Assembly (NCBI GenBank): GCA_015485495.1
Contig: WFTL01000172.1
Span: 1-64,000, forward strand
Direction: 5' to 3'
From: Planctomycetaceae bacterium
GTDB taxonomy: Bacteria; Planctomycetota; Planctomycetia; Planctomycetales; Planctomycetaceae
DNA length: 64,000 bases
The translations under genes were made by a program, and so were the position numbers. The stretch's first letter is position 1. Every line of letters starts with the position of its first letter. Positions 1 to 64,000 of this stretch are shown piece by piece. The notes beneath the pieces are model-generated. The model did no database searches and had not been told where the DNA came from. It worked only from the letters and a program-made list of their open reading frames with translations.

Positions 1-780
1 ACCGGAGCTGAAGCACAGCATTCGGACGAAAACGCCCGTCGTCATGCTCCTGCTTCTGCTGAAAAAATAGCTGCGGGGTGTTTCTGCGGAGTCGCTTCTG
101 CCGGACACGTGACTGCGGCAGCAGCCGCAGCACCGATGGACGATTGCTGAACGCCGGCGAGAAGAACGACACAGGAAGAACAACCTGTAGTCGACTGCCG
201 CGTCCCTGCGGCGTTGCCGGATCAGCATCGCTCCGCTCCTGGATCCGGCCTGCTGGCTTCCGGTGCCTGCAGTTCGCCGTGCGCATACCTATCTAGAATG
301 GTGTTCCGTTCGCGATCGCTACGACAGACCGGCAACATGCTGATCGATTACGTCGAGCTGGACCGTGACGTCGGCAAGAAGCTTGGCGGCCTGCTTACCG
401 ATCTTCTCGCCGTTGTTCTTGACCGTTGTGGCCATCGTCTGGATCGAGTTCAGGGACTCGATGAGTCGATCGCCTCCGTTGCGCAACCCCTCTCGATCGA
501 CAACGCCAGCCGCTTCACGGACGGAGCGAGAGGACACCAACACGCAGCGCTGAAAGTGCAAAGACGTCGCTCTCGGGACCGGGTTCACGAGCGCGAAGTT
601 CCGTGATGCACTCGGCATCAGTAATGGTCAGCGAAATGGTGAGCGGCTCAACAGTTGCGGCAGAAGCGATCTTGCTTTGATTCCTCGAAGTCCCTTGTGA
701 GTTCTGATCGCTCCTAACGCATTCGCCGTGACAGAGTCCAAAATCGCCCTGTCGGCCTTGCAACAGGCGGTATTTCGTGT
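1..780. other. Gene-poor edge of the island
   Basis: No convincing complete gene is visible in this stretch. A reading frame open from the window edge ends at 68-70 on the plus strand and could be the last 22 codons of a gene starting outside the window, but the tail is too short to identify. Overlapping open frames at 78-618 on both strands give low-complexity, Arg/Ser-rich translations typical of non-coding frames. The one partial exception is the minus-strand frame listed separately at 319-618. Confidence 0.5.
319..618 (-). pseudogene. Possible remnant of a small helical protein
   Basis: The C-terminal half of this 99-codon minus-strand frame reads like real protein: a helical stretch including LIESLNSIQTMATTVKNNGE and then QAAKLLADVTVQLDVIDQHV. 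The N-terminal half looks like random translation. This could be the tail of a decayed gene or a short gene with a later start. I do not recognise a family. It lies at the edge of the defence island, upstream of and divergent from the sigma-54 activator. Confidence 0.25.
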
Positions 781-808
781 GTCGCCTTCCCAAAAGCGAC
801 ATTTGCGG

Positions 809-835
809 TACAATGCGGTTTGTGTCACGCACAAA
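809..835 (+). promoter_or_regulatory. Candidate promoter -10 and overlapping palindromic operator of the activator gene
   Basis: A good -10 hexamer TACAAT lies at 809-814 with only a poor -35 around 787-792. The start site would fall near 821. Exactly there is a perfect inverted repeat, TTTGTG (819-824), five bases, CACAAA (830-835), ending 11 bases before the chosen ATG. An operator at this place would fit autoregulation of the activator. The palindrome is seen directly; its use as an operator is inference. Confidence 0.4.
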
Positions 836-846
836 TGGAGTTACAA

Positions 847-2442
847 ATGCCGGTAAGGCGAATACTTGTTTCCTGGATCGGCCACAACGATTTGCTGTCG
901 GCTGCAGCCGAGGGCGATGAAAAGCTGCAGAAACGGGTTCTGGCTGCGCTGAAAATCGACCGAAAGCTGCCGCTCTGGAAACAGAACGGTCCAATCAAGA
1001 CGTTTCTCGGCAAGAAGCGGGAGGACTTTGACGAGGTTCACCTGCTGGGAGACTTTTCGAAGTGGCTAAGAAAGCTGTATCTGGACTGGCTTGGCTACGG
1101 CGTCGCAATGCACGAGGTCAGTTTGAAAGACCCGAGCGATTACGGGCAGATCCTTGACGCCGCGAACAGCGTCCTTGAAAAGGTTGAAAAGACGGACACG
1201 GAATACAACTTTCTGCTGACGCCCGGCACTCCGTCGATGGCCGCCACTTGGATTCTCCTCGGGAAATCGCGATATGACGCCGTTTTCTGGCAGACCTACA
1301 AGGATGAGGTCCGCGAGTCGGTCGTACCCTTCGATGTCGTCGCTGGCTTCGCTTCAGACCTCGCCACAGTTCCTGACGCCAACCTTCAACACCTTGCGAC
1401 CGCTGCGCCCAAAGAAATCGAAGGATTCACGAAGATCTCAGGATCGAGTAAGGCGCTCAAACTAGCGGCCGGACGTGCCGCCAAGGCTGCGACTCGGGAC
1501 GTACCCGTCTTGATTCTTGGCGATCCGGGCACGGGAAAAGAACTGTTTGCCGAAGCAATTCACGAAGCCAGCAAACGAAAAGGGAAGCCGTTCATTCGGG
1601 TCAATTGTGCGGCGATCCCCGAGAGTCTTCTTGAAGCCCAATTGTTCGGCTACGCCAAAGGCTCGTTCACCGGCTCGAAGAAGGATGGACAACCCGGAAT
1701 CTTCGAGCAGGCAGACGGTGGAACCGTCTTTCTTGATGAAGTAGGAGAATGCAGCCCCGCCATGCAAGCCGCGTTGCTTCGAGTGCTTCAGCCGCCGAAA
1801 GGCAAAGGCCCTTGCTACCGGGAATTCTCGCCTGTTGGCGATGCGAGTGACGTTCGAAGCAGCGACGTCCGAGTCATCAGTGCGACCAATCGCGACCTGA
1901 TCAAAGAAGTTGACGACGGGAACTTCAGAGAAGACCTGTTCTATCGACTCGCCGTGATCAAAGTGAAGCTGCCATCGCTGCGAAGTCGGAAATCTGACAT
2001 CCCGGAGCTTGTCGAAGCACTCATGGCGGACATCAACAAGGATTTCCGCCGCAACGAAGAAGGGTACGAGGACAAATCGCTTTCTGATGCCGCAAAACGA
2101 TTTGTGCGAACGTACGAGTGGCCCGGAAATATCCGGCAGCTTCAAAACACACTGGTCGAGGCGGCAGTCATGTCTGAGGGCGACACGATTGACGTCGCTG
2201 ATCTCAGGTCAGCAATTGCAGACGTTCCGGGGAACTCGTCGGGACTTTTCGATCGGGAACTTGGCAACGGATTCTGTCTGCAAAAGCTCATGGAAGACGT
2301 AAATCGCCGGTATTTGGAGCGGGCGATGACCGAGGCCGAGGGCGTCAAGACGCGGGCCGCTGAACTACTCGGGATGTCCAGTTACCAGACACTGGACGCC
2401 CAGCTCAAGCGACTGAAAGTCAAGGTGCCGAAGACCAAATGA
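847..2442 (+). CDS. Sigma-54 enhancer-binding activator with CARF/RtcR-like sensor domain
   Basis: Protein of 531 aa with the three-part layout of bacterial enhancer-binding proteins. Residues 1-190 resemble the CARF-like sensor of RtcR: a first strand ILVSWIG near the N-terminus and the motif LLTPGTPSMA at about 123-132, which in this family helps bind a nucleotide ligand. The AAA+ sigma-54 interaction domain follows, with Walker A GDPGTGKE (225-232), a GAFTGA-loop variant GSFTGS (272-277), Walker B VFLDE (294-298), and ATNRDL and FREDLFYRL segments. A Fis-like helix-turn-helix occupies roughly 490-531. The ATG at 847 has GGAG seven bases upstream and gives the natural CARF start, so the upstream in-frame ATGs at 820 and 835 are not used here. 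It almost certainly drives the sigma-54 promoter at 2484 and thus the restriction/CBASS run. The ligand is unknown. Confidence 0.9.
   Translation: MPVRRILVSWIGHNDLLSAAAEGDEKLQKRVLAALKIDRKLPLWKQNGPIKTFLGKKREDFDEVHLLGDFSKWLRKLYLDWLGYGVAMHEVSLKDPSDYGQILDAANSVLEKVEKTDTEYNFLLTPGTPSMAATWILLGKSRYDAVFWQTYKDEVRESVVPFDVVAGFASDLATVPDANLQHLATAAPKEIEGFTKISGSSKALKLAAGRAAKAATRDVPVLILGDPGTGKELFAEAIHEASKRKGKPFIRVNCAAIPESLLEAQLFGYAKGSFTGSKKDGQPGIFEQADGGTVFLDEVGECSPAMQAALLRVLQPPKGKGPCYREFSPVGDASDVRSSDVRVISATNRDLIKEVDDGNFREDLFYRLAVIKVKLPSLRSRKSDIPELVEALMADINKDFRRNEEGYEDKSLSDAAKRFVRTYEWPGNIRQLQNTLVEAAVMSEGDTIDVADLRSAIADVPGNSSGLFDRELGNGFCLQKLMEDVNRRYLERAMTEAEGVKTRAAELLGMSSYQTLDAQLKRLKVKVPKTK
2376..2397 (+). promoter_or_regulatory. 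Candidate upstream activator site
   Basis: An inverted repeat GTCCAG, ten bases, CTGGAC lies within the end of the activator gene, about 90-110 bp before the -24 element of the sigma-54 promoter. That is the distance at which enhancer-binding activators usually bind. It overlaps codons for the helix-turn-helix, so it may be chance. The repeat is seen; the role is inferred. Confidence 0.25.
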
Positions 2443-2483
2443 CAGACACAACAGCAGCCTCCACGCCAGCGACAGAATCGGTT

Positions 2484-2498
2484 TGGCACGCAAGTTGC
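2484..2498 (+). promoter_or_regulatory. Sigma-54 (-24/-12) promoter
   Basis: The sequence TGGCACG, four bases, TTGC matches the sigma-54 consensus (TGGCACG-N4-TTGCW) except for the final weak base. The invariant GG (2485-2486) and GC (2497-2498) are exactly ten bases apart. It lies 42 bp after the stop of the sigma-54 activator gene and about 12 bp before an expected start site near 2510, just ahead of hsdR. It also argues against the TTG codon at 2483 as the hsdR start, because that codon would lie inside the promoter. Confidence 0.85.
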
Positions 2499-2536
2499 CT
2501 AAGCCGCAATCCATGCAACGGAATTTGTACCTGACA

Positions 2537-5500
2537 ATGAAATCGATCAACTTCGAGTTTCTGCGACCGAAGTGGCCGGAGCTGGCTGGGCTTGGCGGTT
2601 TTGCCGAGACGTATGCCCATCCCGATCCGGTTGGCTCGATTTCCAAACTGCGGGTGTTCTGCGAGCAGGTGGTCGAATGGATTCATCATCAGCAACGACT
2701 GCCGAAACCATTCCGGGCCAATCTCAACGACCTGCTCAACAACCAGCCGTTCAAGGACGTTGTTCCTGAAGTCATTCTTTCCAAACTCCATGCTCTTCGC
2801 ATGGAAGGCAACAACGCCGCTCACGGCAATCGGGGCGATACGACGACAGCTCTGAGGTTGGTTCGCGAAGCCTACAACATTGGTCGCTGGCTGCATGTGA
2901 ACTTCGCGGGCGGAACCGCAGCGGATTGTCCGGAATATGTCGAACCGCCAGAGGGTGGCGTCGAAGGATTCAAGCAGCGACGAGAAAAGCGAGCCATTCT
3001 GGAGCGGGTCGCGGCTCAGGAATCGCAGCTTCAGAAACTCCTTACCGATCTTGAACAGGAACGCTGGCGAGCCGATCAGGCTGAAGCAACGGCTGAGGAA
3101 CGTCAGGCGGCACTCGAAGCCGCCATGCAGGCGACGCATCAGTTGCAATCCGTTGACCCGCTGGCGTTCAACGAGGAAGAAACTCGCAACTATCTGATCG
3201 ACCAGATGCTCGCCGACGAAGGCTGGGATGTCGGCAAGGGGCTGACCGACACGGATGAGGTCAAGAAGGAATACGAACTCAGCGGCCAGCCAACCGAAAC
3301 CGGCGAGGGCCGAGCCGACTACGTCCTGATGGATGACAACGGCAAGCCGCTGGCCGTGCTGGAAGCCAAACGCACCAGCAAGAACGCCACCGAAGGCCGT
3401 AAGCAGGCCGAGCTATATGCCGACGCGTTGGAAGCGGAACACGGTCAGCGTCCGGTCATCTTCTACACGAACGGCTATGACCTGTGGATCTGGAACGATC
3501 ATCCTTCAGCCGGTGAGCCGCCCCGGAAGATCTACGGCTTCTATTCCAAGGACAGCCTGCAGCACATGCACTTCCAGCGGACGGCCAGGAAGCCGGTCAG
3601 CGAAGTGGCCGGCAATCCGAAGATCGCGGGCTGGATGTTTCAACTGGAGGCCGTTCGCCGCGTCGTGGAACAGTTCGCGGAAAAGAAACGCAAGGCATTG
3701 ATCGTTCAGGCCACCGGCACGGGCAAGACGCGTGTCGCAATATCCCTGTGCGATGCCATGATCAAAGCCAATTGGGCCAAACGGATTCTGTTCCTGTGTG
3801 ATCGTCGAGAACTGCGGCGGCAGGCCAACAACGCCTTCAACGAGTTTCTTCCCTCGCTGCCGCGTACTTATGTGACCGGAGCCTCGGCGGGAAACACCAA
3901 GGACCGCATCTTCCTCTCGACCTATCCGGCCATGATGAAGGTCTACGAGTCTTTCGATGTCGGTTTCTTCGACCTGATCATTGCCGATGAGTCACACCGC
4001 AGCCTCTACAACCGGTATCGGCAACTGTTTGAATACTTCGACTGCTACCAGCTTGGACTGACCGCCACGCCGGTTGATTTCGTTGCCCGCAACACCTTCC
4101 GCATCTTCGAATGCGACGAAGGCGACCCCACCTCTCATTACGACTACGCCACGGCGGTCGATCAGGGCTATCTGGTTCCCTTCGAGGTCGATACGCACAC
4201 GACCCCGTTCCTGCGAACGGGCATCAAGTATTCCAGGATGACCGAGGAGCAACGGCGGCAACTGGAAGAAGACGAAGTGCTGCCGCAGGACATCGAGTTT
4301 GAGCAGGGTGCGGTAGACAAGATCATCTACAACAAGGACACGAACAGAATCATCCTGCGAAATCTGATGGACAACGGCATTCGCGTGGGCAGTCGGCTGG
4401 GCAAGACCATCATCTTCGCCCGCAGCATGAAGCACGCCCGGCTGATGGAAGAGCTGTTCAATGAGATGTATCCACAGTACGGCGGCAAGTTCTGTCAGAC
4501 CATCGTCAGCGATGATCCACGGGCCGAGTCATTGATTGATGACTTCAAAGGCAACGGCACCAACTCCGATCTGACCATTGCAATCTCGGTGGACATGCTT
4601 GACACGGGCGTTGATGTGCCGGAGTGCGTCAATCTGGTGTTCGCCAAGCCGGTTTATTCCTACGTGAAGTTCTGGCAGATGATTGGTCGCGGCACGCGGC
4701 TGTGCCCAAACCTGTTCGGTGACGGACTCGACAAAACGCATTTCCAGATCTTCGATCATTGGGGCAACTTCGAGCTGTTCGAGCAGGACTACAAACCGGC
4801 AGAACCAACACGCCAGAAATCGTTGTGTGAACGAGTCTTTGAAGCTCGAATGCAACTGGCCGAAGTGGCCTTGGAGAAGCAGAACAATCCGGCGTTTGAA
4901 TTGGCGACAGGCCTGATCAGCAAACAGATTGCCGACCTGCCGACCGGCAGCATTCCGATCAAAGAGAAGTGGAATCAGGTGTTGTCGGTTTCGTCGGAAG
5001 AAACCGTCCGCCAGTTCGATGCGGCCACCAAAGCCACGTTGCAGCAGGATATCGCTCCGCTGATGCAGTGGGTCGATATCGCCAAGTTCGAGGACGCCTA
5101 CAAGTTCGACCGGCTGATCGCTCAACTTCAGGCCGAACTGATTCGCGGCGGCGGCAGGTTCGCCGACCTGCGTGACGAAGTCCGCAACTGGATCGGCAGT
5201 CTGCAGATCAATCTGTCTCAGGTGAGGGTCAAGCTGCCGGTCATCGAACGCGTCAAGAGCGACGAGTTTTGGGATGAAGTCACGGTTGGCTCGCTGGAAG
5301 AGATTCGTGACCAGTTGCGTGGAGTCGTTCAATTCCGCCGCAAAGGTGAAGTGACCAAACGCGATCCCATCGTCATCGACGTGAAGGAAGACGAATCTCA
5401 GATCGAACACAACCGGCACAAAGTCCGCTTGGACAGACTCGACGATCTGGACATGCGGGCTTACCGGAACCGGGTCAACAACGCTCTGCAGGCCATCATC

Positions 5501-5941
5501 GACCAGAACGAAACACTGCGAAAGATTCGACTCGGCCAGCCTGTGACCGACACCGATCTGGAAGACCTGTGCTCACTGGTACTGACTCAGGAGCCGGGCC
5601 TCGATCTGCACGACCTGATGGATTACTTCCAGCAGGCCGAATCGCTGGATCAGGCGATCCGCGAAATCATCGGGATGGATGGCGAGGCCGTTCGCGAACG
5701 GTTTACCGAGTTCGTGCAGGCCCATCCCAATCTGGCTTCGCACCAGATCAAGTTTCTGGACCTGCTGCAAAATCACATCGCCAAATACGGCTCGATCCAG
5801 ACCGACGACCTCTATGAGCCGCCGTTTACCACGCTGCACACCGACAGCCTGGATGGCCTGTTCGATCCGGCACTGGCCAACGAACTGTTTGACATCATCG
5901 GCACATTCCAGCCGCAAGGAAGTGAGGACAACGAATCATGA
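2537..5941 (+). CDS. hsdR: Type I restriction endonuclease subunit R
   Basis: Motor and nuclease subunit of a type I restriction-modification complex, 1134 aa. The first ~110 residues resemble a DUF4145 domain, followed by a charged coiled coil (about 140-215). The nuclease core of the PD-(D/E)xK type is seen as an RADYVL strand followed by LEAKR near residue 275. The SF2 translocase has Walker A ATGTGKT (about residue 393), ADESH (about 483), LTATP and a late GRGTR motif VI. The ATG at 2537 starts the family-like sequence [10 protein letters not shown] and lies about 27 bp after the predicted sigma-54 start site. ATG 2513 is a possible alternative. The stop overlaps hsdM by four bases (ATGA), so the two are translationally coupled. 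Confidence 0.93.
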
Positions 5942-7536
5942 TTACCGGCCAGCTTCGCAGCAAAATCGACAAACTGTGGGAAGAGTTCTGGACGGGCGGG
6001 ATCACCAACCCGCTGACCGTCATCGAACAGATTTCGTTCCTGATGTTTGCTCGGTTGCTCGACATGCGGGAAAGCACAGAAGAGAAGAAGTGGTCCCGCA
6101 AACACAAGAACAAACCGTTTCCCGGCGTCTACTTCCCTCGCGACAAACAACATCTTCGCTGGAGCCGACTGAAGCAGGAAGCGGACGCCGAGAAAGTGCT
6201 GCGGATCGTTCGTGACGAAGTCTTTCCTCATTTCCGTCAGTTGGGACAGGAAGACGAAACCGAACCGAGCGACGGGCCAGGGAACACCTTCAATCAGTAC
6301 ATGAAGGACGCCACGCTAATGATCAACAAGCCGTCGCTGTTGATCTCGGCCATCAACATGATCGACGCCCTGCCGCTGACTCAGGGCGATACCAAGGGCG
6401 ATCTGTATGAATACCTGCTGAGCAAGTTGACGACGGCGGGCATCAACGGCCAGTTCCGCACGCCGCGACACATTATCGACGTGATGGTCGATCTGGTTCT
6501 GGAAGGCAATGAAGACCAGGCCCTGACGTGGACGGTCGGCGATCCCGCCTGTGGGACTGCCGGATTCCTTGTGCGGTTTATGGAAGGTCTGCGAAAGCGG
6601 CACAGTTCGCCGGACGGCATCCACGTTGATGAAGAAACCGGCGAAAAGACCTACATGGGCGACCTGATCGAGCCGTCGCAGTGGAAGCACATCAAGAGCG
6701 ACATGTTCCACGGCTTCGATTTCGACGTGACGATGCTCCGCATTGCCGCGATGAACATGATGCTGCACGAAATCGACACGCCCGACATCAACTATCAGGA
6801 CACGCTCAGCACCAACTTCACCGAACGCAAGGAAACCTGCCGTTGGGCCGAAGACGCCTTTGACCTGATCCTCGCCAATCCGCCGTTCAAGGGATCGCTG
6901 GACGAAGAGGATGTCCACAAGTCGCTGACCGGCAAAGTCAAAACGAAAAAAACCGAACTGCTGTTTCTGGTCCTGATGCTGCGGATGCTGAAGCTGGGCG
7001 GACGCTGTGCCGTCATTGTCCCGGATGGCGTGACGTTCGGCTCGTCCAAGGCTCACAAGATGCTGCGGAAGATGCTGATCGAAGAGAATCAGTTGGAAGC
7101 CGTCATCAAACTTCCGTCCGGTGTCTTCAAACCCTACGCCGGTGTCAGCACAGCGATCCTGCTCTTCACCAAGGGCGGTCAGACGGAAGATGTGTTCTTC
7201 TTCGACGTACAGGCGGACGGAAAGACGCTGGACGACAAACGGGACAAGATCGGTGCAGCCGACGACTGGCAGGATTTGGACCTGCTACGCGAAGCGTGGC
7301 CGAAATGGAACGGAGGCAACGGCAAGAAGCATTTCAAAGACCGCACGGCCAATGCGTTCTTCGTGCCGAAGTCCGAGTTGGCTGACAACGCCTATGACCT
7401 GTCCATCAATCGGTACAAGGAAATCGTCCACGAAGAAATCGAGTACGACCCGCCCAGGATCATCATCGGGCGTCTCAAGAAGCTCGAAAAAGAGATCGCC
7501 AGGGACTTGAAAGAACTGGAGGCGATGCTCGGATGA
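5938..7536 (+). CDS. hsdM: Type I DNA methyltransferase subunit M
   Basis: N6-adenine methyltransferase subunit, 532 aa, near the usual HsdM length. The SAM-binding motif [10 protein letters not shown] is at 202-210 and the catalytic NPPF motif at 314-317. The N-terminal helical domain ([21 protein letters not shown]) is typical of HsdM. With HsdS it forms the modification enzyme, and with HsdR the restriction complex. It overlaps hsdR by ATGA at its start, and its own stop overlaps the fic start in the same way. The last 23 bases are repeated exactly before hsdS (8793-8815), which suggests hsdM originally led straight into hsdS. Confidence 0.95.
7514..7536 (+). repeat. 23-bp direct repeat, copy 1 (end of hsdM)
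   Basis: The bases from AACTGGAGGCG to CTCGGATGA form the end of hsdM and its stop, overlapping the fic ATG. The same 23 bases occur at 8793-8815, overlapping the hsdS ATG, and the few bases upstream are also similar. The two copies flank fic and a palindromic repeat. Confidence 0.9.
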
Positions 7537-8585
7537 CCCAATTCCAGCCACAATTCACCATCACCAATGCCATCACTCGTGACCTGACCGTCATCGAGCG
7601 GGCACGAGGATTCCTGCAGGCCGCGACTCTGTCCGATCAGTGGATCACGCAAATGAGCCAGCGAGCGTTGTTGCTCGAAGCCCATCACACCACGCACATC
7701 GAAGGCACGCAGTTAACGCTCGAACAATCGAAGCAGCTTCTGGCTGGCAACACTGTCCCCGAGGCGTCCAATGACGATGTTCGCGAGTTGCTGAACTATC
7801 GTGACGCATTTGAGCTCGTCTCCGAATATCTGCTCAGCGGATCGCCTCTGACCGAATCGGTGATTCGCGAGATTCACCGGCGTCTGGTCGATGGTGTGCG
7901 GGGGAATGAAGGACGTCCGGGCGAGTATCGTCAAATTCAGAATATGGTTGCCAACAGCCAAACCGGTGAAGTCATCTACAGACCGCCGCCGTGGGGCGAC
8001 GTTCCCGCATTGATGACGCAATTGGTCGAATGGTTGAATGACGAGTCCGACATTCATCCGGTGCTGGTCGCCGCCGTCGCCCAGTTTCAGTTGGTCCACA
8101 TCCATCCCTTCGTTGACGGCAATGGCCGTACCTCGCGATTGCTTTCGACTCTGTGCCTGTACCGTAGCGGTTACGACTTCAAACGGCTGTTCACGATCAG
8201 CGAATTCTACGACCGCGACCGGCGAGCCTTCTACGACGCAATTCAGGGAGTTCGTGATGCGAGCATGGACCTGACCGGCTGGCTGGAGTTCTTCACCACC
8301 GGCCTGGCCACGCAGATGCAGGAAACGGTCGATCGGGGCACGCGGGTGATCAAGGCGGACGTATTAGCGAAGCAACACAAGTTGAACGAACGGCAATCGG
8401 CTGCGCTCACCTACCTGTTGGAGTTCGAAACGATGAACATCGGCGATTTCGAGCAGCTTTGCCCGGACACCAATCGCCGCAGTCTGCAACGAGATTTGAA
8501 GCGGCTGGCAGATTTGGAACTGATCGAGGACCGAACCGCCAGCGCCACCGACCCCAATCGCCACTACGGCCTGCGGGAGCTGTGA
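7533..8585 (+). CDS. Fic-family AMP-transferase, self-inhibited type, with winged-helix tail
   Basis: Protein of 350 aa. The Fic active-site loop [12 protein letters not shown] is complete at 191-202, so transfer of AMP (or another nucleotide phosphate) to a protein is expected. An N-terminal inhibitory motif of the (S/T)xxxE(G/N) type is visible as TTHIEG at 53-58, which places it with class II Fic proteins that block their own ATP site. The last ~80 residues look like a winged helix that could bind DNA ([19 protein letters not shown]). Fic-like genes are known in some type I restriction loci, usually as accessory genes of unclear role. The ATGA overlap with hsdM gives coupled translation. 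The flanking 23-bp repeats suggest insertion into the hsdM-hsdS junction. The protein target is unknown. Confidence 0.88.
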
Positions 8586-8685
8586 CGGGCTGTGACGCCG
8601 AGCTATGACAAGCTGTGACATCCACCGCTAACCAATGACCAACGAAGAGTTTACGTCGAATGAAGACGCGGACGGAAACAATGAT

Positions 8686-8776
8686 TGAACCGCAGAGAAC
8701 GCAGAGTTTCGCGGAGGAAGAACGATCGCAAACGCAGCCCAAACCTCTGCGTACCTCCGCAACCTCTGCGGTTGAA
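8686..8776. repeat. Nested palindromic repeat (REP/MITE-like)
   Basis: Three pairs of inverted arms lie in nested order: AACCGCAGAG (8688-8697) with CTCTGCGGTT (8764-8773), ACGCAGAG (8699-8706) with CTCTGCGT (8745-8752), and GCGGAGG (8711-8717) with CCTCCGC (8754-8760). The whole could fold into a long branched hairpin. Similar 'accgcagag...ctctgcggt' palindromes are scattered in many environmental bacterial genomes. It fills most of the 226-bp gap between fic and hsdS, the only large gap in the operon, and could reduce or terminate read-through or carry an internal promoter. Confidence 0.75.
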
Positions 8777-8792
8777 CATGCGCCTTCAAGAA

Positions 8793-8815
8793 AACTGGAG
8801 GCGATGCTCGGATGA
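8793..8815 (+). repeat. 23-bp direct repeat, copy 2 (before hsdS)
   Basis: Exact copy of the hsdM end at 7514-7536. In the hsdM frame it still encodes the same C-terminal residues and stop (LEAMLG), although no gene is translated there. It supplies a GGAG ribosome binding site and the ATGA in which hsdS starts. It is best read as a duplicated hsdM-hsdS junction. Confidence 0.9.
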
Positions 8816-10002
8816 AATTGCAGTTCACTGAACGACCACTGGGCGAACTCATCGAGGTCGCGTCAGGCCAAGTCGATCCGCGTGACGAACCATATTCCTC
8901 GATGCCGCACGTTGGCGGTGAGAACATCGAGCCGCATACGGGGCGAATTAGTGGCACACAGACCGCAGCGGAATTAGGTCTGAAGAGTGGAAAATACGTG
9001 TTTGATGACAGTCACGTTCTTTATTCCAAGATTCGTCCGAATCTCAACAAGGTCGCCACACCTGACTTCGAGGGAATTTGCAGTGCCGACATCTATCCGA
9101 TCCGTCCGGTCAACGGTGAGATCGACAAACGCTTTCTGGTCTACGTGCTCCGGTCAAAGCACTTCCTTGCCTATGCTGCGAAGCATTCGACACGCACCAA
9201 CATTCCAAAGCTGAACCGTCCGACACTCCTCGCTTACAGTTTTCCGCTACCTCCGCTTGCAGAGCAGAAGCGAATCGCCGACATCCTCGACAAAGCCGAC
9301 GCCATCCGCCGCAAACGGCAAAACGCTTCGACTCAACGCGAGGCGTTGATCCCGTCTATCTTCATTGAGTTGTTTGGCGACCCAGCTCTTAATCCGCACA
9401 ACTATCGACGCGTCGTACTTTCAGCGTTAGCGGACGGCGATGACGGAATTAAATGCGGTCCTTTTGGAACTCAGTTGTCGAAGGGCGAATACACACATGA
9501 AGGAGTTCCGCTGTGGGGGATTCCGCACGTCAATCGCAAGTTCGACGTGCCAACTAACGAGTTTGTCTCGGAGGAAAAGGCGGAAGACCTAAGCGGTTAT
9601 TCATTGATTGCTGGCGACATTGTCATGACGAGAAAGGGAACGGTCGGCAATTGCTCAGTGTATCCCAGCCACCTACCAGTTGGGGTAATGCATTCTGACC
9701 TATTGCGGATCCGGCTGGATCAATCGCAGTGCCTTCCAGAGTTTGCATCGTGGCAGCTGACCTTGAGTCGCGATGTGGAACATCAGATTCGTCTAGTCAG
9801 TTCTGGAGCCATCATGGCAGGCATCAATGTGACCAAGCTGAAGGGAATTGGGATCTTGGTTCCTCCGTTGCCGCTCCAAGAAGAGTTTGCACATGCAGTG
9901 GAGCAAGTAAAAACGCTGCGTGAAGACCAGCAGAAAGTAGAGGCTGGCGTAGACGCCCTCTTCAACTCCCTCGTCCAACGTGCCTTCAAAGGGGAGTTGT
10001 AG
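8812..10002 (+). CDS. hsdS: Type I restriction specificity subunit S
   Basis: DNA-recognition subunit of 396 aa. Two variable target-recognition domains (about 1-140 and 195-345) are each followed by a conserved helical spacer: LPPLAEQKRIADILDKADAI near 145-165 and LPLQEEFAHAVEQVKTLRED near 348-367. The end, LVQRAFKGEL, is typical of intact HsdS. Each target-recognition domain should read half of a split recognition site, which cannot be deduced here. The start overlaps the repeated hsdM stop. The patatin gene begins three bases after the hsdS stop, so the restriction and CBASS genes are physically joined. Confidence 0.93.
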   Translation: MKLQFTERPLGELIEVASGQVDPRDEPYSSMPHVGGENIEPHTGRISGTQTAAELGLKSGKYVFDDSHVLYSKIRPNLNKVATPDFEGICSADIYPIRPVNGEIDKRFLVYVLRSKHFLAYAAKHSTRTNIPKLNRPTLLAYSFPLPPLAEQKRIADILDKADAIRRKRQNASTQREALIPSIFIELFGDPALNPHNYRRVVLSALADGDDGIKCGPFGTQLSKGEYTHEGVPLWGIPHVNRKFDVPTNEFVSEEKAEDLSGYSLIAGDIVMTRKGTVGNCSVYPSHLPVGVMHSDLLRIRLDQSQCLPEFASWQLTLSRDVEHQIRLVSSGAIMAGINVTKLKGIGILVPPLPLQEEFAHAVEQVKTLREDQQKVEAGVDALFNSLVQRAFKGEL

Positions 10003-10005
10003 TTC

Positions 10006-10947
10006 ATGGATAACCAACGGTTTCAGATACTTTCTCTTGATGGAGGCGGAATCAAAGGCTTGTTTTCAGCGGCGGTGCTTTCGGCCATCGAAGACGATCT
10101 CAACATCAATGTCATCGATCACTTCGATTTGATAACCGGCACATCGACGGGCGGCATCATCGCTCTTGGCCTCAGCATCGGAATGCGTCCGCGAGAAATC
10201 GTTGAGTTCTATCTGTCGAAGGGGCCGCAGATTTTTCCGACCGGATTCCGAGCGAACTGGCGGCACTGGTTCAAGAGGAAATACTCTCAGGAACCACTGA
10301 AAGCAGCCCTTGAGACGTGCTTCAAAGACAAACGCATCGCCGAATGCAAAAAGCGGGTTGTGATCCCGTCCTACAATCTGGGCGAAGACGACGTTTACAT
10401 CTTTCGCACACCGCACGCTGAACGGCTGAAACGGGATTGGAAAGTTCCGCTGTGGAAGGTCGCTCTCTCGACCAGTGCGGCACCGACGTTCTTCCCGTGT
10501 TCTCGGCACGTTGACAGTTTACGACTGATCGACGGTGGCGTGTGGGCCAATAACCCGACAATGGTCGGCGTCGTCGAAGCCTACGGCACGCTGGACGTCC
10601 CCCTCGATGCGATCCACGTTTTCAGCGTTGGCACTTCTGACGCAGTGAACCATCGACAGAAGACACTGGATGGCGGCGGTTTGTTGTCATGGGCGAAAGC
10701 GGCCCCCGACGTAATCATGCGAGGCCAAAGCATCGGCGTTCACAATCAGGCGTCGTTCCTGCTCGGCAGGGATCGCGTTGAACGATGGAACCCGAAGGTC
10801 GCGTCCGATGAATTCTCGCTGGACGGCGTTCACAAGGCCGAAGACCTCGTCGGCAAAGCCGCACACGTCAGCCGGATACTGATGCCCAACTTTCAGGAGA
10901 AGTTCGTAGCTCACACAGCAGCGGAGTACGAACCGCTTTACTCATAG
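10006..10947 (+). CDS. capV: CapV-like patatin phospholipase, CBASS effector
   Basis: Patatin-family lipid acyl hydrolase of 313 aa. It has the oxyanion loop DGGGIKG (12-18), the nucleophile motif GTSTG with Ser47, and the catalytic DGG with Asp176, giving a complete Ser-Asp dyad. In CBASS systems, CapV is activated by cyclic dinucleotides and degrades the inner membrane, killing the infected cell. The pairing with a CD-NTase gene 21 bp downstream supports that role here; without it the gene could be a housekeeping patatin. A GGGGAG ribosome binding site lies within the end of hsdS. No signal peptide is seen, so it is cytosolic until activated. Confidence 0.88.
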   Translation: MDNQRFQILSLDGGGIKGLFSAAVLSAIEDDLNINVIDHFDLITGTSTGGIIALGLSIGMRPREIVEFYLSKGPQIFPTGFRANWRHWFKRKYSQEPLKAALETCFKDKRIAECKKRVVIPSYNLGEDDVYIFRTPHAERLKRDWKVPLWKVALSTSAAPTFFPCSRHVDSLRLIDGGVWANNPTMVGVVEAYGTLDVPLDAIHVFSVGTSDAVNHRQKTLDGGGLLSWAKAAPDVIMRGQSIGVHNQASFLLGRDRVERWNPKVASDEFSLDGVHKAEDLVGKAAHVSRILMPNFQEKFVAHTAAEYEPLYS

Positions 10948-10968
10948 CAACCATTAAGGACGCTCAAA

Positions 10969-12444
10969 ATGCAAATCGTAATGAAGCAGGAACTCAATGA
11001 TCTGCTGCGGGCCATCGCAGACGATCTGGACATCCCCACTCACATGTATGAAGACGCCGTCGTTCGATATTCGGATGTCGGTGAATGGCTGGCTCAGGAA
11101 GACTCCGAACTGGCCAAATACGAACCGGACATCTATCCGCAGGGATCGTTCCGGCTCGGCACGATGGTGAAGCCACTAAACGACGCCGACGAGTATGACA
11201 TTGATCTCGTCTGCCATCTCAAGATTCGCAAAGAACACACGACTCAACAGGAATTGAAGGATCGCGTTGGGAAGAGGCTCGAAGCCCGCGATGACATCAA
11301 GAAGATTCTGAAACCGTCACGCCGCTGCTGGCTGCTCGACTATCCAGAGCAATTCCACATGGACGTGCTTCCGACGATTCCGAACGAAGAACGTCCTCCG
11401 AACGGCATCCTGCTCACGGATACGGAGTTGCGGCTCTGGCAGCATAGCAACCCCATCGACTACGCCGATTGGTTCTTGGAGCAAATGAAGGTTGTGCTTC
11501 GCGAGAAGCGGGCCGCGTATGCCAAACGATACGAGATGAGCATCGAGGAAGTGCCCGAGTACGCGGTGAAGACACCGCTGCAACGGGTCGTGCAGTTGCT
11601 CAAGCGGCACCGTGATGTCCGCTTCCAGAACGATCACGACAATCGCCCCGTGTCGATCATCATCACAACACTGGCCGGACACGCTTACCAGAATCAGGCC
11701 GATCTCTTCGACGCACTGACAGGCGTTGTCAAGAACATGCCGAACTTCATCGAGCGTCGGCAGGATGGAAAGTGGTGGGTTCAAAACCCGGTCGATCCTG
11801 ATGAGAACTTCGCAGACAAGTGGAACGAGTATCCCGAACGCCGCGAAGCATTCTTGTTGTGGCTCGAAAAGGTTCACGACGACTTCGTTTCGGCATCGCA
11901 ATCGGGAACCATGACTAAATCGGCGGGAGTGTTGTCTCCGATCCTTGGGCAAGACGCTGTGTCGCGTGCGGCATCGAGTCTGGGCATCCAGCCGAGTTCG
12001 TTGACGACCAAGACAGCATCCACAGGCGTAGCAGTTCCAGCATTGGCGGACACCAGTCATTGCCAGCCGTTGGCGTTTAGGGAAGCCCTTGTTCCAACTG
12101 CGAGGGTGCGAATCAAGGGCGGCGTCTATCGTCGTGTTCACTCGCGAAAGAAATTGTGGGACTTTTCCAAGCGTCCAGTTCCGAAGGGCATTGGACTAAG
12201 ATTCGTCGCCGAAACTAACGTCCGCAAGCCCTACGAAGTTCGTTGGCAGGTCGTGAATACCGGTGAAGAAGCGAGAGCGGCGGGTGGATTGCGGGGAGGA
12301 TTCGATCCCATGCCTTTTGATTCAGGCAATGTTCGCTGGGAAGAAACAGCCTACGCGGGGACACACTGGATCGAAGCATTCATTATCAAGGACGGCGTGT
12401 GCGTTGCTCGATCAAAACCACTTTACGTTCGCGTTCGTGGGTAA
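10969..12444 (+). CDS. CBASS CD-NTase (cGAS/DncV-like nucleotidyltransferase) with AGS-C-like sensor tail
   Basis: Protein of 491 aa. The nucleotidyltransferase core has the GS motif GSFRLGT (59-65), the metal-binding pair in YDIDLV (Asp77, Asp79) and a third Asp in FHMDVLP (Asp132), so it should be active. Residues ~380-491, ending KDGVCVARSKPLYVRVRG, resemble the adenylyl/guanylyl-cyclase and SMODS C-terminal sensor (AGS-C) domain attached to some bacterial cyclases. The likely product is a cyclic di- or trinucleotide that activates the patatin upstream. AAGGA stands ten bases before ATG 10969. No Cap2 (E1/E2-like) or Cap3 (JAB protease) genes adjoin, so the layout matches a minimal two-gene type I CBASS. 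The C-terminal tail could give the enzyme its own sensory input. Confidence 0.9.
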   Translation: MQIVMKQELNDLLRAIADDLDIPTHMYEDAVVRYSDVGEWLAQEDSELAKYEPDIYPQGSFRLGTMVKPLNDADEYDIDLVCHLKIRKEHTTQQELKDRVGKRLEARDDIKKILKPSRRCWLLDYPEQFHMDVLPTIPNEERPPNGILLTDTELRLWQHSNPIDYADWFLEQMKVVLREKRAAYAKRYEMSIEEVPEYAVKTPLQRVVQLLKRHRDVRFQNDHDNRPVSIIITTLAGHAYQNQADLFDALTGVVKNMPNFIERRQDGKWWVQNPVDPDENFADKWNEYPERREAFLLWLEKVHDDFVSASQSGTMTKSAGVLSPILGQDAVSRAASSLGIQPSSLTTKTASTGVAVPALADTSHCQPLAFREALVPTARVRIKGGVYRRVHSRKKLWDFSKRPVPKGIGLRFVAETNVRKPYEVRWQVVNTGEEARAAGGLRGGFDPMPFDSGNVRWEETAYAGTHWIEAFIIKDGVCVARSKPLYVRVRG

Positions 12445-12455
12445 ATGGGGATGCC

Positions 12456-14111
12456 ATGATCACAGGAATCACGATTCAGAACTTCAAAGGCATCCGTGAT
12501 CGGGTGACGCTGCCGCTTCGTCCGATCACGTTGTTGTTTGGAGCCAACAGTGCAGGCAAGAGCACGATCCTGCACGCATTGCAGTACCTCGGCGAGATTC
12601 TTTCCGACCGCAATATCGATCCGCACAACTTGGGCGGCACGCCGGACGGCATCGACTTGGGAGGGTTCCACAGCTTCGCTCACGGAAAACGAAGTGATGA
12701 GCAGGTCACGCTGGGCGTGTCCTTTCTCCTGTCCGAGGATGGGTTACCGCGATTCTTCACACGCACGCTGCCGGAATTGGATGAACCGGAAACCCTCTAT
12801 ACCTGCCCCGCCGAGGCGACCGTCGAAGTTTCCATCCGCTGGAGCGAAATGCTGGGCCACGCCTACGTCGCTCGTTACGGCGTTGAATTCGACAACGAAT
12901 CGTTCGCCGTCATCGAGTTCGAGCCGGGCACGCTGGTCAGTGAGATGTCCGTCAACGAACAGCATTCCTGCCTGACCAGAGACGTCGAGCATTCATGGTT
13001 TGGCAAGTGGCATCCACTGGAACCTGATCAACTGGCCGAAGACGAAAGCGTGCTGGGCCAGTTGATGAGCTGGGCCAATCACAATTATGCCATCAACGGA
13101 ATCGGCCCCGGTCGTTCGCCGTACACAAACATCCTTGGCGTCATTGACCAGAAGGATGCTCTGCCCCGCTTCACGCGATCCTTGCGGCTGGATGCCGATT
13201 GGGCGTGGAGTGAACGTGATCCGCAACTCCACAACGCTCAACTGCCCGAACTGGCGGATCATCTGACCGAGGTCTTATCGCAGCTTGTCGTGGGTCCGGG
13301 CCAGTTGGTCCGCAACCTGCTGCTGAATTCCCGTTTCCTTGGCCCGATCCGCGAAATTCCAGCCCGCACTCGCATCCCCTTGCGGGAAAAGGCCCGGTCG
13401 AATTGGGCCACGGGACTGACGGCATGGGAACGTCTGGAATCCGGCACTGAGCAGCTTGTCTCGGAAGTCAACGACTGGCTGTCGAACACGGAACGGCTGA
13501 ATTCCGGCTTCGAGATCACGATCAAAAACTTCAAGGAACTGGACCTCAGCGATCCTCTGATGATCAAACTGCTGACGGGCCGGGCGTTTGATGAAGCCGA
13601 AGACGACGCCCGGCTGGACATCGAAAACCTGCCCACACGCACGCGGCTGATCGTTGTTCCGGTCAACGGGCCGACCGATAAACCGGTTGAATTGACACCC
13701 AGCGATGTCGGCATCGGCGTCTCGCAGGTCGTGCCTGTGATCGTGGCGGCCTTGGACGGCGAAGGCTGGCTGGTGTCCATCGAACAGCCGGAGCTTCACG
13801 TCCATCCCAAACTGCAGGCCGAGATTGCCGACCTGTTTGTGGAAGCCACCCACGTGAACCGGCATCAGTTCATCATCGAAACGCATAGCGAACACTTCAT
13901 CCTGCGGCTGCTGCGTCGAATTCGTGAAACGGAAAAAGGAACCGCCGACGCCAACCGCCAACTGCGTACCGACGATCTGGCCGTGAACTACATCCGCATG
14001 GAAGACGGCTGCTCGGAAGTGACGCAGATCGACATCGACGTGAAAGGAGAGTTCATCCAACCGTGGCCTGATGACTTCTTCGAGATTGATTTCTACGAGA
14101 GGTTCCATTGA
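12456..14111 (+). CDS. RecF/OLD-like AAA ATPase (DUF3696 type)
   Basis: ATPase of 551 aa in the SMC/RecF-like class. It begins MITGITIQNFKGI, with Walker A GANSAGKST at 29-37, a signature-like SDVGIGVSQVVPV segment, Walker B with EQPELHVHP from about residue 443, and an H-loop THSEHF. The C-terminal part with PWPDDFF resembles DUF3696. Such ATPases are the sensor halves of several two-gene phage defence systems, each with a different effector. No TOPRIM nuclease domain follows the ATPase, so this is not OLD/GajA itself. It starts 11 bp after the CD-NTase stop and its own stop overlaps the next start by one base, so the next protein is its likely partner. Confidence 0.8.
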   Translation: MITGITIQNFKGIRDRVTLPLRPITLLFGANSAGKSTILHALQYLGEILSDRNIDPHNLGGTPDGIDLGGFHSFAHGKRSDEQVTLGVSFLLSEDGLPRFFTRTLPELDEPETLYTCPAEATVEVSIRWSEMLGHAYVARYGVEFDNESFAVIEFEPGTLVSEMSVNEQHSCLTRDVEHSWFGKWHPLEPDQLAEDESVLGQLMSWANHNYAINGIGPGRSPYTNILGVIDQKDALPRFTRSLRLDADWAWSERDPQLHNAQLPELADHLTEVLSQLVVGPGQLVRNLLLNSRFLGPIREIPARTRIPLREKARSNWATGLTAWERLESGTEQLVSEVNDWLSNTERLNSGFEITIKNFKELDLSDPLMIKLLTGRAFDEAEDDARLDIENLPTRTRLIVVPVNGPTDKPVELTPSDVGIGVSQVVPVIVAALDGEGWLVSIEQPELHVHPKLQAEIADLFVEATHVNRHQFIIETHSEHFILRLLRRIRETEKGTADANRQLRTDDLAVNYIRMEDGCSEVTQIDIDVKGEFIQPWPDDFFEIDFYERFH

Positions 14112-15118
14112 TGCTCACGGAATTTGCTTTCACACCTTCGATCTTCGACGAGGACGCTCACGAAGATAAGGACGCTTGGAAAGACCAGCTCAGAGAACTG
14201 GTGTCTTCCATGTTCCCGCGAACGTCGGCCTGGCCGGTGATTGTGTCCGATCTCTACGCGGGTAGCTGGTCTTCGCATGTGGTGCCGCACGTTGATCGGA
14301 TTCAGGACCATCGTGCCAGGAAGTATTGTCAAGACCTGCTGACCAACATGCAGCGGATGCTGGTCGTGCGTCCGGATATTGGTGAGTGGCCTTATGAGGA
14401 CGACGTAGCATGGTGCCGCGAAGCCGTCGCGACCAACGAGATTGAACCCATCGACCGTATCGTTTCTGTGAAGGCGACCAAGGATGCAATGGCGGCCGAG
14501 TTCGCGTTGATTCGATCCATCGACGAAGTGAAAGACTCAGGTTTCTGGCGAGGCATCGAGTCAGGCGCATCACCACGCATGGTGATCGCTGAACAGGTTG
14601 ACCTGCTCCGCAAACTCTGCCTGCATTCCGAATGGGTGGCGTTGATCGACCCGTATGGCTTCACCAGCGAGCAGAATTTTTCACTGAAGCTGCTGGAAAT
14701 CGTTTTGAACCGACATGCCAGTTTCGGCCCGATCCATTTCGAGTTGCACGCACAAGGCCCTGACGTAACCGATCCCGTCGAAAGGCAGGAACGACAGCAG
14801 AGTGTGGCCAACTACATGGCCAGCCAGATTCAACCGAAGCTGACGGGATCGAGTTCTGTGGAGCTTTACTTCTGGCCGTCGTTGAGGGAACGCATTCTTG
14901 TGGCTGGCAACTATTTCCAGCAGTCTGGCGGTCAGAAGCGGAAGAGTCCACGATGGGGTGTTGGAATCCAGCACGTCGCCCACGGTTCTGACGGTGAATC
15001 GGACGACACGGAATGGAAGCTGTTGCGTCGCAACAGCCTTGATACATGGTTCCGCCGAATTGCAGCAGAAAACGCGACTGGTAAGCCAACACCGACAGTT
15101 ATCAATCCAGCCACCTGA
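14111..15118 (+). CDS. Unrecognised partner of the AAA ATPase, possible effector
   Basis: Soluble protein of 335 aa with no signal peptide or membrane segment and no family I can name with confidence. It is acidic at the N-terminus and contains a central DPYGFTSEQNF segment. A later stretch, LRERILVAGNYF, followed about 12 residues later by WGVGIQHV, has the rhythm of the 'HDRyl...G.G' end of phospholipase D-like (MIT C-terminal-like) modules, but the canonical His is replaced. It overlaps the ATPase stop by one base, the classic layout of ATPase/effector defence pairs. Function is inferred only from this context. Confidence 0.6.
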   Translation: MLTEFAFTPSIFDEDAHEDKDAWKDQLRELVSSMFPRTSAWPVIVSDLYAGSWSSHVVPHVDRIQDHRARKYCQDLLTNMQRMLVVRPDIGEWPYEDDVAWCREAVATNEIEPIDRIVSVKATKDAMAAEFALIRSIDEVKDSGFWRGIESGASPRMVIAEQVDLLRKLCLHSEWVALIDPYGFTSEQNFSLKLLEIVLNRHASFGPIHFELHAQGPDVTDPVERQERQQSVANYMASQIQPKLTGSSSVELYFWPSLRERILVAGNYFQQSGGQKRKSPRWGVGIQHVAHGSDGESDDTEWKLLRRNSLDTWFRRIAAENATGKPTPTVINPAT

Positions 15119-15124
15119 CTGGAA

Positions 15125-15715
15125 CTAATACAAGACGGAGTGATTAACGATCATGTCTGAATCGGCATTCAATCCGGGCCAACTGGTTCGGCTGAAGTCG
15201 CAGCCTGATGCCTGCGGGGCGGTTCCCTCGAGTTCCGTTTGACTGAGGACCGTTTCGTGTTTTCCGGGCCGAGGCTCCTCCAAATCAGCGATCGGGTTCA
15301 CTTCGATGTAACCCTGCCGTTTCGCCCAGCGAACGGCGCTTTTGATTGAGCGGCAATAGTTCCGGTGCGACCCCCTGGAAAGCTCGGTCATCGAGTCCAG
15401 CCACTGCTGTACGTGAAACGGCCTGAGCTCGTGCGTGCGCAAGTCCGGGTAGGTCCGAACGAAACGCTCCAGGCGATAGCGGTACCACTCGTAGGTATCC
15501 GGCGCTCTGTGCTTTTGGCACCAGTCGAGGAACAGGTCGATCACGACGGCCAGCGAATCGGAGCGAACGATTCGCTTTTGTGGTTCGGCCATCAACTGAT
15601 GGAAGCGAGTCAGCGCATCCTCTGTGGATTTGGCCAAGAAGTGACGGGTTCCATCGATCGTGACGCACCACGCTTTGCGGCGCTTCCGGTACCAGGGTTT
15701 GGGGGGACGAGCCAT
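15125..15715 (-). pseudogene. 3'-truncated tyrosine integrase
   Basis: Minus-strand frame starting ATG 15715 (GGAGG seven bases upstream) with a family-like N-terminus (MARPPKPWYRKRRKAW), an arm-binding region and a SAM-like core-binding domain (about 50-130). Integrase-like sequence continues to about residue 161 (HETVLSQTE) and then changes to unrelated residues until a stop. The entire catalytic domain with the R...HxxR...Y residues is missing. The break, near 15225-15236, coincides with the end of the helicase-like stub on the other strand, so one deletion or rearrangement removed the ends of both genes. It lies beside tRNA-Arg, a usual attachment site for such integrases. It cannot be active. 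Confidence 0.85.
15153..15242 (+). pseudogene. 5' stub of a helicase-like defence gene
   Basis: ATG at 15153 with GGAG upstream opens a frame reading MSESAFNPGQLVRLKSQPDA and then CGAV before drifting into bases shared with the truncated integrase and a stop at 15240. The phrase 'PGQLVRLKSxP' is typical of the N-terminal barrel at the start of large SNF2/DEAD helicases found in defence islands. About 25 codons survive. It follows the operon in the same direction, so the island once continued beyond this point. Family assignment rests on one short motif. Confidence 0.5.
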
Positions 15716-15778
15716 AGCAAAACCTCCAAGCTTGGGGTGATGAAAAACCACTCCCAGCAAGCCTGAAGGTTTGCTGCT

Positions 15779-15814
15779 CGCCTCCGGGTGGATGCACCTG
15801 CCCGGAGGCTTTTG
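15779..15814 (+). terminator. Hairpin with short T run upstream of the integrase
   Basis: GCCTCCGGG and CCCGGAGGC form a nine-base-pair stem around a 12-base loop, followed on the plus strand by TTTT. It could terminate plus-strand transcription leaving the island before it reaches the antisense of tRNA-Arg, or be a protein-binding repeat of the integrase region. The T run is short. Confidence 0.45.
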
Positions 15815-15869
15815 CGTACTGCCCTGCGACCCGATTCTGTATCAATCAGAAATCGAATCGTCGTAAGTC

Positions 15870-15946
<77 letters not shown>

Positions 15947-15956
15947 GGGGGAGCGG

Positions 15957-15985
15957 ACTTTACCGTGGATGTTCGCCGGGAACAA
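15957..15985 (-). promoter_or_regulatory. Promoter of tRNA-Arg
   Basis: On the minus strand TTGTTC (15980-15985) and TAAAGT (15957-15962) are 17 bases apart, and the -10 ends 11 bases before the tRNA 5' end. Spacing and placement are ideal; the hexamers are moderate matches. Confidence 0.5.
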
Positions 15986-16063
15986 GCCTGGGCGGCAGGG
16001 AAATCATCCGGCAGTGACCGGAAAAGGGCGATGTGAGCGGCCTGCATTCGGACACGCCTGGGA

Positions 16064-16678
16064 TCAGTCTGCGATTTCCGCTGACAGAGCTGACAGACGG
16101 GGGCCGAACGCGGCGAACGCCCGCGCCCGATGACTCAGACACCGCTTCACCAGCGGACTGAGTTCTCCGAATGTGCGGTGGTATTCCGGAATGAGAAACA
16201 GCGGGTCGTATCCGAATCCACCGCTGCCGCGTCGTTCCCGGGTGATGCGGCCCCGGCACGTGCCTTCCACGGCGATGCGGATCTGTCCGTCCGGATCCGC
16301 CAGGGCCAGGCTGCAGACGTAACCGGCTTTCCTTTGGTCATCGGGAACGGATTCCAGTTCCCGCAGCAGCCGTTCATTGTTGGCGTCATCCGTGGCATTC
16401 CGTCCGGAAAAACGAGCCGAATAGATTCCCGGTGCTCCGTCCAGGGCGTCGACGCACAGGCCGCTGTCTTCGCCGATGACCCACTGTTTGATGCGCTGAG
16501 CCGTTTCCGAAGCCTTTTTGGCGGCGTTTTCAGCGAACGAGTGGCCGTCTTCCACCACTTCCGGGACGTCCGGGAACTGTGTCACGGGAATCACTTCGAA
16601 TCCGCGGGGATGCAGCAGGTCGGTGATTTCCCTGGCCTTTCCGCGATTGCGGCTTGCCAGAACGATACGGTGCGTCAT
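16064..16678 (-). CDS. rdgB: XTP/dITP pyrophosphatase (RdgB/HAM1 family)
   Basis: House-cleaning enzyme of 204 aa that hydrolyses dITP, XTP and similar deaminated purine nucleotides, keeping them out of DNA and RNA. The N-terminal LASRNRGKAREI is the family's SxNxxKxxE-like substrate loop. GEDSGLCVDALDGAPGIYSARF around residues 65-86 and SGGFGYDPLF near 150 are hallmark motifs, and SHRARAF stands near the end. The start at ATG 16678 gives the usual N-terminus (MTHRIVLAS); the frame is open 17 codons further but that part is not conserved-looking. It reads away from the large channel gene's end on the same strand and may be cotranscribed with it. Confidence 0.95.
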   Translation of the reverse strand: MTHRIVLASRNRGKAREITDLLHPRGFEVIPVTQFPDVPEVVEDGHSFAENAAKKASETAQRIKQWVIGEDSGLCVDALDGAPGIYSARFSGRNATDDANNERLLRELESVPDDQRKAGYVCSLALADPDGQIRIAVEGTCRGRITRERRGSGGFGYDPLFLIPEYHRTFGELSPLVKRCLSHRARAFAAFGPRLSALSAEIAD

Positions 16679-16795
16679 CTGCAGACGATTCTCCTCCACT
16701 GTGTCAGCTTTCGTCAGAACGTTTCTCAACGTTTCGAATTGTGTCCCCGGCTGCCGTTCGGCTGCCGGACCGGGCAGACCGTTCGGACGGCAGAA

Positions 16796-19700
16796 TCAGT
16801 CCGGCGGCTGGATGAGGGTCACTTCGCGCTGCGGGAACGGAATGGTGATGCCCTGTTCATTGAACGCCTGCAGAATCTGAGTGTGCAGTTCCGTAATGGT
16901 ACTCAGCCGGTTATTCAGGTCGGGCAGCCAGGCTCTCAGGACCAGATCCAGCGAGCTGTCTCCAAAATTTTCGAACGTGGCGATGGGAGCCGGATCGTCC
17001 ATCACATTCGGATGCTGTGCGGCGATATCCAGCATGATGCGGCGGGCCTGATCGGGATCGCACGCATAGCCGATTCCCACCGACAGGACGATGCGGTTCG
17101 TGGTATCGCTGAGTGTCCAGTTGAGCAGTTTGCCGGTGACCAGTTCCCGGTTCGGAACGATGTATTCCCGCCGATCCCAGTCGGTGATGGATGTGGCGCG
17201 GATCTGGATGCGGGAAACCACTCCGCTGATGCCGTCGATGGTCACCACGTCACCGATGCGAATCGGGCGTTCCACCAGAATGATGATGCCGGATACGAAG
17301 TTGGCGAACACTTCCTGGAGGCCGAAGCCCAGTCCCACGGACAGACCGGCCACCAGCCACTGCACCTGAGACCAGCGCAGTCCCAGCAGGTGGCTGCAGA
17401 TCATGACGCCGGCTGTCAGCACCGCGTACCGCACGACTGTTGTGATGGTGTACCGCAGCCCGCTGGTCAGCGACGTGCGCCGCTGCAGGATGACTTCCAG
17501 CAGTCCGGGAAGCTGGCGGACACCGATCCAGGCGGCCACCGTGACAAAGCCGACCAGCAGCAGACTGCCGACGGTGACCGGCCGTTTGTCCACGCGGACG
17601 GTCCAGCGGTCATCGGATTCCGGGGTGTCGGATTCCACGACATTCTGTTCTTCGACATACCACAGCGGCCGATCGGTCACGCCCCGCAGCGCCGGCAGGA
17701 CATCCGACCAGATGGCCCAGAGGCATCCGATCGCCAGCAGAACAGCCACATTGCGTACCAGCAGGCGTGCCTGCCGGCGATGGACCTGAAAGTCGTTTTC
17801 GTCGAGGACGACCGGTTCGAGAAGCGGCGCGGAGTCTCCATCGGCAGTGCCGTCCCGCTGGCGGGCTCGTTCCCGAGCCTGTTTCAGCCGCATCACACGG
17901 TGGCTGATCTGCAGGGCACGTTCCACCAGCGACCACACCAGAAGGACACCACTGCCGATGACCAGAGACCATCCGAGACGAACCCAGAGGGAAATGGCTG
18001 TGTGGTGGAACCCGGCGGCCGAACAGACGGCCAGAGCGACCGGGGCGGCGACCAGAAAGGCGGTCCACACGGCCCGGGTCCGTTTCAGGAACGGCGACGT
18101 GGCGGAAATCGTGGAGACGAACGGTCCGGAAAGCGGGTACAGCAGTCTCACCAGGAGAACGGTCGAACAGATCTGCAGGAAGATGAACAGGAAGCGTTCG
18201 GTGGAATCGGACACGTCCGGCAGATGCCGTGCCAGGAGAAACAGGAACAGCGGGGCACCCATCACCAGAATCACCAGCCGCAGCCAGCGCCTCAGACGCG
18301 TACACAGGAACGGATTCCATGCCAGGTGGTCGTGGGCCAGTCCCCCGGGACGCAGAACCTGGCGAAAGAAGTCCAGCCACAGCGCCACGGCTCCCAGTTC
18401 CATCAGCGTTCTGCCGAAGGCACGGACGACCGGATGCGGATACGTGTTCAGTGTGGATCCGACAAACAGCAGAACAAGGGGCCATTCAGCCGCCAGCCCG
18501 ACACTCAGCAGCAGCGCCCACCATGTCGGCTGCATGCGGATGCAGGTGCCGGCCCGCGCCAGAGTGCCCTGATGCAGCAGCCGCTGTCTGGCTCCCGCCT
18601 GCACGGCCAGCAGCAGGGCGACTGCCAGCAGGGCCGGAACGACAATGAACCAGACAGTGCGGGTCTGAAGAGGCCCGCCTTCCCGCAGGCCGCGGTCGAG
18701 ATCCTGGAGAAGGGTTTTCAGATCGGAAACGATGAGCCGCCCGTCGCGGATCTTCAAAGGCGGATGACTGCGCAGCCACAGCGCCTGCTCCTGAACGAAA
18801 CTGTTCCATTCGCGCACGAAATCGGCGGTTTCCAGTTCCACACCGTTGACGTCTCCGAGAACGCTTTCGAGCTGCCGGTTGTTTTTCTGGTATTCCCGCA
18901 GCAGAACCGGCAGGCTGCTGAGAATCTCCTCTTCAACCGATCCTGGTTCCGGAGACGTCCGGGCGGCCACATCGCGCCAGATTTCTTCGGACTCTTCGTA
19001 TTCGGAATACTGCATCTGCAGGGCGAGTGTCAGTTCGTCCAGTTCCGCGATGCGGGCCCGCAGATCGGCCGGTGACGGCAGCGAGTTTCCGAAATTCAGC
19101 AGTTCGCGACCGACCGTGCGTCCGGTGCCGAAACGGGTGACACGGGTCCGGATGCGCTGACTGCGGTTCTGAAGCCGCTGGAGCTGTTCACTGCGCTGCG
19201 TGAGAATGTCGCGCCACCGGGCGATGTCACGGGTGAGTCGTTCATTGTCTTCAGCCAGCTTCAGCCGCAGGCGCCCGAGTTCACGGATGCGGGCATCAGA
19301 AGTCTTCCGCAGATCGGATTCACTCAGCCGCGCCTGCCGAAGCTGTTCCTGAGACGCCTGCTGCTGCCGCCGTTCCAGTTCTTCGTGCAGGACCTGGAGC
19401 TGCTGCCGGAGAGTTCGGATCTGCTGCTGGATGCGGTCGACTGTCAGGTCCGGCAGATTGAGCGACTGGCGGGCTTCCAGATCAGCCAGTTGTGTCTGAA
19501 TGAGGTCTCGTTCGGCCACGGCGCGCAGGTGGTCGGCGATCGATTCGAGGCGATCGATCTGTTCCGCCGGCGATGCCGCAGCGGGCGTTTCTTTTGGGGA
19601 ATCGGCCGTTTCGCTGACCTTCTGTTCCAGACGGCGGAGCTGCTCCTGCCACTGGCGGCGTGTCTCCGCCACACGGTCACGCTGTTCGGCAGCCGCGGCC

Positions 19701-20167
19701 AGTTCCTGTTCGGCCGTGGTGATCTGAATGCGAAGTTCCGCGATGCGGGTTTCCAGTTCGGGAATGTCCAGCGACGACAGGTCGGGAAGCGGGGCGCGAT
19801 CAGAGTCCTGCTGCAGTTTCCGGACGGTGTCACGGAGCTGCTTCATCTGCTCCTGCAGAGCGGCGGTCTGATGCCGTGCTTCCGCGGCGCGGTCGATCTG
19901 ACCGCGGATCCCGCCGAGACGGGTTTCCAGAGACGATCGTTCGTCATCACTGAGATCGGCCGACTGCAGCCGTTCACCGACGGCCGACAGTTCGTCCTGG
20001 ACAGCACGCAGCAGGTCGGCCGGGCTTCCGGCCGGGGCTTCCAATGAGTCCGACGCCGAGGACGGGTCCCGGTTCTGGCCGCGGACAACGGAGATTCCGA
20101 CGAAGACGGACCAGAGAACGCAGGAAAACAGCAGGAAACGGGGCAGCGCGGATCGGTCTGGTTGCAT
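16796..20167 (-). CDS. Large MscS-type mechanosensitive channel (MscK/KefA-like)
   Basis: Protein of 1123 aa. A signal peptide (about 1-30, ending near VRGQN) is followed by a long, Gln/Arg/Glu-rich coiled-coil periplasmic region (about 40-500), as in MscK-type channels. Many transmembrane helices follow in the middle third, including LLVGFVTVAAWIGV. The conserved MscS pore and beta domain are in the last ~200 residues, with GLSVGLGFGLQEVFANFVSG and RPIRIGDVVTIDGISGVV. It should open under membrane tension to release solutes at hypo-osmotic shock. ATG 20167 was chosen because the signal peptide begins there; the frame extends 71 codons upstream without signal-like sequence. The protein is acidic at the end (FPQREVTLIQPPD). 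Confidence 0.92.
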   Translation of the reverse strand: MQPDRSALPRFLLFSCVLWSVFVGISVVRGQNRDPSSASDSLEAPAGSPADLLRAVQDELSAVGERLQSADLSDDERSSLETRLGGIRGQIDRAAEARHQTAALQEQMKQLRDTVRKLQQDSDRAPLPDLSSLDIPELETRIAELRIQITTAEQELAAAAEQRDRVAETRRQWQEQLRRLEQKVSETADSPKETPAAASPAEQIDRLESIADHLRAVAERDLIQTQLADLEARQSLNLPDLTVDRIQQQIRTLRQQLQVLHEELERRQQQASQEQLRQARLSESDLRKTSDARIRELGRLRLKLAEDNERLTRDIARWRDILTQRSEQLQRLQNRSQRIRTRVTRFGTGRTVGRELLNFGNSLPSPADLRARIAELDELTLALQMQYSEYEESEEIWRDVAARTSPEPGSVEEEILSSLPVLLREYQKNNRQLESVLGDVNGVELETADFVREWNSFVQEQALWLRSHPPLKIRDGRLIVSDLKTLLQDLDRGLREGGPLQTRTVWFIVVPALLAVALLLAVQAGARQRLLHQGTLARAGTCIRMQPTWWALLLSVGLAAEWPLVLLFVGSTLNTYPHPVVRAFGRTLMELGAVALWLDFFRQVLRPGGLAHDHLAWNPFLCTRLRRWLRLVILVMGAPLFLFLLARHLPDVSDSTERFLFIFLQICSTVLLVRLLYPLSGPFVSTISATSPFLKRTRAVWTAFLVAAPVALAVCSAAGFHHTAISLWVRLGWSLVIGSGVLLVWSLVERALQISHRVMRLKQARERARQRDGTADGDSAPLLEPVVLDENDFQVHRRQARLLVRNVAVLLAIGCLWAIWSDVLPALRGVTDRPLWYVEEQNVVESDTPESDDRWTVRVDKRPVTVGSLLLVGFVTVAAWIGVRQLPGLLEVILQRRTSLTSGLRYTITTVVRYAVLTAGVMICSHLLGLRWSQVQWLVAGLSVGLGFGLQEVFANFVSGIIILVERPIRIGDVVTIDGISGVVSRIQIRATSITDWDRREYIVPNRELVTGKLLNWTLSDTTNRIVLSVGIGYACDPDQARRIMLDIAAQHPNVMDDPAPIATFENFGDSSLDLVLRAWLPDLNNRLSTITELHTQILQAFNEQGITIPFPQREVTLIQPPD

Positions 20168-20579
20168 CGTCCGTCGTCTGAACCCGGGAATGGAATGAAA
20201 AGGCAGGCGTTGCAGGAGAAGTTGTAGCGGGACTGGCCGGGATTGCAAACGGGTCGGACAGCGAACGGACCGCCTGCCATCGCCGGACTCCCCCGGGACA
20301 CGGTCTGAGGCGGGCCGGAACGTGTGGAAACGGGAATTTCGAGGGGACTGCCGTCTGCCGAAGGGCCGGATTCTGGACACCGGGAGCAGAAACTTCCTGC
20401 CGTGGGGAACTTTTCGGAGGCTTCACGATGCTTCACAAAGCGTTAACAATCGGGATCTAGCATGCGGCGCGCAGACTGTCCTGCGGGTGTGTGCGGGAAA
20501 TCTCTGTTCGCTGACGGCCGGCAGCCGGCAGTCGGCACAAAACATGGGCACCGGAAAACGGGAAGGCATCGGAACAGGC
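20168..20579. other. Divergent intergenic region, mscS / pstS
   Basis: Between the channel gene (minus) and pstS (plus). It holds the candidate Pho box and pstS promoter at 20421-20463, listed separately. No further gene or strong promoter for the channel gene is evident. Confidence 0.5.
20421..20463 (+). promoter_or_regulatory. Candidate Pho box and pstS promoter
   Basis: Three similar hexamers occur about one helix turn apart: CTTCAC (20421), CTTCAC (20431) and GTTAAC (20442). A -10-like TAGCAT follows at 20458-20463. PhoB binds direct repeats of about 11-bp period that take the place of the -35 about ten bases before the -10, which fits this layout. The adjacent pst-pho genes support it. 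The planctomycete PhoB motif is not known to me, so this is a candidate only. Confidence 0.45.
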
Positions 20580-21542
20580 ATGATGAAAAGACTGAGCGGG
20601 AGCAGGCGCATCGAAGCGGTGTGGACGGCCGGACTGCTGGTGCTGCCGATGTTGCTGGCGGCAACCGGCTGTCGGGAGGGTTCTTCCGGCCACGCCGCGG
20701 GAACGATTTCGATTGACGGATCGAGCACCGTTTACCCGGTGACAGAAGCGGTTGCTGAAGAATTCGGCGCGGAGCATCCGGAGATCCGTGTGACGGTCGG
20801 GTTTTCGGGCACCGGCGGGGGCATGAAAAAATTCATCGCCGGAGACATCGACATGTGCGATGCATCGCGGCCGATGAAGGAATCGGAGGTCCAGGCCTGT
20901 GAACAGCAGGGGGTGGATTACATCCGTCTGGAGGTGGCCTTTGACGGGCTTGCCGTGGTGGTCAATCCGAAAAATGACTGGTGTGACAGCATGACGGTCG
21001 AACAGCTTCGGGAACTGTGGCGTCCGGAAAGTGCCGTGCGGCAGTGGAAGGATCTCAACGCCGACTGGCCGGCGGAAGACATCGTTCTGTATGGCCCGGG
21101 GACGGATTCCGGCACGTTCGATTCGTTCACGAAAGCCATTGTGGGTGAAGAAGGAGCCAGTCGAGCGGACTACACGGCCAGCGAAGACGACAATGTGCTG
21201 GTGACGGGCGTTCAGGAAGATCGCTGCGCGCTGGGGTATTTCGGCTACGCTTACTATGCGGAAAATCGGGACCGTCTGAAACTTGTGGCTGTCGACAACG
21301 GGAGCGGCCCGGTGGCTCCGTCCGAAGAAACCGTTCGCAACGGGACGTATGCTCCGCTGTCACGGCCGCTGTATCTGTATGTTCGCCGACCGGCGCTGTC
21401 TCGTCCGGAAGTCCGAATGTTTCTGGAGTTCTATCTGGACAACGTGGCTGCCCTGTGCCAGGAGGTCGGTTACGTGCCGGTTTCCGATCAGGTGGCTCAG
21501 GAAAATCGGCGGATCCTCGAAGAGGCGGCAGCCGGTTCCTGA
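20580..21542 (+). CDS. pstS: Phosphate ABC transporter substrate-binding lipoprotein
   Basis: High-affinity phosphate-binding protein of 320 aa. The N-terminus has a positive region, a hydrophobic segment and a lipobox ending AATGC, so it should be anchored to a membrane by a lipidated Cys. The phosphate-binding loop ISIDGSSTVYPV is followed by FSGTGGGMKKFIAGDIDMCDASRP and later YGPGTDSGTFDSF, all PstS hallmarks. Tandem ATGs at 20580 and 20583 are the likely start; the frame is open further upstream but the signal peptide fits here. It is the first gene of pstS-pstC-pstA-pstB-phoU-phoB. Confidence 0.95.
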   Translation: MMKRLSGSRRIEAVWTAGLLVLPMLLAATGCREGSSGHAAGTISIDGSSTVYPVTEAVAEEFGAEHPEIRVTVGFSGTGGGMKKFIAGDIDMCDASRPMKESEVQACEQQGVDYIRLEVAFDGLAVVVNPKNDWCDSMTVEQLRELWRPESAVRQWKDLNADWPAEDIVLYGPGTDSGTFDSFTKAIVGEEGASRADYTASEDDNVLVTGVQEDRCALGYFGYAYYAENRDRLKLVAVDNGSGPVAPSEETVRNGTYAPLSRPLYLYVRRPALSRPEVRMFLEFYLDNVAALCQEVGYVPVSDQVAQENRRILEEAAAGS

Positions 21543-21557
21543 ACGAAAGGCCGTGTC

Positions 21558-22514
21558 ATGAGTTCAGCATCTGCTGATCTCTCCGTATCCGGGTCGGGGC
21601 CTTCCGGTCCGTCTGCAGGGGCGCCGGCGTCCGGGCGCTGGCGTGGTCTGGAAGGTGGCATTCATCTGTTCCTTCTGGGCTGTGCCGCCGTTTCCGTCGT
21701 CACGACCGTGTCCATCGTGGTGATTCTGGCGGTCGAATCGGCCCGTTTTTTTCTCGACGTGTCCGTCGTCGAGTTTCTGACGGACACCCGCTGGACACCG
21801 CTGCTGAAACCGCAGCATTTCGGCATTCTTCCTCTGCTGTGCGGGACGATCCTGGTGGCTGTGGGGTCGATGTGCGTGTCCGTTCCGATCGGACTGGGGA
21901 CGGCCATCTTTCTCAGCGAATACGCTCCGGGGCGTCTGCGGGAAGTGATTCGGCCGGTTGTGGAGATTCTGGCCGGGATACCGTCCGTGGTGTACGGGTA
22001 TTTCGCGGTGGTGACCATTTCTCCTGTGGTGCGGTGGGTGTTTCCGGGAACAGGGGTGTTCAACGCGGCCAGTGCGTGCGTCGTGGTGGGAGTGATGACG
22101 CTGCCCATGATCATTTCGCTCAGTGAAGACGCGCTGCGGGCCGTGCCGCGTTCCCTGCGTCAGGGAGCCTACGCGCTGGGGGCGACCAAATATGAAGTGA
22201 CCGTCCAGGTGGTGGTTCCGGCGGCCATGTCGGGAATCGTGGCTTCGTTTCTTCTGGCGGTGTCCCGGGCGATCGGAGAAACCATGGCGGTGTCTCTGGC
22301 TGCCGGCAAGACTCCCCGGCTTACTCTGAATCCGCTGGAGAGCGTGCAGACGATGACATCGTATATCGTGCAGATCAGTCAGGGGGACACGCCGGCCGGG
22401 ACGCCGGAGTACCGCACGCTGTTTGCCGTGGGACTGGTGCTGTTCGTGATGACTCTGCTGATCAATCTGCTGGCTCAGTGGTTCCTCGGACGCGTGCGGG
22501 AGAAATACGAATGA
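21558..22514 (+). CDS. pstC: Phosphate ABC transporter permease PstC
   Basis: Inner-membrane permease of 318 aa with about six transmembrane helices. The first (GCAAVSVVTTVSIVVILAV) follows a Ser/Gly/Pro-rich cytoplasmic leader. The permease coupling loop EDALRAVPRSLRQGAYALGA and the nearby SRAIGETMAV segment are characteristic. It begins 15 bp after pstS and its stop overlaps the pstA start (ATGA), so the two permeases are translated together and form the transmembrane channel. Confidence 0.94.
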   Translation: MSSASADLSVSGSGPSGPSAGAPASGRWRGLEGGIHLFLLGCAAVSVVTTVSIVVILAVESARFFLDVSVVEFLTDTRWTPLLKPQHFGILPLLCGTILVAVGSMCVSVPIGLGTAIFLSEYAPGRLREVIRPVVEILAGIPSVVYGYFAVVTISPVVRWVFPGTGVFNAASACVVVGVMTLPMIISLSEDALRAVPRSLRQGAYALGATKYEVTVQVVVPAAMSGIVASFLLAVSRAIGETMAVSLAAGKTPRLTLNPLESVQTMTSYIVQISQGDTPAGTPEYRTLFAVGLVLFVMTLLINLLAQWFLGRVREKYE

Positions 22515-23386
22515 CGTCCACGACCGGTCAGCGGCGACGGCAGCGTATCCGCATCCTGTCGTTCGTCTTTTTCTCGGCCTGTCTGGCCGCTTCGATTGTG
22601 TGCGTCGGGATGCTGTTCGTGCTGCTGTGGAGTGTGATGCGGGACGGCGTGCACTGGCTGGACGCTGACTTTCTCACACGTTTTCCGTCGCGTTTTCCCG
22701 ACCGGGCCGGCATCCGTTCGGCTCTGTTCGGCAGTTTGTGGCTGACCGGGCTGACAGCCCTGTTCGCTCTTCCGATCGGCGTGGGAGCCGCGGTGTATCT
22801 GGAGGAATACGCGGGGAATTCCTGGTGGCGGCGGCTGATTCAGCTCAACATTTCCAACCTGGCGGGGGTTCCGTCGATCGTGTATGGAATTCTGGGGCTG
22901 GGGCTGTTCGTGCAGCAGATGGCTCTGGGACGCAGCGTGTTGTCCGGGGCACTGACACTGTCTCTGGTGGTTCTGCCGATCGTCATTCTGGCCACTCAGG
23001 AAGCACTGCGGGGCATTCCCGATTCCATTCGCCACGCGTCGTATGCTCTGGGAGCCACGCGCTGGCAGACGGTGTGGCACCAGGTGCTTCCGGCGGCCCT
23101 GCCGGGAATCATGACGGGCGTCATTCTGGCGCTGTCGCGGGCGATCGGTGAAGCGGCGCCTCTGGTGGCCGTGGGAGCGGTGGCGTTCGTTCGTTTCGTG
23201 CCGACCAGCCTGATGGATCCGTTTACGGCTTTGCCGATCCAGATTTTCGACTGGTCGGGCCGCCCGAAAGCGGAATTTCGGGAGATTGCAGCGGCGGCCA
23301 TCATTGTTCTTCTGGCGATGCTCATCACGATGAATACGATGGCCGTTTTCGTGAGGTATCGGTTCGGGCGGCGGATTCGCTGGTGA
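22511..23386 (+). CDS. pstA: Phosphate ABC transporter permease PstA
   Basis: Second permease of 291 aa with about six membrane segments. The coupling motif QEALRGIPDSIRHASYALGA and the SRAIGEAAPLVAVGA segment are typical of PstA. The ATG at 22511 overlaps the pstC stop. It pairs with PstC and is energised by PstB. Confidence 0.94.
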   Translation: MTSTTGQRRRQRIRILSFVFFSACLAASIVCVGMLFVLLWSVMRDGVHWLDADFLTRFPSRFPDRAGIRSALFGSLWLTGLTALFALPIGVGAAVYLEEYAGNSWWRRLIQLNISNLAGVPSIVYGILGLGLFVQQMALGRSVLSGALTLSLVVLPIVILATQEALRGIPDSIRHASYALGATRWQTVWHQVLPAALPGIMTGVILALSRAIGEAAPLVAVGAVAFVRFVPTSLMDPFTALPIQIFDWSGRPKAEFREIAAAAIIVLLAMLITMNTMAVFVRYRFGRRIRW

Positions 23387-23455
23387 TTGCGAGACAATCG
23401 GTCGGCCCGGGACGGTCCGGACGGATTCGTTTCAGAAATGTGAGTTTCAGAGCGG

Positions 23456-24334
23456 ATGAATTCAGGCGAACGACAGGGCGACGATTCTGTGGGAATTCCG
23501 GTGCCTTCGGTCCCGGACGGGGTCTCAGTCCGCCCATCGGGGCAGCCTGAGGACGAACACGACGCCGGGACGGAAATGCCGGCGGTCCGGATGAGCACAC
23601 GGAATCTGTGCGTGTACTACGGTGATGTTCAGGCTCTGGACCACATCAGCCTGGACGTGCCGAAAAACCGCGTCACGGCTCTGATCGGACCGTCGGGCTG
23701 CGGGAAGTCGACGTTCCTGAGATGTCTGAACCGCATGAACGACATGATCGACGATGTGCGGGTGACGGGAGACGTTCTGCTGGACGGGGAGGACATTTAC
23801 AGCCCGGGAACAGATGTGGTGCATCTGCGCAAGCGTGTGGGGATGGTGTTTCAGAAGTCCAACCCGTTTCCCAAATCGATTTTCGACAACGTGGCGTACG
23901 GTCCGCGGCTGTCGGGGGTCCGCGACCGTGGCGAACTGCTGGGACTTGTGGAACGGTCGCTGCGGCGATCGGCGCTGTGGGACGAAGTGAAAGACCGGCT
24001 GCACGAATCGGCGCTGCAGCTTTCCGGAGGTCAGCAGCAGCGTCTGTGCATCGCCCGGGCTCTGGCGACCCGTCCGGAAGTGCTGCTGATGGATGAACCG
24101 GCTTCAGCGCTGGATCCGGCGTCCACGGCGCGCATCGAAGACCTGATTTTCGAGCTGCGGGATTCCTACACGATCGTCATCGTGACTCACAACATGCAGC
24201 AGGCGGCCCGTGTGTCCGATCACACGGCCTTCTTTTACGAAGGACGGCTGATTGAAGCCGGTCCGACGAAACGTCTGTTCACGACTCCGGCGGAAAAACA
24301 GACGGAAGACTACATCACCGGCAGGTTCGGATAG
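23456..24334 (+). CDS. pstB: Phosphate ABC transporter ATP-binding protein
   Basis: ATPase of 292 aa. It shows Walker [10 protein letters not shown], signature LSGGQQQRL, Walker [13 protein letters not shown] and the H-loop VTHN. PstB usually has about 250 residues; here a polar extension of about 40 residues precedes the conserved start ([18 protein letters not shown]). An internal ATG at 23576 or 23591 could be the true start. It lies 69 bp after pstA. Confidence 0.94.
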
Positions 24335-24336
24335 AC

Positions 24337-25047
24337 ATGACCATTCACTTCGAACGGGATCTGGAATCTCTGGGGCACCAGGTGCTGGCTCAGTCAGCCC
24401 TCGTGGAAGAGATGATCCGGAAGGCCGGACGGGCGATTCGCAGCATGCGCCCGGAACTCATTTCAGAGATCATCGACGCGGAACTGCGCGTGGACGAAAA
24501 CGAAGTCCAGATCGAAGAACAGTGCCTGAAGATTCTGGCTCTGCACCAGCCGGTGGCCCGGGATCTGCGGCGGACGGCCATCATTCTGAAAATCAACAAC
24601 GATCTGGAACGGATGGCCGATCTGGCGGTGAACATGGCCGAACGGGCCCAGACGCTCGCTGAATTTCCGGAGATGGAGGTTCCGGAGGCTCTGGAATGCA
24701 TGATTCAGGTGACGGTGGAAATGGTCAAACAGGCCCTGGACGCTCTGGTGCAGCTGGATGTGTCTGCGGCCCGGGATGTCTGCCGACGTGACGATCAGGT
24801 GGATGATCTGAACCGGGAAGTGATCGGCGAGCTGGAAGACGTGATGAAGCAGCAGCCGGACCGGATTCGGGCGGCCCTGTCGCTGTTTTCCGCGTCGCGT
24901 CATGTGGAACGCATTGCCGATCATGCCACCAACATTGCAGAAGACGTTGTCTATCTGGTCGATGGCGACATCGCCCGGCACAAACATGATCTGAATCCCC
25001 GCGTTTCAGATGCCGCCGGGGCCGATTCCGCCACTGACGCGACGTGA
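24337..25047 (+). CDS. phoU: Phosphate signalling protein PhoU
   Basis: Helical protein of 236 aa built of two PhoU repeats, each carrying the family's acidic motif: DAELRVDENEVQIEEQCL and CRRDDQVDDLNREV. The preceding RRTAIILKINNDLERMADLA and the later ASRHVERIADHATNIAEDV are the conserved metal-site helices. PhoU represses phosphate signalling and limits Pst uptake when phosphate is plentiful. It begins two bases after pstB. Confidence 0.95.
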   Translation: MTIHFERDLESLGHQVLAQSALVEEMIRKAGRAIRSMRPELISEIIDAELRVDENEVQIEEQCLKILALHQPVARDLRRTAIILKINNDLERMADLAVNMAERAQTLAEFPEMEVPEALECMIQVTVEMVKQALDALVQLDVSAARDVCRRDDQVDDLNREVIGELEDVMKQQPDRIRAALSLFSASRHVERIADHATNIAEDVVYLVDGDIARHKHDLNPRVSDAAGADSATDAT

Positions 25048-25057
25048 GTGGAGCGCG

Positions 25058-25747
25058 GTGCCTGAAGTACTCATCATCGAAGACGACCGGGATCTGTCGG
25101 ATATTCTGGCCTACAACCTGAAACAGGCCGGGTATGAGGTGCGTGTGGCCTGTGACGGGCGGGACGGTCTGCATCAGGCCCGCTGTCGTCGGCCGGACGT
25201 GGTGATTCTCGATGTCATGCTGCCGGTGATCGACGGGCTGGAAGTCTGTCGACGCCTGCGGGCCGATCCGGCCCAGCGCGATGTGCCTGTCGTGATGCTG
25301 ACCGCCCGGTCGGAAGAACGAGATCACGTGGCCGGACTGGCCATTGGAGCGGACGATTATGTCACCAAGCCGTTCAGCGTCAGGATTCTTCTCGAACGGA
25401 TTCGTGCTCTGCTGCGGCGCCGACGCGAATCGGCCGAACCGGGGGATGTCCTGCAGAGTCAGGGGGTCGTTCTGGATCGGTGTCGGCACACGGTGACCGT
25501 GAATGGCACGTTCGTGGAACTGACGCGCAGCGAGTTCGCTCTGCTGGAAGTGCTGATTCGACAGCCGGGCCGGGCGTTCACTCGCGGAGAACTCATCGAT
25601 TCAGGACTCGGGGACGTGCTGGTTCTGGAACGAACGATCGACGTGCACATTCGGGCGATTCGCAGAAAACTGGGGCCGGCCGCGGCGCTGATTGAAACCG
25701 TGCGGGGTGTGGGGTACCGGTTTCGCGATCCGCGGCGATCCGGGTGA
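25058..25747 (+). CDS. phoB: OmpR/PhoB-type response regulator
   Basis: Regulator of 229 aa. The receiver domain (1-120) has the acidic pocket EDDRD, the phosphorylation site Asp52 (VILDVMLP), a conserved T/K pair (LTAR, TKPFS), and then a winged-helix DNA-binding domain (about 135-225) with ELTRSEFALLEVL and RTIDVHIRAIRRKLG. GTG 25058 follows GGAG closely and gives the right N-terminus; the open frame begins upstream inside phoU. Position after phoU makes it the likely phosphate regulator. No phoR sensor kinase follows: the next gene is a convergent ROK kinase. Confidence 0.85.
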   Translation: MPEVLIIEDDRDLSDILAYNLKQAGYEVRVACDGRDGLHQARCRRPDVVILDVMLPVIDGLEVCRRLRADPAQRDVPVVMLTARSEERDHVAGLAIGADDYVTKPFSVRILLERIRALLRRRRESAEPGDVLQSQGVVLDRCRHTVTVNGTFVELTRSEFALLEVLIRQPGRAFTRGELIDSGLGDVLVLERTIDVHIRAIRRKLGPAAALIETVRGVGYRFRDPRRSG

Positions 25748-25796
25748 AGTGCGGTCCGTCCGGAAAAGCGGCGGCAGATGTCAGACGCACGATTGT

Positions 25797-26822
25797 TCAG
25801 GACGGGAGCGTTCCGCTGACAAGAGCCCGTCGGGCACAGCCGGCGGCACCGATGAACCCGGCGTCGCTGCCCAGGGAGGCATAATCGATGCGGATTTCGC
25901 GCGCCAGCGTGGGAAACGTGCGTGCCTGGAATTCCTGGGCAACGCGTTCGAGAAACCGGCGGCCCAGAGCCGTTTCGTGACGTCCGAAGGTCATGGCGCC
26001 GCCCAGAAGGACGATTTCCGGATCGATCACATGGACCGCCGATGTGATGCCCGTGCCCAGGCAGCGCGCCATTTCCATGATGAGTTCACTGGCGAGTTCA
26101 TCGCCGGCTTCCGCTTCTTCGGCGATGATCAGAGGCGACAGTTCGGTGTGATCGTCCAGACGGGCGGTGACCGTTGATGAACGGCCGCTGTCGATGGCTT
26201 CACGAAACATCCGCAGCAGGGCGGTGGCACTGCAGTAGGCTTCCAGAGTGCCGTATTGTCCGCTGTTGCAGTACCGGCCGTTGTCCATTTCGATGACCAC
26301 GTGTCCGCATTCGGACCCGTGGGAATGGGCCCCTTCGATGATGGCATCGTCGATGATGATGCCGCCTCCCAGACCGGTGCCCAGGGTGTAGAACACGAGG
26401 CTGCGGGCTTCCCGGGCGGATCCGGCCCAGTATTCTCCGTAAGCGGCCGCGTTGGCATCGTTCTGCAGAATGGTCGGGCGCTGGAGGCGGTCCGCCAGAC
26501 GCTGGCGAATCGGGTATTCATCCCAGCCAGGAAGATTGGTGGGATCCAGAAGGCGGCCGGCCGGAATGTCCATGGGACCGGGGGTGGCCAGGCCGACGGC
26601 GGCGACGTCGCTGAGCGTGCAGCCGGCCGTTTCCAGCACCTGCTGCGCGGCGCGAACAAGCTGATCGACGCCGTGATCGGGACCGCGTTCTCGTTCCGTG
26701 GGAACACGTGTGTGCGCGACGACCGTGGTGTCGTCCCGGACAAGACCGGCTTTGATGCCGGTGCCGCCCAGATCGAGACCGAGAAACAGACGGGACGACG
26801 CGGATTGCTCTCCGGCTGCCAT
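25797..26822 (-). CDS. ROK-family sugar kinase, glucokinase-like
   Basis: Kinase of 341 aa in the ROK family. ATP-binding LGLDLGGTGIKAGL lies at the N-terminus and ILQNDANAAAYGE contains the catalytic Asp. The glycine-rich TLGTGLGGGIII and an ExGH-like segment (SECGHVVIEM) follow. The usual zinc motif CxCGxxGCxE reads CNSGQYGTLE, so two of its three cysteines are replaced by Ser and Thr. The protein may therefore fold without zinc. The natural substrate is probably glucose or N-acetylmannosamine/glucosamine, but sequence alone does not say. ATG 26822 starts the family-like N-terminus; the frame is open 121 codons further. It converges on the phoB gene. Confidence 0.88.
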   Translation of the reverse strand: MAAGEQSASSRLFLGLDLGGTGIKAGLVRDDTTVVAHTRVPTERERGPDHGVDQLVRAAQQVLETAGCTLSDVAAVGLATPGPMDIPAGRLLDPTNLPGWDEYPIRQRLADRLQRPTILQNDANAAAYGEYWAGSAREARSLVFYTLGTGLGGGIIIDDAIIEGAHSHGSECGHVVIEMDNGRYCNSGQYGTLEAYCSATALLRMFREAIDSGRSSTVTARLDDHTELSPLIIAEEAEAGDELASELIMEMARCLGTGITSAVHVIDPEIVLLGGAMTFGRHETALGRRFLERVAQEFQARTFPTLAREIRIDYASLGSDAGFIGAAGCARRALVSGTLPS

Positions 26823-27362
26823 GAAAACGATTCTTTGACTGCTGCTGGTGTCGGCGGGGGGATCCGGGTTGGACGGTCCGGTCTTCACATGACCGGATTT
26901 CGGGCTCCTTCGGGAAGGTGCGGAGTATAGCCGTCCGGCTGCATCTGTCAGCGCTGCGGTCCGGCCGACGCGGTTCTCATCCGGCCACGCCCCGATCGTG
27001 AGAATTCCCGTCAAAACCATCTGCCGTGTTCCTGTTCCGTTCAGAACACACACGGAGTTCGGGGCCTCACCTGCGACGTCCGGTCGGACTCTCCGCGACC
27101 CCGTTTCCGCATCGTCCGGACAGCAACGGCGCCCGACGGCGGCCGGACACAGAACGGCCGGCAGCGTGGTGCGAATCGGACGCACGGAAGTCCTGCCGGC
27201 AGACGGTCGACCATCCTGCGTTCCGGCGGGCCGGTCCGTCTGTTTCCCGGTTTCTGTTCGAGAAAAGACCGAACTGGCTTCCCGGCAGCCGGTCTTCTAC
27301 GATGACAGTGGCCGAAGTGTGTTCGGTTTTTCCATACGTTTGAAACACCAGGTTCCGGTTCG
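26823..27362. other. Non-coding gap between ROK kinase and radical SAM gene
   Basis: This 540-bp divergent region carries no frame with protein-like composition; the open frames here translate to Arg/Ser/Pro-rich sequence. It should hold promoters for both neighbours, but no clear -35/-10 pair was found. Confidence 0.5.
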
Positions 27363-28298
27363 ATGGGGCGTCGTCATTCTTCTGAGCAGGGAGGGACCGG
27401 GCCGTCGTCAGCGGATTCTGCTGAAGAGCTGCCGAAGGTCTGGCGGCTGCACGACCGGCAGTTCGAACAGTGCCGTTATGTCTACCCGGTCGTGTCGCGC
27501 CGCAGTGAAGGCCTTTCGATCGGCATCAATCTGAATCCGGACCGAGTGTGCAATTTCGACTGCGTCTACTGTCAGGTGGATCGCCGGTCTCAGTCGGACG
27601 TGCGCTTCGTGGACACGGAGCGTCTGCTGGCGGAACTGGAACAGATTCTGGACGAAGCGGTTTCCGGTGCGATTTACGAACATGAACGTCTGGTTTCCAC
27701 GCCGCGGTCGCTGCGGCGGCTGAACGACATTGCCTTCAGCGGAGACGGGGAACCGACAACGTTCGTCAATTTCGATGAAATCGTGGAAGCCGTGGCGGAT
27801 CGGCGCCGCCGCCTGGCGAGTTCGGATGTGCGTCTGATTCTGATCACCAATGCATCCATGCTGCATCGACCGACGGTGAAACGGGCTCTGGAGATTTTCG
27901 ACCGCAGCAACGGGCAGATCTGGGCCAAGCTGGACGCCGGCACCGCCGGGTACTTTGCTGAGGTGGATCGTACGCCGGTTCCGTTTCAGCAGATTCTGGA
28001 CAACATCACTCAGACAGCCCGAATCCGACCGGTTGTGATTCAGAGTCTGTTCATGAACCTTGGCGGTACACCGCCGTCTTCCGAAGAAATCGATGCCTGG
28101 TGCGATCGGCTGAACGACATTCAGGCCGACGGCGGCCAGATCGAATTCGTGCAGGTGTACTCGGTGGCCCGGCGTCCGGCGGAATCCTTCGTGACGCCGC
28201 TGGATCTGCCCCGACTGGAACAGATCGCTCAGCAGGCCCGCGAGCGCTGTTCCCTTTCAGTACGGGTGTATCCGGGCATGGCGGCCGCCGCTTCCTGA
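27363..28298 (+). CDS. Radical SAM protein (COG0731-like)
   Basis: Protein of 311 aa with the radical SAM cluster motif CNFDCVYC (Cys63, Cys67, Cys70), which binds a 4Fe-4S cluster and cleaves SAM. DIAFSGDGEPTTFVNFDEIV is the GGEP-like second motif, and the TNASMLHRPTVKRAL segment resembles the wyosine-related COG0731 group. Its substrate is not evident. It stands alone on the plus strand and the C-terminus (VRVYPGM) is complete. Confidence 0.82.
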   Translation: MGRRHSSEQGGTGPSSADSAEELPKVWRLHDRQFEQCRYVYPVVSRRSEGLSIGINLNPDRVCNFDCVYCQVDRRSQSDVRFVDTERLLAELEQILDEAVSGAIYEHERLVSTPRSLRRLNDIAFSGDGEPTTFVNFDEIVEAVADRRRRLASSDVRLILITNASMLHRPTVKRALEIFDRSNGQIWAKLDAGTAGYFAEVDRTPVPFQQILDNITQTARIRPVVIQSLFMNLGGTPPSSEEIDAWCDRLNDIQADGGQIEFVQVYSVARRPAESFVTPLDLPRLEQIAQQARERCSLSVRVYPGMAAAAS

Positions 28299-28402
28299 CC
28301 GGACAGTCCGACGCGACTGCCCGGTGAGCCGGCCGGCAGGGGCGACATGGGTGTTGTGTGCCGTGCGTGTTCCGCAGCGGGCGGACGGCCCGTTCTTTGG
28401 AG

Positions 28403-30754
28403 TCAGGCGCTGGTTTCGGGCGACAGCGGAAGAATGCGTCCCTGAACGTCGATTTCCACGGGCCAGCCGGGAAACTGATTTTCGGTCCGGCCGTCGGTGG
28501 CATCGACAAGAAAACGGAACGCGTCCACCCGATAGGTCTTTCTGTGCGGATCGATGGTCACGATTCCGAAACCGCTTCCCTTCTCATGAGCCCGCTCATA
28601 GCGGTTCTTCTTCGTGGGGACTTCCGGGTTGCCCACGGCGTAAACGTACACGCGGTTTCCCAGTCCGTCGACGTATTCGCCGGTATGCGGCAGACCGTGG
28701 CGGGGCCGGTTTGCGTGAGGAATCCCCCGTTCATCGGGACGCCACCAGCGCGGGTAACCGACAGCAATGGCCGGCGTACAGAACGACCAGTTCCCGTCGC
28801 GCTGACGGTCGATTCCGTACTGGACCAGCGAAGTGAGATGCTGATCGCCGTTGATGTGCAGCGGCATGGCATCTTTGAGAATGCGGATGGCGTTGTTTCG
28901 GGCAGTCTGCGGCCATCCGCCTGAATCGAGATCCGCCTTCAGGTATCCATCGAAGCGGCCGTGGTGCGTGGCCATGCCGGCAAACACGGTCTGACTGAGA
29001 ACAACCTTGATCGAATGGCCGCCCCAGTCGCGGACCCAGTTCCGAAGAAAGTTCTCCTGCCGTTTCCCCAGCAGATTCAGCCCCGGGTGATCGAGTGTCC
29101 GTGTGTCGAAATCAGGATCTTCCACATGATCAGCCCGCCCCTGCCCGGTCTGGACGTGTTCCGGGCCGCTTTTCCACTGGCGGTCGGCGATGATGGCGAA
29201 CCCGACTCCGCCGTAAACCATCTGACCGTAGTAGGCGCTGATGCCCTGCTCCACCGGCGTCGGGTCGGCCGGGTCCGGATGGTGAGCGGTATTCGTCCGA
29301 TGAACGACATTGACCATTCGGGCCGCTTCGCGGTAACCGCCCTGCGAGGACGTGTCGCCACCCTGCATGCGGCGACCGCTTTCGCCCCAGAGATTGCCCT
29401 GGAACACGTCGTGATCGTCGGGAATGCACAGAGTCGGACGATCCCGCATGACGTCGCGAAACGCCCAGCCGAACTGATAGAATTTCCGCAGATAGTTCAG
29501 GATGGCCCGGTCAGCCGGTTCACGGATGATGCCGAATCCTCCGTGGTTCTCGTAAAGCTGATCTCCCGAAAAGTACAGCAGATCCGGATCGATCCGGCGC
29601 AGATTGTCGACCACCGGCTCGTAGGGGAATGCGTAGTCGTTCTGGCATGTCAGAGCCGCCATTTTCAGAGGCCGGCCTTCGGGCACGGCGCGAATGGTTC
29701 CATCCCATTGGAATTCCGTGGCTGACCCGTCGAGGTGTGTTTCGCGCCAGACAGCCTGGAACGGCACCGTCCGCCGGGCGTTCCAGCGGGCCATCCGCCA
29801 CGTGGCCGTCCAGGAATCCGGGTCCGGCCGGGCGGTGCCCAGCAGAACGCGTCGGCCGTTCTGCAGAGCGTACAGTTCGATCTCCTGCCGATCCGGGGTT
29901 CCCAGAGGCGCGGTAAGAACGGACAGCTTCAGCACGAACCCTTCGTCTGTACGTGAATCGCTCAGCGAATACATGGACCACAGCAGCGGACCGAATCGGT
30001 GGTCCGGGTTCACCGTGAAGGCTTTGCCGGATACGTGCCAGTCGCGGAACCGAAAAAGGCTGCCGCGCCGGTTCTTTTCCGACAGACCAAAGTTGCCGGC
30101 CAGCGCGATGTTGCCGAGCAGATCGCGGCGGGCAAAGCTGTGGTCCAGTCGACCGATGATGCGTCCGGTCTGCGGTTCGGCTGCGGTCAGTGTGAGCAGA
30201 CAGCGGTCGTTCCGGGAGGTTCCCTGAAGCCGGATGATCACGTCCGCGGGGACCGGCGATTCCCGGGTTTCCTGCTGTTTCGGTCCCAGAACCAGACGCC
30301 CGCCGGCCAGTCCCGCGACGATGCCTCCCCGGGCAAAACAGTTGCTTCGGTATTCGTTGATGTCGCTGCGAATGCCGATTCGAAACCCCGCTCCGCCTCC
30401 GTGCTGCCCCGCTTTCGTCCTTTCCACACGGACAGACATGTCGAACGGGCCGGACGGATCGGTGAGCTGGTGGGTCAGCAGATGAACACTCCGCCCGCCT
30501 GCCGGGGACCGGCACTCGGCCCAGCCGCCGGCGATGCACCAGTCTTCCATCGGATTGGCCCAGAAGGCCTCCCCCAGCCAGACGCGGTCCGGAGTCCGGA
30601 ACCATCGATCCACGCGATCGGATGCCGGACCGGTGCCGGAGACGCTGTTCGTGGAAGCAGCCGCATCCTGGGCGGGCGTCGCTGCGGCCGTCAGCGCGGC
30701 GGTCGCTGCGGAAAGGGTTTTCAGCGATGATCGTCGCGTGATTTCTTTTTCCAT
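28403..30754 (-). CDS. PhoD-like alkaline phosphatase/phosphodiesterase, Tat-exported
   Basis: Protein of 783 aa. The N-terminus EITRRSSLKTLSAATAALTA has a twin-arginine-like motif and a hydrophobic stretch, so export by Tat is likely. The central part carries metallophosphatase motifs typical of PhoD: LLYFSGDQLYENHGG, CIPDDHDVFQGNLWG, and HINGDQHLTSLVQYG near the end. It probably hydrolyses phosphoesters outside the cytoplasm, and planctomycetes have many such paralogues. ATG 30754 was preferred because the Tat signal begins just after it; a GTG at 30775 is possible. It lies 75 bp downstream of the ComEA-like gene and may share its transcript. Confidence 0.85.
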   Translation of the reverse strand: MEKEITRRSSLKTLSAATAALTAAATPAQDAAASTNSVSGTGPASDRVDRWFRTPDRVWLGEAFWANPMEDWCIAGGWAECRSPAGGRSVHLLTHQLTDPSGPFDMSVRVERTKAGQHGGGAGFRIGIRSDINEYRSNCFARGGIVAGLAGGRLVLGPKQQETRESPVPADVIIRLQGTSRNDRCLLTLTAAEPQTGRIIGRLDHSFARRDLLGNIALAGNFGLSEKNRRGSLFRFRDWHVSGKAFTVNPDHRFGPLLWSMYSLSDSRTDEGFVLKLSVLTAPLGTPDRQEIELYALQNGRRVLLGTARPDPDSWTATWRMARWNARRTVPFQAVWRETHLDGSATEFQWDGTIRAVPEGRPLKMAALTCQNDYAFPYEPVVDNLRRIDPDLLYFSGDQLYENHGGFGIIREPADRAILNYLRKFYQFGWAFRDVMRDRPTLCIPDDHDVFQGNLWGESGRRMQGGDTSSQGGYREAARMVNVVHRTNTAHHPDPADPTPVEQGISAYYGQMVYGGVGFAIIADRQWKSGPEHVQTGQGRADHVEDPDFDTRTLDHPGLNLLGKRQENFLRNWVRDWGGHSIKVVLSQTVFAGMATHHGRFDGYLKADLDSGGWPQTARNNAIRILKDAMPLHINGDQHLTSLVQYGIDRQRDGNWSFCTPAIAVGYPRWWRPDERGIPHANRPRHGLPHTGEYVDGLGNRVYVYAVGNPEVPTKKNRYERAHEKGSGFGIVTIDPHRKTYRVDAFRFLVDATDGRTENQFPGWPVEIDVQGRILPLSPETSA

Positions 30755-30829
30755 GGCGCCCGTCTTTCGTATCACATCGCGGGAGAAAGTTCCGGTCGGT
30801 CCGATTCCGGTGGCGCCGGAGGAGGAGAT

Positions 30830-31342
30830 TCAGTTGCCGGCAGATTCCAGGGGCGTTTTCGGCAGGGACGATCTGCTGTCGACCGTCAGATGGTCACGGA
30901 TGCGGGCCAGTGTTGCCGGCCCGATGCCATCGACACGCATGAGGTCGTCGATGCGGCTGAACGGCCCGTTGTGTTCCCGATCGGCCACAATGCGGTGCGC
31001 CATGGTTTCTCCAATGCCGTCGAGCTGGATCCAGTCGATCCAGTCAGCGCGATTGATGTCGATCTGAAACACGGGAACGGCGCGGCCGTTTCGTTCCCAC
31101 GGCAAAGGACGGGGACGCGCAGTCGACAGAAGCCACCACTGAACCGTCAGCCACACCAGGGCGATTCCCAGAACAGCAGACTGAATCCGCCGGACCGTTT
31201 CCCCTGCTGCAGGGGGCGTCGGAGCCGGTGTGGCAGGCGGCCTGTCCTGTGTGTCACTTCCGGCTGATTCCTCAGCGGTGCCGGATTCGGTATGCCGTTG
31301 TTCAGGAGACGAATCGCGAACAGCCGGTGGACAGTCGGACAT
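30830..31342 (-). CDS. ComEA-like helix-hairpin-helix protein
   Basis: Small protein of 170 aa. A Pro/Glu-rich cytoplasmic start is followed by one transmembrane helix (IQSAVLGIALVWLTVQWWLL, about 53-72). Then come two helix-hairpin-helix motifs (IDINRADWIDWIQLDGIG and LMRVDGIGPATLARIRDHL). Membrane-anchored HhH proteins of this type bind double-stranded DNA at the cell surface in competence systems (ComEA). No other competence gene lies nearby, so this is a family call rather than proof of DNA uptake. Confidence 0.8.
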   Translation of the reverse strand: MSDCPPAVRDSSPEQRHTESGTAEESAGSDTQDRPPATPAPTPPAAGETVRRIQSAVLGIALVWLTVQWWLLSTARPRPLPWERNGRAVPVFQIDINRADWIDWIQLDGIGETMAHRIVADREHNGPFSRIDDLMRVDGIGPATLARIRDHLTVDSRSSLPKTPLESAGN

Positions 31343-31390
31343 GGGAACGACGGGACACAGGTGGGCGCCGCGTACAGCGGCCGGGAACGA

Positions 31391-33274
31391 TCAGGCGGAA
31401 TCGGGAATGCCCAGAGACACCAGGGCGGGGGCGGCAGCAGGCGGCTGCAGATTGGCGAACACCGGTTCGGACGGATCGAGATGTTCGGCGGGAGTCGGAC
31501 CGGAATCGGCCGCCAGAACGGTTTCCAGAAAAAAGTGCAGCAGATCGCGGATGGGTTCATCGTTGACGCTGCGAATCAGTTCGGCAGCGCGCTCCCCGCA
31601 GCGTTCCGCCAGAGTTTCCGCTGTGGAAAAAACGTCGCACTGTTCGAAAATATCGTGCAGCCGCTGCAGTCGTTCATCGTCGGACAGACCATCGTCGTTC
31701 TTCAGAAGACGCTGCAGTTCCTGCCGCTGCTCCTGGCCGGCCGACCGGAAAGCCAGAGCCAGCAGGACGGTCGGCCGTCCGGCCAGAATATCCTGACCGG
31801 CCACACGTTTGCCGGCCGCATCGACACGCCAGTCTTTCAGGTCGTTGAGGATCTGGAAGCCGACTCCCAGATGTCGGCACAGAGCCGGAATGATGTCGGA
31901 ATCTGCCAGAGGATGCCGGGCCATCCGCAGACCGGCATACAGTGCCGCTTCGAAGGCCGGCGACGTTTTGAGCGCGTAGATCTGCAGAGCATCCAGGGGT
32001 GTCAGGCTGGCGGCGGCTGACTGCTGCCAGACCATCTCGGCTCCCTGCCCGTCGCAGAGCTGCAGATGAGCACGCGACATGCTTTCCAGAATGTCGGCCG
32101 CGGCATCTGCGTCGATGCTGCGGGCCGCGTGGATGAGGCGGTATCCCAGTCCGATCAGGTAGTCGCCAATGTTGATGGCCTGAGAAACACCGTGCACGTG
32201 ATGCAGAGTCGGTTTTCCGTACCGCCAGCGATCATCGTCCTGGATATCGTCGTGAACCAGAGACGCCTTGTGAAAGGCTTCGATGGCCATGGCCACCCGG
32301 GCCACGTCGTCGGGAATGTCAGGAATGTCGTCGCCGGCCGTCGGAGCGGCCCGTCCGGAAGCCGCATGCCAGGCCGCCAGAGTGATCAGCGGGCGAAAAC
32401 GACGCCCTCCCTCCGCCAGCCATTCGCGGGCCGCTTTCTCCGTGACGGCAACCGGCGTGTCGGCCTGGGAACTGTCGCGGGTTTTGCGCGGTGGCAGCAG
32501 ACGATCGTAATCGTCGTGGAATATGCGGGAAGAAGCCCGCATGAAGGGGACGTAGCTGGACGTGGTGCGTTCCGGAAGCGGTTCGTATTTGTCCAGCACG
32601 TCCCACACCCAGGCTTCGTCGAGCGTCGTGTTCATGCAGTCGCCGGAATGCAGCGGGACGGCGTACGAAGGCACTCCGGCAATCAGGACTTTGTCGATGG
32701 CCTTTTCCAGAACGTTCAGACAGGCGACTCCCAGGATGCCGTCGATGTATCCGGACACGATGATTTTCAGAACGACGGGAGATCCTTCGGCTACCAGCAC
32801 TTTGTAACCGAGCTGTTCGGCACGGACCTTGTAATCCGCGATGGAACAGGCTCCACACCGTTCACAGTCCAGCCCGAATTCCGTGTACTCGGCGGGGCAG
32901 CCTTCCGCATGTTTCAGACAGTGCGGCAGAAGCAGCATGCGGCGTTCAAAGGGAATCGCCAGGAACTGCTGCTTCCAGAAGAAATTTCCGATCATCACCA
33001 TGGTGAAACCGAGGAACTTTTCGGGAAGTCCCAGACGATTCAGCAGAGTGTGACCGTGCTGTTCCAGTTCGTTCTTCGAAAGAGCCCGGCTGCGGTTCAG
33101 AGACGCCGCGTACTGTTCGGCCGCGTCTTTGATGCGGGTGCGTTCTTCCAGAGTCTCCGGGACCGCCTTCAGATGACTGGTGCTTCGCCGACGGGTGCGG
33201 CGAACGGGAGCGGGATCGTCATCGGCCGGATGATCCGAACCGGAGGCCATGTCCTGAACGGTGGTGACAGACAC
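31391..33274 (-). CDS. DUF116-polyprenyl synthase fusion
   Basis: Two-domain protein of 627 aa. Residues ~85-260 match a DUF116-like domain with a cysteine cluster (DCERCGAC, plus CPAEY and CLKH upstream). Residues ~300-590 are a trans-isoprenyl diphosphate synthase with the first Asp-rich motif DDIQDDD (from Asp342) and a second region NDLKD (from Asn477) in place of the usual DDxxD. The GTG at 33274 has GGAG eight bases upstream. It should condense isopentenyl diphosphate with allylic diphosphates to a C15-C20+ chain. It lies 54 bp downstream of a squalene-hopene-type cyclase, so the two probably act in one terpenoid pathway. The cysteine cluster might bind metal or an Fe-S cluster; its role is unknown. 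Confidence 0.82.
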
Positions 33275-33328
33275 AAAGGACTCCAGAGAGGCGAAAGACG
33301 GGCGATCCGTGGACGAAACCGAGACACA

Positions 33329-35197
33329 TCATCGGCCGCGCGCCGACACCGCAGCAGCGCGGCGCAGGGCCGAAGTGGCAAATATGATCGGGTACAGCCG
33401 CTCAAAATACCAGAGTTTTGCGAAATAGAAACCGATCGGAGAAGCCTCGTCCAGCCGCCCCTGCGCGCTGCGTTCCAGCAGCCAGGCGGTTCCGGTTTCG
33501 AAACAGCCGGTCAGATCGGCATCAGGGACGATGCCCGTTTCCAGACAGCGGCTGACAGCTTCCACACCCAGAGCCGTTTCTTCCACGGAACCGGGCAGGC
33601 CGCGTCGAGCCGACCAGCTTCCGTCGTCGTTCTGACTGGCGGCGATCCAGTCGATGCCGCGGCGAATCATGCCGGACAGGCGGGCGGACGGGGCCGTGGC
33701 GGCAAGATCACACAGTCCCAGCACGACGCGTGCCGTTCCGTACAGCGGGTTGGCGTCATCGTCGTTCCACTGATTTCCGAACCACAGCGGCAGCCAGGTG
33801 CCGTCGTCGGCCTGCTGGCGCTGCAGAAAGTTCACTCCCCGACGAATGGCGGCCATCGTGCGGCGCTGCAGAGGACGGGGCTGCCCGGGAACTTGCGCGA
33901 TCCAGCGCTGCAGAGCCCGCAGGGCATGGGCCGTCAGATCACAGGCACTGCGGTCGAACGGCAGCGTTCCCCAGCCGCGGCAAAACGTCGGCCAGCCGCC
34001 GTCACGGTTCTGCAGATTCAGAAGCCATTCGGCTGCCGCTGACAGTGCCGACCGTTCCCGGTCGGTGAGTGTCTCCTCGCCCGGCCGCAGGTTCAGCAGT
34101 GCCAGCATGGCTCCTGGCGTGTCATCGGCATCCGGCACGCCGCCGGGAAGATCGGTCCACGCCCAGCCGCCGGGAGCCGCCTGGGTGTAGGGGTGACGCG
34201 AGCGCATCTGCTGACTGAGCAGCCAGTCACGAATGACGCCGCGCTGGTCAGCATCCGGAAGCGCTGCGGATGCCGTGTCCGAATCGCCCTGATCCGCGGA
34301 ATCACCTGGAACAGGGATCGACAGAGCATTGACGCTGAGTGTCGTGACCCACGTGGCCAGATTCGTGTCGATCGGCCAGCTTCCGTCGGAACGGACAGAG
34401 GCGGTGATGAAATCCAGGCATTTTCGGGTCACCGGATGCTGTCCGTGACCGGCTCCGATCAGACTCATCGCCACGAACGACGTCAGCGGAGTCGCTTCCA
34501 GAAAGCCTCCATGGTCCGGCTGAATGCGTTCCAGAATCTTCAGAGACGGCCCGATGGCGGCTCGACGGATCCGCCGGATGATCGGATTGCGATGACCGCG
34601 ACGATGAAAAATCACCTGACCGATGGCGATGAGTGCCGGCAGGGCGTAACTGACCACCGGAAGCCGAACCGCGTTGTAGAAACGAGGCGGAATGCAGGCC
34701 AGTTCAAACGGCAGGGGCATCACGCGGTCCCAGTCGACGATGCCGGCCAGGGCACAGTGAGTCAGAATGGGAACGGAGAATGTCCGGTCTTTGCCGTACC
34801 GGGCGATGACCGCATCGATGCCGCCGTGTTCATCGATCCAGGTGCCGGAACGGCGGATCTGTTCGGGAAACCTGTCCGCATCGGCCGCCTGGAACACGCC
34901 GTGCGCCAGCATGGTGGTGGAAATGTTGCTGAAGCTCAGGACCGTGTCGCCCCAGCCGCCGTCGTCGTTCTGATGATCAGCCAGCCATTTCAGCCCGTTC
35001 TCAATCAGACTCGGGTGGTCTGCCAGACCGGCTCGCTGTGCCAGATGCAGAGCCATGACAGCCGTGGATGTGGACAGAGCGGATGTGGACAGTTCACCGA
35101 TCCAGTGACCATCCGGATGACGTTCGGCCAGCAGCCGTTCGGTGGCCTGGCCGGCGGCGGCAGACAGGGTTATCGGTTCCGAAACAGGCTGTGACAT
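33329..35197 (-). CDS. Squalene-hopene-cyclase-like class II terpene cyclase
   Basis: Protein of 622 aa, close to the 630 of squalene-hopene cyclases. The protonating motif DxDDT(A) appears as DADDTP at 356-361, and several QW repeats are visible, among them QNRDGGWPTF, QQADDGTWLPLW and QNDDGSWS. The enzyme likely cyclises a linear terpene by protonating a terminal double bond. The substrate could be squalene or a shorter or C35-type prenyl chain made by the neighbouring synthase. No squalene synthase (HpnC/D/E) genes are nearby. ATG 35197 was chosen since the next residues (MSQPVSEPITL) lead into the family start. A good promoter lies 110 bp upstream. Confidence 0.85.
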   Translation of the reverse strand: MSQPVSEPITLSAAAGQATERLLAERHPDGHWIGELSTSALSTSTAVMALHLAQRAGLADHPSLIENGLKWLADHQNDDGGWGDTVLSFSNISTTMLAHGVFQAADADRFPEQIRRSGTWIDEHGGIDAVIARYGKDRTFSVPILTHCALAGIVDWDRVMPLPFELACIPPRFYNAVRLPVVSYALPALIAIGQVIFHRRGHRNPIIRRIRRAAIGPSLKILERIQPDHGGFLEATPLTSFVAMSLIGAGHGQHPVTRKCLDFITASVRSDGSWPIDTNLATWVTTLSVNALSIPVPGDSADQGDSDTASAALPDADQRGVIRDWLLSQQMRSRHPYTQAAPGGWAWTDLPGGVPDADDTPGAMLALLNLRPGEETLTDRERSALSAAAEWLLNLQNRDGGWPTFCRGWGTLPFDRSACDLTAHALRALQRWIAQVPGQPRPLQRRTMAAIRRGVNFLQRQQADDGTWLPLWFGNQWNDDDANPLYGTARVVLGLCDLAATAPSARLSGMIRRGIDWIAASQNDDGSWSARRGLPGSVEETALGVEAVSRCLETGIVPDADLTGCFETGTAWLLERSAQGRLDEASPIGFYFAKLWYFERLYPIIFATSALRRAAAVSARGR

Positions 35198-35307
35198 GCA
35201 GGGGCAGATGAACCGGAGGGTGTCGGAACCGGACCGCGGGGCTGTTCCGGACCGGCAGGAGGCGGCCTTCAAAGCGCCGGGCGAAGCAGCGTCCCGACGG
35301 CTCGGCC

Positions 35308-35336
35308 ACTGTACGACCGAACCAGCAACCCGTCAA
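35308..35336 (-). promoter_or_regulatory. Sigma-70 promoter of the terpene cyclase group
   Basis: On the minus strand TTGACG (35331-35336), 17 bases, TACAGT (35308-35313). The predicted start near 35301 gives a leader of about 100 bases before ATG 35197. Closely spaced genes downstream (gaps of 54, 48 and 75 bp) could be transcribed from here: cyclase, prenyl synthase fusion, ComEA-like and PhoD-like. The rest of the 35198-35539 gap shows nothing else. Confidence 0.55.
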
Positions 35337-35539
35337 GACGCCGCCGGCCGCGCGGCCGCGTCACAGGATATCGGGAGGAAGCGACGCGGAACAGTGCCCG
35401 CGGCGGGCAGTGAGGATCAATCGGAACGGAACGCCGCGAGGCCTCCGGTCACGTGGTCATTCATTCTCTGACCGGATGGCGCGCGCCCTGCCGCGTCCAT
35501 CGGTCGTCCTGCGACGGTGACGGACAGTATCAGGTCTGT

Positions 35540-37096
35540 TCAGCGGGGATCGGCCTGAAAGACGGACTGAACGGTGGCGGCATCGGGTGTCGCGGAGCGG
35601 GGACGCGTCAGGTAGATGGCGATGCGGCGGGTGTGTGGCTGTCCGTACAGCCAGATTTCTTCGATGGAGCGGCTGGTGGCCATCCGGATGCGGCGGGTCG
35701 GTTCGCCGTGAATATGACGCACCTGGGCGGGAGTCATCCCTGGAACGACCCGCCCTTCCCGCGCGGCCCGTTCCACATCGCTGTCCGGAAGGTTGCGGAC
35801 GTCGGCTTCCGACATCCAGCGGTCATGGAGGTAGGACTGGCCGAGCCGTTCCAGACGGGCGGCGATTTCTTCCGCATCGCTCGGTGATTCACGGCGGGCT
35901 GCTGTCCAGGCTTCGGTCAGATAATCGATCGCCGTATCGCGGGCGTTCGGATGCTGCCATTTGTCCCAGGCATACAGATGTTCGTCGGCTGTGCGAACCA
36001 GTCCCTCCAGCCCTCTGGCGGAAAACCGCCGGACCTGCCGCTGCAGCCATCGGTCGATTCCTTCCCGGATATCGTCAGGACGGTCCAGGTCGGCCAGGAC
36101 CGTCATGAGCTGTTCCAGTTCGCGGTGAGAGAGCGATTCCACGGTCTGCAGCCGGAAATCCGCCCACAGATTCTGCAGACGCTGTGCCATCGTCCGTTCT
36201 TCAGGAAGTTCGTCCTGAACCTGCCGCGCCAGTTCCAGAGCGTTGCTGTGGTCCGGTTTCAGATCCGCTTCCAGACGGCGCCGACGCAGGTTCCGGTACA
36301 GCAGCCGTTCCATCTGTCGCCGCGCGTTTTCATCGGACTTTCCATAAAGCGCCACCGGATCGGTCCTGAAGCGTTCTCGAAATCGTTCCGGAAGCGGTGA
36401 ACTGGGCTGCTTCCATCCGGAGAACCAGCCGGTCAGGCGGGTGATGGCCTGGTCCAGTTCGTCGATGGTGAGATCGGGCCTGCGGGAAAGCAGGATGAGT
36501 CCTTCGAATCGGATTTCATCGCGAACGGCTTCCGCCAGGTCGAAGCCAGGCCCGGATTCCGCGAGTTCCCAGAGCCGTTCCGGGTCCTGGGCGGCAGCCC
36601 GGCGCTGCCGGGAAAACGTTGTCTGGCGGGCTGCGGCCACCGTGCGGGCCAGGCTGCGGTCTTCGAAGAATGCAGCAATCTGTTCGTACCGGGCTGCCAG
36701 CCGATAGTGAGCGGGGTAGTCGTCGGGGTCCAGGCGTTTCAGGGCCGATCGGAACAGGTCTTCGTCCGTCCCTTCGTTCACAATGCGGTTCATGCGGAAT
36801 TCGGCCTGCCGGCCGCGAAAAACCATTTCGCCGGAAATCGTCAGGCGGTCTCCAAATCGAATGCGTTCCGGAAGAGCCAGACCGCGTGCCGGTACCAGGG
36901 TGAGTGGAAGTTTCTGCAGATGGATTCCGGTCCCGGTGCGGCTGCGGTAGCGTCCGGTGATCTGCAGAGGAGTCTGACGTTCAGCCCATTCCCGCCAGTG
37001 AGTCTGCTGAGCCGTCAGGTCGGCCGTGGACAGAACATCGGCTGTCGCCGAAACCGGTGCCAGCAACAGAACGCAGAATCCGGCGAGCGGTTTCAT
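35540..37096 (-). CDS. Exported planctomycete protein with BamE/SmpA-like C-terminal segment
   Basis: Protein of 518 aa with a signal peptide (MKPLAGFCVLLLAPVSATAD). I recognise no domain in the main body, which is helical and rich in Arg/Glu/Leu, apart from an N-terminal strand-rich part (about 45-110) that might be a small beta domain. The last ~80 residues contain GMTPAQVRHIHGEPTRRI, then IEEIWLYG, a pattern like the SmpA/BamE and related fold (short 'GMTxxxVxxxxGxP' signature). Its ATG overlaps the stop of the upstream gene (ATGA), so the two are coupled and probably work together in the envelope. Confidence 0.7.
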   Translation of the reverse strand: MKPLAGFCVLLLAPVSATADVLSTADLTAQQTHWREWAERQTPLQITGRYRSRTGTGIHLQKLPLTLVPARGLALPERIRFGDRLTISGEMVFRGRQAEFRMNRIVNEGTDEDLFRSALKRLDPDDYPAHYRLAARYEQIAAFFEDRSLARTVAAARQTTFSRQRRAAAQDPERLWELAESGPGFDLAEAVRDEIRFEGLILLSRRPDLTIDELDQAITRLTGWFSGWKQPSSPLPERFRERFRTDPVALYGKSDENARRQMERLLYRNLRRRRLEADLKPDHSNALELARQVQDELPEERTMAQRLQNLWADFRLQTVESLSHRELEQLMTVLADLDRPDDIREGIDRWLQRQVRRFSARGLEGLVRTADEHLYAWDKWQHPNARDTAIDYLTEAWTAARRESPSDAEEIAARLERLGQSYLHDRWMSEADVRNLPDSDVERAAREGRVVPGMTPAQVRHIHGEPTRRIRMATSRSIEEIWLYGQPHTRRIAIYLTRPRSATPDAATVQSVFQADPR

Positions 37097-38328
37097 TCGC
37101 TGTTTCCTTCCGACTGATCGATCTCCGGACTGTCAGGAACCGGAACGGCCGGCCGGGGCAGACGGTCCTTCCGACTGCTCCAGTCGACCGACGATTCCAC
37201 AAAACGCTGCTGATCGGCCAGCAGAGCCAGCAGGGCATCGTCGGAGGCATCGTTGTTCAGCAGGCCGAGCAGGCGGCAGAGATCCGGGCTGGTGAACAGC
37301 ACGAAGGACTGCGGATCGATGACCACCTGCCAGCCCCGTCCGTCAGAAAGTGAGGGAGGAATCGCACAGAGAACACGAAATGCAAACAGGCAGCGGCCGT
37401 CATCGCGTGTTTCCAGATATTCAGCCAGCGGCGGCAGGGTGACCGTCAGCCGGGCGGGCTGATCCGGCAGCAGCGGCAGATCGATCAGGAACTCTGGGGA
37501 GCCGGTTCGGGACGAATCGATGTAGCTGTCCACGAGAAACGCATACTGCGTGAGTTCGGGAGCGGTGACCGGGCTGTCGGCCGGCGGCCTGCCGGATGCG
37601 ATCGACGCGATGACGGCCGGCAGCGACACACGGTTCAGGTCAGCAGCCGCACGTGTCTGTTCCAGCAGACTCTTCATGAGGCGACTCTGGCGGTCGCTGC
37701 GTCCGATGATCTGAGCGGCGCGGCAGGCGCTGCTGAGCGTGCGTTCGAGTGCAGGCAGGTCACCTTCGGTCAGGAGCTGCGGGACCTGATCGACGGCGCG
37801 CAGCCACGTCGTTCGAGCGGCATCCAGGCGGCGCTGATGGACGACCGTTGCGCCTGTCAGAACGACAGCCAGCAACGTGCCGGCCACAATGAGACGAAAT
37901 GGTGTGAAGGTCCGTCGCAGAAGAACGGTCGGACGGATCCGCGGAAGGCGCCTTTCGGCAGCCGAAGCTGTGCTGTGTTCCGAAGAATCGTCGGACGGAG
38001 AATCGGCGGCCGAACCATCCGGCTGCTGCGGGGAAGCCTGCTGCTGTTTCCGCAGGAGGTCACCGGTAATCACGGCCGCCCGACGGAGCAGACTGCCCGG
38101 AATCACGTCGCTGGGCACGCGCCGGGTCGTCGGATAAACGTTTGTCGGCAGAACGAACAGCGGTGCCATGCATTCCGGACAGACGGTCTGCTTCCACGTC
38201 CGCCCGCGCGTTCCGCGAACACGGGTGCCGCATTCGCACTGCAGATCATACGGCTCAGGAAGTTCGTCGGGAGCGGCTGCCCGAAGACGAACCCAGGAGC
38301 GTCGCAGCCAGGTGACGTCTGATGACAT
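37093..38328 (-). CDS. Zinc-ribbon membrane protein of unknown function
   Basis: Protein of 411 aa. The N-terminal domain has a probable zinc ribbon: CECGTRVRG, then CPEC about 14 residues later. A polar, Ser/Asp-rich linker leads to one transmembrane helix (LIVAGTLLAVVLTGATVV, near 165), and the rest (about 185-411) should lie outside the cytoplasm. This layout, a zinc ribbon plus a single helix, is common in planctomycete hypotheticals. ATG 38328 matches the start of protein-like sequence; upstream frame residues look random. It is coupled to the next gene by an ATGA overlap. Confidence 0.65.
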   Translation of the reverse strand: MSSDVTWLRRSWVRLRAAAPDELPEPYDLQCECGTRVRGTRGRTWKQTVCPECMAPLFVLPTNVYPTTRRVPSDVIPGSLLRRAAVITGDLLRKQQQASPQQPDGSAADSPSDDSSEHSTASAAERRLPRIRPTVLLRRTFTPFRLIVAGTLLAVVLTGATVVHQRRLDAARTTWLRAVDQVPQLLTEGDLPALERTLSSACRAAQIIGRSDRQSRLMKSLLEQTRAAADLNRVSLPAVIASIASGRPPADSPVTAPELTQYAFLVDSYIDSSRTGSPEFLIDLPLLPDQPARLTVTLPPLAEYLETRDDGRCLFAFRVLCAIPPSLSDGRGWQVVIDPQSFVLFTSPDLCRLLGLLNNDASDDALLALLADQQRFVESSVDWSSRKDRLPRPAVPVPDSPEIDQSEGNSE

Positions 38329-38571
38329 GGGCCGGAAATTCGGACGAAAACGGGGCGGACCGACTGTCAGCAGGTCATTGTAGACTGTGGACGTTCGGGA
38401 AACGATCCTGGCGAATACTGTTTTGGCACGTGAACGGCGGGGCCTGAGCAGAGCGGCCGCTGTCTCCACCAGGTTCGCCGAGCAGAACGAACGGCCGTGC
38501 TTCATTCGAAGGCCGCGGACTGTTACGATGTGGTCGCACCGTTCCAGGGGATTTCATCGGGAAAAGACAGG

Positions 38572-39618
38572 ATGAAGGCGGAGAATCCAGGGCGTCATAC
38601 GGCAGAAGGACGGGGGGGGCTGCACCGAGGTCTGCTGCTGACGCTGCTGACAGGCGTGTGCGCCGGAGCCGGCTATGCGGATGAGATCGTTCTGCGGTCC
38701 GGACAGAAAATCGTCGGCCAGGTTCTCAAGTCGCAGCCGGACAGTCTGTTCGTCGACATCGGGGTCGATGTGGTCCGGGTTCCGGTCGATCAGATCGCCA
38801 GCCGTACGGAAGAGGCGAAAGAAAAGGGGCCGGTTGCCGATGCGATTGTCCGTCAGGGCGTGTTCCGGACGGCCGATCTTCCGGAACGGACGGTGAAGGA
38901 ACATGTGGAAACGTTCGGAGAAGCGGTCGTCCGCATCGAAACGCCGTCCGGCCTGGGATCCGGGTTCATCATCAACGATTCCGGATTCTGTGTGACCAAT
39001 TATCACGTGGTGGAAGGTGAAACGCGTATTGGAATCACGATTTTCCACCGGCGCGACAACGGCGAGTTCGAACGCCGGTCGGTGCGGGACGTCCGCATCC
39101 TGGCACTCAATCCGTACTTCGATCTGGCTTTGCTGGAAATCCCGCGGCAGGACGACATGGATTTCAAACACGTGTTCATTGCTGGAGACGATTCCGTGCG
39201 GGAAGGGGATCCCGTCTTCGCGATCGGGAATCCTCTGGGACTGGAACGGTCCGTATCAGAAGGAATCGTCAGCACCCGCAACCGCAATATGGACGGCATC
39301 GTCTACATTCAGACGACCGCTCAGATCAATCCCGGCAACAGCGGCGGCCCGCTGTTCAATGCCCGCGGAGAAGTGGTCGGTGTCATCAACATGAAACTTC
39401 TGTTCGGAGAAGGTCTGGGTTTTGCGATTCCGGTGGCCTATCTGAAGCATTTTCTGAACAATCGAGACGCCTTCGCGTTCGACCGCACGAATCCGAACAC
39501 CGGCTACCACTATCTCGACCCGCCGCGGCGCACCAACGCGGCCGCCCCGCCTCCGGACGGTCTGGTGAACTCTGAAAACACACAGGACCGGACCAGCGAT
39601 CGCGCGTCCGGCGGCTGA
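38572..39618 (+). CDS. Exported trypsin-like serine protease (DegP-like, no PDZ domain)
   Basis: Protein of 348 aa. A signal peptide ends near GAGYADE. A short beta module (about 40-90, beginning [14 protein letters not shown]) resembles SH3-like domains of planctomycete envelope proteins. The trypsin-like domain follows with the full triad: His145 (TNYHVVEG), Asp184 (YFDLALLE) and Ser257 (NPGNSGGPL). No PDZ domain follows; the tail is Pro/Asn-rich. It probably acts in periplasmic protein quality control or proteolysis. ATG 38572 precedes the signal peptide; the frame is open 25 codons further but without signal-like character. Confidence 0.88.
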
Positions 39619-39824
39619 CCGTGTCCGGTCGGTGTGCGCGGAACACGGGGCGGTCGGTATGGTATGATCCGGGCCGATGTCGTGACCCGGCCGCCGGCCG
39701 ACCAGGAAAACTTTCAGGGACGAACCGCGTCGGGGAAAAACAGCCTCCACCAGGAACATCGCCTGGATGGAACAGCATTCGGACGGACCAGGCCCTGCCC
39801 GGGGCGCAAATGAAAAGCGGAGAC

Positions 39825-39861
39825 GAAAAAAGGACGGCGTGTGACAATCACACGCCGTCCT
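39825..39861 (-). terminator. Rho-independent terminator of tRNA-Asp
   Basis: A perfect 14-bp stem (39831-39844 with 39848-39861) around a three-base loop, followed on the minus strand by six T residues. It begins 12 bases after the tRNA-Asp 3' end, so it terminates that transcript. Confidence 0.9.
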
Positions 39862-39872
39862 GAACGTTGAGG

Positions 39873-39946
<74 letters not shown>

Positions 39947-40038
39947 TCAGACGACACGCCCATGACGGGCGGTGCACGATCCACCAGCCGGGTCGGCGCC
40001 ATTTCGGATGCCCGGCGCCGCTGCCGAACAGAAGCCGG

Positions 40039-40067
40039 ATTGTAGGAAGCGAACTTCGGGCTGACAA
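40039..40067 (-). promoter_or_regulatory. Promoter of tRNA-Asp
   Basis: On the minus strand TTGTCA (40062-40067), 17 bases, TACAAT (40039-40044), a strong sigma-70 match. Start near 40032 gives a leader of about 85 bases before the mature tRNA. The rest of the 39947-40347 gap shows no gene and no clear promoter for the plus-strand H1-like gene. Confidence 0.6.
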
Positions 40068-40347
40068 GCATTCCTCGGGAGCTTCCTGGCAATTGTTCCC
40101 GGTCGGCGACGGTGTGGATTTCATTTTCGGTCTGGGGCAGCAGACACTTGAATCGGATGCCCCGATTTTTTTCTCTGACGTCGGTTGCGGTGTCGCTGCG
40201 GCCTGTTCGGCCGCGACGTCCTGCAGTGCGTGTGTCCGGGATGGTCTTCCGGATCCGCACAAAGTGACGTTCCCGCGACGCCACGGCTTGATTCGTTTGT
40301 CGCAGTCGATACGTTCCCCTTCCGCTCTGTTCCAAAGGAATCACGTC

Positions 40348-40647
40348 ATGACTGGTTACACGGTTCACACGGGAGCTTCGAAGAAGTTCGTGGCCGGCTG
40401 GGATCGCATTTTCGCCGACGCGTCTCCTTCGAAGACACGGAAGAAGAAAACCGCGGCAAAGAAGTCGGCCGCAAAGAAAACGGCCCGCAAAGCCGCCACG
40501 AAAAAGAAAGCCAGCGCGAAAAAGAAAGCCGCCGCAAAGAAGAAGCCGGTAACAAAGACGGCAAAAAAGAAGACCGCGGCGAAGAAATCGGCCGCGAAAA
40601 GGAAGTCGGCGAAAAGCCGCACCGCAAAGAAAAAGACAGCGCGGTGA
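40348..40647 (+). CDS. Histone H1-like lysine/alanine-rich DNA-binding protein
   Basis: Protein of 99 aa. After a short non-repetitive head (MTGYTVHTGASKKFVAGWD) the remaining ~65 residues are almost only Lys, Ala, Ser and Thr in AAKK-type repeats, like the C-terminal tail of eukaryotic H1 and bacterial Hc1/AlgP-type proteins. Such proteins bind DNA without sequence preference and compact the nucleoid; planctomycetes have condensed nucleoids. ATG 40348 has AGGA nine bases upstream. The head's conserved-looking W and F may mediate a specific contact. No partners are nearby. Confidence 0.82.
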   Translation: MTGYTVHTGASKKFVAGWDRIFADASPSKTRKKKTAAKKSAAKKTARKAATKKKASAKKKAAAKKKPVTKTAKKKTAAKKSAAKRKSAKSRTAKKKTAR

Positions 40648-40676
40648 CACAGCCGCTGTCCGCCGCTGTCCGCCAG

Positions 40677-43136
40677 TCAGCTCCGCGTCAGCAGTTCATC
40701 CAGGTTCAGCAGGACGCGGGATACGGCGGTCCAGGCGGCCAGTTCCGGCGGGTCGATGCCGTTCGGAGGTTCTGACAGTCCCACGGTGATGACAGCGCGG
40801 GCTCCGTCTGCGTCCGCCGCATAGCGGCGCTGCATGCGGCCAAGCAGGTCTGTCAGGCGCCGCACTTCGAAATCGTCTGCCGGTCGGTTCAGGGCGATGC
40901 GGAAGGCGAACTGCACGCGGTCTGCCGCATCAGACGATCTGCATTCGGTGAGGATGCGGGCCGCGAATGCGCGGGCCGCTTCGACGAAGGTCGGATCGTT
41001 CAGGAGTGTCAGGGCGGCCAGAGGAGTATTGCTGCGGGGCCGTTGCGCGGTGCATTCTTCCCGGCTGGGGGCGTCGAAGGCCTTCAGCATGGGGTGCAGA
41101 AACTGGCGCTGCCAGTGCACGTAGACGCCGCGGCGCCACTGGCGTTCGTCCGTGTCGGCGTGGTACGTGCGTTTGGGAAAGTTGAGATGGCGGTAGTAGC
41201 CGGCCGGCTGGTAGGGGCGAACACTGGGGCCGCCGACAGCCCGGTTCAGGAGGCCGGAAACCGCCAGAGCATTGTCGCGAATCATTTCAGCCGGCAGACG
41301 CCACGATGACTGGCGGGCCAGCAGGCGGTTGTCCGGATCGATCCGCAGCAGATCGCCTGTCCATTCGGACGACTGCCGCCAGGTTCGGCTGAGGACGATC
41401 TGTTTCAGCAGCGCCCGCACATTCCATCCGCTGTCGACGAATTCCAGAGCCAGACGGTCCAGCAGTTCAGGATGGTCGGGAGGACTCCCCTGCCCTCCAA
41501 AATCATCCAGAGAAACACTCAGCCCCTGCCCGAACAGAAGGTACCAGAACCGGTTGGCGAACACGCGGGCAGTGAACAGCCCATAGCCGTGTTCGGCGTC
41601 GGTCAGCCAGCGGGCCAGGTCCAGACGGGTGAGCCGGTTTCCTGTGACCGGGGCCAGCCGGCCCAGAAACTCGGGAATCGCCGGTTCGACGACCGGTCCG
41701 CTGTCGTCCATCCAGTTGCCCCGCGGCAGGATGCGGATGACCCGCGGCTGTTTTGCCCGACTGATCATCGTGCGGCGGGCGGATTTCTGCAGAGCGTCGA
41801 TCTGGGCCTGCAGCCGCATTTTCGTTTCGTCGTCGTCGGCGTCGGCGAGCTGTGCTTTCAGTTCTGCCAGTCGCCGGCGTTCCCGGCGGCTGAGAACCGT
41901 GATTTCCGGCTCCCGCTTCGTCGGCAGGGCATTGGATCCGTCCCGGAAATGCTGATCTTCGTCCAGGTCCGCGAAGAACGCGACCAGAGAATAAAAGTCG
42001 CGCATCGTGTACGGATCGAATTTGTGGTCGTGGCACTGAGCGCAGCCCACGGTCGCCCCCATCCACACGGCCGACAGATTCCGGATGCGGTCGGCCGCGT
42101 AAATGGCCAGGTATTCCTTCGGCTGCACGCCGCCTTCATGAGATGTCTGCAGCAGCCGGTTGTATCCGGACGCGATGATCTGATCGATGTCGGCATCCGG
42201 CAGCAGATCTCCGGCAAGCTGTTCCTGAGTGAACCGGTCGAACGGCATGTTGGATGCAAACGCATCGATGACCCAGTCGCGCCAGGGGGAAATCGAATGA
42301 TCCTGGTCGCCGTGGTAGCCGACCGTATCGGCGTATCGGACCAGATCCAGCCAGTACATCGTGAGCCGTTCTGCACAGGCATCGGACGTCAGAAGACGGT
42401 CGACGAGTTCTTCCCAGGCCTGTTCGGTGGGATCTGCGGCGAACTGTTCCACGACATTCGGATCCGGTGGCAGTCCGGTCAGGTCGAAATGCAGTCGCCG
42501 AACCAGCGTCACCGGATCGGCGTCGGGAGACGGATTCAGACCGCGGCGTTCCAGACCGGCCAGCACGAAGGCGTCGATCCAGTTCAGGGGCCAGTCGGTC
42601 CGGCGGACGGACGGCGTGGGATGACGCCGCGGCGGTACGAAGGCCCAGTGTTCCGCCATGCGGGCTCCGCTGTCGATCCATCGCCGCAGAATGTCGATTT
42701 CCGATTCAGTCAGTGTTTTTCCGGAATCGGGCGGCGGCATCCGCAGATCCGGATCTGCCGACGTGACGCGTTCCATCAGCAGACTGCTGTCCGCATCGTT
42801 CGGAACCACGACAGGCGGTTCCCGGTCGGCTGAGACGAGAGCGTCCCGCCTGTCGAGACGCAGATCGGCTTCCCGATGCTCCTCATCCGGTCCGTGGCAG
42901 GAAAAGCAGCGGTCGGACAGAAGCGGACGCACATCGCGGGCAAAATCGGGAACATCGGTGTCCGGCCGGGAGGCCATTCCGTTGTCCGGCAGAAGCATCA
43001 GGCCGATGATGCCACCCAGGATTCGGACGCGAAGACACGCCCGCAGGACCGGCCGGCTGCAGGGAACGATCCGGGTTTCCGTTTCGTGTCGGCGGAGTCC
43101 GGGAGAAGCAGAGCGTGTCGAAGAATGGGCCGGCAT
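40677..43136 (-). CDS. DUF1549/DUF1553 protein with planctomycete cytochrome c domain
   Basis: Secreted protein of 819 aa. The N-terminal hydrophobic segment (RILGGIIGLMLLP, about 38-50) is a likely signal or anchor. A PSCyt1 domain contains a CxxCH heme motif (CFSCHG). The DUF1549 region starts WIDAFVLAGLERRGLNPSPD and contains a second CAQCHDHKFDP motif. DUF1553 makes up the C-terminal half and includes FANRFWYLLFGQGLS. Planctomycetes hold many such proteins, often paired with DUF1501 genes; no DUF1501 gene adjoins here. The exact role is unknown, though links to polysaccharide breakdown are often proposed. It is divergent from the mutarotase-like gene. Confidence 0.9.
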   Translation of the reverse strand: MPAHSSTRSASPGLRRHETETRIVPCSRPVLRACLRVRILGGIIGLMLLPDNGMASRPDTDVPDFARDVRPLLSDRCFSCHGPDEEHREADLRLDRRDALVSADREPPVVVPNDADSSLLMERVTSADPDLRMPPPDSGKTLTESEIDILRRWIDSGARMAEHWAFVPPRRHPTPSVRRTDWPLNWIDAFVLAGLERRGLNPSPDADPVTLVRRLHFDLTGLPPDPNVVEQFAADPTEQAWEELVDRLLTSDACAERLTMYWLDLVRYADTVGYHGDQDHSISPWRDWVIDAFASNMPFDRFTQEQLAGDLLPDADIDQIIASGYNRLLQTSHEGGVQPKEYLAIYAADRIRNLSAVWMGATVGCAQCHDHKFDPYTMRDFYSLVAFFADLDEDQHFRDGSNALPTKREPEITVLSRRERRRLAELKAQLADADDDETKMRLQAQIDALQKSARRTMISRAKQPRVIRILPRGNWMDDSGPVVEPAIPEFLGRLAPVTGNRLTRLDLARWLTDAEHGYGLFTARVFANRFWYLLFGQGLSVSLDDFGGQGSPPDHPELLDRLALEFVDSGWNVRALLKQIVLSRTWRQSSEWTGDLLRIDPDNRLLARQSSWRLPAEMIRDNALAVSGLLNRAVGGPSVRPYQPAGYYRHLNFPKRTYHADTDERQWRRGVYVHWQRQFLHPMLKAFDAPSREECTAQRPRSNTPLAALTLLNDPTFVEAARAFAARILTECRSSDAADRVQFAFRIALNRPADDFEVRRLTDLLGRMQRRYAADADGARAVITVGLSEPPNGIDPPELAAWTAVSRVLLNLDELLTRS

Positions 43137-43446
43137 GGTACGCGCAGAATTCTGACGGGGAAGAACGACGCAGTGAAGGACGTCGGCATCATCACAATGC
43201 CGCAGACGGACCGGGACGTTCCGGACCCCGGCCCGACCCGAACATCCGCATTATCTCCGCCGGCGCGCAGCATTTCCAGCACTCCCGGGGGCCCGCTGTC
43301 GGGGAACACGCATCCGCCGCGGCCGGCATCGCGTCGGGTCGTTTGACAGGCAGGCAGACGGAAAGTGACATGTACACACCGTGTTTCTGCGGAACGGCAG
43401 CCTGACGGCTGTCGGAAACAGACGACCTGTTCAGGAGAGCTTTGCA
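43137..43446. other. Divergent gap upstream of the DUF4432 gene
   Basis: Contains a promoter candidate on the plus strand with a perfect -35 TTGACA (43343-43348) and a weak -10 TGACAT (43366-43371), 17 bases apart. The predicted start is near 43378, about 70 bases before the TTG start of the next gene. Nothing else recognisable. Confidence 0.4.
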
Positions 43447-44646
43447 TTGCACACGGTGGACCTGATCGATGTGGCGTCCGGGATTCACGCTGAAGGAACG
43501 GTGATTGATGCGGACACGCTGCGCGCCGCGGGACGAAGCGGACCGCTGGTCAGCCTGGATGCCTGGAAGATCCGGATGAAGCGTCTGCGGGGCGGGATGT
43601 CCGATGGTGTCGATGTGATCGATGTGGACAACGGGCATCTGAGCCTGTCGGTGCTGCCGACGCGCGGGATGGGGATCTGGCGGGGGCGCTGCGGGTCGCT
43701 GCCGCTGCAGTGGGAATCGCCCGTCCCGCTTCCGGTACATCCGTCCTTCATCGATCCGTCGCGGCGAGGCGGCCTGGGATGGCTGGACGGATTCAATGAG
43801 CTGATCTGCCGCTGCGGTCTGGCCTGGCACGGGGCCCCCGGAACCGACATCCGCCGTGATGACGACGGGAACATCGTATCGGAACAGTTTCTGCCTCTGC
43901 ATGGACGCATTGCCGGTCTCGCGGCTCACCAGGTCACCGCCCGTCTGTCAGACGACGGATCCATCGCGCTCACCGGCGTGGTGGATGAATGCAGTGTTTT
44001 TGATAACCGGCTGCGACTGACGGCCGAATTCGTCACATGGCCGGGAGCGTCCCGGTTCACGATTCGCGACCGGATCACCAACCTGGGAAGTCGGCCGGCG
44101 GAAATCGAGCTGCTGTATCACTGCAATTTCGGATCGCCCCTGCTGGATGCCGGTTCGCGGTTCCATGCGGCAATCCGGCAGGTGGCGCCTCGGGATGCCC
44201 GGGCCGCGGAGGGAACGGACCGCTGGGACACGTTCGAAGGGCCTGTGAGCGGCTACGCCGAACAGGTGTACTTCATGGAACCGGTGGCCGACTCGGACGG
44301 AAAAGGACTGGCCTGTCTGACGGATCCGGATCAGGCGGCTGCCGTGGCTGTCCGCTTCGATACGCAGACGCTTCCCTGGATGACTTTGTGGAAGAACACG
44401 CAGGCCGTCGCCGACGGGTACTGCTGCGGTGTGGAACCATCCACGAGTCTTCCGAATAACCGGCAGTTCGAACGGGAGCAGGGTCGGGTGATCGAACTGC
44501 CGCCGGGTGCTTCGCGCGATTTCGAAGTGTCCTTCGAAATCGCGGAAACACGTGACGCCGTCCAGAACCTGCTGACGCAGGTGCAGGAACTGCAGGGGAC
44601 GTCTTCGTGCCAGGTACGGGACACTCCCCTGCCGGGATGGTCGTGA
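43447..44646 (+). CDS. DUF4432 aldose-1-epimerase-like protein
   Basis: Protein of 399 aa with a beta-sandwich galactose-mutarotase-like pattern. DVDNGHLSLSVLPTRGMGIW, FNELICRCGLAWHG, LHGRIAG and IELLYHCNFGSPLL match the DUF4432 family as I know it. It probably binds or epimerises a sugar, but the substrate is unknown. There is no suitable ATG near the family start; TTG 43447 has AGGAGAG eight bases upstream and fits, so the protein likely starts with that TTG. Confidence 0.82.
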   Translation: MHTVDLIDVASGIHAEGTVIDADTLRAAGRSGPLVSLDAWKIRMKRLRGGMSDGVDVIDVDNGHLSLSVLPTRGMGIWRGRCGSLPLQWESPVPLPVHPSFIDPSRRGGLGWLDGFNELICRCGLAWHGAPGTDIRRDDDGNIVSEQFLPLHGRIAGLAAHQVTARLSDDGSIALTGVVDECSVFDNRLRLTAEFVTWPGASRFTIRDRITNLGSRPAEIELLYHCNFGSPLLDAGSRFHAAIRQVAPRDARAAEGTDRWDTFEGPVSGYAEQVYFMEPVADSDGKGLACLTDPDQAAAVAVRFDTQTLPWMTLWKNTQAVADGYCCGVEPSTSLPNNRQFEREQGRVIELPPGASRDFEVSFEIAETRDAVQNLLTQVQELQGTSSCQVRDTPLPGWS

Positions 44647-44732
44647 TCATCCGGAAGCGGCACGCCGGCTGTCATGCGTCCGTCAGGTGTTCCGGATGTT
44701 CCACCGCATCCTCCCGGTGCAGTCCGGATTCA

Positions 44733-45566
44733 TCAGCGGAGTCTGGTTCTGCCGAACACCTGGGAACGGACGACGGCCTGATAGAGTCGATTGGGAAGGA
44801 GGGATCTGAGGGTCAGGAGAATTCGGGCATCCCGGCCGGCCGGGTACCGCAGTTTCCAGGACCGGTCGCGGGCCGCTTTCCAGATGACACGGGCCACCAC
44901 TTCCGGCGGCTGGCCGTGTTCGCCGGCTTTTTGGTACGTCCGCACGGCCTGATCCACCAGTTCGTTGTACTCGGTGAAGCCCCGGTTGTGGCAGAAGTCC
45001 GCGGAACGGTCGTAAAAGTCTGTCCGGATCGGACCCGGTTCAATGATTTTCACGCGAATGTTCAGGGGACGGACTTCGAACTGGAGTGATTCGGACAGTC
45101 CTTCGACGGCCCATTTCGTCGCGTGGTAAAGGCTGTACAGGGGAAATGTGAGTCGGCCTCCCATGCTGGACACGTTGATCAGCGTGCCGGATTTCTGGTT
45201 GCGAAAGTGGGGCAGGATGGCCTGCGTGCACCGGATGAGACCGAAGACGTTCGTGTCGAACTGTCTCTGAATCTGCTGTTCGGTGGCCGATTCCAGGGTG
45301 CCTGAAAGTCCGTATCCGGCGTTGTTGACCCAGACATCGATTCGCCCATAACGGGACAGCGCTTCCTGCAGGGCGGATGCGATCGATTTCGGATCGGTGA
45401 CATCCAGACGGCAGGTCAGCCATCGTGAATCACTGCGATCGGCTGCCGGGTGGCTTTCCGGTGATCGCATTGTGGCTGCCACATTCCAGCCGCGTTCAAA
45501 AAACCATTCGGCAGTGGCCTGGCCGATCCCCGTACTGGCTCCGGTAATCAGGATTGTTTTCGTCAT
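44733..45566 (-). CDS. Short-chain dehydrogenase/reductase
   Basis: NAD(P)-dependent oxidoreductase of 277 aa. The dinucleotide-binding motif TGASTGIG is at the N-terminus, NNAGYG and NVSSMGGR contain the structural Asn and catalytic Ser, and YHATK gives the catalytic Tyr and Lys. The C-terminal ~40 residues (AGRDARILLTLRSLLPNRLY) resemble the SDR group near retinol-dehydrogenase-like proteins. Substrate unknown. ATG 45566 gives the usual start (MTKTILITGAS); the frame is open far upstream. Confidence 0.88.
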   Translation of the reverse strand: MTKTILITGASTGIGQATAEWFFERGWNVAATMRSPESHPAADRSDSRWLTCRLDVTDPKSIASALQEALSRYGRIDVWVNNAGYGLSGTLESATEQQIQRQFDTNVFGLIRCTQAILPHFRNQKSGTLINVSSMGGRLTFPLYSLYHATKWAVEGLSESLQFEVRPLNIRVKIIEPGPIRTDFYDRSADFCHNRGFTEYNELVDQAVRTYQKAGEHGQPPEVVARVIWKAARDRSWKLRYPAGRDARILLTLRSLLPNRLYQAVVRSQVFGRTRLR

Positions 45567-46056
45567 CGTCTGCTCGCTTTCTCTTCGCGGAGCCTGTCCG
45601 GTTCGTTTTGTACGTGAATGGCGATCCGGACGGTCTGTTGTCCGGACAAGTGTTCGGTTTCGAGTCGCGGTCCCGCGGCGGGAGATGTGGAATCCGCCAG
45701 ACGAGTATTCGCCTTCCGGATCAATCAGCATACCGGCATTCGATGATTTGTGATCCCTGGCAGATCGTCCTGACCGCCCTTTTTCTGCGAATGCGGTGAC
45801 CTTTCCGCCCGGCGTGGACTTCGGCCTGTGGTTGCGGTTCGTGGACAGTTCGAGACAATTTCGCCGGATCGGAACCATCTGTGGGGAGTTTGTGACGGGG
45901 GGCCGGATGAGACAGCACGGAGAGGCATCGCTGTGATGATGTGGGTGCACCGAATGAACGTCATCGTGCCGGCCCGTTGTCGGAATGGAAGACGAGGAAC
46001 CCGATTCCACTCATCGAGGACGGAACAGCGGACGGACCAGGAGACCGGGACCTGCC
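45567..46056. other. Divergent gap, SDR / bioA
   Basis: This 490-bp region has open frames only with non-protein-like composition. It should carry promoters for the SDR (minus) and bioA (plus) genes. No good -35/-10 pair, riboswitch or BirA-like palindrome was recognised. Confidence 0.45.
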
Positions 46057-47448
46057 ATGACAGAGGCTGAAGTGACCGTCGATGCGGAGAAAGTGCGGAA
46101 GTGGGATCGCCATCATGTGTGGCATCCGTTCACACCGATGACCAGCCATCGGCGCGAAGATCCGCCGATCATCACCGAAGCGGACGGGTTCGAACTGATC
46201 GATACGGACGGACGCCGGTATGTGGACGGCATTTCTTCTTTGTGGTGCAACGTTCACGGTCACCGGGTTCCTGAAATCGATGCCGCCGTCCGCAGACAGC
46301 TCGATCGTGTGGCCCATACGACCCTGCTGGGGCTGGCATCCGATGTTTCGGCCGAACTGGCCTGGCGGCTGGTACAGATCGTTCCGGACGGGCTGAACCA
46401 CGTGTTCTATTCCGACAGCGGAGCCACGGCCGTCGAGGTGGCTTTGAAGATGGCTTATCAGTATCACCGTCAGAAAGGTGGCCGCCCGCAGCAGCGGGAC
46501 GTGTTCCTCTGCGTGGGGCAGGCTTATCACGGGGATACCATCGGCAGTGTGAGTGTCGGAGGGATCGATCTGTTTCACCGTGTGTATCGGGACATGCTGT
46601 TTCCCACCGTCACGGTGCCCTCGCCGGTGGCTCTGCGGGTGCCTGAAAACCACACATCCGAATCGTGGGTCCAGCACTGTCACGATGAAGTCCGGCGGGT
46701 GCTCCGCGAATACCGCCATCGCGCCGCAGGATTCATTCTGGAACCGCTCGTCCAGGGGGCAGCCGGAATTCTCGTGCACCCGCCGGGATATCTGGCATTC
46801 GTGCGTGAGCAGTGTACCCGCTTCGGAATTCCGCTGATCGCGGACGAAGTGGCTGTGGGATTCGGCCGGACGGGACGTCTGTTCGCGTGTGAACACGAAC
46901 AGGTGTGTCCCGATATCCTGTGCCTGGCCAAGGGGATCAGCGGCGGCTATCTGCCTCTGGCCGCCACACTCACAACCAGCGAAATCCATGATGCGTTTCT
47001 GGGAGAGCCGCATGAATTCCGGACCTTTTTTCATGGTCACACGTACACGGGCAATCCGCTGGGCTGCGCGGCCGCTCTGGCGTCTCTGGACCTGTTCGAA
47101 AGCAGGCGTGTGCTGGAGAACGTGGGCGTTCTGGAACGGCTGCTGTCAGAACGTCTGGCAGATCTGCGGGGGCATTCTCACGTGGCGGAAGTGCGGCAGA
47201 AGGGAATCATGGTGGGGATTGAACTGGTTCAGGACCGGGAGGCGCTGACTCCGTTTCCGGCGGAGGTTCGGCTGGGACATCAGGTCACGCTGGCGGCACG
47301 TCGACGCGGTGTCATCATTCGGCCGCTGGGAGATGTCGTGGTCCTGATGCCGGCTCCTGCCATGCCGGCCGGACTGGTGGAACGTCTCTGCGATGTGGTG
47401 ATCGAATCGATTGACGAGGCCATCGATAAGATCGTTGATCGGAACTGA
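46057..47448 (+). CDS. bioA: Adenosylmethionine-8-amino-7-oxononanoate aminotransferase
   Basis: PLP-dependent class III aminotransferase of 463 aa in biotin synthesis, making 7,8-diaminopelargonate from KAPA using SAM as amino donor. The sequence begins with the family's [10 protein letters not shown] segment, has [19 protein letters not shown] for PLP phosphate binding, [12 protein letters not shown] with the PLP-contacting Asp, and the lysine of the Schiff base at Lys292 ([14 protein letters not shown]). [15 protein letters not shown] is also typical. No other bio genes are adjacent. Confidence 0.93.
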
Positions 47449-47521
47449 CAGCGGAAGGGCTGAACCGGGGGCTGGCATCTGCGTGATGCGGTGCTGTCGG
47501 CGCGCGGCCGGAATGATGTGT

Positions 47522-48058
47522 TCAGTGCGGCGACCGGCTGCGGCGTTTCCAGATACCGCGGCCGGCGACGCGGGCCCGCGCGGCGGCTCGGTGCAGCCGC
47601 GAAGACAATGCGGGTGGCAGATCCCAGGACGTTACCAGGCGGGCGTGTCCGGCTTCGAGAAGAGCTTCATTGACGAGCTGACCGTCAGTGTCCGTCACCC
47701 AGGCCAGTCGCCGCCCCCGGACATCGACCGGCTGTGGGCCGTTTTCCAGGTACACCGGCTGTCCATGCAGGCGGCGGTGGAGCCAGTCGCGTGCCGCCAG
47801 GGCTCCTGGTTCCGGCGTACCGGTTGAACCCCCCATTTCCGGGGCATCGACACCCAGGAGGCGGACACGGGTTCCGTTTTCCAGCTCCAGCGTGTCGCCG
47901 TCGATCACGCGCGTCACGCGCAGCGGCCCCTGTGTGCGTCGGGCTTCGGGACCAGGGGCGGGACCGGGGGCGGTGGTCAGACGCCGTGTCAGCAGAGCGG
48001 CCAGGACGAACAGAGCTGTCAGCCAGGGCGGAGGACGGCGAAAGCGTCGGGGAATCAC
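47522..48058 (-). CDS. Membrane-anchored staphylococcal-nuclease-like protein
   Basis: Protein of 178 aa. One N-terminal hydrophobic helix (PPPWLTALFVLAALL) precedes the SNase domain, with RVTRVIDGDTLELENGTRVRLLGVDAPE carrying the conserved Asp and Arg, and LVNEALLEAGHARL later. It is probably a surface or periplasmic thermonuclease-like enzyme. The full catalytic set (Arg, Glu, Arg) can only be partly traced by eye. Confidence 0.83.
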   Translation of the reverse strand: MIPRRFRRPPPWLTALFVLAALLTRRLTTAPGPAPGPEARRTQGPLRVTRVIDGDTLELENGTRVRLLGVDAPEMGGSTGTPEPGALAARDWLHRRLHGQPVYLENGPQPVDVRGRRLAWVTDTDGQLVNEALLEAGHARLVTSWDLPPALSSRLHRAAARARVAGRGIWKRRSRSPH

Positions 48059-48316
48059 AGGAAGGCTCCTGAGAAATCCGGGGAACCGTCGGAGGGAGAA
48101 ACGACGGGATAAGCGGCAGAAAATGCCGCTGCCGGTCTCGGGCGGCCTGCCGCAGCAGCGTTATGACGGGCGCGTCTGTCAAATTCAATGCAGGTGTCAG
48201 AATCCACTGACGCATTCGGGGGGGCGGGGACGATTTGTGAAACGGAGCATGGTGTCCGGAGTGATGGGGGTGCGGCCGGCTCCGTGTGAAGCGGTTTGTC
48301 TTTGGGGGTGGGAATC

Positions 48317-49438
48317 ATGACGCGGGTCTGTGTGGGCATTGGTCTGTTTTTGAGTGTGGTGGCCGTCGGGTGCAGCACATCGCGCCCGTTGACAGGCCTG
48401 GCCGATCGCTTTCGCTCGTCCGCAGGCGAGGACGACGAATTGATTCTGGACCGTGATGAACTGTCACCGGCGTTTCGTCGGGCGAAGTCGGAACTGAAGG
48501 ATGCCGAACGCACGATGCTGTCCTGGGCGGCGTGGCGGGAAGATGCCGGCCAGTATGCCGAAGCGCGGCGCCGTTATCAGGAAATCCTGACGGACAACCC
48601 GGACTGTGTGGCAGCCCGTCTGGGAATCGCCCGTGTGGAACGGAAGACAGGCCGTTTCCGACAGTGTCTGGAAATTCTGGAGGGAGCCCGGGCACGGCAT
48701 CCGGATGATCCAGCGGTGCCTCTGGAAATGGGACGGGCGTACGCAGAACGGGAACAGTGGGATGAGGCGATCGTTCATCTCCAGGATGCGGCTGCTCTGA
48801 ACCCGGACGATGAGACGATTCAGTATGAACTGGGACTGGCCTTCACGGAATCCGGGCGGTATGAAGAAGCGATCGTGCATCTGAAGGAGGCGGTGGGAGA
48901 AGCGGCGGCTCTGTACAACATCGGTTATGTTCTGCATGAATCGGGACGGTCGACCGAAGCTGCCGCGTGGTTCCAACAGGCTCTGGCGCGACATCCGGAT
49001 GCTCGGACGAAGCAGATGGCCGAAGAGATGCTGGCGCAACTGCGGCCGCAGCCCGCTGCCGGCGATGCCCTGACAGCTCAGACAGATTCCGCCTTTGTTC
49101 AGGGCGGCGTGCGTCCGGTTTCGGAGCAGGCGTTTCCTCCGCATCGTCCGGCCGTTCATCCGGCCACGATGACCCGCACGGCGATCGTTCGGGGCAGTCA
49201 CGCCGGCGACTCCGTGTCAGGAACCGCGAACGGACAGGTGGAGACTGGCAGATCAGGAGTGGCCACGTACAATTCGGTCGGGTCCGGCGGGCTGGCTCCC
49301 TGGCGCGGCTTCCGGCAGAATGCGGGAAACACGTGGCGTCCGACCGCTTCCGGAGATGCCCGGACATCTGCGCCGCCGGCCGTATCGTCTGCGCCTGCCG
49401 GGACTGTGCAGGAACCTCCTGCGTGGCACCGCTACTGA
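48317..49438 (+). CDS. TPR-repeat lipoprotein
   Basis: Protein of 373 aa. The N-terminus has a lipobox ending AVGC, so it is membrane-anchored. Several tetratricopeptide repeats follow from about 70 to 260 (AGQYAEARRRYQEILTDNPD, WDEAIVHLQDAAALNPDDET, SGRYEEAIVHLKEAVGE). The C-terminal third is Ser/Thr/Ala/Pro-rich and probably unstructured. It probably acts as a scaffold for protein-protein contacts in the envelope. ATG 48317 follows GGGGGTGGGA. Confidence 0.8.
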   Translation: MTRVCVGIGLFLSVVAVGCSTSRPLTGLADRFRSSAGEDDELILDRDELSPAFRRAKSELKDAERTMLSWAAWREDAGQYAEARRRYQEILTDNPDCVAARLGIARVERKTGRFRQCLEILEGARARHPDDPAVPLEMGRAYAEREQWDEAIVHLQDAAALNPDDETIQYELGLAFTESGRYEEAIVHLKEAVGEAAALYNIGYVLHESGRSTEAAAWFQQALARHPDARTKQMAEEMLAQLRPQPAAGDALTAQTDSAFVQGGVRPVSEQAFPPHRPAVHPATMTRTAIVRGSHAGDSVSGTANGQVETGRSGVATYNSVGSGGLAPWRGFRQNAGNTWRPTASGDARTSAPPAVSSAPAGTVQEPPAWHRY

Positions 49439-49464
49439 TCTTCTGAACAACCATGCTGTGATCG

Positions 49465-52400
49465 ATGTCGCCGAAACTGTCTGAAGCCGACATCGAGCGG
49501 GCGATGCTCTGCGATCAGCCGTCGCTGACACGGCAGCATCGGGCGCTTCAACAGGCCGGGCAGTCGCGACGGAAATCGGATCGTCGTCGGTTTCTGCGTC
49601 GGCTGCAGGAATCCGTTGATCGGCGGGAGCGTCGCCGTCGCAGTGTTCCGCGAATCACCTGGCCGGACGACCTGCCGATCACGGCTCAGCGGCAGGCCAT
49701 TGCCGAGAGCCTTCAGGATCACCAGGTGATCGTCGTCTGCGGAGAAACCGGGTCGGGCAAATCGACGCAGCTTCCGAAGATCGCTCTGGCCGCCGGCCGG
49801 GGAGTCGGCGGGGTCATCGGTCACACGCAGCCGCGCCGCATCGCGGCCCGTTCCGTGGCGGCCCGTCTGGCGGACGAACTGGGCTGCCAGGAAGGATCTC
49901 AGGTCGGCTGGCGCATCCGTTTCAGCGACCGATCCGGACCGGACACGCTGGTTCGATTCATGACGGACGGAATTCTGCTGGCGGAAACGCAGTCGGATCC
50001 GCTGCTGCTGCAGTACGACACGATCATCGTGGACGAAGCCCATGAACGGTCTTTGAACATCGATTTCCTGCTGGGATATCTGAAACGCCTTCTGCCGCAG
50101 CGGCCGGACCTGCGGGTGATTGTGACGTCCGCGACGATCGACACCGCCCGCTTCGCGGCGTTTTTCGAAGATGCGGCGGGGACGGTTCCGGTGGTGGAAG
50201 TCCGAGGGCGGACCTGGCCGGTGGAAATTCGCTGGCGCCCGCTGCTGCAGAGCGACGAGAACGGATCGACGGAAGAACGCGACTGGCTGGACGGCACCGT
50301 CGAAGCGGTTCAGGAACTGGCGCGGGAACACGGCGGCCACATTCTGGTGTTTCTGCCGACAGAACGCGCCATTCGGGAGACTCAGCGCCGACTCAACGGA
50401 CTGGACTGGCCCGGTGACATGCCCGGCCGGGGCACTCAGATTGTTCCCCTGTTTGGCCGGCTGTCGATGGCCGATCAGAACCGCGTATTTCAGCCGTATT
50501 CTCATCGACGAATCGTGCTGGCGACGAATGTGGCGGAATCGTCGATCACGGTCCCGGGAATCCGCAGCGTGGTGGACACCGGGACCGCTCGCATCAGCCG
50601 ATATTCGTCTCGTTCGCGGATTCAGCGGCTGCCGATCGAACCTGTTTCTCAGGCGTCGGCGCGCCAGCGGGCCGGTCGCTGCGGTCGGGTGGGACCGGGA
50701 GTCTGCATTCGGTTGTATTCGGAGGAGGATTTCGAAGGACGCGACGCATTCACGCCGCCGGAAATCAGCCGTACCGGCCTGGCCGGTGTCATTCTGCGCA
50801 CGCTGTCGCTGGGGCTGGGACCGCTGGAGGAGTTTCCGTTTCCCGATCCACCTGCGCTGTCGGCGGTGCGGGAAGGATACCGGACTCTGGAAGAACTGGG
50901 AGCCATTGACCGTCGCAACGATGCCTGCCGTCTCACGGACCTGGGAAAACAGATGGCGAAACTGCCGGTGGACCCTCGCATCAGCCGCATCATCCTGGCC
51001 GCTGTGGATGAACAGACGATCCCGGAGATCCTCATCATCGCGGCAGCTCTGGAAATCCAGGATCCTCGGGAACGCCCGCTGGACCGGCAGCAGGAAGCCG
51101 ATCGGGCACATGCTGCGTTCCGGCATTCCGGGAGCGATTTTCTGTCGTGGCTGAAGCTGTGGGACGCCTGGCACGAACAGAAGCAGAAGCTTTCCGGCAG
51201 TCGACTGAAGAAGTGGTGTCGGCAGCATTTTCTGTCCTGGATGCGCATGCGCGAATGGATGGACATCCATCGGCAGCTTCGGGATCTGCTGCGACAGAGC
51301 GGGGATCGGTCCTGGCGACATGGGGCCGGTCTCGATCCCGTCAAAGACCGTCGCGGTGATGAAGATGCGGTGCATCGAAGTCTGTTGACAGGACTGCTCA
51401 GTCATATCGCCTGGAGATCGGGGGAACGGGAGTATACGGGCGCCGGAGGCCGGACATTTGTCATCTGGCCCGGGTCTGTTCTTGCCGGGAAACCGCCGAA
51501 GTGGCTGGTGGCCGGGGAGCTGATCGAAACGAATCGGCGGTATGCCCGGATGGCAGCCGGCATCCGGCCGGAATGGGTGGAACCGCTGGCACAGCATCTG
51601 ATGAAGCGGTCTGTCAGTGAACCACACTGGAATGCGGCGACCGGAACTGCGATGGCTTACGAAAAACTGACTTTGTGGGGGCTGCCGATCGTGCCCCGGC
51701 GTCCTGTTCCGCTGTCCCGCCACGATCCGCAGCAGGCGCGGGAGCTGATGATCAGGCACGGGCTGGTGGGATCGGGACTGTTGTATGCCCAGGCATCAGG
51801 AAAGGGGGAGGAAGACGCAGTGTCGTCGGCGTATGACGATGAACAGCGTCTGCTGGATGACGGGATCCGGTCCCGGCTGACACCTGGACGGGTGCCACCC
51901 GGAGAACGGGCGTCCCGGCGACCGGCTCCCTGGGCGTCCCGGCTGCCGTTCCTGCAGCACAATGCGGAGGTGCTTGACGAACTGCATGAGATGCAGAGAA
52001 AGACACGGCGACCGGATGTTGTGCCGTCCGATGATGTGCTGTTTGCGGTGTTCGACCGACAGGTTCCTTCGGATGTCTGCGATCGGCATGAGCTGGCCAG
52101 GTGGTATCGACGGGAACGGAAACAGACACCGGATGTGCTGAAACTGTCCGTCGATCAGTTCGTCGGTGCCGCCGACCGGGAACGCAGTGCGGCTGAGTTT
52201 CCGTCGGTTCTGGAAATCGGCACGATGCGCCTGCCGTTGTCCTGGGACATGCAGCCGGGCGAATCGAGCGATGGAGTCACCGTGACCGTCCCGGAGGACG
52301 GACTGGGCCGGTTGTCGGCCGACCGAATCGACTGGCTGGTTCCGGGACTGCTGGAAGAAAAGGTCACGGCGCTGATTCGCGGACTGCCCCGATCCGTACG

Positions 52401-53571
52401 CCGGCTGCTTGTGCCCGTCCCCGAGACGGCTCGCGGCGTGGTCGGGCAACTGTCGTTCGGACAGGGAAACCTGCTGCGGGAACTGGCCCGGTTGCTGTCG
52501 CGTGCTGCCGGCGAACCGATTTCTGTGGAAGATCTCCGACGTGTGACTCTGCCGGTTCATCTGCAGATGAATGTCCGCGTGGTGGACGGGAATGGCCGGA
52601 CACTGGCCCAGGGCCGCTGTCTGAGGCGTCTGCGGGAACAGATGGCTGCGCGGGAACGGTCCGAGGGATCAGATCGTGTCGGCCCGGATCCCGCGGTTTC
52701 ACCGGAAGCAGCGGCCTGGCAGCGCCGGGGGCTGACATCATGGGATTTCGGTGATCTGCCGGAACGGGTACCGGTCGTCCAGGCGGGAATTCGCCTGGAC
52801 GCCTTTCCTGCAGTTCGCGACGACGGCACCAGTGCAGCGCTGACGCTGTGTCGGTCAGCAGCCGAAGCGCAGATTGTTCTGCGCGGCGGCGTGCGCCGGC
52901 TGGTGTTTCTGTCGGAAGAAACGGTGCTTCGAAAACGCATTCGCAACCTGGGTGGACTCAGTCAGATCGAACTGCTGGCGTCATCCATTCGCGGTATCCG
53001 GCTTCGGGCGCACCTGGAGCTTCTGATGGCCGAACGTGCCTTTCTTTCCGGCCGACCGTTACCGCGAACCCGGCAGGATTTCGAAGCGGCCCTGACGGCC
53101 GGGCGGCGTGCTTTGAGTTCCGTGTCGGCGGAATTCGTGGGGTTTCTGCCGAAACTGTTCGAAGACTATCATGCCACTCGCCGCTGCCTGGAAAACTGTT
53201 CTGCTGCGGGAGCCGGGCCGCGACTGCGGGAACTGCGGCAGCATCTGGCCGGGCTGGTGCATGCCGATTTCCTGGCCGTGACTCCCTGGGCCTGGCTGAC
53301 TCAGTTTCCCCGCTACTTCGCCTGTCTGCGCCACTGTGTCCAGCGAATGACATCGGGGGGACTGAAGACCGAACAGGAACTGGCTGAACAGGTCCGTCCC
53401 TGGCAGGAACGACTCGAAAAACGAACACGTTCCTCCCATCGGTCTCCAATGCTCGATCACTACCGATGGATGCTGGAAGAATACCGTGTTCGGCTGCTCG
53501 CTCCGCGGCTGGGAACCGCCATCGATGTGTCGGAGCAGAAGCTGGATGATTACTGGCAGGCGATTCCGTAG
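49465..53571 (+). CDS. hrpA: ATP-dependent RNA helicase HrpA
   Basis: DEAH-box helicase of 1368 aa, in the normal HrpA size range. Walker A GETGSGKST at 93-101, DEAH at 190-193, SAT in VTSATIDTARF, and motif VI QRAGRCGRVGPG are all present. The C-terminal HrpA-specific region (DUF3418-like) is complete to DDYWQAIP. In other bacteria HrpA helps resolve stalled ribosomes and process mRNA. It begins 26 bp after the TPR lipoprotein and may share a transcript with it. The stop is at 53571. Confidence 0.93.
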   Translation: MSPKLSEADIERAMLCDQPSLTRQHRALQQAGQSRRKSDRRRFLRRLQESVDRRERRRRSVPRITWPDDLPITAQRQAIAESLQDHQVIVVCGETGSGKSTQLPKIALAAGRGVGGVIGHTQPRRIAARSVAARLADELGCQEGSQVGWRIRFSDRSGPDTLVRFMTDGILLAETQSDPLLLQYDTIIVDEAHERSLNIDFLLGYLKRLLPQRPDLRVIVTSATIDTARFAAFFEDAAGTVPVVEVRGRTWPVEIRWRPLLQSDENGSTEERDWLDGTVEAVQELAREHGGHILVFLPTERAIRETQRRLNGLDWPGDMPGRGTQIVPLFGRLSMADQNRVFQPYSHRRIVLATNVAESSITVPGIRSVVDTGTARISRYSSRSRIQRLPIEPVSQASARQRAGRCGRVGPGVCIRLYSEEDFEGRDAFTPPEISRTGLAGVILRTLSLGLGPLEEFPFPDPPALSAVREGYRTLEELGAIDRRNDACRLTDLGKQMAKLPVDPRISRIILAAVDEQTIPEILIIAAALEIQDPRERPLDRQQEADRAHAAFRHSGSDFLSWLKLWDAWHEQKQKLSGSRLKKWCRQHFLSWMRMREWMDIHRQLRDLLRQSGDRSWRHGAGLDPVKDRRGDEDAVHRSLLTGLLSHIAWRSGEREYTGAGGRTFVIWPGSVLAGKPPKWLVAGELIETNRRYARMAAGIRPEWVEPLAQHLMKRSVSEPHWNAATGTAMAYEKLTLWGLPIVPRRPVPLSRHDPQQARELMIRHGLVGSGLLYAQASGKGEEDAVSSAYDDEQRLLDDGIRSRLTPGRVPPGERASRRPAPWASRLPFLQHNAEVLDELHEMQRKTRRPDVVPSDDVLFAVFDRQVPSDVCDRHELARWYRRERKQTPDVLKLSVDQFVGAADRERSAAEFPSVLEIGTMRLPLSWDMQPGESSDGVTVTVPEDGLGRLSADRIDWLVPGLLEEKVTALIRGLPRSVRRLLVPVPETARGVVGQLSFGQGNLLRELARLLSRAAGEPISVEDLRRVTLPVHLQMNVRVVDGNGRTLAQGRCLRRLREQMAARERSEGSDRVGPDPAVSPEAAAWQRRGLTSWDFGDLPERVPVVQAGIRLDAFPAVRDDGTSAALTLCRSAAEAQIVLRGGVRRLVFLSEETVLRKRIRNLGGLSQIELLASSIRGIRLRAHLELLMAERAFLSGRPLPRTRQDFEAALTAGRRALSSVSAEFVGFLPKLFEDYHATRRCLENCSAAGAGPRLRELRQHLAGLVHADFLAVTPWAWLTQFPRYFACLRHCVQRMTSGGLKTEQELAEQVRPWQERLEKRTRSSHRSPMLDHYRWMLEEYRVRLLAPRLGTAIDVSEQKLDDYWQAIP

Positions 53572-53819
53572 CAGGGAGCGGCCGGTGTGTTCCGTGCCGT
53601 CAGGGCGACGGAGCGGCAGACGGGACGATCGTTTTTTTGCGCCTGCACGGAGCGCCGCAGTTGCGATGCTGCAGGGGAGCCACGAAGATGACGGCCCGTC
53701 AGAAAGCCAGGCGGCCATGTGGGGGCCAGGGGGGCAATCGGCAGCCGGGCCGGCATGGAGAACGGTCGGAGACCGGAAACGAAACTTCAGAGCCGCACAG
53801 CGGCAGCATTGGGACTTTC

Positions 53820-54599
53820 ATGAGAGCCAGTCGGACACTGAGGCAGATCCGGGGAAATGCAGCGGCTCGCATCTGCTGCCTGGGGCACTACATCCCGTCT
53901 TTTGTCCGGCATGCGGCGCATTTCGGATACGACTGCATCTGGCTGGATCTGGAACACCGCAACTGGCCGCAGCGCGATGTGCAGGCGATTCTGGCCTTCG
54001 CCCACCTGTTCGACATCGACATCATGCTGCGTCCAGGAACTCTCGAGAAGACGGCTCTGTACCGCTATCTGGAAGACGGGGCCACCGGCCTGATGATTCC
54101 TCATGTGAACACGCCTGAAATGGCCCGGGAACTCGTGCAGTTCGTTCGATTTCCGCCGCTGGGGAACCGTGGTCTGGATGGAGCGGGGCTGGATTCAGAC
54201 TTCATGGTGTGCGACGAGGAGGATTATCTGGAGGAAGTGAACCGCCAGACGTTTCTGGTTGTGCAGGTGGAGACTCCGGAAGCCGTGGCCGGTGTGGATG
54301 CCATTGCGGCGGTGGAAGGCGTGGACGGGATATTCATTGGTCCTGGAGACCTGGGACTGCGGCTGAAGTACGATCCGTCGGGTCTGACGATCGACGATGC
54401 GGTCGAGCAGGTGGCGGCAGCGTGCCGACGGCACGGCAAGGCCTGGGGCATGCCGGTGAAAAGCGAAGATGAACTGCGGCAGCGCATCAATCAGGGCGGA
54501 CAGCTCATGGCCTGGGGCGGAGAATTTTCTGCCATCATGGAGCATCTGCGCCAGTGTGCTCAGGGATTCGACAACAGTGCCCCCGGGAGGGCCGAATGA
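53820..54599 (+). CDS. HpaI/HpcH-family class II aldolase
   Basis: Metal-dependent pyruvate aldolase of 259 aa. DCIWLDLEHRNW, QVETPEAV (metal-binding Glu) and GIFIGPGDLGLRL (metal-binding Asp) are the family's motifs. It probably cleaves or forms a 2-keto-3-deoxy sugar acid or a dihydroxyheptenedioate-like compound. Overlap of its stop with the next ATG (ATGA) ties it to the SDR gene that follows, which may oxidise or reduce the same substrate line. The frame is open 61 codons upstream, but ATG 53820 starts the conserved part. Confidence 0.88.
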   Translation: MRASRTLRQIRGNAAARICCLGHYIPSFVRHAAHFGYDCIWLDLEHRNWPQRDVQAILAFAHLFDIDIMLRPGTLEKTALYRYLEDGATGLMIPHVNTPEMARELVQFVRFPPLGNRGLDGAGLDSDFMVCDEEDYLEEVNRQTFLVVQVETPEAVAGVDAIAAVEGVDGIFIGPGDLGLRLKYDPSGLTIDDAVEQVAAACRRHGKAWGMPVKSEDELRQRINQGGQLMAWGGEFSAIMEHLRQCAQGFDNSAPGRAE

Positions 54600-55372
54600 C
54601 GCCGGACGGAAGGTCGCTCGCCGGAAAAACGGCTCTGGTCACCGGTGCCGGAGCCGGCATCGGACGCGCGTGTGCTCTGGAACTGGCCCGCCGCGGTGCA
54701 GATCTGATCGTGAATGACCGACCGGACAGTTCCGATCTGGAACAGACAGCCGCCGGGGTCCGTGATCTGGGCTGCTCATGCCACATGGCCCCGGCGGACG
54801 TTTTCTGCCGCAGCGGCTGCGAACAGGTCGTGGAATCCGGTCTCCGCCAGGCCGGGCGCATCGACATTCTCATCAGCAATCCGGCTTACAGCCGACGCAG
54901 TGCGTTTCTCGATTACGACCCGGATGATTTCGAGCGTACGATTCAGGCCACACTGACGTCCGGTTTCCACATGGCTCAACTGGTTGCCCGCCATCTGACG
55001 CAGCGCGACGGCGGCGGCAGAATCGTGTTCATCAGCAGTGTGCAGGCGGAACGTCCCTACGCTCGATCGTGCGCCTACGGCCCGGCGAAGGCGGCTTTGA
55101 ATCATTTGATGCGAACCATCGCCGTTGAACTGGCACCGCACCGGGTCAATGTCAATGCGATCGATCCGGGCTGGATCGAAACACCGGGTGAACACCGTAC
55201 CTTCGGGGCGGATGTGCTTCGCCAGGAAGGCGCCCGCCTGCCGTGGGGCCGACTGGGGCAGCCGGAAGACATTGCCCGGGCTGCCGCGTTTCTCGTTTCG
55301 GACGAAGCCGACTACATCAGCGGCACCGTTCTGACGGTGGATGGTCTGTTCCGTTACCGCGACTGCCTGTGA
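54596..55372 (+). CDS. Short-chain dehydrogenase coupled to the aldolase
   Basis: SDR oxidoreductase of 258 aa with TGAGAGIG for cofactor binding, ISNPAY in place of NNAG, FISSVQAE with the catalytic Ser, and YGPAK with the catalytic Tyr and Lys. The C-terminus (SGTVLTVDGLF) is the classical tetrameric SDR end. It overlaps the aldolase stop and has GGGAGG upstream. It probably works on a sugar acid or alcohol in the aldolase pathway. Confidence 0.88.
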   Translation: MTPDGRSLAGKTALVTGAGAGIGRACALELARRGADLIVNDRPDSSDLEQTAAGVRDLGCSCHMAPADVFCRSGCEQVVESGLRQAGRIDILISNPAYSRRSAFLDYDPDDFERTIQATLTSGFHMAQLVARHLTQRDGGGRIVFISSVQAERPYARSCAYGPAKAALNHLMRTIAVELAPHRVNVNAIDPGWIETPGEHRTFGADVLRQEGARLPWGRLGQPEDIARAAAFLVSDEADYISGTVLTVDGLFRYRDCL

Positions 55373-55496
55373 TCCGGTTCCGGCTGCCAGTGCGCGGAAC
55401 CGGCCGCACACGGGGGATCTGCTGCAGGAACAACAGGTTGTCCGGGACGACGCGGCCAGCGGGACTATCTGCCGGAACAGTCCGGTGACGAATGCG

Positions 55497-55751
55497 TCAG
55501 TTGTTTTCCGGGGCAGCCACGTTGATGCGGCGTCCCTTCCGATCGAAATAGACTTCGCCGTCGGTCAGCGCGAACAGGGTGTAGTCGCGGCCCATGCCGA
55601 CGTTGCGGCCGGGATGCCATTTCGTGCCGCACTGACGCACCAGAATGTTTCCGGCACGGACGCGTTCTCCGCCGAATTTCTTGACACCGCGACGCTTGGA
55701 ATGCGAATCGCGTCCGTTACGGCTGGATCCCTGTCCCTTCTTATGAGCCAT
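55497..55751 (-). CDS. rpmA: 50S ribosomal protein L27
   Basis: Protein of 84 aa, the normal L27 length. It begins [20 protein letters not shown], the tail that reaches the peptidyl-transferase centre, followed by [20 protein letters not shown] 55751 has GGAG about nine bases upstream; the frame is open 61 codons further without coding character. The usual partner rplU (L21) is not adjacent in this window. Confidence 0.96.
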
Positions 55752-55858
55752 GATGACTGCTCCAAAGTTCGCTGTGGGACGCTGCAGGCTGCAGAACGTC
55801 CGGACGGACGGCTGTCTGTCAGATTTTCCGGCGTCGATCACACCGTTGTCGACCTTCG

Positions 55859-55881
55859 AGCGGGGCGTTTTCTGCCCCGCT
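55859..55881. promoter_or_regulatory. Strong hairpin between rpmA and the upstream gene
   Basis: AGCGGGGC and GCCCCGCT form a perfect eight-bp stem with a seven-base loop, about 108 bases upstream of the rpmA start. No T run follows on either strand, so it is not a standard terminator. It could be a leader structure or end the transcript of the gene at 55987-56952. Only the structure is seen. Confidence 0.4.
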
Positions 55882-55986
55882 GCCGCCGGAGAAGATGTGG
55901 GATTCTGACGATTTCTGCCGGGGATGCAAGACAATTGCGGAGCCGGATTACCGGGGGAATGCCGGATTCCCGCTGCCGGCAGGAAT

Positions 55987-56952
55987 TCACCGGGGGGCCG
56001 GCACTTCCGCCGCGGGCCGGCGGCCCCGGAGCACAGACAGTGTTTCCGTCAGGTCCCAGGTGACCGGTCGCGGCAGATACGTCCAGACGGGGTCTCCATC
56101 GAGACGAAACTCGCCGTCGTGCTGGACAAAGCGGTCACCAGGCCGGCGAAACTTCTGGATGACGGCTTTGTCGGAGACCACGGTGGACCCGTCTTCGGCG
56201 GCCGTCAGGCGGTAGGCGTTGGAAATGCCCGTGATTTCGATGTGAAAGAAGTCGGTTTCGGGATCGACATGGCGCCAGATGGCGACTCCATACACCGCGT
56301 GCTCCAGCGCATCTTCGTCGTCGAATCGAACCGGCGGGCCGACTTCGGCAATGCGGTCGGCCGCATTGACAAATCGGAGCTGCTCGACCGATGAGCGGAA
56401 CTCCCGCCGGATGATGGCCGCCTGAATGCCGGGATGCACCTCATCGACATACCGATGCTGCGCCCCTTCGTCGTTCGTCTGCAGCACGAACCGCGGAACA
56501 ATGATGTTCGGCGCGGCCATCTCGTCGATCCGGTTCTGTGGATCACGCTGTTCGTCTTCCAGGCGACGCTTCAGAGCGGCCTGGGCGTCTTCATCGCCGG
56601 CCAGTTCCACGTAGCTTCTGGGAATCAGTCGGTAGACCAGGTACCAGACGAGTTCTCTGGCGGTCACGCCCGTGGCCGGATCGGTCACGGGGACGCGCAG
56701 CAGACGCATAGGACGAAACTGCACTTCGGCGATCCACAGTTCCGGGTAGCCCGGGCCGTACACCGGTTCTCCCGGTTCCCGCACGATGCGAGGCCCCATC
56801 ATCTCAGACACATTCAGCATGACGGACGTGCTGCGGATGAAACCCTTATCCAGCGGAGCAGACATGGTCTGGGCAAAACCGCAGGATGCTGCGCTGAGAC
56901 TGAATGCGGCGGTCAGGACCGCAGTCAGGGTTCGGGAACGATGGCATTTCAT
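55987..56952 (-). CDS. Exported hypothetical planctomycete protein
   Basis: Protein of 321 aa with a signal peptide ([20 protein letters not shown]). The body carries [32 protein letters not shown] and [20 protein letters not shown], with no family I can name. Conserved-looking aromatic residues suggest a beta-rich fold. The C-terminus is short and Pro-rich. ATG 56952 opens just before the signal peptide. It is upstream of rpmA on the same strand with a 235-bp gap. Confidence 0.7.
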
Positions 56953-57159
56953 CGGTCTGTCCTGGATTCCGGACCGGCAGGGTCGGCGAGTGGACACAGT
57001 TGCAGGAAGACGGTTCGGCGGATTCTGCCGAACGGGCGGCGTCGACCGGGACGCCTGTCAGTTGTTATCGGTCCGTCTCTGAAGACGGGTTGCTCTATCG
57101 TCGGTTCCGAATGCCCAAAAGCAAGGAATTTCAGGCAGTTCGTCCTGTTCTGCCGGCGG

Positions 57160-57621
57160 TCAGATGTCGACCTGATCGGCCCGTTCCCGGATTTCGTCTT
57201 CACTGAACCATCGTCCGGTGCCCGCTCCGGGGCACGTGGAGCAGACTTCCTGCCATTTCTGTTCGGATACGAGATTCGATTTCCAGAACGGCCACGTCCG
57301 GCACTGACCCGGCCGAACCGGGTACACGCGACAGGACCGGGTGGCCGGGTCGAAGAATGTGCAGTCGCCGTTCTGGTATTCGGTCAGCGAGACTCTGCCC
57401 CGGACGGGACGTGTGTGAAACAGACGGATTTCTCCGACCGGCCGGTCCAGATATTCGGCGATGTTCTGAATGTCGTCTTCCGTCACCCAGACGACGCCCG
57501 GGTCGCCCGTGCAGCAGTCACCGCACTGTGTGCAGGTGAACTGCAGCCCGTCGCGATACCAGACGGCCGGAGACTGTTCGGTCGGCAGACAGTCGTTCGG
57601 TTCGTTCGACGAATCCGGCAT
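57160..57621 (-). CDS. YkgJ-family cysteine-cluster protein
   Basis: Protein of 153 aa with the cysteine cluster CTQCGDCC at about 29-36 and further Cys residues in RSCRVYPVRPGQCRTWPFW and CSTCPG. These fit the YkgJ/FliB-like CxxCxxCC family, thought to bind zinc or an Fe-S cluster. Function is unknown. It reads away from mobA on the opposite strand. Confidence 0.85.
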   Translation of the reverse strand: MPDSSNEPNDCLPTEQSPAVWYRDGLQFTCTQCGDCCTGDPGVVWVTEDDIQNIAEYLDRPVGEIRLFHTRPVRGRVSLTEYQNGDCTFFDPATRSCRVYPVRPGQCRTWPFWKSNLVSEQKWQEVCSTCPGAGTGRWFSEDEIRERADQVDI

Positions 57622-57792
57622 GGAGCATTTCCGTATGGGGCAGGAGAAAAATGGCCGGTGCGAAGGCAGCACAGGGCCGCCTCCGGTGGACACGGCCGCA
57701 TGCCGGTCTATGGTAATCGACAGAGCACCGGTCGAAGCCTGGCTGAAAATGGTTTTGGACCGGGTTCCCGGTGATTCAGGAGCCGATTCTCA

Positions 57793-58446
57793 GTGACCCG
57801 GAAACCAGACAGGGCGGTGGCCGGCGTCATCCTTTGCGGGGGCCGTTCTTCCCGCATGGGGCAGGACAAGGCGTCACTGCATCTTGGCGAGCGGCCGTTC
57901 CTGTTTCGGGTGACTCAGGCGGCGGGCGCGGTCGTCAATCCGGTTGTCGTTGTCGCCGCAGTCGGGCAGCGTCTGCCGGATCTGCCCGTCGGAGTGCAGG
58001 TGGTTCGCGACGAGTCTCCGGATGCCGGCCCGCTGGCCGCGGTGCTCACGGGAATCCGGGCTCTGAAGAAGTCCCGCGTGCCGTGTGATGCCTTCTGGCT
58101 GTCGGCCTGCGACATTCCCGTCGTGTGCGGACCGGTCGTGGAACGCCTGAAGCGTCTGCGTACCGGAGAAACGGCGATCGTGATTCGGCAGGACGGCCGT
58201 CGTCAGCCGTTCGGGGGCATCTATCCGCTGTCGGCTGAAACGAAGCTGCGGCAGTGCGTGGTACAGGGGCAGCGGCGTCTCCAGACTCTTCTGGACTGCT
58301 GTCCGGTGCAGGACTGTCCGGCAGAAGACCTTCTCGATCTGGATCCCGCCCTGCTCTGCCTGCGCAATGTCAATACTCCGGACGAATATCGGGAGCTGCA
58401 GCAGCTTGTGGACGACCGGAGATTTTCGGACGGTTGTTCCGAATGA
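57793..58446 (+). CDS. mobA: Molybdenum cofactor guanylyltransferase
   Basis: Protein of 217 aa. The nucleotide-binding start VILCGGRSSRMGQDKASL matches MobA's LxGGxxxRMGxxK motif, and SACDIPVV provides the metal-binding Asp. It attaches GMP to molybdopterin. GTG 57793 follows AGGAG by ten bases and is the probable start. moeA lies 2.6 kb downstream on the other strand, so two Mo-cofactor genes are close but not in one operon. Confidence 0.85.
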   Translation: MTRKPDRAVAGVILCGGRSSRMGQDKASLHLGERPFLFRVTQAAGAVVNPVVVVAAVGQRLPDLPVGVQVVRDESPDAGPLAAVLTGIRALKKSRVPCDAFWLSACDIPVVCGPVVERLKRLRTGETAIVIRQDGRRQPFGGIYPLSAETKLRQCVVQGQRRLQTLLDCCPVQDCPAEDLLDLDPALLCLRNVNTPDEYRELQQLVDDRRFSDGCSE

Positions 58447-58764
58447 CGTCCGGGAATCGCCCGGTGGGAACCGGCATCGATGCACAGGCCGTGTCGGCGG
58501 GCCGTCCCTGTCCGGCTCCGCTGCTCGATCCTTCCGTCCCGCGGCAGCTCAAATGCCGGGGACGAAGAAGTCGAAACCGTTCCGACGAAATGGCTGCGGC
58601 CCTCATTTTGCCTTCCGGAAGGAATCGATATAGTTTTCCTGCGCAGGCTTCTCCGAAACAGATGGGGGGCTGCGCACCGTGGTCCGGATGCAGACTGCCA
58701 TTGTCCGGATACAGGCTGTTCGGGCAGTCGTGTCGCAGGATCGGTGATCGGGATCGGTGGAATC
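58447..58764. other. Gap between mobA and the 107-aa gene
   Basis: No gene seen. A candidate promoter (TTTGCC at 58607, TATAGT at 58629-58634, 16 bases apart) could serve the next gene with a leader of about 125 bases. Confidence 0.35.
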
Positions 58765-59088
58765 ATGGCCCTGTACGAAATCGAAACTCAGGCCCATATC
58801 ATGATTGCCTGGGCAGATGGACCGGAACACGCGGAAACCATCGCCGGCCGGTATTATCCGGAAGAAACGGTGGTCCGCGTGACACGCCGGCCGCGCGATC
58901 TTTGGGTGATCAGCAAAGGGCAACTGGGAATCGACGGAACGGCCTGCCCGGATGATGTGGCCCGCGACTGCCTCAACCGGGCATCCGGCGACAAACTGCA
59001 TGCCATCCGGCTGTATATGCTGGACACCGGGGCCGATCTGCGCACCGCACAAAAGGTCATCGAAGCCAATATGTCTCTGGGCTGGTGA
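58765..59088 (+). CDS. Small conserved-looking hypothetical protein
   Basis: Protein of 107 aa with no signal peptide. Strands at the start (ALYEIETQAHIMIAWA) and the phrase DDVARDCLNRASGDKLHAIR suggest a small alpha/beta fold. The end, KVIEANMSLGW, is complete. I do not recognise the family. GGTGG stands just before the ATG. It ends 67 bases before the BNR-repeat gene on the same strand. Confidence 0.65.
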   Translation: MALYEIETQAHIMIAWADGPEHAETIAGRYYPEETVVRVTRRPRDLWVISKGQLGIDGTACPDDVARDCLNRASGDKLHAIRLYMLDTGADLRTAQKVIEANMSLGW

Positions 59089-59155
59089 CGCCCCGTCCCC
59101 CGCTTCCCCCCTTTCCTCGGCACGCACACCGCTTTCGGCTGTACCTGCAGATTCC

Positions 59156-60292
59156 ATGACCGACTTCAGACTTTCCGAAACGGCCCGGAATTGCCTGACG
59201 GCTTTTGTCCGGGCGCTGGTCTGTCAGGAACGGGCCCACGTCGTTGTGCCGCCGGAACAGAACGCATCCGGGTACTGGTTCGGCGGCGGCAACATGACAG
59301 TCGATACCGATGGAAGTCTGCTGCTGATCGGACGATACCGCAGCGGCGGTGATTCACGCACCGGACTGGAAGCCGGCACCCGCGGCTGCGAACTGGCCGT
59401 GTTTCGATCGACGAATCAGGGACAGTCGTTCGACAAAGTGGCCTCCTGGGACAAACAGACGGTCGCTCCGCCCGGACGAACCGTGATTTCCATTGAAGGA
59501 AGCTGTCTGCGCTGTGACCGGAACGGATGCACGCTGTATGTATCGTCTGAAAAGGATGAGTCGTATCCGGAGACTCTGGCCGGGTATCAGAAGCCGGGGG
59601 CCGGCGTCTGGTCGATTGATGTTCTCCGCACAGCGGAACTGCGTTCCGGCAGCGGAACCTGGTGTCCGCTGCTGAGTGAGACGCGGCCTGGAATGCTGCA
59701 TGTGAAGGATCCGTTTTTCTGGGAGGATTCCGGCAGCCGCCAGGACGGACTGCAGATGCTTGGCTTCTGCAGCCATCCGTACTGCTGGACGAGTTCTTCC
59801 AGTGGTCGAGCCGTTCTTTCGGCCGACGGCTGCCGGGTCGAGGATGTTCAGCATGAAATTCTGCCCCGCGGGTCGATGTGGGATGTGGCGATGACCCGGG
59901 CCACCTGTGTGCTGCCGGTTCCTTCTGTGGGAGAATTTGCCCTTCGTCCGTACACCATCGTCTTTTACTGCGGCGGGGAATGTGTGCGGAAGCTGGAGGA
60001 ACATTCCCGTTCGGTTTCCCGGCCGCGCGGTTACAGCTGTGAAGAAATCGGCGGCGTGTTCGTGTATGTCGACGGAGACGTGCGTACGGCCGTACGGCTG
60101 TCGGACGTGGAACCGCTGTTCGTGTCGCCCTGGGGGACCGGGTGCAGTCGTTACGTGGATGTTCTGGCCGTCGAAGACGAGTTTCTGGCGACCTGGCAGC
60201 AGTCCCGTCCCGATCGGTCTCAGCCCCTTGTCCTGAATCGGCTGCCGCGGGAGGAGGCCCTGTCGCTGCTGGCCGATCCGGACGCAGGCTGA
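59156..60292 (+). CDS. BNR/sialidase-fold protein of unknown function
   Basis: Cytoplasmic-looking protein of 378 aa without signal peptide. FRSTNQGQSFDKV near residue 85 is an Asp-box-like repeat, and MTVDTDGSLLLIGRYRSGGD and GSCLRCDRNGCTLYVSSEKD fit blades of a beta-propeller as in exo-alpha-sialidase-like or glycosidase-related proteins. Catalytic residues of sialidases cannot be assigned. It could be a glycoside hydrolase or lectin-like protein. Confidence 0.65.
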   Translation: MTDFRLSETARNCLTAFVRALVCQERAHVVVPPEQNASGYWFGGGNMTVDTDGSLLLIGRYRSGGDSRTGLEAGTRGCELAVFRSTNQGQSFDKVASWDKQTVAPPGRTVISIEGSCLRCDRNGCTLYVSSEKDESYPETLAGYQKPGAGVWSIDVLRTAELRSGSGTWCPLLSETRPGMLHVKDPFFWEDSGSRQDGLQMLGFCSHPYCWTSSSSGRAVLSADGCRVEDVQHEILPRGSMWDVAMTRATCVLPVPSVGEFALRPYTIVFYCGGECVRKLEEHSRSVSRPRGYSCEEIGGVFVYVDGDVRTAVRLSDVEPLFVSPWGTGCSRYVDVLAVEDEFLATWQQSRPDRSQPLVLNRLPREEALSLLADPDAG

Positions 60293-60393
60293 CCGTGTGG
60301 CTGGCTGGACTGGTGGCGAACCGGACCGGCCGGGAACACGATATCCGGGTGGCGACGGGGCAGTGGAGATTTTGCGGAAAGGCGGATGCCGCT

Positions 60394-61650
60394 TCACGAA
60401 GCGGAGGACGGTTCCGGCGGATCCCAGCAAAGGACGGGAACCATGTCGCCGGCCCGGTAAGTGTCGTCTCGTGGTTCCAGACGACACAGCCCCGTGGCCT
60501 GCGCGGTGGAAATCAGGTCGGCCGATCCTCCCCAGTCCACGGGCGTGGCGGACAGCCCGTCGGCCGAGCGGATCACCACGGAGGGATAAAACGTGGTCCG
60601 GTTTCCGCGGACGGACAGGTCTTTGGTCAGTCGGGCCGTACCGGAACGAGTATCGGTTCGTTCGGGACGACCGGCCAGACTGTCCAGCAGCGGCCGGACG
60701 AACACTTCGAAGCACACCATGCTGCTGACGGGGTTTCCCGGCAGACCGACAACCAGGCACCGCCGATCCCCATCGCTGCGGACGCCGAACCAGAGAGGCT
60801 TGCCTGGTTTCATCTGCACTTTGTGAAACACTTCCTCAACGCCGGCGGCCTGAAGCTGCTGTGGAACCAGGTCCCGGGTTCCGGCCGACACGCCTCCGGA
60901 CAGCAGCAGCACGTCGCACGCCAGACCGGTCTCGATGCGTTCTTTCAGATGACCAGGGTCATCCCGGGCGATTCCCAGTGGGCACGGATCGGCTTCGGCA
61001 CGTCGGATCTGAGCGGTCAGCATGGGTTCGTTGGAATTGCGGATGCGGCCGGGAAACAGGGGTTCCTGCACGGGGATCAGTTCGTCTCCGGTGGCCAGAA
61101 CCGCCACGGACGGGGCCGGCACGACCGGGATTTCGGACAGGCCGAATTCGGCCAGGACGGCAATGTGCTGCGGCCGCAGCACGGTGCCTTTTTCCAGCAG
61201 CCGGGTTCCGGATGCGACTGTGGCGCTCTGCCGCAGAACGTGTCGTTCGGCCGTGATGCACTCAGCGGGAATGTCCACGACCGTAGGTGCCGTGTCGTCG
61301 AACCGGACCTGTTCGATGGGAACCACACAGTCGGCTCCGTCCGGAAGCGGGGCTCCCGTCATGATGCGGCAGGCCGAATCGGATCCGGGAGACTGTGTGG
61401 GAACCGTGCCGGCCGTGATGGTTTCCAGAACCCGCAGCGTCAGAACCGAGTCGCTGTCGGTCGGAAGCAGTGCACGGCTGCAGACGGCAAAACCGTCCAT
61501 CATGGCTTTGTCGAACGGCGGGGAATCGTGCGGCGTGGACAAAGATGCGGCCAGCACGCGTCCGGCAGCATTCGTCAGACGGCACGGCCGTGCGGGCAGC
61601 GGGGACCCATGGGCCAGGATGTTCCGGAGAGCTTCATCGACGGTCAGCAT
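60394..61650 (-). CDS. moeA: Molybdopterin molybdenumtransferase
   Basis: Protein of 418 aa that inserts molybdate into adenylated molybdopterin. FDKAMMDGFAV, RIMTGAPLPDGADCVV, LATGDELI, LLSGGVSAG and KPGKPLWFG with GLPGNPVSS are the standard MoeA motifs. Its start overlaps the stop of the cystathionine synthase/lyase gene by seven bases (ATGCTGA), so the two are translated from one mRNA, an unusual partnership. Confidence 0.94.
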   Translation of the reverse strand: MLTVDEALRNILAHGSPLPARPCRLTNAAGRVLAASLSTPHDSPPFDKAMMDGFAVCSRALLPTDSDSVLTLRVLETITAGTVPTQSPGSDSACRIMTGAPLPDGADCVVPIEQVRFDDTAPTVVDIPAECITAERHVLRQSATVASGTRLLEKGTVLRPQHIAVLAEFGLSEIPVVPAPSVAVLATGDELIPVQEPLFPGRIRNSNEPMLTAQIRRAEADPCPLGIARDDPGHLKERIETGLACDVLLLSGGVSAGTRDLVPQQLQAAGVEEVFHKVQMKPGKPLWFGVRSDGDRRCLVVGLPGNPVSSMVCFEVFVRPLLDSLAGRPERTDTRSGTARLTKDLSVRGNRTTFYPSVVIRSADGLSATPVDWGGSADLISTAQATGLCRLEPRDDTYRAGDMVPVLCWDPPEPSSAS

Positions 61651-62825
61651 GGTGTGCCAGGTTCCTTTTGTGATTCGGAAGGAGCCGGCGTATCGAGAGC
61701 CTGCTGCAGATCGGCGATCAGGTCATCGGGATGTTCCAGACCCACGGACAGCCGCACGGTCCGGTCGGTGATTCCGGCCGCGGCACGGCCTTCTTCCGAC
61801 ATGGCCGCATGGCTCATTGTGGCCGGAAAACAGACCAGACTTTCGATTCCTCCCAGAGACACGCCGACATCAAACAGACGGGTGTTCAGACAGACGCGTT
61901 CTGCCACAGAGCGGCCGCCGCGCACATCGAAACTCAGCATCGCGCCGAATCCTCGCTGCTGCCGCGCGGCCAGTTCGTGCTGCGGGTGCGATTCCAGTCC
62001 CGGGTAGTAAACGGTTTCCACCAGCGGATGCTGCTGCAGCCATCGGGCCAGACGGTCTGCTGTTCGCTGCTGAACATCCATGCGGCAGGCCAGAGTCTTC
62101 ACGCCGCGCAGCACCAGCCAGGCGTCGAAGGGAGAACAGGCCAGTCCCGCGGCATTGCAGATCCAGGCGATCTGTTGGGCGTGTTCCTGAGACGCCGCGA
62201 TGACGGCTCCTCCAACCACATCCGAATGTCCATTGATGTACTTGGTCGTGGAATGCACGACGATATCGACGCCGAATTCGAAAGGCCGCTGCAGGTACGG
62301 CGACAGGAACGTGTTGTCGCACAGTGTGATGGCTCCGTGATTCCGGGCAATTTCCGCCACGGCGGCCAGGTCGATCACTTTCATCATCGGGTTGCTGGGC
62401 GTTTCGATCCACACGCCTTTCGTGTTCGGCTGCAGTGCCTGACGAACCTCTTCCGGATTCGTCATGTCGACGAAAGTGAAGGCGAGTCCTTTTTCGGTGA
62501 GAAATCGGCTGATGAGGCGAAACGTGCCGCCGTACACGTCGGCCGGAACAACGATGTGATCGCCGGGGCGGAACAGTGCCAGGGCACAGTGGACGGCCGC
62601 CATGCCCGTGCAGGTGGCCACACAGCCGGCTCCGCCTTCCAGAGCCGCCAGGTTTTCCTGCAGGGCATCGCGCGTGGGATTTCCCGATCGCGTGTAGTCG
62701 TAGCCGCAGGACGTGTCCAGATTGTCCCAGTAGAACGTGGAGGACGGGTAGATGGGAGTGGTGACGCTGTTGTACTGGCTGTCTTTATGAACGCCGGTGT
62801 GCACAGCCTGAGTTTCGAAGTGCAT
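61644..62825 (-). CDS. Cystathionine gamma-synthase or beta/gamma-lyase
   Basis: PLP-dependent Cys/Met metabolism enzyme of 393 aa. PIYPSSTFYWDN, YTRSGNPTRDALQ, WIETPSNPMMKVID and HSTTKYINGHSD with the PLP lysine at Lys195 are hallmark motifs, as is SLGGIESLVCFPA near the end. Family members differ only subtly, so synthase (metB), beta-lyase (metC) and gamma-lyase cannot be separated safely by eye. Divergent metH makes a methionine role plausible. Confidence 0.88.
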   Translation of the reverse strand: MHFETQAVHTGVHKDSQYNSVTTPIYPSSTFYWDNLDTSCGYDYTRSGNPTRDALQENLAALEGGAGCVATCTGMAAVHCALALFRPGDHIVVPADVYGGTFRLISRFLTEKGLAFTFVDMTNPEEVRQALQPNTKGVWIETPSNPMMKVIDLAAVAEIARNHGAITLCDNTFLSPYLQRPFEFGVDIVVHSTTKYINGHSDVVGGAVIAASQEHAQQIAWICNAAGLACSPFDAWLVLRGVKTLACRMDVQQRTADRLARWLQQHPLVETVYYPGLESHPQHELAARQQRGFGAMLSFDVRGGRSVAERVCLNTRLFDVGVSLGGIESLVCFPATMSHAAMSEEGRAAAGITDRTVRLSVGLEHPDDLIADLQQALDTPAPSESQKEPGTPC

Positions 62826-63031
62826 GGTTCTGCGGTTTTCTGAGACCGAACGGCGGTGAAAAGGACATCAATGCGAATCCGGGCAGCGGATCCGGGTGCC
62901 CGGCTGCTGCCGGGGCCGGAGGATTCGCGGCAGACGCATGCTGCGGATCTTACCGGATCGCTGCAGACGTCACAGGGCCGGACACGGTCCGGCCACCGTG
63001 GTTCCCAATTCCTCGAAACGGATGCGGCCTG

Positions 63032-63060
63032 TTCAATGACATGCATCGGCTCCGTACAAT
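63032..63060 (+). promoter_or_regulatory. Promoter of metH
   Basis: TTCAAT (63032-63037), 17 bases, TACAAT (63055-63060). Start near 63067 gives a leader of about 50-60 bases. No SAM, SAH or cobalamin riboswitch fold was recognised in the 62826-63117 region. Confidence 0.5.
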
Positions 63061-63117
63061 CCCTCCCCTGCCCGGCCTTTCCGTTCGGGTGCTGATCGGC
63101 CTGTCTGTTCTGCCCTG

Positions 63118-64000
<883 letters not shown>

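Follow-up and report, generated by a model that had tools for sequence, protein, structure and literature searches.

We describe a bacterial defence operon that is very probably gated by a signal: a sigma-54 activator encoded immediately upstream would switch on type I restriction-modification (R-M), CBASS and further genes. The operon lies in a 64-kb stretch of DNA, referred to below as the window. How restriction and abortive defence genes stay off and are then switched on is poorly known. Comparative sequence analysis provides four elements of this arrangement, namely the predicted promoter, two candidate binding-site arrays, the order of the genes and the domains of the activator. The comparison was based on 80 loci encoding CARF-domain relatives, gathered from many phyla; 67 of them, in which the activator frame was long and the DNA downstream of it sufficient, were used.

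In the mechanism that we propose, a weak housekeeping promoter would supply small amounts of a CARF-AAA+-HTH activator, and the level of this protein would probably be limited by its binding to its own operator at 810-844. The activator would also occupy tandem dyads at 2072-2105 inside its own gene, which would act as an enhancer. When infection or damage gives rise to a nucleotide or RNA signal that the CARF domain recognises, the AAA+ ring would contact the sigma-54 RNA polymerase waiting at 2484-2498, and the promoter would open. The transcript would start at about 2509-2513 and would cover a nearly leaderless hsdR, followed by hsdM, fic, hsdS, the CBASS phospholipase and cyclase, and an ATPase pair. 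We infer that these genes form a single transcript, that infection supplies the signal and that expression is close to nil in its absence. An earlier note on this DNA had described a restriction system behind such a promoter as silent until triggered, which may hold for these genes.

The genes behind the promoter all lie on the + strand, in the order hsdR-hsdM-fic-hsdS-capV-CD-NTase-AAA-unknown. They begin with the type I restriction subunit gene hsdR (2513-5941; PADLOC REase_I, 5e-275; ResIII and EcoEI_R_C), the type I methyltransferase gene hsdM (5938-7536; PADLOC MTase_I, 1.4e-168), a gene for a SoFic-like Fic/DOC protein (7533-8585; PF02661, 4.4e-22; SoFic, 3.4e-66) and the specificity subunit gene hsdS (8812-10002; PF01420, 4.4e-21; Specificity_I, 5e-100). 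HsdR, HsdM and HsdS are encoded together and, judged by gene content, would form a type I R-M system. The fic gene, which lies between hsdM and hsdS, is also present in a close relative (locus L097). Within the 226-nt gap before hsdS (8586-8811) are the arms of a long and imperfect inverted repeat, AACCGCAGAG...CTCTGCGGTT; the pattern of its left arm occurs once in the genome.

The next two genes encode a patatin-like phospholipase, the CBASS effector CapV (10006-10947; NF041079, 272.6 bits for a cut-off of 200; PADLOC, 6.5e-105), and a CD-NTase with SMODS and AGS_C domains, the CBASS cyclase (10969-12444; PADLOC cyclase, 1.2e-172; PF18144, PF18134). A CD-NTase with an adjacent effector, the gene pair by which CBASS is recognised, is present here. 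Against the cGAMP synthase equivalog NF041078 the CD-NTase scored 84.3 bits, below the cut-off of 150. The order hsdR-hsdM-hsdS-capV-cyclase recurs at locus L086. The run ends with an AAA_15/OLD-like ATPase (12456-14111; PF13175, 1.2e-23), homologs of which are elsewhere the first gene after the activator, and with a protein of unassigned family (14108-15118) that accompanies the ATPase in other loci and gave no match in Pfam, PADLOC or NCBIfam. In those other loci the two (12456-15118 here) are the first genes behind CARF activators, and they are possibly a separate two-gene defence module.

Overlaps of 4 nt join hsdR to hsdM, hsdM to fic and the last two genes to each other, and a terminator scan gave no excess. 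The earlier note had spoken of a restriction operon; type I R-M genes do follow the promoter, but this name is too narrow for a cargo that extends to the CBASS pair and two more genes. An N-terminal fragment of an integrase gene (15125-15760, - strand) lies directly after the operon, and genes of a phosphate-type ABC transporter start near 20.3 kb. In view of these two neighbours, the defence genes may form an island that was inserted here.

Sigma-54 gating of the complete R-M operon would raise the question of what protects the host genome at switch-on. It is conceivable, though we would rather doubt it, that the sigma-54 promoter is real but serves only as a booster, hsdM and hsdS being expressed constitutively from another promoter; the host would then always be methylated, and only the restriction and abortive modules would be induced. 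This would satisfy the need of self-methylation for a methylase ahead of the nuclease, and it would suit a genome in which hsdM is the sole N6_Mtase match, so that nothing else of this family could pre-methylate the chromosome. The 226-nt gap, which could hold another promoter, is also in its favour for hsdS. For hsdM, on the other hand, the 4-nt overlap with hsdR leaves no intergenic promoter before the gene, and a crude scan that would be expected to give 4.7 matches in shuffled sequence found no sigma-70-like match inside the operon. An extra type I methylase protecting the host was considered and rejected, no further N6_Mtase being encoded in the genome. We regard as unlikely a further scheme in which R-M, including the methylase, is normally off and serves as an inducible self-destruct: on signal it would turn, alongside the CBASS phospholipase, against the cell's own unmethylated chromosome, and the CARF domain would sense the cyclic nucleotide made by the CD-NTase of this operon, in a positive feedback.

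Transcription would start very close to the hsdR gene. Sigma-54 promoters start transcription about 12 nt after the GC element, and this general geometry predicts a start at 2509-2511 on the + strand, 11-13 nt past the C of the -12 element. The first TTG of the open frame (2483-2485) overlaps the -24 element, and the true start of hsdR had been placed downstream of this codon in the earlier note. This was borne out: the candidates are ATG 2513 and ATG 2537, which are in frame with each other, and homology to other HsdR proteins starts at 2537. In 25/63 loci the first long gene, or a frame leaving the contig, begins with an ATG 11-17 nt past the C of the -12 element, in most cases 14 or 15 nt past it; the same interval contains an ATG in 6/18 of the held-out loci described below. 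At hsdR loci this near-promoter ATG shares its frame with another ATG further on, at which HsdR homology begins, and in some relatives the second ATG is preceded by a sequence resembling a ribosome-binding site. As an in-frame ATG is often found 14-15 nt past the -12 element, the hsdR mRNA may be nearly leaderless, with a leader of 0-4 nt for a start near 2509-2513.

The activator gene (847-2442, + strand) was assigned by PADLOC, Pfam and a predicted structure to the CARF-AAA+-HTH sigma-54 activators (bEBP, RtcR_PspF2 class). Its start is ATG 847, ATG 835 being possible. The full-length family profile RtcR_PspF2 of PADLOC matches residues 4-524 (E 1.2e-156), and the AAA+ and Fis-type HTH domains are found as PF00158 (2.5e-60) and HTH_8 (9e-7). 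In the predicted structure of the N-domain (pLDDT 86.6) the N terminus of the protein has a CARF fold. The leading Foldseek matches of this model were Card1, SSO1393, Csm6 and Can2, with E-values from 8e-6, and the matches were mostly CARF proteins, including ring nucleases, at modest TM-scores of about 0.5. The loop that contacts sigma-54 reads GSFTGS as compared with GAFTGA, so F and T are kept and the last A is changed. Among the related activators the loop is GAFSGA at locus L081 and GAFTDA at loci L093, L121, L132, L144 and L147. The genome encodes Cas10.

A promoter scan located a sequence at 787-814 on the + strand, TTCCCA-16 nt-TACAAT, that may serve the activator gene as a promoter of the sigma-70 type. 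It is the single promoter-like match between 500 and 16500, where 4.7 are expected in shuffles, and is weak when taken alone. A block resembling TACAAT recurs 5' of the activator gene in Planctomycetota relatives.

Two arrays of tandem dyads accompany the activator gene. The unit, defined from the discovery set as ACAAN-N4-NTTGT, is repeated in tandem 20-21 bp apart. In the upstream array (810-844) the dyads ACAATGCGGTTTGT (810-823) and ACAAATGGAGTTAC (831-844) are 21 bp apart, and the array contains a palindrome, TTTGTG-N5-CACAAA (819-835). We consider this array a candidate autoregulatory operator; it overlaps the -10-like TACAAT box of the promoter-like match, which suggests that the activator may regulate its own gene through 810-844. 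The array is unique in the window, where 0.02 are expected, and upstream tandem dyads were found in 45/66 loci against 0.23 expected. Scanning with the full 33-mer gave a second copy of the element 5' of the activator in 22/65 loci (0.5 expected).

The second array, a candidate intragenic enhancer (UAS) at 2072-2105, lies in the 3' part of the activator coding sequence, about 390 nt before the promoter, and consists of ACAAATCGCTTTCT (2072-2085) and GCAAAACGATTTGT (2092-2105), 20 bp apart. This array too is unique in the window (0.00 expected), and intragenic tandem dyads were present in 42/67 loci against 0.07 expected. In Planctomycetota, synonymous codons about 110-119 codons before the activator stop are conserved far above background; a corresponding peak of synonymous conservation was seen in the Desulfobacterota/beta group and a lower one in Myxococcota. 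Out of 432 columns, the top five for codon preference all fall at nt 2080-2103 (z 9.4-15.8, 67 sequences). When each sequence was compared with its own synonymous re-encodings, 50/66 loci scored above 99% of them, a test that is partly circular, the PWM coming from the same loci. With a PWM built only from loci outside the Planctomycetota, 8/26 Planctomycetota loci pass 1%, and for the site in the window 1.45% of the re-encodings score as high, which is modest support. The activator would be expected to bind both arrays, which we treat as candidate sites.

The position of this second element within a coding sequence makes codon effects possible, and it might then act in the activator mRNA, at the level of RNA or of coding, and not as a DNA enhancer. 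We think this very unlikely, since the same tandem dyad with the same spacing of 20-21 bp is also found outside the coding sequence, 5' of the activator, and loci without the intragenic copy tend to be without the promoter too.

The promoter itself (2484-2498, + strand) is TGGCACG-CAAG-TTGC (TGGCACGCAAGTTGC). The motif is present as the earlier note had given it, TGGCACG-N4-TTGC with a spacing of ten bases between GG and GC: GG is at 2485-2486 and GC at 2497-2498, forming a GG-N10-GC core within TGGCAC-N5-TTGC. It is the sole match without mismatch on either strand of the window. Allowing up to two mismatches gives no excess there (30 matches, against 27.1 in shuffles), and across the whole genome of 4.67 Mb the pattern TGGCACGN4TTGCW, with at most one mismatch, has 42 sites as compared with 56 for the reversed control pattern. 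Without its context the motif is not significant genome-wide and is weak proof of a promoter. What raises it above chance is its position, 42 nt past the stop codon of the activator gene and directly before hsdR.

This position is conserved. With a site called at a score of at least 14/16 within -30 to +130 nt of the activator stop codon, 51/67 related loci have one, where random windows from the same loci give 0.5 expected, and the opposite strand of the same interval has a site in 0/67. Many of the sites begin only 1 to 6 nt past the activator stop codon. As a control, other sigma-54 activators were examined, and such a downstream site was found for 1/28. The counts are not independent since the loci share descent; at 60% identity the 67 activators form 17 clusters, 11 of which include loci with the site. 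An alignment block between the activator gene and hsdR that is conserved in seven close relatives coincides with the promoter, and a CATG stands out further down. The arrangement as a whole, from the sensor and its candidate binding sites to the promoter and the operon, recurs across several phyla, among them Planctomycetota, Myxococcota, Desulfobacterota and Pseudomonadota.

Sites were found in 36/41 loci with hsdR downstream and in 9/11 loci where the ATPase gene comes first. Sigma-54 control, which the earlier note had considered unusual for type I restriction genes, is nothing exceptional within this regulator family. Its prediction of a sigma-54 promoter for the operon gains from the adjacent gene for a CARF-type activator, from the position-specific conservation in related loci and from rpoN, which it had proposed to look for and which the genome carries (PF04552, E 2.2e-63). 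A chance origin of the -24/-12 match, as motif-only counts no higher than their controls in window and genome would allow, is scarcely credible for a site that is positionally conserved and adjoins a sigma-54 activator gene. At loci L115, L118, L121, L132, L133, L144 and L147 the -12 element is TTGA or GTGA instead of TTGC. Activators with neither a downstream promoter nor an intragenic array were found at L089, L104, L172, L175, L177, L179, L180, L183 and L187; most activator loci of this kind still have the upstream array, and at L089 the hsd genes are on the opposite strand.

For a further test of the promoter and the arrays, another 398 genomes were drawn from the class, and 33 of these had the activator. 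The held-out set consisted of 25 loci with less than 90% identity to any used before, all from Planctomycetota. The promoter was found in 16/25 of them, the intragenic array in 16/25 and the upstream array in 21/24. If the intragenic array is an enhancer serving this promoter, the two should be jointly present or absent, and this tendency was seen both in the held-out loci at slightly looser cut-offs (17/1/0/7; Fisher 1.7e-5, a value that ignores descent) and in the discovery set (45/9/3/8; Fisher 5e-4), where nine loci have the promoter without a scored intragenic array. Held-out loci with neither the promoter nor the intragenic array retain the upstream array.

Several known systems resemble the one described here. 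In RNA repair by RtcR-rtcBA in E. coli and Salmonella (PMC9650030, PMC7790460) a CARF-AAA+-HTH activator likewise acts on a sigma-54 promoter, and the CARF domain of RtcR represses until ligand is bound. However, rtcR is divergent from rtcBA, whereas the activator and its target are in tandem in the window, and the candidate enhancer lies inside the activator gene. Against the RtcR equivalog the window activator scored 284.8 bits for a cut-off of 650; its neighbours are hsd genes, with no rtcBA adjacent, and the RtcB matches of the genome are on other contigs. The ligand of the CARF domain in the window may be similar to the RtcR signal or different from it. RtcR-like CARF genes also stand at the 5' end of superoperons with CoCoNuT, type I R-M, BREX or Druantia (PMC11090510); no CoCoNuT genes were found in the window operon, the cargo of which is type I R-M, CBASS and the ATPase pair. 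The RptR R-M defence island (PMC12255303) likewise controls type I R-M through operator arrays, but RptR is a repressor, whereas the regulator in the window is a sigma-54 activator. In Xylella fastidiosa a sigma-54 site was predicted in silico 28 nt from the type I R-M operon XF2724-21 (PMC3224663). In the site listing of that paper it is a single prediction and a poorer match, given without activator or conservation.

The closest precedent is the work of Makarova et al. (2014; PMC4012209). Its passages on CARF-NtrC proteins state that members without a link to rtc often accompany R-M systems, and predict that such regulators activate downstream genes through sigma-54. The window activator belongs to the same protein class (PADLOC RtcR_PspF2) and has the same neighbourhood. 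Promoter, operator and enhancer are not named in those passages; here they have been located as candidates and tested for conservation, and the operon additionally carries CBASS genes as compared with the systems described there. We found no published report of such a promoter, operator and enhancer anatomy, or of CBASS cargo, for regulators of this kind. The association of CARF-NtrC proteins with R-M has thus been known since 2014, and what is added is the activator at this locus, candidates for its operator and its enhancer, and a cargo that is larger. With a map at base resolution of the operon, its promoter, the sensor and the sites that the sensor may bind, the 2014 prediction for CARF-NtrC regulators becomes directly testable.
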